Assembly: GCA_027858745.1 (NCBI GenBank)
Contig: JAQICB010000148.1
Coordinates: 1 to 45,855, forward strand
Direction of reading: 5' to 3'
Origin: Bacteroidales bacterium
Lineage (GTDB): Bacteria; Bacteroidota; Bacteroidia; Bacteroidales; UBA1715
Length of the DNA: 45,855 bases
Notes under the pieces: generated by a model
Database searches by the model: none
Seen by the model: only the letters and a program-made list of their open reading frames with translations
What the model was told of the DNA's origin: nothing
Program-made: the position numbers and the translations under genes
Part shown: piece by piece, positions 1 to 45,855 of the stretch
How positions within the stretch are numbered: the stretch's first letter is position 1
Layout: every line of letters starts with the position of its first letter

Positions 1-72
1 TTTTCTGTACATCAGCAAAATAATTGTTTTTTGTGAATATATTCATGTGTGTATGTTTTTTTTACGGACATC

Positions 73-94
73 ACAAATATGTTGTCATATTTGT
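73..94. repeat. perfect inverted repeat ACAAATATG-TTGT-CATATTTGT
   Basis: 9-bp perfect arms with a 4-nt spacer, read directly from the sequence; followed by a short T-run. Confidence 0.7.
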
Positions 95-297
95 TTTCTA
101 TTCAAAAATACAAAAAAAAGGGGAAATGTGAGTAATTTGGAAGATTTTTTATTCTGTCTACAATATACTCGTGTACTTTAATGAATGGAGGGTTTGTGCC
201 AATACTTCTATAATAAAATTGAGTTCTCTCTATTGTATACGTACCTAACGAAAAGGACGAAAATCTTGTATTTTGTATTTTTGTCTTAGTCGTTTAT

Positions 298-327
298 TAA
301 GCGTTTATAAACGCTTATAAACGTTTA
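298..327. repeat. cluster of AT-rich palindromes (TAAGCGTTTATAAACGCTTA, then TAAACGTTTA)
   Basis: 20-bp perfect palindrome at 298-317 with an adjacent 10-bp palindrome TAAACGTTTA at 318-327; related half-sites continue to about 336. Confidence 0.75.
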
Positions 328-652
328 ATAAAACGCTTTTTTCAAAAAAAATTATATATGACTACGTGTTAACGTAATATAATCTCCGGCACAAACTTTA
401 TTAATTATTTTATTGACAAATAAAAAATAACATTATTTATTCACTTCAAGACGAAGAATGTGGGGTGAGCTCTCGGGATAACGTGCTTCGATGGTCAGTC
501 TCGCAACGGGAGTCGACGAAACAGCGGTAAAAGTGAATTCTGTCACTCGGTCACTTAGTCTGAGTAAACAAAAAAAAGAATTTATCATCAAACCATTACG
601 CTGTTTGTGGAATAATATGTATTTTTACGGTAAACATAAAAGCGATATTTAT

Positions 653-2641
653 ATGAGGTTACAGTACAGATTGTTGACATTTTTTTTAAGTTTTTTTTTC
701 ATATTATTTTCAGTTCAGATTTTTTCAAACACAAATCTAGATAGTGCGTCAGTATATTCTCATGCAGAAAGTGCACCAATGGGTGTTCGTTCGAACCCTC
801 GCGATTTATCAAAATATTTAACCAAACCATTCTCTGATGATGCAAGTAAGATTTTATCTATATCGTATTGGATAGCACAAAATATTTCCTACGATATATC
901 GCTGCACCATCCTGCAACATATACCTCAAAAAAAGTATTGCAATCGGGTACTGCAAAAGCAGATGGTTTTGTACAATTATTTGTTGATCTCTGTACCTAT
1001 TCCGATATTCCTGCTATTGCTGTTTATGGCTACAAACGAAATTTCGACCAGATGCCGGGCGATACACTTTTTCGTTCAAATCATGTTTGGGCACTGGTAA
1101 AACAAAACCGAGATTGGCATATATACGACCCAGCTCTTGCAAGCGGTACGGTTTCGTTTAAAAAAGATTTATTTGCCGATGTTGGAAAATCTTCTCAAGA
1201 TATTGTTATACCAATTGAACAATTAAAGTATACAAAGAAATTTAATCCGGTCTGGATTGACATTGCTCCTGAGAAGGCAGCTCTTACCCACCACCCGATT
1301 ATACCACTGTTTCAATTATTAAAATATCCTGTTCACATTCAGACATTTGCAAAAGGAAACAAAGCAGTATCATCATATCTTTCAAAAAACGAAGGAGAGA
1401 ACATTAAAAACAAAAAAATAGACTCATACGCAGAAAATCCTCCTGCAGAACAATACGTTACTACAGCCGAAGAAAGTGTTCGTCACAATCCATACAATGC
1501 ACGAGACATGGCGTATTTATATTACAAATCAATACACTTGCACAAAAAGGACACCTACATACCCGAAACCGAAAGTTTCATAGGATCTTTTGATGTTTTG
1601 CAACCAATGAGGAAGCACGCATATATTGCCGATTCATTATTTGAAATTGCTGAAGACAATAACGAACGCGAATATGATATACTCAAAGCTCGAAGTGAGC
1701 GGTGGGAAGACTCGTTAATCAACAAAAACAAAATGTACACAAAAATACTAAAAACACGTCTTCGTGAAAATGAACAATACATTAAAAAAATAAACCGTGT
1801 ACAAGACAAACTCAACAAAAGTTTAGTTGAAATAACAGAAAACACAGGTATTCATCCTAACGAAATTATTGAAAACACTAATCGTCCGGCACAAAAGGAT
1901 AATGATGAAATGTATTCTGCCTATTTCTTAAAAAAACAGATAGATTCTTTATCTTTAGTTGCAGATAGTACCTTGCAAAAATTTTATTCGCGTGAAGACA
2001 AAGTATTTGCTGATTTATATGGCGGCAGTAGAAAAAATCAATACCACATCAGCATTTGTTACCAAAACATTTCGGAACAATTGCAGGGAATACTCCAATA
2101 TAAAAAAAATAATATTCAATTGGTCTATTATTCCGAAGACACCATAATAAAACCAAAACTTGAGCAAAATTTAAAAAAAGCCGAAAAATTACGCAAAGAA
2201 TTTTTAGATGCATTTATTCCTGCTCTCGAAGAGTATCAAAAATCATGTTTCGATATTGTAAAGAACTACACCGATATTATGTCTGAACAATTAGAATTAA
2301 TTGTTGAACTCAAAGAAAATTCGGTTAAAGAAAAAAACGAAGATAATATATACAGGCAAACGGTCGAAAAATTCGAAGATAATATGAGAGAAATGGCGAA
2401 AATAATTACCGTTCAGCAAGAGCAAATTACAATACTCGCAGAAATGCTCAAAAAAGAAGTACACGATATGAATAGTACATTATCATATTTAGAACGTGAA
2501 GAAGACTACGAAAAAATACGAAACGATACCTACGAAACATTCATAGAAAACCGAGCAGACATGGAGGAAGAAATGCTCGACCGCATAAGCGACGAAGTTG
2601 GAGATGTATTAAAAATCCTCACAAAAATGCTTGAAAAATAA
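653..2641 (+). CDS. secreted transglutaminase-like domain protein with long coiled-coil C-terminus
   Basis: The ORF opens at 491, but an in-frame ATG at 653 begins a clear signal peptide (MRLQYRLLTFFLSFFFILFSVQIFSN). It has transglutaminase-like motifs (ADGFVQLFVDLC...HVWALV...WHIYDPA) followed by a Lys/Glu-rich helical region. Confidence 0.7.
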   Translation: MRLQYRLLTFFLSFFFILFSVQIFSNTNLDSASVYSHAESAPMGVRSNPRDLSKYLTKPFSDDASKILSISYWIAQNISYDISLHHPATYTSKKVLQSGTAKADGFVQLFVDLCTYSDIPAIAVYGYKRNFDQMPGDTLFRSNHVWALVKQNRDWHIYDPALASGTVSFKKDLFADVGKSSQDIVIPIEQLKYTKKFNPVWIDIAPEKAALTHHPIIPLFQLLKYPVHIQTFAKGNKAVSSYLSKNEGENIKNKKIDSYAENPPAEQYVTTAEESVRHNPYNARDMAYLYYKSIHLHKKDTYIPETESFIGSFDVLQPMRKHAYIADSLFEIAEDNNEREYDILKARSERWEDSLINKNKMYTKILKTRLRENEQYIKKINRVQDKLNKSLVEITENTGIHPNEIIENTNRPAQKDNDEMYSAYFLKKQIDSLSLVADSTLQKFYSREDKVFADLYGGSRKNQYHISICYQNISEQLQGILQYKKNNIQLVYYSEDTIIKPKLEQNLKKAEKLRKEFLDAFIPALEEYQKSCFDIVKNYTDIMSEQLELIVELKENSVKEKNEDNIYRQTVEKFEDNMREMAKIITVQQEQITILAEMLKKEVHDMNSTLSYLEREEDYEKIRNDTYETFIENRADMEEEMLDRISDEVGDVLKILTKMLEK

Positions 2642-3353
2642 CACATTCAATATGAGATTGTTTACAAAAGACAACAAAATAATATCGATAGCACGAAAAA
2701 ATTGCCATATACTTCCGGTTCTCAATCGTTTTGACATTCAGCCCGGATTACACGATTACACTATTGAAAAAATGTGTGCAGAAAAGAATATTAATGTTCA
2801 TTTTTTTCTTGCCATAATAAATACCTATGTATACCCACACTATTTTCCTCAAAAAGAACTCATTTCTTTTAGTCCCGATTTGATTATCAGCTACTTACTC
2901 AAAACGCACACGTATTACACAGAATATATAATTCCCGCTCTCGATACAAGTTTTAATTCACTTTTAGAAAGCACCTCCGAAAATTCAGACATTCATTTAC
3001 TGAAAACATTTTACGAAAATTTCAAAACAGAATTTTTAGCTCACAATCAGTCAGAAGAAGACTATCTATTTCCGTATATCAGGAAATTAGTAAGCGATTC
3101 ATCTATCGCTGACGGCAGGTTGGAGCATCAAACATTCGAAACAGAACACGAGCAAATTGAGGATAAACTACAGGATCTCAAAAATTTATTGCTTAAATAT
3201 ATTCAAACAGATTACAACACCAATTTGTACAACGAATTTATATGCAAACTATACATTTTGGAAAAAGATGCGAACGACCACTCGCGAATTGAAGATGCTA
3301 TATTATTACCAATAGCGCGCCAAATAGAAAAGAAGAGTATTAATGAAAACTGA
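2631..3353 (+). CDS. hemerythrin-like (HHE) domain protein, RIC/ScdA-like
   Basis: All-helical protein with spaced H/E motifs (LLKTHTYYTEYIIPAL, FLAHNQSEEDYLFPYI, FETEHEQIEDKL, DANDHSRIEDAILLPIA) typical of HHE cation-binding proteins. The start may be the internal ATG at 2652. Confidence 0.75.
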   Translation: MKNNTFNMRLFTKDNKIISIARKNCHILPVLNRFDIQPGLHDYTIEKMCAEKNINVHFFLAIINTYVYPHYFPQKELISFSPDLIISYLLKTHTYYTEYIIPALDTSFNSLLESTSENSDIHLLKTFYENFKTEFLAHNQSEEDYLFPYIRKLVSDSSIADGRLEHQTFETEHEQIEDKLQDLKNLLLKYIQTDYNTNLYNEFICKLYILEKDANDHSRIEDAILLPIARQIEKKSINEN

Positions 3354-3948
3354 AATTTGCATAATTCATAATTCGCATATCATTCAAAAGGGACTGGAAG
3401 CTCTCATTGAAGCTATATCTCCTCTCCCATGTACAATAATAAAACACCCGAGCGATTTACATGCATTTCAATTTGCTTCGCAGAAAAAATTCATCATTTT
3501 TGCCGAAAGAGATATCTCACAAGAATATCACCAAGCTTTGCATAAAATAAACGAAAAAAACACCCTTTTTTTCGTTCAAATAATTGATGAAAATCAACCG
3601 ACTAATACCAATGAAAGTGAATATATAATCACCCACTATTCCGACATTGAAGAAATTGCCGAAATCATTGAATCGGTTGAGAAAGAGCAAGACACACACA
3701 AAAATGAAATACACGAAAACAATGAAAATTTAACCATACGCGAAAAAGAGATTTTAAAACATGTGGCTATGGGCTTTTCGAATAAAGAAATAGCCGAACA
3801 ATTATTTATAAGTGTACATACTGTTATAACCCACCGGAAAAATATTGTAGAAAAAACAGGAATCAAATCAATTTCGGGTTTAACTATGTATGCAATTATG
3901 ACAAAAATTATTAATCCAGATACAATTGACATGTCAAAATTAATATAA
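3343..3948 (+). CDS. LuxR-type HTH transcriptional regulator with degenerate receiver-like N-terminus
   Basis: C-terminal LuxR HTH (LTIREKEILKHVAMGFSNKEIAEQLFISVHTVITHRKNIVEKTGI); overlaps the upstream ORF by 11 nt. Confidence 0.85.
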   Translation: MKTEICIIHNSHIIQKGLEALIEAISPLPCTIIKHPSDLHAFQFASQKKFIIFAERDISQEYHQALHKINEKNTLFFVQIIDENQPTNTNESEYIITHYSDIEEIAEIIESVEKEQDTHKNEIHENNENLTIREKEILKHVAMGFSNKEIAEQLFISVHTVITHRKNIVEKTGIKSISGLTMYAIMTKIINPDTIDMSKLI

Positions 3949-4003
3949 AAAAATTAGGGTGATTTTTTATACCTCATTTTTCTTATTTTTTCGCATAAAA
4001 AAG

Positions 4004-4011
4004 TATTTTTG
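4004..4011 (+). promoter_or_regulatory. Bacteroidetes -7 promoter element TATTTTTG upstream of lpxD
   Basis: Matches the TAnnTTTG consensus 17 nt before the ATG at 4029. Confidence 0.5.
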
Positions 4012-4028
4012 TAGACAAATTACAAGTT

Positions 4029-5057
4029 ATGGAATTTACGATAAAACAAATAGCAGATTTTTTACAAGGAGATATTGAAGGTGGCGATTCTATAAAAATC
4101 AACAATCTTGCAAAAATTGAGCAAGGTGAAACCGGAACGCTCTCATTTTTAGCTAATCCTAAATACACACAATATATATACACCTGCAAGTCATCGGCTG
4201 TCATAGTCAATAAAGACTTTAAGCCGGAACAAGAAATTGCAGCAACTCTTATTCGCGTAGACGATGCATATTCGTCTTTTGCGAAAATGCTTACCTTATT
4301 TTCCGAGCAAAAACCACCAAAAGGTATTTCTCGCAAAACAAAAATTCACCGTTCGGCAAAAATCGGCAAAAATGTATTTATTGGCGATTTTGTATCTATT
4401 GCAGAAGGAGTAACTATTGGAGACAATACTATTATTCATCAAAATGTTACCATATATAAAAATGTAACAATAAAAAGCGAGAGCTTAATATACGCAGGCG
4501 TTCAAATAATGGAAAACTGCGAAATAGGAAACAATTGCATATTGCTTGCCGGTGCAATTATCGGATCAGACGGATTTGGCTTTGCTCCGGTAAAAGATGG
4601 TGAATATTTAAAAATACCACAAACCGGAAATGTCATTCTCGAAGATAATGTTGAAATAGGTGCAAATTCTACAATTGACCGGGCAACAATGGGGTCGACA
4701 ATTATTCGTAGCGGAGCAAAAATCGATAATTTAATTCAAATCGGTCATAATTGCGAAATTGGTTCAAATACCGTTATTGCAGGGCAAACAGGAGTTTCGG
4801 GTTCAACACGAATCGGCAAAAACTGTATGATTGGCGGACAAGTTGGTATTGCCGGGCATTTACACATTGGAGACAATGTTATGATTGCCGCTAAATCAGG
4901 CATTATGGTAGACATACAAGACAATGAGTTCCATATGGGTGTTCCAAGTTTTGACGCACGTAAGTATAAAAAATCGTATTTATATTTCAAAAATTTCGAT
5001 AAAATAGCAAAACGTATTTCGGAACTCGAAAAACAAGTAAAAGACTTAAAACAGTAA
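4029..5057 (+). CDS. lpxD: UDP-3-O-(3-hydroxyacyl)glucosamine N-acyltransferase
   Basis: Left-handed beta-helix hexapeptide repeats, N-terminal LpxD domain (MEFTIKQIADFLQGDIEGG), GSDGFGFAP motif and C-terminal coiled helix. Confidence 0.9.
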   Translation: MEFTIKQIADFLQGDIEGGDSIKINNLAKIEQGETGTLSFLANPKYTQYIYTCKSSAVIVNKDFKPEQEIAATLIRVDDAYSSFAKMLTLFSEQKPPKGISRKTKIHRSAKIGKNVFIGDFVSIAEGVTIGDNTIIHQNVTIYKNVTIKSESLIYAGVQIMENCEIGNNCILLAGAIIGSDGFGFAPVKDGEYLKIPQTGNVILEDNVEIGANSTIDRATMGSTIIRSGAKIDNLIQIGHNCEIGSNTVIAGQTGVSGSTRIGKNCMIGGQVGIAGHLHIGDNVMIAAKSGIMVDIQDNEFHMGVPSFDARKYKKSYLYFKNFDKIAKRISELEKQVKDLKQ

Positions 5058-5098
5058 AAAAGATATTTAGTAACTAACACTTATAAAAATAATTAAAT

Positions 5099-6751
5099 AT
5101 GGCAATTAGTGCATTACAAAAAGAACGAAGAACATATGTTCCCAAACTACCTAAATCATTACAATCTTTTGTAAAATTAGTTGATGAAAAAGCGACGGAA
5201 TCAATTGCTGATCAAGATGATATCAAATCACTGTTTCCTCATACCTACGGTATGCCGTTAATATCTTTCGAAGAAGCTGAAACCGACACTAAATACCCGG
5301 TAAAAAACGTGGGTGTAATTCTTTCGGGTGGTCAAGCTCCGGGAGGGCACAATGTAATTTCAGGAATTTTTGACGGATTAAAAAAATTAAATCCTAACAA
5401 TAAATTATACGGTTTCCTCGGCGGACCGGGTGGATTAGTTGACCACACATATATTGAACTAACCAGCGACATTGTAGATGAGTACCGAAATACCGGTGGA
5501 TTCGACATTATTGGTAGCGGACGCACAAAATTGGAAGAAACAGCTCAATTTGACAAAGGTGTGGAAATTTGTAAAAAATTAGATATTTCTGCTCTTGTTG
5601 TTATTGGTGGCGACGACTCTAACACAAATGCATGCGTACTTGCAGAATATTATTTACAACAAAACTCCGGCGTTCAGGTTATTGGTTGCCCAAAAACAAT
5701 TGATGGCGACCTTAAAAACGAAATGATTGAAACATCATTTGGTTTCGACACGGCATGTAAAGTTTATAGCGAACTTATTGGTAATATTCAACGCGATGCA
5801 AATTCTGCAAAAAAATACTGGCACTTCATTAAATTAATGGGGCGGTCTGCATCACATATTGGTCTTGAATGTGCCTTACAAACACAACCAAACATTTGCA
5901 TTATTTCTGAAGAAGTAGAGCAAAAACAAATGACTCTTGATGATGTGGTTACCTCCATTTCAGAAATTGTTGCAAAACGTGCTGCAAACAACGAAAATTT
6001 CGGTACCGTATTAATTCCTGAAGGGCTTATTGAATTTATTCCTTCATTAAAAACACTTATTGCCGAATTAAATGATACAATGGCAGAGCATGAAACGTAC
6101 TTTAATTCATTACAAACTGATGATGATAAATTTCAGTTTACTAATGAAAAATTAAATGCTGAATCCTCAAAAATATTCAGCACACTACCTCAAAACATTC
6201 AATATCAACTATTAGCAGACCGTGATCCACACGGAAACGTTCAGGTTTCTAAAATTGAAACAGAAAAAATGTTGATTGATATGGTAACAGACAAATTACG
6301 CTACTGGAAATCAGAAGGTAAATTTAAGGGTACTTTCAACGCACAAAACCATTTCTTCGGATATGAAGGACGATGTGCTTCTCCGTCAAACTTTGACGCA
6401 GACTATTGCTATTCACTTGGCAACACAGCTGCGGTATTGATAAGTGCAGAAAAATCTGGTTATATGGCATCAATACGCAATTGCAAAGATGCTGCAGACA
6501 ATTGGATTGCGGGTGGTGTTCCGATAACTATGTTAATGAATATGGAACGTCGACATGGAAAAATGAAACCGGTAATTCAAAAAGCATTGGTAAAATTAGA
6601 CGGCAAACCATTTAAATTCTTCGCATCGAGACGTAATGAATGGGCAGAAAAAACATCATACATCTATCCGGGTCCTATCCAATATTTCGGACCATCTTCA
6701 GTATGTGACCAACCAACACAAACATTATTGTTGGAACAAGAAGGTAAATAA
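5099..6751 (+). CDS. pfp: pyrophosphate-dependent 6-phosphofructokinase (diphosphate--fructose-6-phosphate 1-phosphotransferase)
   Basis: GVILSGGQAPGGHNVISG, GGDDSNTNA, PKTIDGDLKN and MGRSASHIGLECALQT motifs; 550 aa as in the long PFP clade. Confidence 0.92.
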   Translation: MAISALQKERRTYVPKLPKSLQSFVKLVDEKATESIADQDDIKSLFPHTYGMPLISFEEAETDTKYPVKNVGVILSGGQAPGGHNVISGIFDGLKKLNPNNKLYGFLGGPGGLVDHTYIELTSDIVDEYRNTGGFDIIGSGRTKLEETAQFDKGVEICKKLDISALVVIGGDDSNTNACVLAEYYLQQNSGVQVIGCPKTIDGDLKNEMIETSFGFDTACKVYSELIGNIQRDANSAKKYWHFIKLMGRSASHIGLECALQTQPNICIISEEVEQKQMTLDDVVTSISEIVAKRAANNENFGTVLIPEGLIEFIPSLKTLIAELNDTMAEHETYFNSLQTDDDKFQFTNEKLNAESSKIFSTLPQNIQYQLLADRDPHGNVQVSKIETEKMLIDMVTDKLRYWKSEGKFKGTFNAQNHFFGYEGRCASPSNFDADYCYSLGNTAAVLISAEKSGYMASIRNCKDAADNWIAGGVPITMLMNMERRHGKMKPVIQKALVKLDGKPFKFFASRRNEWAEKTSYIYPGPIQYFGPSSVCDQPTQTLLLEQEGK

Positions 6752-6764
6752 AACAGAGAATTAT

Positions 6765-6790
6765 AAGAGCCCGAAAATTTCGGGCTCTTT
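6765..6790 (+). terminator. rho-independent terminator-like hairpin (AGAGCCCGAAAATTTCGGGCTCTTT)
   Basis: Perfect GC-rich stem directly after the pfp stop codon, followed by a short T-tract. Confidence 0.8.
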
Positions 6791-6828
6791 GTATATACAT
6801 TATATTGATAACTATTTAAATTTAAATT

Positions 6829-7272
6829 ATGGCTGAAAATATTTCGTTTACAATGATTAAACCCGATGGAGTTAGAAACGGACACATCGGTTCTATTTTA
6901 AAAATGATTACAGATGCAGGTTTCCGTATTGTTGCGTTGAAGTTTACACGCATGAGTGCCGACAAAGCAGGAAAATTTTATGATGTTCACAAAGAACGAC
7001 CATTTTACGGTGAATTAATTGAGTTTATGACATCTGGTCCTATTGTGGCAGCTGTGCTCGAAAAAGACAATGCAGTAGAGGAGTTCCGAAATCTTATAGG
7101 AGCAACAAATCCTGCAGAAGCTGCAGAAGGCACTATTCGTAAATTATATGCAACATCAATTGGTGAAAATGCCGTACACGGTGCTGATAGCGACGAAAAT
7201 GCACAACGCGAAGCATCATTCCATTTCGCACGCAGTGAATGGTACGACAAAGACGGAAAATGTATGGGATAA
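6829..7272 (+). CDS. ndk: nucleoside diphosphate kinase
   Basis: [17 protein letters not shown] start, [21 protein letters not shown] active-site region with catalytic His. Confidence 0.95.
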
Positions 7273-7293
7273 GTTTTTCAATACATATTACAT

Positions 7294-7333
7294 TATAACC
7301 TGAGTTCGACGTAATTTTTCGAGTTCAGATTAA
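7294..7333 (+). repeat. dispersed intergenic repeat copy A (TTATAACCTGAGTTCGACGTAATTTTTCGAGTTCAGATTA)
   Basis: The same 40-nt string recurs at 12881-12920; diverged copies at 11471, 12976, 40251 and 45734. Confidence 0.9.
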
Positions 7334-7336
7334 TAT

Positions 7337-7372
7337 AAAAAAAGGAAATCAATATATGGTTTCCTTTTTTTT
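7337..7372 (+). terminator. terminator-like hairpin (AAAAAAGGAAATC...GGTTTCCTTTTTTTT)
   Basis: Inverted repeat with an A/T-flanked stem downstream of ndk, immediately after repeat copy A. Confidence 0.65.
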
Positions 7373-7429
7373 GTGTAGAAACGAGAAAATTTTCAAGCTC
7401 TCTTTTGTTTTATATTTTTGTTATACAGA

Positions 7430-7745
7430 AACATCTTTTTACCAGTCTTCAACACTGTTTTTCTCTTCATCAGCTTCCTGTGCAAGAGCACGTAAGTCTT
7501 TATATACCATTTATTTTGTGGTAACTGCATGAGCTGAAAAAAATCCTAAACCACCGTTCGTTACATTTGTTGAAATATTGGCAGGAATCATTCTTTTTTC
7601 ATGAAAATTAAATACCAGCGCACTTATGTTGGTTATCATACGGCAGCCTTGTTTTGCCATTACCATATACTTTATGAAAAATCCAAAAAAAGGCGGATTA
7701 TAATACAGATAGTACACTTTCTGCAATTCCCCCTCCCAAGAAAAT
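7430..7745 (-). pseudogene. possible C-terminal remnant of a Bacteroidetes lipoprotein (DUF4249-like pattern)
   Basis: Minus-strand reading gives ...ITNISALVFNFHEKRMIPANISTNVTNGGLGFFSAHAVTTK*, then in another frame MVYKDLRALAQEADEEKNSVEDW*. The NvtNGGLGfFsa pattern resembles DUF4249 C-termini from memory; there is no proper start. Confidence 0.3.
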
Positions 7746-8573
7746 CTATTGTATTGCCTTTCGAATTGCAATTAATTTTTGCATTAAGCCTTCTAATTGA
7801 TCTAAAGGCAACATATTAGCACCATCCGATTTTGCTTCTGCAGGATTGGGATGTGTTTCAATAAATAATCCATCGACACCAACAGCAACACCTGCTTTTG
7901 CAATAGTTTCTATTAATTGCGGCAATCCGCCCGAAACACCGCTATCTCGGTTTGGTTGCTGGAGCGAATGGGTAATGTCCAGCACAACGGGATGTCCCAA
8001 TGATTGCATAATGGGAATATTGCGATAATCTACCAATAAATCATGATAACCGAACATGGTTCCCCGATCGGTTAAAATAACCTGTTCGTTACCCGAATCC
8101 AGGACTTTTTGAGCAGCCCATTTCATTGATTCTGCCGACACAAATTGTCCTTTTTTAATATTCACAACCTTTCCGGTTTTCGCTGCAGCAACCAAAATGT
8201 CAGTTTGCCGGCACAAAAAAGCAGGGATTTGTAATATATCAACATATTCCGCAGCAAATGCAGCTTCTTCAGCAGAATGAATGTCCGTAATAAGTGGCAC
8301 TGAAAAGCGATTTCCGACATCGGCAAGCATTTGTAATGCTTTTTCATCTCCGATTCCCGAAAATGAATCCAATCGGGAACGATTTGCTTTGCGGTACGAT
8401 GCTTTAAACACAAAAGGAATTTCCAATTTTTCGCATATTTGCTGAATTGTTTCCGCTGTTTGTTCTAACACATCTTTGTTTTCAACAACACAAGGACCGG
8501 CACAGACAAAAAAATTATCTGAATCGTACAATTTCATATGCGGTATGCGAGAAAGAATTGTTTGTGTTTCCAT
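7746..8573 (-). CDS. kdsA: 3-deoxy-8-phosphooctulonate synthase
   Basis: FVCAGPCVVENKDVLEQTAE, FKASYRKANRSR, ILTDRGTMFGYHDLLVDYRNIPIM, FIETHPNPAEAKSDGANMLPLD. Confidence 0.93.
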   Translation of the reverse strand: METQTILSRIPHMKLYDSDNFFVCAGPCVVENKDVLEQTAETIQQICEKLEIPFVFKASYRKANRSRLDSFSGIGDEKALQMLADVGNRFSVPLITDIHSAEEAAFAAEYVDILQIPAFLCRQTDILVAAAKTGKVVNIKKGQFVSAESMKWAAQKVLDSGNEQVILTDRGTMFGYHDLLVDYRNIPIMQSLGHPVVLDITHSLQQPNRDSGVSGGLPQLIETIAKAGVAVGVDGLFIETHPNPAEAKSDGANMLPLDQLEGLMQKLIAIRKAIQ

Positions 8574-8583
8574 AGTATTTCAA

Positions 8584-9867
8584 TTAAAATGAGTACCGAG
8601 ATTTCCATAGAGCATACATCTGTTTTTTTAGCTGCTCCTCCTTCGGATTATCCGCTGGTTTCCAAAAATTTTTATTCGTAATTTCCTGTGGCATAAAATC
8701 CTGATCAGCAAAATGACCGGGAAAATCATGCGAATATTTATAACCTTTGCCGTAATCCAATTTTTCCATTAATGATGTTGGTGCATTTCGTAAATGCAAA
8801 GGAACAGGTAAGTTTCCGGTTTCTTTTACCATACGTATTGCTTCATTTATTGCCAAATAAGTAGAATTACTTTTCGGAGAAGTCGCTAAATACACGGTTG
8901 TTTCGGCAAGAATTATCCGTGCCTCGGGCATCCCCAACACACGAACAGAGTCAAAACAGGTTTGTGCCAACAATAAAGCATTCGGATTGGCAAGCCCCAC
9001 ATCTTCAGAAGCTGAGATAAGCAATCTGCGAGCTATAAACACAATATCCTCACCACCTTCTAACATACGTGCAAGCCAGTAAATTGCCGCATTGGGGTCA
9101 CTTCCGCGAATACTTTTGATAAAGGCGGAAATTATATCATAATGCTGTTCACCATCTTTGTCATACAATGCAATATTCTCTTGTAATGTTTTCGTTACCA
9201 TTTTATTGGTAATAACAATAGTTTCATCAGAAGTATGGGCATTCAGAATAATTTCGAAAACATTATATAATTTTCGTGCATCCCCCGACGAAAAGCGTAA
9301 CAAAGCCTCATCTTCCTCTATAGAAACCGATACTTTTTTCATCACCGTATCTTTCTCCAAAGCCCGTTGCAGCAAGAGCCGTAAATCGTCAGCTTCGAGA
9401 GATTTCAGGACATACACTTGGCAGCGAGACAGCAAGGGAGAAATAACCTCAAAAGAAGGATTTTCGGTTGTGGCACCAATAAGAGTAACCGTACCATTTT
9501 CCACCGCACCCAACAAAGAATCTTGTTGCGATTTACTAAATCGGTGAATTTCATCGATAAACAAAATCGGGTTTGCCGTATCGAAAAATTGAGTTTTCGA
9601 AGCTTTATTAATTACCTCACGTACATCCTTCACCCCGGAATTTATAGCACTCAAAGTATAAAAAGGTCTGTCGAGTTCGTGTGAAATAATGTGTGCAAGT
9701 GTTGTTTTTCCCACCCCGGGCGGTCCCCACAAAATGAGAGAAGGTAACCGTCCGGATTCTATTGCATTACGAAGTACAGCACCTTTTTCAACAAGATGTT
9801 GTTGTCCGATATAATCGTCCAAAGAACGTGGACGCATACGTTCTGCTAAGGGTTGGTTGTGACTCAT
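8584..9867 (-). CDS. rarA: replication-associated recombination protein A (AAA ATPase)
   Basis: PLAERMRPRSLDDYIGQQHLV, Walker A GPPGVGKTTLA, FIDEIHRFSKSQQDSLL, C-terminal GKGYKYSHDFPGHFADQDFMP. Confidence 0.93.
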   Translation of the reverse strand: MSHNQPLAERMRPRSLDDYIGQQHLVEKGAVLRNAIESGRLPSLILWGPPGVGKTTLAHIISHELDRPFYTLSAINSGVKDVREVINKASKTQFFDTANPILFIDEIHRFSKSQQDSLLGAVENGTVTLIGATTENPSFEVISPLLSRCQVYVLKSLEADDLRLLLQRALEKDTVMKKVSVSIEEDEALLRFSSGDARKLYNVFEIILNAHTSDETIVITNKMVTKTLQENIALYDKDGEQHYDIISAFIKSIRGSDPNAAIYWLARMLEGGEDIVFIARRLLISASEDVGLANPNALLLAQTCFDSVRVLGMPEARIILAETTVYLATSPKSNSTYLAINEAIRMVKETGNLPVPLHLRNAPTSLMEKLDYGKGYKYSHDFPGHFADQDFMPQEITNKNFWKPADNPKEEQLKKQMYALWKSRYSF

Positions 9868-10658
9868 TTTGTATCTTTGCGATTATGTTTAATCATAACA
9901 CTTTTTAATTCCGACCGAGAAGACACAGGATGAATTGTCCCATTAAAACAATACGACACATGTCCCGTTTGTTCCGAAACCACAAGAATAACAGCGTGTG
10001 TTTCTTCACTCATACCGATTGCAGAACGGTGACGCATTCCATATTGTACCGGCAAGTCAGACCGTTCCGAAGATGGAAGCACACATTTTGCCGCTTTTAT
10101 TCTATTTCCGGCAATTATAACCGCTCCATCATGAAGAGGACTATTTTTAAAAAATATTGTTTGCAATAATATCGAATTCACATCAGCATCGAGCGGTTCA
10201 CCACTTTGAATGATTGCCGAAAAATCCACCTCCGAAGAAAATACAATTAAAGCTCCTGTTTTCGATGATGCCATAATAAATAAGGAATCAACAATAGCAT
10301 CAATATCAGTTTTCGACGCATAGTTTACATCCCCCCCCAAAAGTTTTCCTAAAGCAAAACGCTTATTGGTGAAAAAATAACGAGTGCCGAGAATTAACAA
10401 AAAACGTCTAATTTCTTGCTGAAATACAACAATCAAAGCCAAGACACCAACCCCAATAAACTGTCCTAAAATATTGGACAATAACTCCATATGTAAAGAG
10501 TGAACAATTCGCCACACTACATAAAAAGACACAATACCAATAAAAATACTCATTGCCGCCGTGCCACGAATTAATCGATAGAGCTGATATAACAGTATCG
10601 CTACCAGAAAGATATCAAGAATATCGAGAAGACGAATGCTTATAAATTGTAAAATCAT
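9864..10658 (-). CDS. cdaA: diadenylate cyclase CdaA (membrane DAC domain)
   Basis: N-terminal TM helices, DGAVIIAGNRIKAAKCVLP and MRHRSAIGMSEETHAVILVVSEQTG (DGA/RHR motifs); 4-nt overlap with rarA. Confidence 0.9.
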   Translation of the reverse strand: MILQFISIRLLDILDIFLVAILLYQLYRLIRGTAAMSIFIGIVSFYVVWRIVHSLHMELLSNILGQFIGVGVLALIVVFQQEIRRFLLILGTRYFFTNKRFALGKLLGGDVNYASKTDIDAIVDSLFIMASSKTGALIVFSSEVDFSAIIQSGEPLDADVNSILLQTIFFKNSPLHDGAVIIAGNRIKAAKCVLPSSERSDLPVQYGMRHRSAIGMSEETHAVILVVSEQTGHVSYCFNGTIHPVSSRSELKSVMIKHNRKDTK

Positions 10659-10676
10659 ATACTAATTTTTGAACTC

Positions 10677-10684
10677 CAAAGGTA
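10677..10684 (-). promoter_or_regulatory. -7 promoter element TACCTTTG upstream of cdaA
   Basis: Reverse complement of caaaggta matches TAnnTTTG just upstream of the cdaA start. Confidence 0.5.
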
Positions 10685-10881
10685 CAAAAAGTTTAAAAAC
10701 CATGATTCGTTTTATAATTATTTGTGAAAGGGTTTTATTGAAGGAAATAGAATTGTTTCTATTCTCGTTGCTCATCATATAAATTTTCTAAAAATGAAAG
10801 TTTTGATTTGAATTTTTCTTCAGTTAATTTATTGAAATATGCAATTTTTATTCTTCATTCTCAAAAAATGTTTACCATAAA

Positions 10882-11391
10882 TTACTCCTCAATTTTCAAT
10901 TTCTTTTTCACAAAATCACGGAGTGTACCTTTCTCTTGCATAGTAATGTATTTTTCTATTTTTTTATCTTTTTCGATGCTGGCTTTGTTTTTTTGATAAT
11001 ACTCAATAACTGCTTCTATGCCGGCAATATTTCCTTCGAGTTTGCTGTCCGTTCCCGATTGTAATGACTGACGAGTCCAACCGCCCATAAAAATAATAAG
11101 AGCATGAGGAGAAGTTCCCATAAAGCTAACAATCTTATCGTTCAGCTCAATAGTCACGTTGGGTGCACCAACAATCCAGGTAAACAAAAACTTTTGCACC
11201 TTTTCACGTTTATTCTGTTGTTCAGAAAGCGGCACGGCAATCAACCAATCGACCGAAGCAATAATTTCATCTTCATATTGCGCATAATCTTCAGCTTTTT
11301 CTAATGAGTAATTGGTAGGAATATCTACTGTTTGGGCAAAACTTGACACAGCAAATAAAAAACACGCAATGGTGCAAAACATCTTTTTCAT
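10882..11391 (-). CDS. secreted hypothetical protein
   Basis: Signal peptide MKKMFCTIACFLFAVSSFAQ, 169-aa intact ORF, no family recognised with confidence. Confidence 0.6.
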   Translation of the reverse strand: MKKMFCTIACFLFAVSSFAQTVDIPTNYSLEKAEDYAQYEDEIIASVDWLIAVPLSEQQNKREKVQKFLFTWIVGAPNVTIELNDKIVSFMGTSPHALIIFMGGWTRQSLQSGTDSKLEGNIAGIEAVIEYYQKNKASIEKDKKIEKYITMQEKGTLRDFVKKKLKIEE

Positions 11392-11470
11392 AATGGTATA
11401 TTTTAAGGTTTATTTTTTTGATTAGTTCTTAAAATTACATTTTTTTCGCTTATAAACAGCAATCTTCATC

Positions 11471-11500
11471 TGAAAAATTATATCGAACTCAGGTTATAAG
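11471..11500 (-). repeat. dispersed intergenic repeat copy B (CTTATAACCTGAGTTCGATATAATTTTTCA on minus strand)
   Basis: Matches the core AACCTGAGTTCGAYRTAATTTTT; overlaps the stop codon of the 11494..12567 gene. Confidence 0.85.
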
Positions 11501-12567
11501 TCAGACTCATGAGATTTTTTCATTTTTTCAATAAAATCATATTTAATTTGACGAGCCTTCCATCTATTGCGAGCATATGTTCGCATATCAGGAATCTCAT
11601 CTTTTTCATCCATTATTTCGAGTCCTAACAAGGTTTCTATGACATCTTCCAATGTCACCAATCCATCTACACCACCGTATTCATCAACCACTAAGGCAAT
11701 ATGTTCTTTTTCTTCGAGTAATTTTTTCCAAACATTAAAAAGTTTCATCGAATCCGGTACAATAATAATAGGACGAATAATATCCTGAACACGAAGTTCG
11801 TGCTTATCTTCGGCAAGTTTTTCAAATACAGTTTGGCGAAATACATAACCACTAATATTTTCTTCATTTTGAGAATACACGGGTATTCGAGAAAAACGTA
11901 AATAACTTTTATTTTCCAAAAAACTATCGAGCGACAACTGTTCGTCAGCAACAACCATAACCACCCGCGGGGTCATAATATCGTTTACTCGAACATTTTT
12001 AAGTTTTAAAATATTCTGCAAAATATGATATTCATTCTCGCTAATAGAACCTTCGTGAGCACCAATTTTTGCCATAGCAGAAATTTCTTCACGAGACACC
12101 TGTTCGTGTGTTTTTTTTCCGGAAATGAGAGCCGTAATAAACCCCGATAATACAACCAAAGGATAGGTTATAATAATCATAACATTGATAACATATGCGG
12201 TAATTTTCCCCAAATGTTTCCAATAGCGAGCACCAATAGTTTTGGGAATTATTTCGGTAATAACCAATATAAGAATTGTTAAAATTGCTGAAGCAAGTCC
12301 GAAATACGGTTCCCCGAATACTTTTACAGCCTGCGCTCCAACACCTGCAGCACCAATTGTGTGAGCAACCGTGTTGAGTGATAATATTGCCGATAATGAT
12401 TTGTCAATATCTGTTTTGAGACGAATAAAGATTGTAGCCCATGCTTTATCTTCTTGTTTTTTTACAATTAAAAATGATTCAGAAGTTGATAACAACACCG
12501 ATTCCATAATAGAACATACAAACGAAACAAACAGAGCAACAAATAAATAAAAGAATAATAAAGCCAT
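11494..12567 (-). CDS. CNNM transmembrane plus CBS-pair domain protein (CorC/HlyC family)
   Basis: Multiple N-terminal TM helices, VNDIMTPRVVMVV, SRIPVYSQNEENISGYV, ALVVDEYGGVDGLVTLEDVIETLLG. Confidence 0.9.
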   Translation of the reverse strand: MALLFFYLFVALFVSFVCSIMESVLLSTSESFLIVKKQEDKAWATIFIRLKTDIDKSLSAILSLNTVAHTIGAAGVGAQAVKVFGEPYFGLASAILTILILVITEIIPKTIGARYWKHLGKITAYVINVMIIITYPLVVLSGFITALISGKKTHEQVSREEISAMAKIGAHEGSISENEYHILQNILKLKNVRVNDIMTPRVVMVVADEQLSLDSFLENKSYLRFSRIPVYSQNEENISGYVFRQTVFEKLAEDKHELRVQDIIRPIIIVPDSMKLFNVWKKLLEEKEHIALVVDEYGGVDGLVTLEDVIETLLGLEIMDEKDEIPDMRTYARNRWKARQIKYDFIEKMKKSHESDL

Positions 12568-12838
12568 TATGAATTTTATTAAAAATAAGAACGCGTAAAA
12601 TACATCTTTTTATGTAATTTCCATCAGCCCTAAATATTTTTTAACTTTGTTAAGATTGCAAGGTATTTCATAATTATTCGTATAAATATAAGATAACAAC
12701 TTTTTTCTTTTCCAATTATTAAAAATATATGCATAATATATCAAATCCACATATTTTTAGAATTACCCTCTGATTCTTTTGTGGTTTCATAAAATAAGTC
12801 AATTTTGTCTTAACTTATTGTCAAGACAGAACAAATAT

Positions 12839-12874
12839 AAAAAAAAAGCACCTCATATTGAAGTGCTTTTTTTA
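12839..12874. terminator. bidirectional terminator-like hairpin (AAAAAAGCACctcatattgaaGTGCTTTTTTT)
   Basis: Inverted repeat with A-run upstream and T-run downstream. Confidence 0.6.
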
Positions 12875-12880
12875 TTCATT

Positions 12881-13000
12881 TTATAACCTGAGTTCGACGT
12901 AATTTTTCGAGTTCAGATTAGCTCCGCTGAGCTCGTCCTTTGTCCTCGGTTGATATAAAAAGCTGTTTATCAAGGCAAATTATATCGAACTCAGGTTTAT
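12881..13000. repeat. composite MITE/REP-like element: two inverted copies of the dispersed repeat flanking about 55 bp
   Basis: Left end TTATAACCTGAGTTCGACGTAATTT (12881-) and right end AAATTATATCGAACTCAGGTTTATA (to about 13001) are imperfect terminal inverted repeats; no ORF inside. Confidence 0.75.
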
Positions 13001-13015
13001 ATGTTTCGACTATAA

Positions 13016-14302
13016 TTACACATCACCTTTAAACATAGGGAATGCATTCATCATTTCATTTACCTGTTTTTTAACCGTAGAAATAATAGATGAATCTTCA
13101 TGATTCGATAAAACAGAATCAATAAAATTGACAACCTTAATAATATCCTGCTCAACCAACCCCCGAGTTGTAATCGCGGCAGTTCCCACACGGAAACCCG
13201 AAGTTGTAAACGGGGTTCGACTATCAAATGGCACCATATTTTTATTAATAGTAATATCAGCTTGAACTAAAGTGTTTTCGGCAACTTTACCGGTCATGTC
13301 AGGAAATTTCGAACGAAGATCAATAAGCATTGAGTGATTATCGGTTCCGTCAGAAATTACTTTATATCCCTTATCAACGAACTGTTGAGCCATTACCGCC
13401 GCATTCTTTTGCACCTGAATCATATAATTTTTATATTCATCTGTTAATGCTTCACCAAAAGCAACAGCCTTAGAGGCAATTACATGTTCGAGCGGGCCAC
13501 CTTGAATACCCGGAAAAACAGAAAAATCAAGCATTTGCGTAATCGTTTTCAAATTGCCTTTCGGTGTTTTCACCCCCCACGGATTTTCGAAATCCTCTTG
13601 AACAAGAATTAAGCCACCACGAGGACCACGAAGCGTTTTATGAGTTGTTGTTGTAACAATATGACAATGAGGAAAAGGATTATTCAAAAGCCCAGTTGTA
13701 ATCAATCCGGCAGGATGAGCAATATCAGCCATTAAAAGTGCCCCAACTTTATCTGCAATAGCTCGCATGCGTGCGTAATCCCAATCGCGAGAATAAGCAG
13801 ACGCTCCGGCAATAAGCATTTTTGGTTTCACCTTCAAAGCAGTTTTTTCCATATCATCATAATCAACACGTCCGGTTTGTTCATCAACCTTATATGCAAC
13901 AGGATTGTAAAGGATACCCGAAGAATTAACCGGAGAACCATGTGATAAGTGACCACCATGCGATAAATCAAACCCCATGAAGGTATCTCCCGGTTTAAGC
14001 ACCGTTAAAAAAACCGCCATATTTGCCTGAGCCCCCGAATGAGGCTGAACATTTGCCCAAGTGGCACCAAATAATTTCTTCGCACGGTCAATTGCCAACT
14101 GCTCAGTTTGGTCAACAACCTGACATCCGCCATAATATCGTTTTCCCGGATAGCCCTCAGCATATTTGTTTGTCAAGCATGAACCCATAGCGTCCATTAC
14201 CTGCGTACTTACAAAATTTTCTGATGCAATTAGTTCAATACCCTCTTTTTGTCTTTGATGCTCATTCTGAATAAGATCAAAAATGATTGAATCTCTGTTC
14301 AT
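13016..14302 (-). CDS. glyA: serine hydroxymethyltransferase
   Basis: [48 protein letters not shown] (PLP lysine). Confidence 0.96.
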
Positions 14303-14401
14303 TAAATATATTTTTTTTGTAACACATTAATAAGTTCCACAAAAATATAAAATACTCTCATGTATCATAAAAAAATGCGCAAGAGATATTAACAGGTTGT
14401 G

Positions 14402-14472
14402 AGATATTGATTGTGTCATTTTCATTGTGCCTTATTTTACGGGCAGTACAGGCACACGAGTTATCAATATCT
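14402..14472. repeat. nested inverted repeats (AGATATTGAT...TGTGCCT...AGGCACA...ATCAATATCT)
   Basis: Perfect 10-bp outer arms (14402-14411/14463-14472) enclosing perfect 7-bp inner arms (14426-14432/14450-14456) between galM and glyA. Confidence 0.6.
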
Positions 14473-14522
14473 TTATTACTCAGAAGCTACACAACAGATT
14501 GATCTCTTGGTTACTCTCACAC

Positions 14523-15584
14523 TCAGTCACTCACATTAAACTGATACACCGTTTTTTCCACATAGGGAGAATTGGGGAAAATAACAACCGAAGGAAAACC
14601 CGGTTCACGTATCGCATTGGTATACGCCTGCGTTTCTATACACAAACCTTGATGTTGCACAAAATACCCTTCTAAAAAATTTCCGGTATAGCACTGCACC
14701 GCAGGTTGAGTGGTACACACCTGTAAAGATATTTCGGTATCGGGTGCGTACAAATATGCTGCGAGACGCATGACATCAGAAGATTCATGTTTCAATACAA
14801 AACAATGGTCGAGTCCCTGTGCTCGTCGTTTTTGTTCATTTGCTGTTTCAAGTACCCTGCGGACAGATGTCAGACTACGTAAATCCATACCGTCTTCCAC
14901 TGGCACACTATTTCCGATTGGAATACCGTCTGCAGTAACGGGCAAAAAAGAATCAGCAGCAACCAACAGTTGGTGTTCTAAAACCGTTTTTCCAACACTA
15001 CCGGACAGATTGAAATAACTGTGTTGTGTGAAATTAGTCACTGTTGACATATCCGTATCTGCATAATATTCCACAACTAATTCATTCGATTCCGTAAGTG
15101 TATATTGTACCCGAATATTCATATTTCCGGGATACCCCGCCTCTCCATCTTTTCGAAACCGAGACAAAACCAGAGCCTCCTCTCCTGCATGTGTCCGTAT
15201 TTTTTCAATATCCCAGAACGATTTGTGAAAACCCACCGAACCACCGTGCAAATGATTTTCACCATTATTCTTTTCGAAGCTATACTCTTTTCCGTCAATC
15301 ACACATCTTCCTTGGGCGATTCGATTGGCACACGGACCAATAAGAGCCCCAATAAAAAAAGTGTCGGCACAATACTCATCAATAGAATCATATCCCAACA
15401 CAACATTCACAAAATTATTGTGTTTATCGGGAACACGCAATTGTGTAATAATTCCTCCATAGTTAATGGCATATAATTCCATTCCTTGTGAATTTGAAAT
15501 AACATATTCATTCACTATCATTCCGTTCGACAAAGTTCCAAATTTATTCATATTACCAAAAAATAGCATATAATACGGCAACAA
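14523..15584 (-). CDS. aldose 1-epimerase (mutarotase)
   Basis: GGIITQLRVPDKHNNFVNVVLGYD, GPCANRIAQG, NGENHLHGG, TQHSYFNLSG, CIETQAYTNAIREPGFPSVVI. The start is probably the internal ATG near 15551 (MNKFGTL). Confidence 0.9.
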   Translation of the reverse strand: MLPYYMLFFGNMNKFGTLSNGMIVNEYVISNSQGMELYAINYGGIITQLRVPDKHNNFVNVVLGYDSIDEYCADTFFIGALIGPCANRIAQGRCVIDGKEYSFEKNNGENHLHGGSVGFHKSFWDIEKIRTHAGEEALVLSRFRKDGEAGYPGNMNIRVQYTLTESNELVVEYYADTDMSTVTNFTQHSYFNLSGSVGKTVLEHQLLVAADSFLPVTADGIPIGNSVPVEDGMDLRSLTSVRRVLETANEQKRRAQGLDHCFVLKHESSDVMRLAAYLYAPDTEISLQVCTTQPAVQCYTGNFLEGYFVQHQGLCIETQAYTNAIREPGFPSVVIFPNSPYVEKTVYQFNVSD

Positions 15585-15589
15585 TTCTT

Positions 15590-18391
15590 TTATAAAGAAA
15601 CCGATACTTTTTTACCGGTATACACTACCGATGTGTCAATAACAGAGCTGATAGGAACACCTTTTCCTTTTGTTTCATCAACCACAACAATATTGAATAC
15701 ACGCGACTCGAGCATTCCATTAAAAGAACCATTCTGTTCACCAATTTCAAGGACTTTTTCGGCATCATTCCATGAAAAGGAAATTGTTGCATATTCACCA
15801 TTTTCATAATTATATCCATCATTTTCATCTTCGTACAAAACAAAATTTCCATCAGCTCCGGGATAAATACGAATTTCAAGCGTATCTGCTGTTTTTTCTG
15901 TTGCATATTGTACAAAAGGCCCCATAGGCACAATAGAACCTGCGGGAACATACAGTGGCATTGTAGCAATCTGAGCATCTGCCGTAATTGTCCGGCCACC
16001 CTCATATTGTTTTCCGGTCCAGAAATCGAACCATTTCGGAGCCAAAGGCAGATAGACCTGACGCGTTGTTTTACGTTCTTCGGTGTGTTGTTCCATGGCA
16101 AAAATTTCCGGTGTTTTCCATTGCAAAATCATACGAGCCGCTCCGGTAGATGTGTTTTCAGTTTCCAATTCAAAATTATAGGTTTTTCCACCTTCAAGCT
16201 CAATTACTTCAGTATACTGTTCTACACTTTTGTACACCATCTCCAATTCTTTCCCGTTAATTCTAATACGTTTTGCATCAAACGATTTCAGATGAAATTG
16301 ATATGGCCCTGATTCTTTCGGGGTTAATTGTGCAGTCCATTTTATAGAAAACATTGAATCGGTAACATAATCAGGACGCCCCGTATACCAAAACACATCA
16401 ACCTGAGAAACCACGGTATCTAAGCCAAGATTGGTATATTTAGTATCTTTATAAAACTGAGCATGTAAGCCTTGTTTTCCATCCTCAGTACGAAACACTT
16501 CTGCAGGAATATCGACACACGCTATTGGGGGCGCATATTTTTGATATTCAGTAACCGGACAAGCCAAAAACGAAGGCCCGAACATAAACTGATTATCAAT
16601 ATCGTAACATGCGGTATCATCAGTATAATCCATTGCAAGACCACGCATAAGCGTATACGAATTATTCGTAATATTCCATGCTTGTGAATAAATATACGGC
16701 AAGAGACGATATCTCAAATTATCAAATTTAATTAAGACCGGCATAAACTCACCCATTTCCCATATTTCACGAGGTGTTTCAGAACCATGCGAACGAAAAA
16801 TTGGGGTAAACGCACCAAATTGAAACATACGTGTATATAATTCCTGATAGGCAGGATCTTTACCGCCATTAGAAAACACACCACCATACGATCCCAAAAC
16901 AAAAGCACCAATATCGAAAGTCCAATACGGCACACCAGACATACAATGGTTAACACCGGCAGCAATTTGATCTTTATACACCGTCCAATTTGCACCAATA
17001 TCTCCCGACCACGTTACCGCACCATTACGCTGTTGCCCCGCAAAAGCAGACCGAGTAAGAATAAACGAACGTTGTGTTGTTTCTGCACGAATAAGTTTAT
17101 ACAATTCATCAGTCATTACCAAAGAAAAGGTATTCAAATAGCGGTCAAACGAACCCAGATGATTCGAACCAAGTTTTTTCATCTCATATTCAGTAGACTC
17201 TTTCGTCAGTGCATTGACCACATCAGGTTCAGTAGAATCAATCCACCAGCCGTCGAGCCCTTTACTCCACAAACCCTTTTTGAGATATTTAAAATACAAG
17301 CGAGTAGCTTGCGGATTGTAGGCATCATAATATTTAAATCCTGCCCATCCAACAGCGGGATATAAAAATCCCTTTTCGAGCATTTCCTTATAAATAGGCG
17401 TATTCGGACCTAAAGCAGGCCAAATAGAAATAATTGCATGAAAATTCATATTATGCAAAGAATCCATCATACGAGCAGGTGTAGGAAACAGAGATTTATC
17501 AAAAAACATACCGCTCCAATTGTCTGCACCATTCCAATAATCCCAATCTTGAATCATACAATCAATAGGGATATTCAAGTCACGATATTTTGTAGCCACA
17601 CTTAAAATTTCAGTTTGCGTATCATAATGCTCTTTACTTTGCCAATAACCATACGCCCATTTCGCAAACATGGGTGCGTGACCCGACAAATACCTATATC
17701 CGGCAATAACATTATCAGCCACATCATCAGCAATCAAATAATAATCAATCTTATCAGCAACATCCGATAAAAAATAGGTTTGCTCTCCACTATCATCAAA
17801 AATTACTTTCGAATAATTATCCCACAAAATACCATATCCTGCAGTAGACCACAAAAAAGGCACAACCGCATCAGTATTCGTTTGCACCAATTTTACAAAT
17901 TTTCCACGATAATTCATATATCCATATTGATGTTGCCCCAAGCCATACACAGCCTCCTCATCAGATAAAGAAAAAAATTGTCGTACCGTCCACGCTTCTT
18001 CGTTGGGAGAAGAATAGCGTTCGAAAGCGCAACCACCCTTTTCTTGAAGAATGATAGAACCATCAAGACGAGTATACACGACATCGCCAGTTTTCACTGA
18101 AGCCTCCACTATCAATTTATCAGATTTGAGCGTAATTATCGAACCCGATTGATATGCAGAGAAAGGAATATCAGGCACCGAGTCGATTATCACTACCAAA
18201 CTAGTTTGACTTACCGAATCATTCAACACAGATTTTTGCACTCGTACGATAGCAGTATCATAAAATTGCAAAGAGTACGAAATTGAATCAACAGAAAACT
18301 GTACACCATTTTTGATTTCCGTAAAATTCTTTTGAGAACATTGCGTGAGGGTTATAATAACAAGCGCAATAAATACGATTTTTTTAATCAT
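15590..18391 (-). CDS. GH31 alpha-xylosidase-like lipoprotein with C-terminal-side PA14 insertion
   Basis: Lipobox LTQC; GLDGWWIDSTEPDV nucleophile region; ILTRSAFAGQQRNGAVTWSGDIGANW; PA14-like segment (GLHAQFYKDTKYTNLGLD...GPYQFHLKSFDAKRIRINGKELE) between the catalytic and C-terminal beta domains. Confidence 0.88.
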   Translation of the reverse strand: MIKKIVFIALVIITLTQCSQKNFTEIKNGVQFSVDSISYSLQFYDTAIVRVQKSVLNDSVSQTSLVVIIDSVPDIPFSAYQSGSIITLKSDKLIVEASVKTGDVVYTRLDGSIILQEKGGCAFERYSSPNEEAWTVRQFFSLSDEEAVYGLGQHQYGYMNYRGKFVKLVQTNTDAVVPFLWSTAGYGILWDNYSKVIFDDSGEQTYFLSDVADKIDYYLIADDVADNVIAGYRYLSGHAPMFAKWAYGYWQSKEHYDTQTEILSVATKYRDLNIPIDCMIQDWDYWNGADNWSGMFFDKSLFPTPARMMDSLHNMNFHAIISIWPALGPNTPIYKEMLEKGFLYPAVGWAGFKYYDAYNPQATRLYFKYLKKGLWSKGLDGWWIDSTEPDVVNALTKESTEYEMKKLGSNHLGSFDRYLNTFSLVMTDELYKLIRAETTQRSFILTRSAFAGQQRNGAVTWSGDIGANWTVYKDQIAAGVNHCMSGVPYWTFDIGAFVLGSYGGVFSNGGKDPAYQELYTRMFQFGAFTPIFRSHGSETPREIWEMGEFMPVLIKFDNLRYRLLPYIYSQAWNITNNSYTLMRGLAMDYTDDTACYDIDNQFMFGPSFLACPVTEYQKYAPPIACVDIPAEVFRTEDGKQGLHAQFYKDTKYTNLGLDTVVSQVDVFWYTGRPDYVTDSMFSIKWTAQLTPKESGPYQFHLKSFDAKRIRINGKELEMVYKSVEQYTEVIELEGGKTYNFELETENTSTGAARMILQWKTPEIFAMEQHTEERKTTRQVYLPLAPKWFDFWTGKQYEGGRTITADAQIATMPLYVPAGSIVPMGPFVQYATEKTADTLEIRIYPGADGNFVLYEDENDGYNYENGEYATISFSWNDAEKVLEIGEQNGSFNGMLESRVFNIVVVDETKGKGVPISSVIDTSVVYTGKKVSVSL

Positions 18392-18418
18392 AAGACATAC
18401 TTTATATATAAAACAAAA

Positions 18419-19816
18419 CTATTTTTTCTGTACCCATAATTGCTCGATTTCTTCTAAGGTTTTTCCTTTTGTTTCAGGCACCATTTTCCAAACGAACAGC
18501 AAGGAAATCAGACTCATAACCCCATAAAAACTATAGGTAAAGCCACCACTAAACTCCATCATTGACGGATAGGTAGAAGAAATAAAATAATTTGCAGACC
18601 ACTGAGCAGCAACAGCAATTGCCACTGCACGTCCTCGAATGTTATTTGGAAAAATTTCGGCTATCAACACCCAACAAATCGGCCCCCACGACATCATAAA
18701 CGAAGCTGTATAAATAATAATAAATATCAAGGTACTAATTCCAATAATATTCATAAAAGACAAAATACCAATTGCAAACATTCCGATTGCCATTCCGATA
18801 GAGCCGACCATCAACAAAGGTTTTCGTCCCCACCGGTCAACCGTAAGAATAGCCAATACCGTAAATGCCACATTTACAATACCCATAACTACCGTCTGCA
18901 ACATTGATGCATCCTTATCTGCCCCCATACTTTCAAAAATACGCGGAGCATAATACAAAGCCACATTTATACCCACAAATTGCTGAAATACAGAAAGAAG
19001 AATACCAATAATAATTACTACTTTCCCATATGCAAACAAATCTGTTGTATTGTGTTGAATTGTACTTTTAATATCCTGTAAAATTTCCTGAGCTTTTTGA
19101 ACACCATTGATGCGAGACAAGACACCCAAAGCATCCTTTTCGCGATTGACCAGGGTTAAATACCGCGGTGTTTCAGGAACAAAAAATAAAAGAATACCAA
19201 ACAAGCCGGCAGGAATAGCTTCGGAAAGAAACATACGTCTCCAACCCACTTCATTAATCCAATCCAAAGACTGACCGTTAGCAATTCCCCAATTTACAAA
19301 ATACACGACCAACATACCAAAAATAATGGCAAACTGATTAAGAGAAACCAGTCTGCCCCTAATATGTGCAGGTGCAATTTCGCCAATATACATCGGGCAA
19401 ACGGCAGAAGCTAGACCCACACCGATTCCACCGATTATACGATAAAAATTAAACATCAACAATACTCCAAGCGTCGGCTCCCCCTTCGTAAAAAAGAGAA
19501 ATTCCGGAAAACTGGAACCAAAAGCAGAAAGAAAAAACAAGAACGCCGCTACAATCAAAGACCGTTTCCGCCCAATTTTTAACGCAAAAATTCCGGAAAT
19601 CAACCCACCAATAATACAGCCTATCAATGCACTTGATGTTGTCGCACCATGAACCCATGTGCTTAAACCCAAGCTATTTACAAGATATATTTGAATGGAT
19701 TTTTCCGCGCCCGAAATTACTGCAGTATCATAGCCAAACAGTAATCCACCAAGTGTTGCAACTAATGTAATAGCAACTACATACACCATATTGCCTTGAT
19801 TTTGTTGAGTATTCAT
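18419..19816 (-). CDS. xylE: MFS sugar:H+ symporter (XylE-like D-xylose transporter)
   Basis: 12-TM MFS protein; GGLLFGYDTAVISGAEKSIQ, RIIGGIGVGLASAVCPMYIGEIAPAHIRGRLVSLNQ, PETKGKTLEEIEQLW; adjacent to xylA/xylB. Confidence 0.88.
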   Translation of the reverse strand: MNTQQNQGNMVYVVAITLVATLGGLLFGYDTAVISGAEKSIQIYLVNSLGLSTWVHGATTSSALIGCIIGGLISGIFALKIGRKRSLIVAAFLFFLSAFGSSFPEFLFFTKGEPTLGVLLMFNFYRIIGGIGVGLASAVCPMYIGEIAPAHIRGRLVSLNQFAIIFGMLVVYFVNWGIANGQSLDWINEVGWRRMFLSEAIPAGLFGILLFFVPETPRYLTLVNREKDALGVLSRINGVQKAQEILQDIKSTIQHNTTDLFAYGKVVIIIGILLSVFQQFVGINVALYYAPRIFESMGADKDASMLQTVVMGIVNVAFTVLAILTVDRWGRKPLLMVGSIGMAIGMFAIGILSFMNIIGISTLIFIIIYTASFMMSWGPICWVLIAEIFPNNIRGRAVAIAVAAQWSANYFISSTYPSMMEFSGGFTYSFYGVMSLISLLFVWKMVPETKGKTLEEIEQLWVQKK

Positions 19817-19826
19817 AATTGTATGG

Positions 19827-21155
19827 TTAAATATATGTACTAATCAGTTGCTCAAGATATTCTTGTTTTCCACTTCGTAATTCAGGTTCACCAACTTCAA
19901 GAGCATGAGCATACAAGTCAGACATTTGCAACTTACCACGCTCAAAATCAAAACCTTTACCCGAACCAAAAGACGAATATCGTTTATTTCGCATATCAAG
20001 ATACGGAGAATTTTTCAAAATATCATCCGCAATTAGAAGTGCACGAGCAAAAGTATCCATACCAGAAATATGTGCAATAAACATATCCTCCACATCTGTT
20101 GAATTTCGACGAAGTTTTGCATCAAAATTAATTCCACCATCGGAAAAACCACCAGCTTGCAAAATTTCCAACATTGCTTCGGTCACCTCATAAATATTTG
20201 TAGGAAATTCATCCGTATCCCATCCATTTTGGTAATCACCTTTATTTGCATCAATAGAACCTAATTTTTGGGCATCAGCAGCCATACGTAATTCGTGAGC
20301 AAAAGAATGTCCTGCTAAAGTAGCATGATTTACCTCAACATTAATTTTGAAATCATCTGCTAGACCTTGTTTTTCGAGAAATCCCATTACCGTTTGACTA
20401 TCAAAATCGTATTGATGTTTTGTTGGTTCCATTGGTTTGGGTTCAATTAAAAATGTTCCGGTAAAACCATGTTGACGACCATAATCGCGAGCCATACGTA
20501 AAAATTGTCCCATATGATCCAATTCTTTTTTCGTATTAGTATTATGCAAACTCATATACCCTTCGCGACCGCCCCAAAAGACATAGCCGGTACCACCTAA
20601 AGCAATAGTTGCATCAATAGCATTTTTAACCTGAACCGCAGCATTCGAAAGCACATTAAAATCAGGATTTGTAGACGCACCATTCATATAGCGAGGATTA
20701 CTGAACACGTTTGCCGTTCCCCACAATAATTTAACACCCGAAGCTTTCTGCATTTGTTGAGCTTTTTCGACTAACACCGCCAATCGTTTTTCAATATCGA
20801 AAACCGATCCTTCATCTCCGGCAACGTCAGTATCGTGAAAACAATAGTACGGCACACCAAGTTTAGTAATAAACTCAAAAGCAGCATCCATACGATTTTT
20901 TGCAGCGTCAAGCACATTTCCCGCGGCATCCCAAGGAAATTGCTTTGTTCCCGGACCAAAAGGGTCATCACCTGCACCACAGAACGTATGCCAATATGCA
21001 ACAGCAAATCGCAAATGCTCTTTCATTGTTTTTCCATTAACTACACAATTTTCATCGTACCATTTAAAAGCTAAAGGATTTTTAGAATCTTTTCCTTCGA
21101 ACGTAATTTTCGAAATATTTTTAAAATATTCAGTATTACCTATTAATACAGTCAT
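19827..21155 (-). CDS. xylA: xylose isomerase
   Basis: [93 protein letters not shown]. Confidence 0.97.
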
Positions 21156-21166
21156 AATTATATTTT

Positions 21167-22657
21167 TTATTGATTAATTATTATTTGTAATAAATTTTGT
21201 TTCCATTTTTCATATGCCTCTTTTGTTTCTTGCACCTTGTACAGATTTGGTTTCACACACATAGTTTGGTGCAAACCAACAAAAGCCTCGTTGAACGAAG
21301 CATAATATCCATAACCAACAGCAGCGCCGCGTGCAGCACCAATAGAACCGTCGGTATTGTATAATTCAATTGAAGCTCCCGATACATTTGCAAGTGTTTC
21401 TCTAAAAATCGGACTCAAAAACATATTTGCTGTTCCTGCTTTTATCACATGCGGCTGAATACCAATTTCTTGCATAATCTCCATTCCATACATAAAAGAA
21501 AAAACAATTCCTTCTTGTATAGCACGAAACATATGAGCCGTCGTATGTTGTCCAAAATCAATTCCCATAAAATGCGAATCAACAACCTTGTCCTCAAAAA
21601 TTCGTTCTGCACCATTACCAAAGGGCAACACCGATAAAGAAGACGAACCTATCGGTATACGTTCTGCCTCAGCATTCATTTGTTCATACGAAAATTGAGA
21701 TTGTCCAATATATCTTCGTACCCAGGAATTCAAAATTCCTGTTCCGTTAATACACAACAAGACACCAAGACGCACCACATCGGGAGAATGATTAACATGA
21801 GCAAATGTATTTACCCGTGATTTTGGATCATATTGCAAGGCATCACTTACGCCATAGACAACACCTGAAGTCCCTGCTGTTGTCGCTATCTCACCGGGCT
21901 CGAGAACCGCCAGAGAGAGAGCATTATTCGGTTGATCACCGGCACGATACGTCACCTTCACCTCTTTCGACAAGCCCAATTCTTCGGCAACCGAAGATTG
22001 TATTGGAGCTTGTATACCAAACGTGTCCGTTACAGATGCAATAAGGGAGGAATCTATACCATATTCTGCAAGAACAATATCGGACACTTTTGATTGTTTA
22101 AAATCCCATAAAATGCCTTCAGAAAGACCACTAATTGTTGTTTGAATTTCACCGGTCAAACGCATAGCGATATAATCGCCCGGGAGCATAATTTTATGAA
22201 TTCGTTCATAATTCTGCGGTTCATGTTCCTTAATCCACTTCAATTTTGAAGCAGTAAAATTTCCCGGAGAATTAAACATATGTGAAAGACATCGTTCTGC
22301 ACCAATATGTTCAAACGCCTGTTTGCCAATTTCGGCAGCACGACTATCGCACCAGATAATTGCAGGACGAATAACCTCCTTGTTGGCGTCAACACAAACC
22401 AAACCATGCATTTGATACGAAATACCAATAGCTTTTATCTGAGATGCATCAATCTGAGCTGAATGCAACACTTCTGCCAAAGCTTCCTTCGTATATTTCC
22501 ACCACATTTTTGGATCTTGTTCTGCCCAACCCGGATGTTGTGCAACAATTTCCATTTCTTTCTTCGGATGAAATGCAGTTGCCACACATTCTCCTGTTTC
22601 GGCTTTTACGAGAGAAACCTTAACCGAAGAACTTCCTATATCAAAACCTAAAAACAT
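21167..22657 (-). CDS. xylB: xylulokinase
   Basis: FGGY kinase: [75 protein letters not shown]. Confidence 0.93.
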
Positions 22658-22667
22658 CTTATATATA

Positions 22668-25478
22668 TTATTTTTGTAATTGAATACTTATTTGTGAACC
22701 ATCATATTTCACTTCGTGCGAAATTGCTGGACTGTCGAATCCTACCGCATTATCCGGTGTCACATAGACTATTTTAAATATTTGTTTTTCCAACATTCCT
22801 TCATACGAACCTTTTCTGTTTCCAATAACTAATTCAGCAGTTTTATCGGTATATAGAAAAGGAATATATACATATTTTCCTTTTTCATAATCATATGTCA
22901 CACTTGCATCAGAATACAACTCGAACCGTGCATCTGCACCGGCATATACATACACGGTAATCACAGAATCAGGGTATTGATTGGTATATTGCATTTCAAC
23001 ACCTTTTGGAATAATTGAACCTGCTTTTACATATATCGGCATTCTTTCGTATGGTGCATCTGCAACAATTTCTTGTCCGCCTTGCATACTTTTTCCAGTA
23101 TAGAAATCATACCACCCGGTTGTTTTTGGCAAATAGACCTTACGTTTTCGTGCTTTATATTTTGTAACCGGATTTATCAACAAAGAAGGACCAAACATAT
23201 ACTGATTCGTAATATTCAAAACTTGAGAATCATGAGAAAAATCCATTACCAAACCTCTCATTATAGTATAATCTTTATGGTAGGAATCAGCTGCAAGTGT
23301 ATAAATATATGGCATTAAAGCATATCGCAACTTATCGTAATACACCATAGAAGAATGAGCAGGGTGCCCTTCGGGAGACACATTAAAAATTTCTCGGTAC
23401 GGATATTCGCCATGCGAACGAAATAAAGGACAAAACGCACCAAATTGAAACCAACGCGTTTGGAGTTCTCTCCATTCAGCAAGATTTTCTTTATTTGGTT
23501 CTTCATACCTTTTTTCTACCGAAAAACCACCAATATCCATTGTCCAATACGGCAAGCCCGAGATACAATAATTTACACCCACCGAAATTTGATCGTGTAA
23601 ATCACTCCAACGCGATACAATATCACCACTCCAGTTTGCCGCAGCATACCGTTGTTGTCCTGCATATGAAGAACGAGTAAGAATAAACACCCGCATATTT
23701 GAATCAACTTCTCGTTGTGATTCATAGACCCCTTTTGCATTTAACAGAGAATAGGCATTGAAATACTCCTCACCGGTTCCCATATGATTTGGAGACATAT
23801 TTTTCTTCCGTTCCTTAATAGAAATATTCGAATGCATATCAGGTTCCGTTGCATCAAGCCACCACGCATCGAATTTTTTATCATAAATTGGTTTTATATG
23901 CTTCCAAAACATATCACGAGCACCCGGACTAAACACATCATAAAAAGTATTTTGATATCCGGGATACACCCAATCAAGACGTTCTTTTTCAATATTGCGC
24001 ATAAACAAATAGCCATGTTCCTTCATTTCCTCGTAATGAGCAATACCCTTATAATATTTAGGCCAAATCGAAATCATAACACGAGCATTCATATCATGCA
24101 CCTCATTTACCATTTGCTCAGGTTCAGAAAAACGAATAGAATCGAAGGTTTGACTTCCCCACTTATCTTCCGGCCAATAAAACCAGTCGAGAACAATATT
24201 ATCTATCGGAATGTTTTTCTGACGATACGTTCGCAGCACATCCAATAATTCATCTTGCGTTTTATACCGCTGACGACTTTGCCAAAAACCCAAAGCCCAT
24301 TTTGGCATTATTGGAGCTTTTCCGGTCAATGTACGATATCCGCCTATTACATCATCGGCATTATCACCCTTAATAAAATAATAATCAATTGCATCACCAG
24401 CTTCAGAGTATAAAGACAAACGCATTTGTTCTTCCGGCGGAAGCGGATTAAGATGTTTAACACTCAGAAAGCCACCGTCCACAATCCACTCAAGTCTAAA
24501 TGCATACTTCTCCCCTTTTTTCATTTCAAGTTCAAAAGGACGAGACCATGGATTCCAATTTTGTCGCCACACATCGTACACACATTCACCATCAACATAC
24601 AATTTTATATAACTAGAACCATATAATAAAAATTTATGAATCCCCTCAACATCCGAAGAAATATATCCTTCCCATACCATAGCTCCTTTCGATTTCACCT
24701 CATCAGTCAGAGACATTTGAGCTTCCTCTTCCAAAAACATATAATCAATGACCGATGATTGTTCTGTTTTTACAACAGAATTATCAATTATAGTTTTCTT
24801 TGTAAGCCCCCCTTTATTTCCCTCAGCATCATATAAAGTAAGATTTGAAATATTCTGATATTCCCGTTTATCCCCAAAACGGGTAATAGAATAATTATCC
24901 CACAATAAACCATAGTTCTTATTTGAATACAGAAAAGGAACACAAGAAACTAAATTATGCTGAGCCAATTCCACATCTTTCCCCTTATAATTCATATATC
25001 GGTGATGCTGAGCACCCAATCCGTAAAAAGCCTCATCATCGGGAGATTCAAAAACTTGCTGAATTTCGTAATAATCTGCTCCTTCAGTTTGCGACTTTTT
25101 CATCCATTTACCCCCACCAATTTTTTCTTGTAATAACACCGCACAGGACGTATCTTTAAAACACAGTTCTCCGGTTTTGGAATTAAGCGTAACCAATAGC
25201 TCCGAGGTTTTTACAAAAATAGTATCATCTTCCGTTTCAACCTCCCAGTCGGTATATATTTCTTCCTGCGACACCACCATTAAACTGGTATCGTGTAAAA
25301 CTGTTCCTGGAGCAGCAGCAGTAACACGAATAATTGTAGGCGAAATCATATGCAAACTAATATCAAATGAATTGACCCGAACTGTAATTGAAGAATCATC
25401 TTTTTCGTAGGAACTTGAAGCACAAGACATCATAGCATATAAACTTACAAAAATGAGAATGTGGTGTACTACTTTCAT
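22668..25478 (-). CDS. GH31 alpha-xylosidase-like lipoprotein with N-terminal PA14-like insertion
   Basis: Lipobox MMSC; DAWWLDATEPDM; ILTRSSYAGQQRYAAANWSGDIVSRW; insertion GYISSDVEGIHKFLLYGSSYIKLYVDGECVYD before the catalytic barrel, the arrangement known from CjXyl31A-type alpha-xylosidases. Confidence 0.9.
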   Translation of the reverse strand: MKVVHHILIFVSLYAMMSCASSSYEKDDSSITVRVNSFDISLHMISPTIIRVTAAAPGTVLHDTSLMVVSQEEIYTDWEVETEDDTIFVKTSELLVTLNSKTGELCFKDTSCAVLLQEKIGGGKWMKKSQTEGADYYEIQQVFESPDDEAFYGLGAQHHRYMNYKGKDVELAQHNLVSCVPFLYSNKNYGLLWDNYSITRFGDKREYQNISNLTLYDAEGNKGGLTKKTIIDNSVVKTEQSSVIDYMFLEEEAQMSLTDEVKSKGAMVWEGYISSDVEGIHKFLLYGSSYIKLYVDGECVYDVWRQNWNPWSRPFELEMKKGEKYAFRLEWIVDGGFLSVKHLNPLPPEEQMRLSLYSEAGDAIDYYFIKGDNADDVIGGYRTLTGKAPIMPKWALGFWQSRQRYKTQDELLDVLRTYRQKNIPIDNIVLDWFYWPEDKWGSQTFDSIRFSEPEQMVNEVHDMNARVMISIWPKYYKGIAHYEEMKEHGYLFMRNIEKERLDWVYPGYQNTFYDVFSPGARDMFWKHIKPIYDKKFDAWWLDATEPDMHSNISIKERKKNMSPNHMGTGEEYFNAYSLLNAKGVYESQREVDSNMRVFILTRSSYAGQQRYAAANWSGDIVSRWSDLHDQISVGVNYCISGLPYWTMDIGGFSVEKRYEEPNKENLAEWRELQTRWFQFGAFCPLFRSHGEYPYREIFNVSPEGHPAHSSMVYYDKLRYALMPYIYTLAADSYHKDYTIMRGLVMDFSHDSQVLNITNQYMFGPSLLINPVTKYKARKRKVYLPKTTGWYDFYTGKSMQGGQEIVADAPYERMPIYVKAGSIIPKGVEMQYTNQYPDSVITVYVYAGADARFELYSDASVTYDYEKGKYVYIPFLYTDKTAELVIGNRKGSYEGMLEKQIFKIVYVTPDNAVGFDSPAISHEVKYDGSQISIQLQK

Positions 25479-25479
25479 A

Positions 25480-28374
25480 TTATTTTATTGATTGGATTAT
25501 ACAATTTTCAGACTTAAGATGTTTGGCAGTTGCTGTAAGCTTAATGATGCCGGTTTCATGAGTCGATTGCACAAGCACCTGAGCCAAACCATTAAACACA
25601 TTTCGCTTCCATCCTTCATGCGGATAGATAATGCGAATTAATCCCGGGTCACGATTTGGCATTTCCCATGGATTTTTCCTGCGTAATTTTTGCCCTATCA
25701 CACAATATTCGTTTTCCCCTGTCTTCACAATCGAATGATCTAAAACAAAAGATAGATTCGGATCATCAGTCGGGATATTCGCACGAATTAGATGTCCGTT
25801 AATATAGAGCGATTGATTTTTCAATATACTTTTCGAAAAGAAATTTACCTGTGCGTCACCGGGCAAAGAATCAATAACAAAAGTTCCGCGAATAATTAAT
25901 AAAGTATCGGTATATTCTTGCCAATCGTCACTTTCGGCGGAAAAGGCATCACGCCACGAACTATAATCATATCCATGTGCAACTTCGGGTCTGTTTTTAA
26001 GATGAGCAACAGGTAACTCTTGCAATCCGGACATTTCAATTATAGCGAAGCTATCTTGAAATATATCCTGTTCGTGACTTAAAGGATTGCCATTACCAAC
26101 ACCGATAATTTTTCCCGGACCATCTATACTAAAATGTATAGGAATATGAGCGTCCGGAACGGGATTACCCTGTTTATCAACAACAGAAACTGTTACAATC
26201 GCCATATCTTGTCCGTTTGCCGCAACATTTGTTTTATGAGCATTCAATACAATTTTTGACGGTTTGCCACTGGTGTGTAAAACCTGTTCACACAATTGTA
26301 TATCCATCGACACCGACGCATCTGTCCTATCGCCATAGGCATAGGCAATCAAGGTTCCCGGATCTACGTATACCGGCCATGTAATATGCCCATTAAACGG
26401 CATCGATTTCCGTCCCAAACTCACATTATTACGTATCAGCTCAACCTCTTTACAATTACTATACACAAGCAAATCAATGGTATCACCCGGAGTTCTGTTC
26501 CAATGACTTTCCACATGCACCACAGGTTCGGGGTTTCGAGGCCACCAAGACTTTAAATAATAAGCATTATCTTTCGGGAAACCACAGAGATCAAAAATCC
26601 CGAATTGCGACACAACCGCCGGCCAGCCGTAAGGAGTTGGTTCTCCTCGATAATCAAACCCGGTCCAATAGAACAATCCCGCGAGAAAATCACGCTCGTA
26701 AAAAAACTTCCAAGCACCCTCCATTCCATCATCATATAAATTTTTAGGAGCTAACCAGCACTTATCATCACGAGTTTCATAGATTCCACGAGTACGAACC
26801 GTATTGCTCTCCTCGGTTCCAATACTCGGTTGCCACGGAAACAATGCATGATGCTTATCAATATCTCCATGTCGCAAATAATTGTATCCCATAACCTGTA
26901 CTTTTGTACCAATTCCGGTATCCCACCCACCACTAATAGCTACAGTAAAATACCGAGACGAATCAAGTTGATGAGCATAATGTTGCATACGTTCAATAAT
27001 ACGAGCACCTTTCTCGCTCCCCTCAATTTGCCATTCCTCATTTCCGAGCGACCAAATAAAAACAGACGGATGATTACGATCACGCATGATTAGTTCACGC
27101 ATATGATATGTATGATATTCATTAATTCCCATTAAACGAAGTTCATTCATAACCAACATTCCCAATTCATCACAAATCTGCAGCAAATCAGGGCTTGGAG
27201 GGTTATGTGCGGTGCGAATAGCATGTACCCCAAAGTCTTGCAATTGTTGAATACGCCACTTTTGTAATTCGTACGGAATAGCAACGCCGACACCGGCATG
27301 ATCTTGATGCACACACACACCCTTCACTTTTACCTGCTTGCCGTTTAAGAAAAAACCACTGTCGGCGGAAAAACGAAGATTCCGAATTCCGAACTCAGTA
27401 CGATAATCATCAAGCACCGTATTGTTCGACAAAATACGTGTGTGCAAGACATACAGATACGGATTCTCCAAAGACCATTCTACCGGATTATCTACTATCG
27501 TATTCACAAAAAACTCAGCATTGTCTCGTGCCCGAATTGTTCCCGTTTTTTGAGAAACAGATTGCACTTTTTCTCCTTTACTATTATATATAGTATGCTC
27601 AATAAGACATTCTGCATCCGAATTATAGTCATTTTGAACAGTTGTACGAATAGAAACCTCCGCGAGAGCATCAGTATGATTTGTTGTCACAAACGTTCCA
27701 TATTGTGCGACATGAAGCGGTGAGGTTTTTACCAGACGAACATTACGATATATTCCCGCCCCTTCGTAAAACCAACCCTCTTCGAAGCCTGCATCCACAC
27801 GAACTGAAATGACATTATTTCCACCAAAATTCAAATATTCAGTAATATCATAGTCAAAACTCGTATAGCCGCTTTGTTCCGTTCCAAGATAAAAGCCATT
27901 CACAAACACCCGAGAATTTCGATACACCCCCTCAAACTCGACACGAATTCGTTTACTTGTATCAGAGAGCGGAATAAAAAAAGATTTTCGATACCAGCCA
28001 ATATTATGTTCCGGGAAATATTTCCCGATAGCTTTAGAACCGTGACTATTAGAACCACGAGCATCAAAAGGCAAGGTCACACACCAATCATGCGGCAATT
28101 GAACTGTTCGCCATGCCCGATCATCAAATTTTTCAGAAGCAGCTCCGTCGCCATATCCTGTTTTGGCCAAATACGAAAAATGATTTGTACCAAAATTAAA
28201 ATCTTGATGAACATCACAAGCATGTCCTAATGCAAATTTCCAATCGAAATTAAAATCAATTATTTTTCTTTTTTCAAAATTTTGTGAAAATGTTTGCAAG
28301 GTGCACAAACAAAAACCCACGCAAAATAAAAAAGGCAACAAGCTGATTTTATGCAATTTAAACAAGCACCCCAT
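25480..28374 (-). CDS. GH2 beta-galactosidase-like glycoside hydrolase
   Basis: FDFNWKF-type start, PHDWCV, TAHNPPSPDLLQICDELGMLVMNE, FIWSLGNEEW acid/base and GTEESN nucleophile regions; C-terminal Ig-like domain. Confidence 0.9.
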   Translation of the reverse strand: MGCLFKLHKISLLPFLFCVGFCLCTLQTFSQNFEKRKIIDFNFDWKFALGHACDVHQDFNFGTNHFSYLAKTGYGDGAASEKFDDRAWRTVQLPHDWCVTLPFDARGSNSHGSKAIGKYFPEHNIGWYRKSFFIPLSDTSKRIRVEFEGVYRNSRVFVNGFYLGTEQSGYTSFDYDITEYLNFGGNNVISVRVDAGFEEGWFYEGAGIYRNVRLVKTSPLHVAQYGTFVTTNHTDALAEVSIRTTVQNDYNSDAECLIEHTIYNSKGEKVQSVSQKTGTIRARDNAEFFVNTIVDNPVEWSLENPYLYVLHTRILSNNTVLDDYRTEFGIRNLRFSADSGFFLNGKQVKVKGVCVHQDHAGVGVAIPYELQKWRIQQLQDFGVHAIRTAHNPPSPDLLQICDELGMLVMNELRLMGINEYHTYHMRELIMRDRNHPSVFIWSLGNEEWQIEGSEKGARIIERMQHYAHQLDSSRYFTVAISGGWDTGIGTKVQVMGYNYLRHGDIDKHHALFPWQPSIGTEESNTVRTRGIYETRDDKCWLAPKNLYDDGMEGAWKFFYERDFLAGLFYWTGFDYRGEPTPYGWPAVVSQFGIFDLCGFPKDNAYYLKSWWPRNPEPVVHVESHWNRTPGDTIDLLVYSNCKEVELIRNNVSLGRKSMPFNGHITWPVYVDPGTLIAYAYGDRTDASVSMDIQLCEQVLHTSGKPSKIVLNAHKTNVAANGQDMAIVTVSVVDKQGNPVPDAHIPIHFSIDGPGKIIGVGNGNPLSHEQDIFQDSFAIIEMSGLQELPVAHLKNRPEVAHGYDYSSWRDAFSAESDDWQEYTDTLLIIRGTFVIDSLPGDAQVNFFSKSILKNQSLYINGHLIRANIPTDDPNLSFVLDHSIVKTGENEYCVIGQKLRRKNPWEMPNRDPGLIRIIYPHEGWKRNVFNGLAQVLVQSTHETGIIKLTATAKHLKSENCIIQSIK

Positions 28375-28398
28375 AAATTTTATTTAGATAATTCTTTA

Positions 28399-28406
28399 CA
28401 AATATA
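28399..28406 (-). promoter_or_regulatory. -7 promoter element TATATTTG for the minus-strand GH2/GH31/xyl operon
   Basis: Reverse complement of caaatata is a perfect TAnnTTTG, 25-32 bp upstream of the GH2 start codon. Confidence 0.5.
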
Positions 28407-28415
28407 CTAAAGTTT

Positions 28416-28451
28416 GCGTATAAAATACGATAAGTAGGCGTAAAAATTACA
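28416..28451. promoter_or_regulatory. candidate operator: palindrome CGTATAAAATACG plus direct repeat GCGTAtAAAATaC / GCGTAaAAATTAC
   Basis: Located in the 148-bp divergent promoter region, about where the -33 element of the minus operon would be; repeat spacing about 23 bp. Confidence 0.4.
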
Positions 28452-28522
28452 ATAACTTTTTATATATTTACACAATATTTAAAAAAGAGAGAATATATAC
28501 CTAATATACATAATCAAAAATT

Positions 28523-30373
28523 ATGCATCGTATTATCATATTCATCATTACATTATTTGTGTGTTTTCATTCCTCCCTATATGCAGGAACTGGACAACCA
28601 AAAACAGAAAAAGATAGCTTGCAAAACGATTTTGTCGAACGCAAGCCATTAAAACGATTTTACATCAACGGTAATTATCGTGGCATGCTTTACTATCGCA
28701 ATCTGTCTGAATTATTTGACGGATCATATGCAGAAGAAAAAATGTTACTCAGCACCAACGACGGCGGGCGCAATCCACAACTCCAATTAGACATATCGGG
28801 CAGACCAACAGCAAGAACATACTTTCATACCGATATATTTCTATATTCTCCCATGCAAGGATTAGGGTACAACACCAACGAATCAGGCTTATCACTAGGC
28901 GTAAATATTGATGGAAACATCAACACAAACCACGGAAACATTTCATTTCGTCTCGGTGGTATTCAATACACAAAACTTTCAAGACTCAGCCTTTGGAGTA
29001 GCGAAAACAATGGAGAGAGTTTATTCGAAAAAAATCCGTGGGACTATTTCCAAACCACTGCACAAAACTACGAATCATATTACGGGCAAGGAACAATGCT
29101 CCGTTCGTTCCGATGGGGCAATCAGTTTGTGCAAGGACTAACAGTAACCATGAATGACATTCCCGGTAATTTTGAAGCAAAAGCATTGATTGCAAAAACC
29201 CCCAATAATGGCGGACAAGCCTCGTACCTCAACACCATTCCCGACATTTCATACGGTGGAAGTGTTATCAGACATTTCGGACAACATTATGTAGGCATCA
29301 ACACCTATCAATCTATTTCGAAATCAGACAGCATCAATGGTAAATTTGTAGGATACCGGGTATACTCAACCGATTTTAGTGTAAACTTGTGGGATAATGA
29401 CCTTACTTTTTCAGGAGAAATTGCTCACGGACAAAATGTACAATCCTCCGACATGAAAATGAGAACAGGAAATGGAATTGATGCCAAAATTCTTTCGAGA
29501 CGAAATTTACTTACTTTCCCAATTACATTACACGGCTATTACATTGAACCCGAATTTATAAATCTTAACGGCGGTTTTAAAACTTTTCTTGAAGATGCAA
29601 CCGGTTTCAACGGTGAAGGAGGATCGTCGAATCCAACCGGGGCGTATATGTCTGATGTGGATTACATCAATGGAAACCGAAAAGGAATAGACCTTCGCAC
29701 AGAATTTAACATAGCAGGACTCAAAATAAATGTAGCAAGCGGGGTTTCGCAAGAACTCGAACAGCGAGCTTCAACTATTTCGTATGTGCACCGCATTAAC
29801 GGATTGGTTTTCTCACGCATTTTCCAATACCAATCAAATATTGGTCCCGACAGCACATTCTACACTTATTTTAGAGGATATTATGAAGAACGCTCAATAG
29901 ACACAACTCACGCAGATTTTGCAGGAACACCCATACATTTTGCTGTATCAGAATGTAATTTAAAATACAAATTTTTTCTATTCGACAAACCAGTTTATGT
30001 ATTCTATTTAGCATCAATTACCACAACACAAAATGACTTTTCCGCGATTCCGGTAGGCAAAGAAAAAGCATTTGTGCATGCACACTATCACGAATTAGAG
30101 GCATACTTTACTATTACCGAAAAACTAGTATTAACCAGTTATCTCGGATATGAAAATATAAATGGCAACGAGGTCTTACAAGCTCCTACATTGAACAGTT
30201 CGAGAAAATTCAACCAAACAGGCAAATCTCTTGGTCTCGGATTAGACCTTGTGGTCGGACATTTAATTAATTTAAACTTACGTACTCGATGGTTTACGTT
30301 TAACGACACCTACTCGAGTGACAGTCATTACAATGGATTTGAAAGCTCACTGGAAATGAAAATATTCTTCTAA
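28523..30373 (+). CDS. outer-membrane beta-barrel-like protein (first of a tandem pair)
   Basis: Signal peptide MHRIIIFIITLFVCFHSSLYA; alternating amphipathic strands throughout; C-terminal aromatic-ending strand SSLEMKIFF. Confidence 0.65.
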   Translation: MHRIIIFIITLFVCFHSSLYAGTGQPKTEKDSLQNDFVERKPLKRFYINGNYRGMLYYRNLSELFDGSYAEEKMLLSTNDGGRNPQLQLDISGRPTARTYFHTDIFLYSPMQGLGYNTNESGLSLGVNIDGNINTNHGNISFRLGGIQYTKLSRLSLWSSENNGESLFEKNPWDYFQTTAQNYESYYGQGTMLRSFRWGNQFVQGLTVTMNDIPGNFEAKALIAKTPNNGGQASYLNTIPDISYGGSVIRHFGQHYVGINTYQSISKSDSINGKFVGYRVYSTDFSVNLWDNDLTFSGEIAHGQNVQSSDMKMRTGNGIDAKILSRRNLLTFPITLHGYYIEPEFINLNGGFKTFLEDATGFNGEGGSSNPTGAYMSDVDYINGNRKGIDLRTEFNIAGLKINVASGVSQELEQRASTISYVHRINGLVFSRIFQYQSNIGPDSTFYTYFRGYYEERSIDTTHADFAGTPIHFAVSECNLKYKFFLFDKPVYVFYLASITTTQNDFSAIPVGKEKAFVHAHYHELEAYFTITEKLVLTSYLGYENINGNEVLQAPTLNSSRKFNQTGKSLGLGLDLVVGHLINLNLRTRWFTFNDTYSSDSHYNGFESSLEMKIFF

Positions 30374-32112
30374 TGAAAGCACATAAAAAAAATATGCATA
30401 CTAACTTACCTTATAATATGAAAAAAATTCATCTTATTCTCACGTTTACATTTTTGTGCATAGCATCATTTGCACAAAATGAAAAAATTACATTCAACGG
30501 AACAACTCGCGGAATGATGGAGCACAATTGGCTTCCTCCCTCAGACACACTTAATATTGATAACAATATTGGTGGCGACGCATTAGTTGATTTACGATTA
30601 AATATATTACCCATAGAAAATATTCGAGTAAGTGCAACATTACGCTTGAAAAACGAAATTGGCGGATTTTGGGGGCAAGGAGCCGGTCTGGAATTACGGG
30701 AAATATACATAAAAGGCGTAGCCGGAAAATACTTTAAATACAAATTTGGCGATATTGATCACAAAATGACCCCCTATACCCTTTTTAATAATGAGGGAGA
30801 ATTTTCTCAATTTGACCCGGAAATATTTAATGATATTCGCTCAATTCAATTACAAGAAAACTTTAATTACGGAAACGCATGGCGACAGCAAGGCGGTATG
30901 CTTTCGACGCGATTAGGATTCGATTCATTTATTCACACAAGCGACCTCAGTGCTTTTGTGTTTCGCAATAGAAGCTTAAGCGATGGCGTAACCCCCGATA
31001 GATTACAAGGCGGTGCTCAAGCATACATAAACATTACCGAGACATCACACATCGGTATTAATTATATTAACTTATTTGATTTGCCCAAAACCGTTTCAAA
31101 TTCCGAACACGAAAAATACAATAACGATGTAACTTCGATTAGCATGAATATTGATGCATCTTTTTTTACAATTATTGGTGAAGCAGGTACGTCGGGCATT
31201 CATTATATTGACACAAATAATGTAAACACAATAAATCGAGAAGGAAACTTTTTTGAAGTTGGAATACAAAAAACACTTAAGTCAAACCGCCTTACTCTTT
31301 CGGGAACATTCCGAAGAGTGAGCGATGATTTCTTTAGTGCCGGTGCACAATCAAAACGCATTGATTATTCTCAAACACCGGAATTATTTGAAACCGTTTC
31401 ACCAAATATGTATACCCGTTCGGTAAATTTATTGGATATGATAAAAGATGCGAGCGTATACAATCAAACAATTACTCCTGAATTAATGGCATATAACCCT
31501 GTTTACAATCACGTTACACCATACGGTCAGGCTACACCAAACAGACAAGGTTTCACCTTTAAAGCAGACTATACCGACAGTCTCCATACATACACATCTC
31601 AGCTCGGTCTTCAATTACTCCGTAATGTTCGTGGCGAAGGAACAGAAGAGCTTCGTAATTATATCTTAGCACAATGGGATAACAAAATAAATCTCCACAC
31701 ACTATTTGATTTACAAAAAACCCTTGCACTTACCGGTGGTGTACAATATGCACGTTCAGACAGAGACGGCTTAGGATTGGTCTCGGATGTAAATCTACGC
31801 AGCACATCATGTGATATTGGTGTTGAGAAAGAACTTGTAAATCGTTTTGATGTACTAATCGGGGCACATTATTTAGTTTACAAAGGAACCGAATATTTGA
31901 GTATTCGTAACGAATTTAATGTCATTACCGATTACAATCTACAAACCTACGACGGAACACAAGGTTTATACTCTATGGGCTTTCGCTATCGATTTAACGA
32001 TAACATTTTTCTTACCTTGCAAGGAAATCAATTCAACTTGTTCGATGCAAAAAATTCAGATAATGACTATCAAATCAACCAAGTTTTTATATTATTTAAT
32101 TTGATGTTTTAA
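30373..32112 (+). CDS. outer-membrane beta-barrel-like protein (second of a tandem pair)
   Basis: Signal peptide MKKIHLILTFTFLCIASFAQ at an internal ATG (30418); beta-rich; C-terminal strand VFILFNLMF; segments alignable by eye to the preceding ORF. Confidence 0.65.
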   Translation: MKAHKKNMHTNLPYNMKKIHLILTFTFLCIASFAQNEKITFNGTTRGMMEHNWLPPSDTLNIDNNIGGDALVDLRLNILPIENIRVSATLRLKNEIGGFWGQGAGLELREIYIKGVAGKYFKYKFGDIDHKMTPYTLFNNEGEFSQFDPEIFNDIRSIQLQENFNYGNAWRQQGGMLSTRLGFDSFIHTSDLSAFVFRNRSLSDGVTPDRLQGGAQAYINITETSHIGINYINLFDLPKTVSNSEHEKYNNDVTSISMNIDASFFTIIGEAGTSGIHYIDTNNVNTINREGNFFEVGIQKTLKSNRLTLSGTFRRVSDDFFSAGAQSKRIDYSQTPELFETVSPNMYTRSVNLLDMIKDASVYNQTITPELMAYNPVYNHVTPYGQATPNRQGFTFKADYTDSLHTYTSQLGLQLLRNVRGEGTEELRNYILAQWDNKINLHTLFDLQKTLALTGGVQYARSDRDGLGLVSDVNLRSTSCDIGVEKELVNRFDVLIGAHYLVYKGTEYLSIRNEFNVITDYNLQTYDGTQGLYSMGFRYRFNDNIFLTLQGNQFNLFDAKNSDNDYQINQVFILFNLMF

Positions 32113-32129
32113 TACCAAAAAATACCATT

Positions 32130-33116
32130 ATGAAACAATTGATAACATATATTTTTGCACTAACAATAGTGGTAAATTTTGTGAGTTGTGAAAAAGAAGA
32201 TCCTGTCGGTCCTGATATTGTAGATTTGTATGGCGGATTTAAAATTCTCGACTCACTTTCTATTCCAAGTGCCACCATAGATTTTTCAACTACAGACTCC
32301 ATTCGTTTTGGTGGCACGTGGACCACACAAAACCAATGGCTCCTTACCATTACCGGACGAAAATCAGGAGCAATAAAAACACTGTCGGGAAAAACAAAAA
32401 TACTCGACACTACAATAGCTACGTGGAATGGTACAGCCGATAATATATTCTTTCAAAAAGAAATATGCGATGTTTCACTCTCATTTACCGGACAAGCCGA
32501 TACAATGAAAAGCACTGTTGAGATAAGCGGTTTGCACAATTACCAAGAAGACGGAATTGTTGTACACAATTTTGAAATATCTACAATCGATGTTTGGCCC
32601 GGAACTCAAACAAACGGAACCGGAACACTCATAACAGAAGGTGTAATTCCTCAAGGTGATACATACTTAAATCTTGAAGGATCTGAACCGGGAAATGCGT
32701 GGTACATCGCAGGGCTTCCACCATTTCAAGCTTCTGAACTTACCGACTCAGATTATTTACCATTTAACGATGCAGATACCGCAACAACTTACATTAACTT
32801 TTTTGTTCGCGGAAATGGATATCCCGAAACATTTGTAACACTCCAAACCAAAGAAGACGATAACGAAAACGGTACACATGAAGAAGCAAGCGAAGATTCA
32901 TACACTCATCGGTATCAAGTTACGGGTACCGAATGGAAAAAAGTTTCGATACCTCTATCTGCATTAACAAATGATGATGCCGCTGTGGGAAACAATATTC
33001 AAGAAATTAGCAAAATAACAAGCGTATATGTCATGCTATTTTCGGCAGGAACCGCAAATCCAACTCTCGGATGCGATATTGACTTTATTATATTAACTCA
33101 AGGAGCACCATTGTAA
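32130..33116 (+). CDS. surface lipoprotein, probable glycan-binding beta-sandwich
   Basis: Lipobox VSC followed by EKEDP (acidic, export-signal-like); C-terminal half resembles CBM/galactose-binding-like beta-sandwich (WKKVSIPLSAL...DIDFIIL). Confidence 0.65.
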   Translation: MKQLITYIFALTIVVNFVSCEKEDPVGPDIVDLYGGFKILDSLSIPSATIDFSTTDSIRFGGTWTTQNQWLLTITGRKSGAIKTLSGKTKILDTTIATWNGTADNIFFQKEICDVSLSFTGQADTMKSTVEISGLHNYQEDGIVVHNFEISTIDVWPGTQTNGTGTLITEGVIPQGDTYLNLEGSEPGNAWYIAGLPPFQASELTDSDYLPFNDADTATTYINFFVRGNGYPETFVTLQTKEDDNENGTHEEASEDSYTHRYQVTGTEWKKVSIPLSALTNDDAAVGNNIQEISKITSVYVMLFSAGTANPTLGCDIDFIILTQGAPL

Positions 33117-33136
33117 AATCGGAAAATATATTCATT

Positions 33137-34924
33137 ATGAAAAATAAAATATTACTTATCAGTTTCGGTACAATTCTCATGATGCTTAGCTCGTGCGTTC
33201 ATTTTGTTCCGCTCGCATTAGATACCTCAGAAGACAATGACCCATATTATGTTACAACTTCGAAAAAAAACAGTGATTATAGCGACAAATTTACCGCAAC
33301 CGATATATTCACTGATGTGATAAAAAATACCTGGGGTTTAGAAAAAGATAATTGTCGCGAATTTGTCGTCGTAAATGATGTAAAAAAAGCCGGCAGTTCA
33401 TCATTACACATGAAATGGAATCAATCAGAAAAAGGTTGCGGGTGGATAGGTGCCGGTTTTGCTTGGAACAATTGGCAAATTGTAGATATGTCGGACATTA
33501 TAGATACCTGGGGACTTCGATTTTACATTCGCAGCATAGAAGGCACGGTGAATTCTATTCCCATCATGATAAATTTTCTTGATGAATCAAACAAATCTTC
33601 AGAAACAATTACGGTTAATTCAATGTTTTACGAAGGAACAGAGATAACAGAAGAATGGAAAGAAGTAATTATTCCCTTGAGCTACTTTCGAATTATTGAA
33701 AACGGATTGAACCCATCGGAAATAACACAATTAATTCTAGGATTCAACGGAACTGCCGAATTTTATTTCGATGAATTTCAGCTTATTGAATTAGAAGAAA
33801 GTCAACGCAATCCGCAAAAAAGTCAAGTAACCACAACACAAAAAAGTCAGAAAACATCCCCATCAAGTGGATTTACGGCTACCGATATTTACACCGATAT
33901 GCTCAAAAACACCTGGGGCGCTGAATCTGATGCCTGTCGAGAATTTAACGTGGTAAATGATATTAAAAAAAGCGGTGCTGCATCCCTCAAAGTTGTGTGG
34001 GATAAAACCAAAGCGGAATGCGATTGGATTGGCGTAGGATGGAATTGGAACAATTGGCAGCCAACAGATATGTCAGACATCCTAGACACTTGGGCACTTC
34101 GTTTTTTTGTAAGAACCGTAGAAGGAACCATGGATAATATACCAATAGGAATGACTTTTTTAGACAAAGGTGAATTATCCTCAGAAACCGTATTTCCTGT
34201 TGACATTTTTTACGAAGGATCGGGTATCAACGAAGAATGGAAAGAGGTTATAATTCCGCTCAGTTATTTTCAAATAAAAGAACTTGGGCTAAATGCTTCG
34301 GGAATTAAACAATTAGTTACTTTTTTTGATGGCAATACCGGGGGTTTGTACATTGATGAGCTACAGTTTATTCAAATTACTGAACAAAATAAAGAGAGCA
34401 AAAGTGAAAACAACACTGGCATTCCAACAAAAATATATGCAGACAAACTTTCACACGAATGGGGCTTTGAACCCGAAGACTGTAAAACAATATCTGTAGT
34501 TACAAGTCCCATTAAAAAAGGCAACTCAGCCCTTCATATGAAATGGGATGCCGAAATGTGCAGTTCAGACATTCGCATAGGTTTTGCGTGGAACAACTGG
34601 CACGTAGTTGACATGACACAACACATTCAAACCTGGGCTCTGTCTTGTTATATTCGCACCACCGGCTTGTCAGTAACATCACTCCCGCTTACCATACAAT
34701 TTTCCGACAGCTATTACAAGGAATCCGAGGCAGTTACTGTATCTGCAAAATATAGCACCAAAAAAGAAATAACAGAAGAATGGACGCAAATAATTATTCC
34801 TCTCTCTGATTTTAAAATATTTCAAAATGGTCTTAATCCGAAAGAAATAATACAAATCATTATTAATCTTGATAAAGATGCAGACATCTATCTTGACGAA
34901 TTACACCTCATAGAAATACAATAA
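33137..34924 (+). CDS. lipoprotein with three tandem CBM-like beta-sandwich modules
   Basis: Lipobox SSC; three repeats with shared motifs TxIYxDxLxxxWGxExxxC, WNNWxxxDMSdIxdTWxLrfyiR, EEWkeviIPLSyF and YxDElqlIel. Confidence 0.75.
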   Translation: MKNKILLISFGTILMMLSSCVHFVPLALDTSEDNDPYYVTTSKKNSDYSDKFTATDIFTDVIKNTWGLEKDNCREFVVVNDVKKAGSSSLHMKWNQSEKGCGWIGAGFAWNNWQIVDMSDIIDTWGLRFYIRSIEGTVNSIPIMINFLDESNKSSETITVNSMFYEGTEITEEWKEVIIPLSYFRIIENGLNPSEITQLILGFNGTAEFYFDEFQLIELEESQRNPQKSQVTTTQKSQKTSPSSGFTATDIYTDMLKNTWGAESDACREFNVVNDIKKSGAASLKVVWDKTKAECDWIGVGWNWNNWQPTDMSDILDTWALRFFVRTVEGTMDNIPIGMTFLDKGELSSETVFPVDIFYEGSGINEEWKEVIIPLSYFQIKELGLNASGIKQLVTFFDGNTGGLYIDELQFIQITEQNKESKSENNTGIPTKIYADKLSHEWGFEPEDCKTISVVTSPIKKGNSALHMKWDAEMCSSDIRIGFAWNNWHVVDMTQHIQTWALSCYIRTTGLSVTSLPLTIQFSDSYYKESEAVTVSAKYSTKKEITEEWTQIIIPLSDFKIFQNGLNPKEIIQIIINLDKDADIYLDELHLIEIQ

Positions 34925-34960
34925 AAAGCATAAAACGTAAACCATAAAAACACCTCTGTT

Positions 34961-36199
34961 ATGAAGCATTTTTCAAATTATACCTTCTCTCTTATAATTC
35001 TAATGTGTACAACACTTATTACAAGTATAGGGTTTGCACAAGACAAAGCCTTATTTCCCTCATACAACACTGCTCCTCTTCCACCGGACAGCACCGAAAT
35101 GTCGAGTAATGCTTGGGAAATTGCCGCTCAAATGGGCTTAGGGTGGAATATTGGCAACACATTAGAAGCAACCGGGGGCGAAACAGCTTGGGGGAATCCG
35201 CAGGTAACAAAAAAACTTATTGATGAAGTAAAGAAAAACGGATTCAATTCAATTCGTATTCCCTGCGCATGGGATCAATATACAACGAGCAGTAAAACCG
35301 TAAAAATAAAAGAGTCTTGGTTTAAACGTGTACAAGAAGTTGTAGATTATTGCATTGAAAACGATATGTATGTTATACTTAATATACACTGGGATGGCGG
35401 CTGGCTCGAAAATAACTGCACGCCCGACAAACAAGTAGAAAATAATGCAAAACAACAAGCTCTCTGGGAGCAAATTGCGTCCTATTTCCGCGATTACGAC
35501 GAACGACTTCTGTTTGCCGGAACAAACGAACCCAATGTGAACAATGCAGAACAAATGGCAGTGTTACACTCCTACTTACAAACATTTATTGATGTAGTTC
35601 GTGCAACCGGCGGACGAAATGCATACCGAGTTCTCATTGTTCAAGGACCGTCTACCGATATTGAAAAGACCAATTCGCTGATGAAAACCTTACCAAAAGA
35701 CACGGTAAAAAATCGATTAATGGTCGAAGTACATTACTACACCCCCTTCAATTTCTGCGGGCTTACCGAAAATGCAGACTGGGGGCGTATGAATTATTAT
35801 TGGGGCAAACCGTATCTATCAGAAACCGATACCCTTCGAAATCCGACTTGGGGAGAAGAAGATGCTGCCGTTAAATATATGGCAATGATGAAAGAACAAT
35901 TTGTAGAAAAAGGTATTCCGGTAATTTTAGGTGAATATGGAGCAATACGACGAACAATGTTACCCCAAGATATTGTACAAACAAACCTCAATTCTCGTGC
36001 ATATTATGTGAGATATATTACACAACTAGCTATAGAAAATGGTCTAATTCCATTCTATTGGGACGAAGGTAGTCTTAAAAATCACGGATTTGGTATATTC
36101 AACCGACATACCGGAAAAGTTTTTGATTACCAAATGCTCAATGCAATAATTCAAGGAGCACGAACTGCTGACAATTATTATGACCTGAATTCGATATAA
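34961..36199 (+). CDS. GH5 endo-beta-glucanase (GH5_4-like; xyloglucanase candidate)
   Basis: MGLGWNIGNTLEA, FNSIRIPCAWDQY, FAGTNEPNV acid/base, VEVHYYTPFNFCG, VILGEYGA nucleophile. Confidence 0.9.
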   Translation: MKHFSNYTFSLIILMCTTLITSIGFAQDKALFPSYNTAPLPPDSTEMSSNAWEIAAQMGLGWNIGNTLEATGGETAWGNPQVTKKLIDEVKKNGFNSIRIPCAWDQYTTSSKTVKIKESWFKRVQEVVDYCIENDMYVILNIHWDGGWLENNCTPDKQVENNAKQQALWEQIASYFRDYDERLLFAGTNEPNVNNAEQMAVLHSYLQTFIDVVRATGGRNAYRVLIVQGPSTDIEKTNSLMKTLPKDTVKNRLMVEVHYYTPFNFCGLTENADWGRMNYYWGKPYLSETDTLRNPTWGEEDAAVKYMAMMKEQFVEKGIPVILGEYGAIRRTMLPQDIVQTNLNSRAYYVRYITQLAIENGLIPFYWDEGSLKNHGFGIFNRHTGKVFDYQMLNAIIQGARTADNYYDLNSI

Positions 36200-36231
36200 T
36201 TAATTAACTTAAAACCTGAAGTGTTAACATC

Positions 36232-38058
36232 TCACTCAACAATAACTTTTTTATCTTTCGGATATTTAACCGAATAGGTAAGCTTTATCTCTTTGTTTCC
36301 ATGAGCTTGTAAATCTGTTTTCCATTCCACTTTTCCGGTTTCTGAATTATACGTCCCTCCAGACAATTCAATAATCTCAACCGTTATCTCTTTGTGTTTG
36401 GACACAGGAACCTGATCGAATATTTTTGTAGTAATCGGATACGATTTATTATTCCGTACTCGTATGGTATATCCAATAGTTTCTGTTGTGTTTGAACCAA
36501 TAAATTGACGCTTCGAAAAATCCCTCATTTTTTCACGTTCGATGCTTATATTATTATCTATACCAAATGAAATTTCCATAGTATCTTTAAATTGTTCGGT
36601 ATATATTTCTGTTTCTCCCACATAGGCATTTTCCATATAAATATGTGCCATACCGTCAATAAATTCAGCACTGTACCAGTCGCTTATTTTGGCAATTAAA
36701 AAAACATGTTCAGACAATTTTGGAATACTTTGATATTCAAAATTGGCAGATAGAGATGCTTGTTTATAGTTAATAGTTGTTTTTTTATTATTGGATACAA
36801 TCGTTTGCTTTACCTCAATACTATATTCATTAGATATTTCTCGTTTAGAAGTAATAGTTAATGGGGCAGAAAAGTCATCTGCATTTTTTATTGTTGTTAT
36901 TAACATCACACCATTGGCGCCACGACTACCATACATTGCTGTTGCAGAGGCATCTTTGAGCACCTCAACATGAGCAATTTCGGAAGGGTCTATATTGGAA
37001 ATACTTTTTTGCGGCACGCCGTCAACAACATATAAAGGTGTAGCATCTCCGATAGTACCTCTTCCGCGAATTAACACTTCGGGCTCCTCTTCAATCTCAT
37101 TATATGCAAAATCTTTTGATTTCTCTGCTGCATACATACCGGGTTTTGATACCATTGCTCTGCGAATTTCAGGATACAAATATTCCAAATAATACGGATG
37201 TAGTTCCGGTAAAATAGCAGAAATATCAGTCTGAGCAGTCGACAAGACAATATATACATCTTCCCAATCAACACCGGTGTTTTGTTTAATATTAGCTTTA
37301 TACGTAATATCGAGCGGTTTATTTAAGCTGACAAACCGAATATCGTATGAAGGGTACCATGTTGCGTTTTTAACTAAATAATTCAGCTTCAGAGATATAT
37401 TTTTTTCTTGTTTAGATTCGACCGTAACCAAAACGGTTCCCGAAGGTAATTTCGATTTACTATTAAGCGAAATTAATTGATTGTTTAATTTTAGAATTTC
37501 ATCTTTATATTCATTTATTGCACGATTTCGTTTCAACACCTCAAGATAAAGTAATTCAAGATTTGAACCAAAAAAAATATGGAGTGATTTAAAAGTCTCA
37601 GGATTAATTCCCTGTTCTTTTCCGCCAACTACTTTATTTGAATGCAAGAACTCTATTTTATCCTGAGCAATCCTCACATACGTTTTTTCATCTTCAATCT
37701 GAGCTTTAAGCTTTTCTATTTTAGAATTAATATCTTCAATATCTTTTCGTTTCTCAAGTTCATTAATAAAATCATGCTGATGTTGCACCGAAATGATGGT
37801 ATATCCGGCTCCACCCTCAACCCGAATACTTTCTTTTAAAATATAAGGAGAAAGACCCGTGAATTTCACAATAGTTTGTCCCGATAGCACCCGACACGCA
37901 CCTTCTCGTTGAACCTGTGCATCTTGTGTAAATACGGTAACTTGTGTGATTTTCGAATCGATTTCTTGTTCTTGTTGTGCAAAAGAACTAAAAGATAAAC
38001 TGCATACCAATACACATAAAAAAATAAACTGTTTCATAAAATTTGGTTTAGTGATCAT
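36232..38058 (-). CDS. MuiA/DUF4139-family protein with an internal TonB-plug-like segment
   Basis: DUF4140/DUF4139-type features (ITQVTVFTQDAQVQREG, coiled coil, LNYLVKNATWYPSYDIRF...WEDVYIVLSTAQ) interrupted by PLYVVDGVPQKSISNIDPSEIAHVEVLKDASATAMYGSRGANGVMLITT. Confidence 0.82.
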   Translation of the reverse strand: MITKPNFMKQFIFLCVLVCSLSFSSFAQQEQEIDSKITQVTVFTQDAQVQREGACRVLSGQTIVKFTGLSPYILKESIRVEGGAGYTIISVQHQHDFINELEKRKDIEDINSKIEKLKAQIEDEKTYVRIAQDKIEFLHSNKVVGGKEQGINPETFKSLHIFFGSNLELLYLEVLKRNRAINEYKDEILKLNNQLISLNSKSKLPSGTVLVTVESKQEKNISLKLNYLVKNATWYPSYDIRFVSLNKPLDITYKANIKQNTGVDWEDVYIVLSTAQTDISAILPELHPYYLEYLYPEIRRAMVSKPGMYAAEKSKDFAYNEIEEEPEVLIRGRGTIGDATPLYVVDGVPQKSISNIDPSEIAHVEVLKDASATAMYGSRGANGVMLITTIKNADDFSAPLTITSKREISNEYSIEVKQTIVSNNKKTTINYKQASLSANFEYQSIPKLSEHVFLIAKISDWYSAEFIDGMAHIYMENAYVGETEIYTEQFKDTMEISFGIDNNISIEREKMRDFSKRQFIGSNTTETIGYTIRVRNNKSYPITTKIFDQVPVSKHKEITVEIIELSGGTYNSETGKVEWKTDLQAHGNKEIKLTYSVKYPKDKKVIVE

Positions 38059-38741
38059 TAAAAATCAAAGGTATAACCTTTTTCAACTAATGTTTCATAT
38101 TTCTTTTTATTAAACGAATAAAGATTCGCCGCACGATGCGATACATTTTTCTGCTTTTCTTTTAAATCTTTTAAAATACCAATTTTAGCAAGTTTTTTCC
38201 GAAAATTTCGATTATCAATCTTTTTATTCAAAATTGCTTCATACAATGTTTGCAATTGGGTAATAGTAAATTTTTCCGGCAACAAATTATACCCGATTGG
38301 TTCGTAACGCACATGTTTTCGAAGTTTTATTAATGCAGCATCAAATATTTCTGTATGATCAAAAGGTAATTCAGGCACCTCATCAACCGAAATCCAACGT
38401 ACGTCTTGAGCATCGGCTCCAACATCAAGTTTATAATCAGAACTATTTATCAGTGCATAGTAACCAATGGTTATAACTCGTCGTTCAGGATAACGGTCAA
38501 TTTTCCCAAATGCACCAACTTCACGCAAAAACACATTTTTCAGTCCAGTTAAATCTTTTAATCGGCGGGCGGGAACGTGTGTCAAATCTTCGTCAACATA
38601 CACAAAACCACCGGGTAGCGACATCATTCCTTTACAGGGCTCAGTATTTCGTTTAATAAATAATGCTTTTAACTTTCCTTCGTCAAACCCGAATATTACA
38701 CAATCTATTGATAGATTATCAATTAAGAGACTCTCTTTCAT
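38058..38741 (-). CDS. Nudix-domain transcriptional regulator (NrtR/AraR-like)
   Basis: N-terminal Nudix fold (SLPGGFVYVDEDLTHVPARRLKDLTGL), C-terminal winged-helix region (FTITQLQTLYEAILNKKIDNRNFRKKLAKIGIL). Confidence 0.85.
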   Translation of the reverse strand: MKESLLIDNLSIDCVIFGFDEGKLKALFIKRNTEPCKGMMSLPGGFVYVDEDLTHVPARRLKDLTGLKNVFLREVGAFGKIDRYPERRVITIGYYALINSSDYKLDVGADAQDVRWISVDEVPELPFDHTEIFDAALIKLRKHVRYEPIGYNLLPEKFTITQLQTLYEAILNKKIDNRNFRKKLAKIGILKDLKEKQKNVSHRAANLYSFNKKKYETLVEKGYTFDF

Positions 38742-38806
38742 ACATAAAATTTTTGATAAAAATACACAGATATTTTTTGAACCGAAATATTTATTACACT
38801 TTTTAA

Positions 38807-38816
38807 TATAAGTTTG
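38807..38816 (+). promoter_or_regulatory. -7 promoter element TAAGTTTG for the GH29 gene
   Basis: TAnnTTTG match about 25 nt upstream of the ATG at 38840. Confidence 0.4.
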
Positions 38817-38839
38817 TAGATAAATAGTATATTGTAATA

Positions 38840-40147
38840 ATGAAACTGACTTTTGTACCTTTTATTATAGGAATATTATTCTCGTTTAATTTATCTGCTC
38901 AATATACCATTCCCGAAAAAATGGAATGGTGGTATCACGATAGATTCGGTATGTTTATTCATTTTGGCTCATATTCACAATATGGACACGGCGAATGGGT
39001 TCAGTTTTTAGATTCTATTCCCAAAGAAGAGTATCAAACAACAATTACTCAAAAATTTAACCCAATACAATTTAATGCAGCACACATTGCTCGCCTTGCC
39101 AAACAAGCAGGAATGAAATACATTATTATCACAGCGAAACATCACGAAGGGCTCGCAATGTGGAGAACAGAAGCTTTAAGTTTTACAGATTATACCGGAA
39201 CAAAAATTTTTGATATATACAACTATGTGGGTGTTAAACGCGATTTGTTAATGGAACTCAAATTAGAGTGTGAACGTCAAAATATCAAATTTGGTTTATA
39301 TTATTCTATTCTCGATTGGAATCATCCTTCACAGGAAGCTTTTGCATATTTTTCACGTTTTCATACTCTTGACGACAAACCGGAATATGTAGACGATATG
39401 AAAAAGCAAGTCAAAGAATTAGTTGACCGCTACTCTCCTGCTATTCTATGGTTTGATGGCGATTGGTGCAACGACACTACTCCGGTAACACGTACAGATT
39501 GGTGGAACAAAGCCGATGCGATTGATTTGTACAATTACGTTATATCACTCGATTCAACTATTATAGTAAACGAACGAGTAAAACGCGAGTGTGAATTAGG
39601 TGATTTTATGTGTCCGGAAGAAAAAATTCCGAATGCTCCCCTGCCCCGACAATGGGAAACCTGCCAAACAATGAATGGAGGATGGGGCTATACAATTTCG
39701 AAAGAAGATGAATACAAATCGGTTGACACACTTATTCAGGAATTACAAATAATTGTTTCCCGCGATGGTAATTATTTACTTAACATTGGTCCCAAAGGTG
39801 ACGGAAGTATTCCCCGACAAGATATACAAATATTAACAGCTATTGGCAGTTGGATGCAAACATACGGTGAAAGCATTTACGGTGCGGGTCGCAGTCCGTT
39901 TACAGAAGAACCCGAATGGGGATGTTATACCACTAAACCGGGAAAATTATATGCTCACATACAAACACTTCCCAAGGATCGTAGACTTGTAATTCCATTA
40001 GAAAATGCGAGCATTTCATCCGCATATGAATTATCCAATCCTACAAAACAGTTAGATATTCAACATACAAAATCCGATATACTAATTACATTACCCGAGG
40101 AATTACCCGACAATCCGGTAGTATTAATTACCTTCAATTCTATGTAG
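38840..40147 (+). CDS. GH29 alpha-L-fucosidase
   Basis: Signal peptide; EWWYHDRFGMFIHFGSYS, YIIITAKHHEGLAMW, FGLYYSILDWNHP, AILWFDGDW nucleophile, GNYLLNIGPKGDGSIP. Confidence 0.93.
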   Translation: MKLTFVPFIIGILFSFNLSAQYTIPEKMEWWYHDRFGMFIHFGSYSQYGHGEWVQFLDSIPKEEYQTTITQKFNPIQFNAAHIARLAKQAGMKYIIITAKHHEGLAMWRTEALSFTDYTGTKIFDIYNYVGVKRDLLMELKLECERQNIKFGLYYSILDWNHPSQEAFAYFSRFHTLDDKPEYVDDMKKQVKELVDRYSPAILWFDGDWCNDTTPVTRTDWWNKADAIDLYNYVISLDSTIIVNERVKRECELGDFMCPEEKIPNAPLPRQWETCQTMNGGWGYTISKEDEYKSVDTLIQELQIIVSRDGNYLLNIGPKGDGSIPRQDIQILTAIGSWMQTYGESIYGAGRSPFTEEPEWGCYTTKPGKLYAHIQTLPKDRRLVIPLENASISSAYELSNPTKQLDIQHTKSDILITLPEELPDNPVVLITFNSM

Positions 40148-40250
40148 AAATTGTGCGAAGATTATAGTTTTTCCCATATTATTTAAGACGTTATCATTTG
40201 GTTAAATGTTAGGTCACATAATAAATTGGGTGGCTACATAGCTTTTTATA

Positions 40251-40290
40251 TTAACCTGAACTCGAAAAATTACGTCGAACTCAGGTTTTC
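40251..40290 (-). repeat. dispersed intergenic repeat copy E
   Basis: Minus-strand AAAACCTGAGTTCGACGTAATTTTTCGAGTTCAGGTTAA; best-preserved internal symmetry of all copies. Confidence 0.85.
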
Positions 40291-40323
40291 TATAATTCTC
40301 CTTCTTTTATTTCTATAACAAAA

Positions 40324-40352
40324 AAAGAGGAACCCTTTCGGATTCCTCTTGA
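40324..40352. terminator. terminator-like hairpin (AAGAGGAACCCTTTCGGATTCCTCTT)
   Basis: Strong stem-loop between convergent genes (GH29 and the response regulator), with an A-run that acts as a T-run on the minus strand. Confidence 0.7.
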
Positions 40353-40400
40353 ACAGAATTACATATTATACGGGGGTAAAAATATGTAATCTTTTAAATA

Positions 40401-41081
40401 TTATTTGCTCACAAATTTATATCCGACTCCTTTAATTGTTTTAATATATGTATCACCAATTTTTTCGCGAATTTTTCGAACATGTACATCAATTGTACGG
40501 TCGCCAACAAAAATCTCGGTTCCCCATATTAAATTATACATTTCCTGACGGGTAAACACAACACCGGGTTTTGATGCTAGTAAATTAAGAATTTCAAATT
40601 CTTTTTTAGGCAAAAACATTTCTTCTCCCTGCAAAAACACCAAGCGTTGATTTCGGTCAATGGTAATACCGCCAAAATCAAGAATATTTTCTGCCATCGT
40701 TTTCGGCGACATTTTTCGTTTGAGCAAGGCATTAATACGTGCAACCAACACTCGCGGTCGTATAGGTTTAGTTATATAATCGTCTGCCCCAACTTCAAAG
40801 CCTGCAATTTGCGAATAATCTTCGCTTCGAGCTGTTAAAAACACAATAATGGTATGCTCAAATTCGGGATGAGCACGCAATTCACTACAAATTTCAACGC
40901 CATCTCCTTCAGGCATCATAATATCTAACAATATTAGATCGGGCCGCTCAGACAATGCTTTTTTGAAAGCATCTTTACCATTTGTTGCGGATATTACTAT
41001 AAAACCTTCTTTCGATAAATTGTATTCTAAGAATTCAATTATATCCGGTTCGTCGTCTGCTATTAATACTTTATAACTCAT
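40401..41081 (-). CDS. OmpR/PhoB-family response regulator
   Basis: KVLIADDEPDIIEFLEY, LILLDIMMPEGDG, GADDYITKPI receiver motifs; winged-helix VGDRTIDVHVRKIREKIGDTYIKTIKGVGYKF. The given ORF extends to 41123, but MSYKVL at 41081 is the natural start. Confidence 0.92.
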   Translation of the reverse strand: MSYKVLIADDEPDIIEFLEYNLSKEGFIVISATNGKDAFKKALSERPDLILLDIMMPEGDGVEICSELRAHPEFEHTIIVFLTARSEDYSQIAGFEVGADDYITKPIRPRVLVARINALLKRKMSPKTMAENILDFGGITIDRNQRLVFLQGEEMFLPKKEFEILNLLASKPGVVFTRQEMYNLIWGTEIFVGDRTIDVHVRKIREKIGDTYIKTIKGVGYKFVSK

Positions 41082-41285
41082 GGCTACAAATCTATAACTG
41101 AAATGTAAACTCGAATTTACCAACGTGTTATTTATATGTTAATTTTTTCCAACTTATTTACACCTCATTACGCATTAAAAAAACAAACCAAACACTAAAA
41201 ACCAAACACTTACAGAAAAATCGAGCATTTTTAAAACTTAATAGTTTATTAAAATTCACATAAACTACGAATAAAATACATGCTA

Positions 41286-41293
41286 TAGTTTTG
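41286..41293 (+). promoter_or_regulatory. -7 promoter element TAGTTTTG for the TonB-dependent receptor operon
   Basis: TAnnTTTG match about 38 nt upstream of the ATG at 41332. Confidence 0.45.
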
Positions 41294-41331
41294 TTCCCGA
41301 ACAGATTTATTAATTGTATAAAAAAATATAA

Positions 41332-44067
41332 ATGAAAAGATTATTAGTATTACTTACAATGGGGTTAGGAAGTATTATAGGAGTATCACAACCAAGTATG
41401 ATTCAAGGAACAATATTAGATGCACAAACGCAAGAAGAATTAATTGGAGCAACAATATTTTTAATGGAAAATGAAACAATAGGCACAATGAGTAACTACG
41501 ACGGCACATTTGCACTGGACGTTCAGCCCGGCACATATACCGTTGTTTGTACCTATATAACATATGAAAATCAAGTACGAGAAAATATCACCCTAAAAAA
41601 AGGTCAAACTATTACTCTTAATTTTAACTTATCTATTGCCGCAGTAGAAATGGATAAAGTAGTAATAACGGCTCGTGCTAACAAAGAAAGTGAGATAATA
41701 TCGTTACTCGAGCAAAAAAACGCAACAGTAATGCAATCAAGTATCGGTGCACAAGAACTTTCCCGAAAAGGTGCATCGAATGTTGCCTCGGGAATTAAAA
41801 AAATGTCGGGGATTTCTATGATAGGCAGCAACCAATTATTTGTACGCGGTTTGGGTGACCGGTACAATAAAGCTTTATTAAATAATATGCCTATTCCCTC
41901 ACCTGATCCGACAAAAAAAGTAATTCAATTAGATCTTTTTCCGAGTGATGTGGTAAAAAACATTGGCGTTCATAAAGTATATTCAGCAGAATATTATGCA
42001 GATTATTCGGGAGCCTTAATTAATATTGAAACCAAAGATTATCCCGACAAAAAATTTCTTACCATTGGTGGAGGTATTGGATATAATAATCAAACTACCG
42101 GGAGAAATTTTATTGAAGCATATTCAGAAACCGATAATTTTTTGGGATTTGATGTGCAGCAACGAAATGAAATCCTCCCGGAGGAATACAAAATTGTTAA
42201 CCGAAATCAAAACAGCAAAGAATTATCTCGCGATATATTTTCGACTCACTTTGGCGATGTGCAATACAATGCACTACCCGACATTTCTCTAAATATAAGC
42301 GGTGGGAATTACTATATACTCAAAAACGGAAAATTCGGAGTGCTTTTTTCATCATCATTTTCCAACGATTATTTATTTGAAGATTATGTATATAATGCTC
42401 AACTTAAAGCAGACGGAACTATTAAAAATAAATTTCACAAAGACACATATACCTATTCAACACAATTCACAAATTTACTCAGTGCCTCATACATTTCGCA
42501 CAAAGGTGGGGTTATCAAAGCAAATATATTTTACACCTCGGAAACCGAAAATGTTGCTGAACTTAAATATGACGGCTGGGACAATGAAGGAGACTCTCTG
42601 TTTATTCGAAATTACAATTTCTCGAACAACCGTTTATATTATCTGCAAATCTTAGGAGACAAAGCTATTACGAGTAGCACATCATTGTCGTGGGACGCAG
42701 GATATTCACAAGCTGAATCATTTATTCCGGACAGACGACAAACGACCTACATTAAACAAAATAATAATTGGTATCTTTTTGCACTCAACCAGCAAGAAAC
42801 AGCACGTTTTTTTACCGACCAACAAGAATCGACCCTGAGTGGCTCGTTGAAAGGAAATTATCATCCGCAAAACGAATCGTATGAGATTTCAACCGGTATT
42901 GAAAGTAGCTATACAATGAAAGATTTTAATTCGTACGTCTATTTTTACGATATTTCTGCGGTGCAAAATATTGTTACCAACCCATACACACCACTGGATA
43001 TTTTTTCCGAAGAAAATTTTGAAGCAAATAATATATACATAAAAAACGGTAACAGCTATCCCATGCTATATACCGGTCAAAAACTTTTGGGAGCAGCATT
43101 TGCTTCCATAAACTATGAACCTAACGAACAAACCACCATTAATTTTGGACTTCGCTATGAATATGCGGACATAACTGTAACAGATTATAATCAAATAGGT
43201 ACGGCAACAGAAATACCATTGACCTCACATGATATATTTCCGACATTAAATATAAAATATAGCCGTACAGAAAATAAAAACATACGACTTGCGACAAGCA
43301 AAACTATTACCCGTCCCGGTTTTTACGAAAAATCTCCGGCAAGTGTTATACCCGCTTACGGCGAACCAAAAACCGAGGGTAATAAAAATTTAGAAAATGG
43401 CTACAACTACAATCTTGACCTGAAATATGAAATATTCCCCAAAACTGGAGAAATAATGTCTCTCGGCATATATGGAAAAATATTGGAAAATCCTATCGAA
43501 ATGATTAGTAAACCGACCGGGGGAACAATTATGTACTCATTCAAAAACACGGAACGAGGATATGCGACAGGAGCTGAAATCGAAATCAAAAAAATTAGAC
43601 ATGAACAATTTTTTGTTGGCACAAATGCAGCATATATATATACCTTTATTCGGGTTCCCGACAATGCAAACGAAACCGAAAAAACACGAGCAATGCAGGG
43701 AGCTTCACCCTATCTTATAAATGCAGATGCCGGATACCAATTTACATACGGAGAAAATGAAAAACACACTTCAAGCATAGCTCTTGTCTACAATGTATAT
43801 GGACAACGATTATATGCTGTGGGGAGCGGTGGCATGGGCAGTATTTTCGAAAAACCATTTCATTCACTCAATTTGGTTATAAAAAACAAACTGTCTGAAG
43901 TATGGAATGTTAATCTCAGCATTAAAAACATACTCTATCAAGAACAAACATATGTTCAGGGAGTAAATTACAATTTAGATACTAAAACATACGAACGATT
44001 CGAAACTTTGAAAAACTTTGAAAAAGGAATATCAGCAAATATAGACATCTCTTATACAATTAATTAA
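41332..44067 (+). CDS. TonB-dependent outer-membrane receptor with N-terminal carboxypeptidase-regulatory-like domain
   Basis: Signal peptide, QGTILDAQTQEELIGATIFL...NYDGTFALDVQPGTYTV, plug domain (LSRKGASNVASGIKKMSGISMIGSNQLFVRGLGDRYN), long C-terminal beta-barrel. Confidence 0.9.
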   Translation: MKRLLVLLTMGLGSIIGVSQPSMIQGTILDAQTQEELIGATIFLMENETIGTMSNYDGTFALDVQPGTYTVVCTYITYENQVRENITLKKGQTITLNFNLSIAAVEMDKVVITARANKESEIISLLEQKNATVMQSSIGAQELSRKGASNVASGIKKMSGISMIGSNQLFVRGLGDRYNKALLNNMPIPSPDPTKKVIQLDLFPSDVVKNIGVHKVYSAEYYADYSGALINIETKDYPDKKFLTIGGGIGYNNQTTGRNFIEAYSETDNFLGFDVQQRNEILPEEYKIVNRNQNSKELSRDIFSTHFGDVQYNALPDISLNISGGNYYILKNGKFGVLFSSSFSNDYLFEDYVYNAQLKADGTIKNKFHKDTYTYSTQFTNLLSASYISHKGGVIKANIFYTSETENVAELKYDGWDNEGDSLFIRNYNFSNNRLYYLQILGDKAITSSTSLSWDAGYSQAESFIPDRRQTTYIKQNNNWYLFALNQQETARFFTDQQESTLSGSLKGNYHPQNESYEISTGIESSYTMKDFNSYVYFYDISAVQNIVTNPYTPLDIFSEENFEANNIYIKNGNSYPMLYTGQKLLGAAFASINYEPNEQTTINFGLRYEYADITVTDYNQIGTATEIPLTSHDIFPTLNIKYSRTENKNIRLATSKTITRPGFYEKSPASVIPAYGEPKTEGNKNLENGYNYNLDLKYEIFPKTGEIMSLGIYGKILENPIEMISKPTGGTIMYSFKNTERGYATGAEIEIKKIRHEQFFVGTNAAYIYTFIRVPDNANETEKTRAMQGASPYLINADAGYQFTYGENEKHTSSIALVYNVYGQRLYAVGSGGMGSIFEKPFHSLNLVIKNKLSEVWNVNLSIKNILYQEQTYVQGVNYNLDTKTYERFETLKNFEKGISANIDISYTIN

Positions 44068-44098
44068 CTATTTATTTATTTTTTAAAATTTAAAAACA

Positions 44099-45373
44099 AT
44101 GAAAAAAGTACAATTACATGTAGCTATTGCAGCTATCAGTTTAGTTTTAGGCATGATGCTCACATCGTGTAAAGACGACCCGGAAAATCCGGAAAACAAC
44201 GCAGACACAGTTCTCACAGGAAAAATTACTGAGGACTTAACGCTTACCAGTGATCAAACATGGTATTTACGTGGAGATGTACACGTGGTGGCACCGGCAA
44301 TCTTAACAATTGAGGAAGGTGCCCAAATCGTCGCACAATCAGACGTTATTACCTATTTATTGATTGAACAAGGAGCGAAAATTGAAGCAGTCGGATCTGC
44401 TGCAAAACCTATCGTTTTTACTGCTGACGTGAAAGAAAGCGGTGCATGGGGATCTATTCACATTTGTGGTAAAGCTCCTATTAACGTAGAAGGTGGTGCA
44501 GGTTCTTCAGAAATTGGTGATGCAGCTTATGGAGGAAGTGCAGCTGACGACAATTCAGGAATAATGAAATATTGTATACTTGAATACACCGGAACAAGTT
44601 TAGATGAAGAGCACGAATCTAACGGCTTATCGCTTTACGGTGTTGGAAACAGAACAACACTTGAGTATATTCAAATATATAAAGGTGATGACGACGGAAT
44701 TGAGTTTTTTGGTGGTACCGTAAACATTAAATATACAATGGTGTATGGTGCAAAAGACGACAGTTTCGACTGGACACAAGGTTGGTCAGGAAAAGGTCAA
44801 TATTTATTGGCAAAACAAATAGCAGGTATGGGAGATCGTGGTTTTGAAGGTGATAACAACTCAAAAAACAACGCAGTAAGTCCGTTTGCAAACCCTACAT
44901 TGGCAAACATAACCTTAGTCGGTGGATATGAATTAAGCGACAATGCCGGAATATATGGCATGAAACTTCGTGAAGGGACAAAAGGTAAAATTTACAACGC
45001 TGTTGTTACCGGTTTCGACAAACGTTCTATTCATGTTGAGCATAACCAAACACTTACAAACGTTAACAACGGCGACTTAGTTGTTGATTATGCAGTTGTA
45101 AATTCTGATGTTTCTGATGCAGCTATTAAATATTCAGTGTCAAAAGTTATGGACGGAGACACAGAAATTGACGACCCGAATGGTCCAACTGTTGAAGAAA
45201 ACAAAAAATTCGAAACATCAACAAACGTTAAAGTCGAAACAGTTGCAAAATCTACGTCTGCAACATTTACCGGTGGTAAAGATGTGAGCATTGATGATTC
45301 ATGGTTCGAATCTGATACAAACATCGGCTCAGGAGACTCGTGGTTAAACGGCTGGGCACGTATAGATTTTTAA
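44099..45373 (+). CDS. surface lipoprotein, beta-helix-like, partner of the upstream TonB receptor
   Basis: Lipobox TSC followed by KDDPE (LES-like acidic motif); TWYLRGDVHVVAPAILTIEEGAQI...GSAAKPIVFTADVKESGAWGSIHICG typical of Bacteroidetes beta-helix lipoproteins; 31-nt gap to the receptor. Confidence 0.75.
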   Translation: MKKVQLHVAIAAISLVLGMMLTSCKDDPENPENNADTVLTGKITEDLTLTSDQTWYLRGDVHVVAPAILTIEEGAQIVAQSDVITYLLIEQGAKIEAVGSAAKPIVFTADVKESGAWGSIHICGKAPINVEGGAGSSEIGDAAYGGSAADDNSGIMKYCILEYTGTSLDEEHESNGLSLYGVGNRTTLEYIQIYKGDDDGIEFFGGTVNIKYTMVYGAKDDSFDWTQGWSGKGQYLLAKQIAGMGDRGFEGDNNSKNNAVSPFANPTLANITLVGGYELSDNAGIYGMKLREGTKGKIYNAVVTGFDKRSIHVEHNQTLTNVNNGDLVVDYAVVNSDVSDAAIKYSVSKVMDGDTEIDDPNGPTVEENKKFETSTNVKVETVAKSTSATFTGGKDVSIDDSWFESDTNIGSGDSWLNGWARIDF

Positions 45374-45392
45374 TAATATAAATGGAAATTCT

Positions 45393-45429
45393 TAAAAAAA
45401 GGCGGTTTTTTAAACCGCCTTTTTTTTTG
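45393..45429 (+). terminator. rho-independent terminator (AAAAAAGGCGGTTTTTTAAACCGCCTTTTTTTTT)
   Basis: Perfect GC-containing stem with a long T-tract after the lipoprotein stop codon. Confidence 0.9.
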
Positions 45430-45733
45430 TCATTTATGATTATCAGTCCAATACACCACAACCATTAATAATTAACCATTTTATCACGTCTACTTTGGGG
45501 TTTATGCTTGTGGGATATGATTTATCTAAACCTCAAAACCTGAGTTTACACACTGAGCTATTTATTTCGCCCACTTCGGGACTATAACATCGGAGAAGCA
45601 ACAAAGCACATCATCCTGAGAGCCCTCCTTAATTTTATTGTTACAAAATGTAGAGATTACCACACTCTACTACCTTTCGTTCGCAAATAACGTAGTAGTG
45701 TGAAGGTTGTTCTTTTTGGAAGAAAATATATCT

Positions 45734-45770
45734 AATAACCTGAGTTCGATATAATTTTTTAGGTTCAGAA
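45734..45770 (+). repeat. dispersed intergenic repeat copy F (AATAACCTGAGTTCGATATAATTTTTTAGGTTCAGAA)
   Basis: Core match to copies A-E. Confidence 0.85.
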
Positions 45771-45855
45771 CGCTTATAAATAGTGAGGTTCAATCAAAAA
45801 TAATGAAATAATAACGGCTTATTTTAAATTATTTTTGAGCTGAAGATTGCTGTTT

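Follow-up and report, generated by a model that had tools for sequence, protein, structure and literature searches.

A MuiA-type gene with an interrupted DUF4139 domain

The window analysed here is a stretch of 45,855 nucleotides from a Bacteroidales bacterium (assembly GCA_027858745.1, contig JAQICB010000148.1); its relevant features are collected in Table 1. The DUF4140/DUF4139 gene, the only DUF4139 gene of its genome, encodes a protein that scores well above the cut-off of the MuiA family (TIGR02231, 283.2 versus 112.6 bits), and its probable start is the second Met (ATG 38035–38037, MKQFIFL...). DUF4139 (PF13598) is recovered as a single match that is interrupted by an insert (residues 223–601, profile 1–205, 171 bits). 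No barrel family matches within the 608-aa protein, whose ORF closes at residue 608 with DUF4139 as the C-terminus. A preliminary description of this DNA had called the host a DUF4140/DUF4139-like protein without a C-terminal barrel, and the Pfam and TIGR02231 matches and the end of the ORF bear this out.

Table 1. Features of the DUF4139 locus and its flanking genes
Feature	Position	Strand	Basis
DUF4140/DUF4139 (MuiA-family) gene with SusC half-plug	36232..38058	-	single intact ORF, 608 codons/608 aa; TIGR02231 and Pfam
Signal-peptide-like N-terminus, residues 8–28, MKQFIFLCVLVCSLSFSSFAQ	37975..38037	-	sequence; AlphaFold helix 7–21
DUF4140, residues 40–138	37645..37941	-	Pfam PF13600, E 1.7e-18, 67.3 bits
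Long helical pair, coiled-coil-like, residues 105–202	37453..37746	-	AlphaFold helices 105–140 and 153–202
DUF4139, first part, residues 223–290	37189..37392	-	Pfam PF13598
Tether from DUF4139 to folded half-plug, residues 291–339	37042..37188	-	AlphaFold; pLDDT < 50 at 291–324
SusC-type half-plug, residues 327–391	36886..37080	-	Pfam Plug, TIGR04057, AlphaFold, Foldseek
Second disordered tether, residues 394–405	36844..36879	-	AlphaFold pLDDT < 50
DUF4139, second part, residues 406–601	36256..36843	-	Pfam and AlphaFold
Nudix/AraR-NrtR-type regulator, upstream of DUF4139 gene	38058..38741	-	Pfam NUDIX, NrtR_WHD and AraR_C
GH5 gene converging on DUF4139 gene	34961..36199	+	Pfam Cellulase, E 6e-57

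The window protein shares with the MuiA family (TIGR02231, PF13598, PF13600) the whole body, the signal-peptide-like start and the coiled-coil region. It differs in the loop between the DUF4139 halves, which bears a SusC piece that most relatives of the same family lack. Judged by its sequence, the protein is probably secreted and periplasmic. The mucoidy-inhibiting name MuiA comes from other bacteria. The MuiA papers that we found concern Pseudomonas, and we found no role reported for DUF4139/MuiA in Bacteroidota.

Since the stop codon of the upstream regulator touches the DUF4139 ORF, the two genes are likely to be co-transcribed. On the other side the gene had been described as converging on the end of a xyloglucan operon. 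The converging GH5 gene is indeed present, but the association with the xyloglucan-type cluster looks incidental, because gene clustering across 86 loci found no constant neighbour and the most frequent family beside the DUF4139 gene recurs in at most 19 of them. Elsewhere in the window, three consecutive genes at 28523–33116 have no Pfam or NCBIfam match, two of them outer-membrane beta-barrel-like and one lipoprotein-like; a CBM30-containing protein and GH5 come after them, and we found no adjacent SusC/SusD pair. A TBDT-like protein of 911 aa (41332–44067, plus strand; CarboxypepD_reg and Plug) is followed by a lipoprotein-like gene (44099–45373), with an adjoining response regulator on the opposite strand.

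Sequence and predicted fold of the insert

The insert is SusC-derived. It scores above the gathering cut-off for Pfam Plug (PF07715, match at residues 320–384, E 8.5e-11, 42.8 versus 23.9 bits) and above the cut-off for the SusC_RagA_signa model (TIGR04057, 58.3 versus 46.2 bits), and solved SusC chains match it at up to E 2e-15 (phmmer). All positions that are invariant in 24 comparison plug segments are kept. The SusC-type plug motif reported in the preliminary description is therefore real, and its peptide was correctly recognised (residues 328–390, 36889–37077, minus strand), although the coordinates given for it, 36893–37087, are off by up to about 10 bases. What was taken for a plug domain is, however, only its C-terminal half: the match covers profile positions 40–107 of 107, the N-terminal half is missing, and domain scans and sequence inspection of the loop found neither the NTE (PF13715) nor a Ton box. 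The full SusC/RagA receptor model (TIGR04056) is matched over positions 134–251 of 981 with 102 bits, far below its cut-off of 368.25. Thus, the window protein shares half-plug sequence, signature and predicted fold with SusC/RagA receptors such as Bt1763, but has half a plug and no barrel, NTE or Ton box; some of its relatives, e.g. L095, bear both NTE and Ton box, arranged as in SusC.

AlphaFold modelling of the window protein (71-row alignment, mean pLDDT 87) places most of the DUF4140/coiled-coil/DUF4139 body above 90 and, between disordered tethers, residues 340–393 as a compact unit with pLDDT of about 90. In a Foldseek search the excised half-plug (pLDDT 80) finds SusC plugs as its best PDB matches, headed by the dextran SusC (TM 0.72, rmsd 2.2 Å) and followed by other SusC proteins, RagA and further TBDTs. 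The captured half-plug is thus predicted to fold by itself on flexible tethers. In the plug of BtuB, the N-terminal half is force-labile and the C-terminal half, 64 residues long, is force-resistant (PMC5413942); by its profile position, the window insert would be the counterpart of the force-resistant half. When the whole protein was searched with Foldseek, its matches were weak and low in TM (AP2 mu2 adaptin, E 2.9e-4, TM 0.14–0.28; AcrA/YbjP), from which we drew nothing about function.

SusC pieces in the DUF4139 loop across Bacteroidota

DUF4139 is present in 13 of the 14 genomes of the window's family, with a plug in the loop only in the window and in G013. In the remaining proteins both flanks align and the plug is missing. 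Together with the domain scans and the structure prediction, these mostly plug-free relatives with the same flanks uphold the proposal of a domain transplant from SusC into a DUF4139 protein. The transplant is not singular. In a phylum-wide sample of 396 genomes, 116 had a match above the Pfam cut-off, and the strong matches were retrieved and aligned; all 84 proteins scanned with Pfam contain DUF4139 and DUF4140, 28 of them carry CarbopepD_reg_2 (the family of the SusC NTE) and 9 carry Plug. The domain search proposed in the preliminary description finds SusC pieces at this loop in many Bacteroidota. Three proteins (L090, L095 and L099) hold NTE and plug together in SusC order. Many further loops contain 'LxEVVVTGYG' alone, and remnants such as LQEVVVxGY also occur by themselves. 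Bt1763 has DEVVVTG as its Ton box and an NTE of the family PF13715; deletion or replacement of this Ton box impairs growth on levan, as does loss of SusD (PMC7782687). A strict Ton-box pattern is found in 53 of 182 DUF4139 loops, where shuffling predicts 0.28, and nowhere else in the proteins. The loop between the DUF4139 halves is a hotspot for N-terminal parts of SusC in Bacteroidota.

A scan of named genomes yielded 80 loci, mainly from Chitinophagaceae and Flavobacterium, 66 of them with a plug (64 by pattern, two by eye); the query alignment consisted mostly of plug-bearing proteins, and this fraction is not an estimate of phylum frequency. Plug calls outside Pfam are pattern-based, and some loci come from MAGs. 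Among 200 Flavobacterium genomes, only 7 align across the plug and many more align in the flanks alone; the loops that do carry a plug are not alike. Viral contigs contained no relatives, and a FecR_C scan of the relatives returned nothing relevant.

SusC-type plugs also occur on other non-transporters. Two M56 (BlaR1-type) peptidases of Bacteroidota (L149:437–2149 and L150:386–2353) likewise bear a half-plug; theirs is C-terminal on a membrane peptidase and more diverged than that of the window (Plug 24.7 and 18.5 bits). A stand-alone secreted protein of 176 aa (L124, 1426–1956, minus strand; Plug E 3.6e-17) has a SusC-type plug without barrel, as in the window, but the plug is near-complete and there is no host domain. 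It lies near a sigma-factor-like ORF, in the same genome as L036, whose DUF4139 bears a near-complete plug. Upstream of another DUF4139 gene, L094:2981–3355 (minus strand) encodes a plug-like stretch (PLVLIDGAVS...NGLIVVITK) with no Pfam match; in L092, a relative of L094, the gene adjoining DUF4139 resembles a von Willebrand A-type protein.

Repeated gain and loss, and replacement of cassettes

We compared plug presence with a tree of the DUF4139 flanks (211 proteins, insert columns removed). It requires 16 changes in plug presence, 14 of them forced by strongly supported branches, versus 65 with shuffled labels. Plug presence is clustered on the tree, yet the plug was gained or lost repeatedly. 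Both this tree and that of the plug segments were built with FastTree and have long branches, and the position of the window in the flank tree is unsure. In the plug-segment tree the window plug is nested among SusC plugs, apart from the other DUF4139 plugs, with moderate support (0.78–0.86). Its best full-length matches in 11 genomes come from SusC proteins, one in its own genome (66%) and others in two family members (65%), and identity to the DUF4139 plug of G013 is 55%. Since it is nearest to SusC plugs and not to DUF4139 plugs, the window plug most likely stems from a capture event of its own, with a SusC as the source. A single donor could not be named: SusC of its own family is best over ~62 residues, and several SusC plugs tie at 0.67 over the core. 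Nucleotide identity amounts to no more than 69–80%, over partial stretches. At third codon positions the G+C of the insert (0.30) is similar to that of the body (0.25), hence there is no signal of foreign DNA. Elsewhere, the DUF4139 plug of G030 shares 88% identity with a SusC from the same genome. The DUF4139 protein of G013 (L005, G013:C24) groups with Chitinophagaceae-type proteins and not with its own family (support 0.99), which may reflect horizontal transfer or a binning error.

Cassette replacement is seen in Ferruginibacter. The loci of F. paludis and a Ferruginibacter MAG (L173 and L189) are ~98% identical across 7.5 kb and diverge strongly essentially only in the DUF4139 loop (47–65% identity at nt 3121–3360 of L173), where both versions are SusC-like. 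In Pinibacter, too, loops are more diverged than bodies; Solitalea presents the reverse case, with greater similarity in the loop (pS 0.06) than in the body (0.46–0.50). The order of Ton box and LQGxVAGV motif is reversed from that of SusC in 30 of the 39 loops with both motifs versus 1 of 11 SusC controls; as most of the loops belong to related Chitinophagaceae, they do not represent 30 independent reversals.

Selection on the plug

For close pairs with measurable dS, plug dN/dS is mostly 0.03–0.18, with outliers of 0.29 (very little change) and 0.46. These values are below those of most linkers and near that of the N-terminal body. The DUF4139 plugs of Chitinophagaceae follow a distinct consensus: 95% carry Asn at the Asp of VDG, which is 100% conserved in SusC, and in 94% the final TT is changed to TL. 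The window copy, which has no close plug-bearing relative, keeps the SusC letters at these sites. The Chitinophagaceae consensus argues for a maintained new constraint on the plug in this clade. Selection on the long-held plugs is supported by these sequence comparisons, and their low dN/dS together with their own consensus suggests that they have a function.

A possible tethered SusC mimic or a tolerant loop

The most likely reading, to which we give about an even chance, is that the insert is a tethered interaction module that mimics SusC, with the retained pieces linking the DUF4139 protein to importer machinery. The exposed loop between the DUF4139 halves has captured the force-resistant C-terminal half of such a plug, as one instance of a phylum-wide process in which N-terminal modules of SusC (NTE, Ton box, LQGxVAGV segment, plug) come and go, change their order and are exchanged as cassettes. 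Such pieces would be retained because, to a partner that usually deals with SusC N-termini, they pass for SusC. For forms with a Ton box this partner would be TonB, bound directly. The window copy has neither Ton box nor NTE, and binding of TonB by the known route is therefore excluded; for this and other half-plug forms the partner would be a SusC barrel or a periplasmic factor that handles plugs. The result would be a DUF4139 protein tethered to the importer machinery. Both the partner and the tethering role are what we infer; partner docking or oligomerisation, named in the preliminary description, are hypothetical roles for the insert. Besides the missing Ton box and NTE, three points count against tethering: close relatives of the window gene lack the plug, a tolerant, non-functional loop would equally show loss and permutation of pieces, and no conserved neighbour gene pointing to a function was seen.

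The main rival is a passive recombination hotspot, which we consider somewhat unlikely. Many of these genomes abound in SusC genes, and the DUF4139 loop, being disordered, may simply tolerate fragments that recombine into it in frame, fold and do no harm, with no further role. Such a loop would be consistent with the variation of plug presence inside Flavobacterium, the reversed motif order, the leftover motifs, the L173/L189 swap, and the insert-free relatives with intact flanks. The low dN/dS of the plug next to faster linkers, the distinct fixed consensus of Chitinophagaceae and the strong enrichment of Ton boxes in loops speak against it. Moreover, the insert respects fold boundaries, and plugs recur on M56 peptidases and on the stand-alone secreted protein.

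A more far-reaching reading, rather unlikely in our estimate, is that the DUF4139 cassette site of Bacteroidota is dedicated and rapidly exchanged, and displays SusC-mimicking modules outside transporters. The modules would engage TonB or the machinery of importer biogenesis, or compete for either, or act as decoys for agents that exploit TonB-dependent import. Exchange might also be driven by an antagonist (phage, bacteriocin or secreted toxin) or by self-recognition, in which case the SusC pieces would supply the material for change or serve as a decoy for agents that exploit TonB. The confinement of divergence to the loop in L173/L189 and the more divergent loops of Pinibacter fit such a variable recognition loop, which is nevertheless quite improbable given the likely periplasmic location, with no surface anchor seen, core SusC motifs that are conserved and not diversifying, and the few close pairs behind the comparison. 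Finally, we reject a chimera formed from a SusC fragment and a DUF4139 gene during assembly or binning; assembly error was the main alternative envisaged in the preliminary description. The window is one of the 169 contigs of a draft assembly, but both insert junctions are in frame and the same architecture recurs at the same loop position in many independent genomes across Bacteroidota, including single-contig assemblies and named isolates.

Implications for SusC modules and the MuiA family

Plug and NTE domains are usually regarded solely as parts of TonB-dependent transporters. In a literature search we found no papers on DUF4139 with a plug domain or on DUF4139 in Bacteroidetes; the papers retrieved do not describe plug capture in DUF4139, and in one of them (PMC12204202) the plug receives no more than a passing mention. 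Deletion of the NTE of Bt1763 abolishes detectable growth on levan (PMC7782687). The capture site bears on what the NTE of SusC is for and on what recognises the plug, and as a recurrent site for plug and NTE in a widespread protein it offers a handle on DUF4139/MuiA. Overall, it provides a clear natural case of modules that were transplanted into one loop and then maintained.
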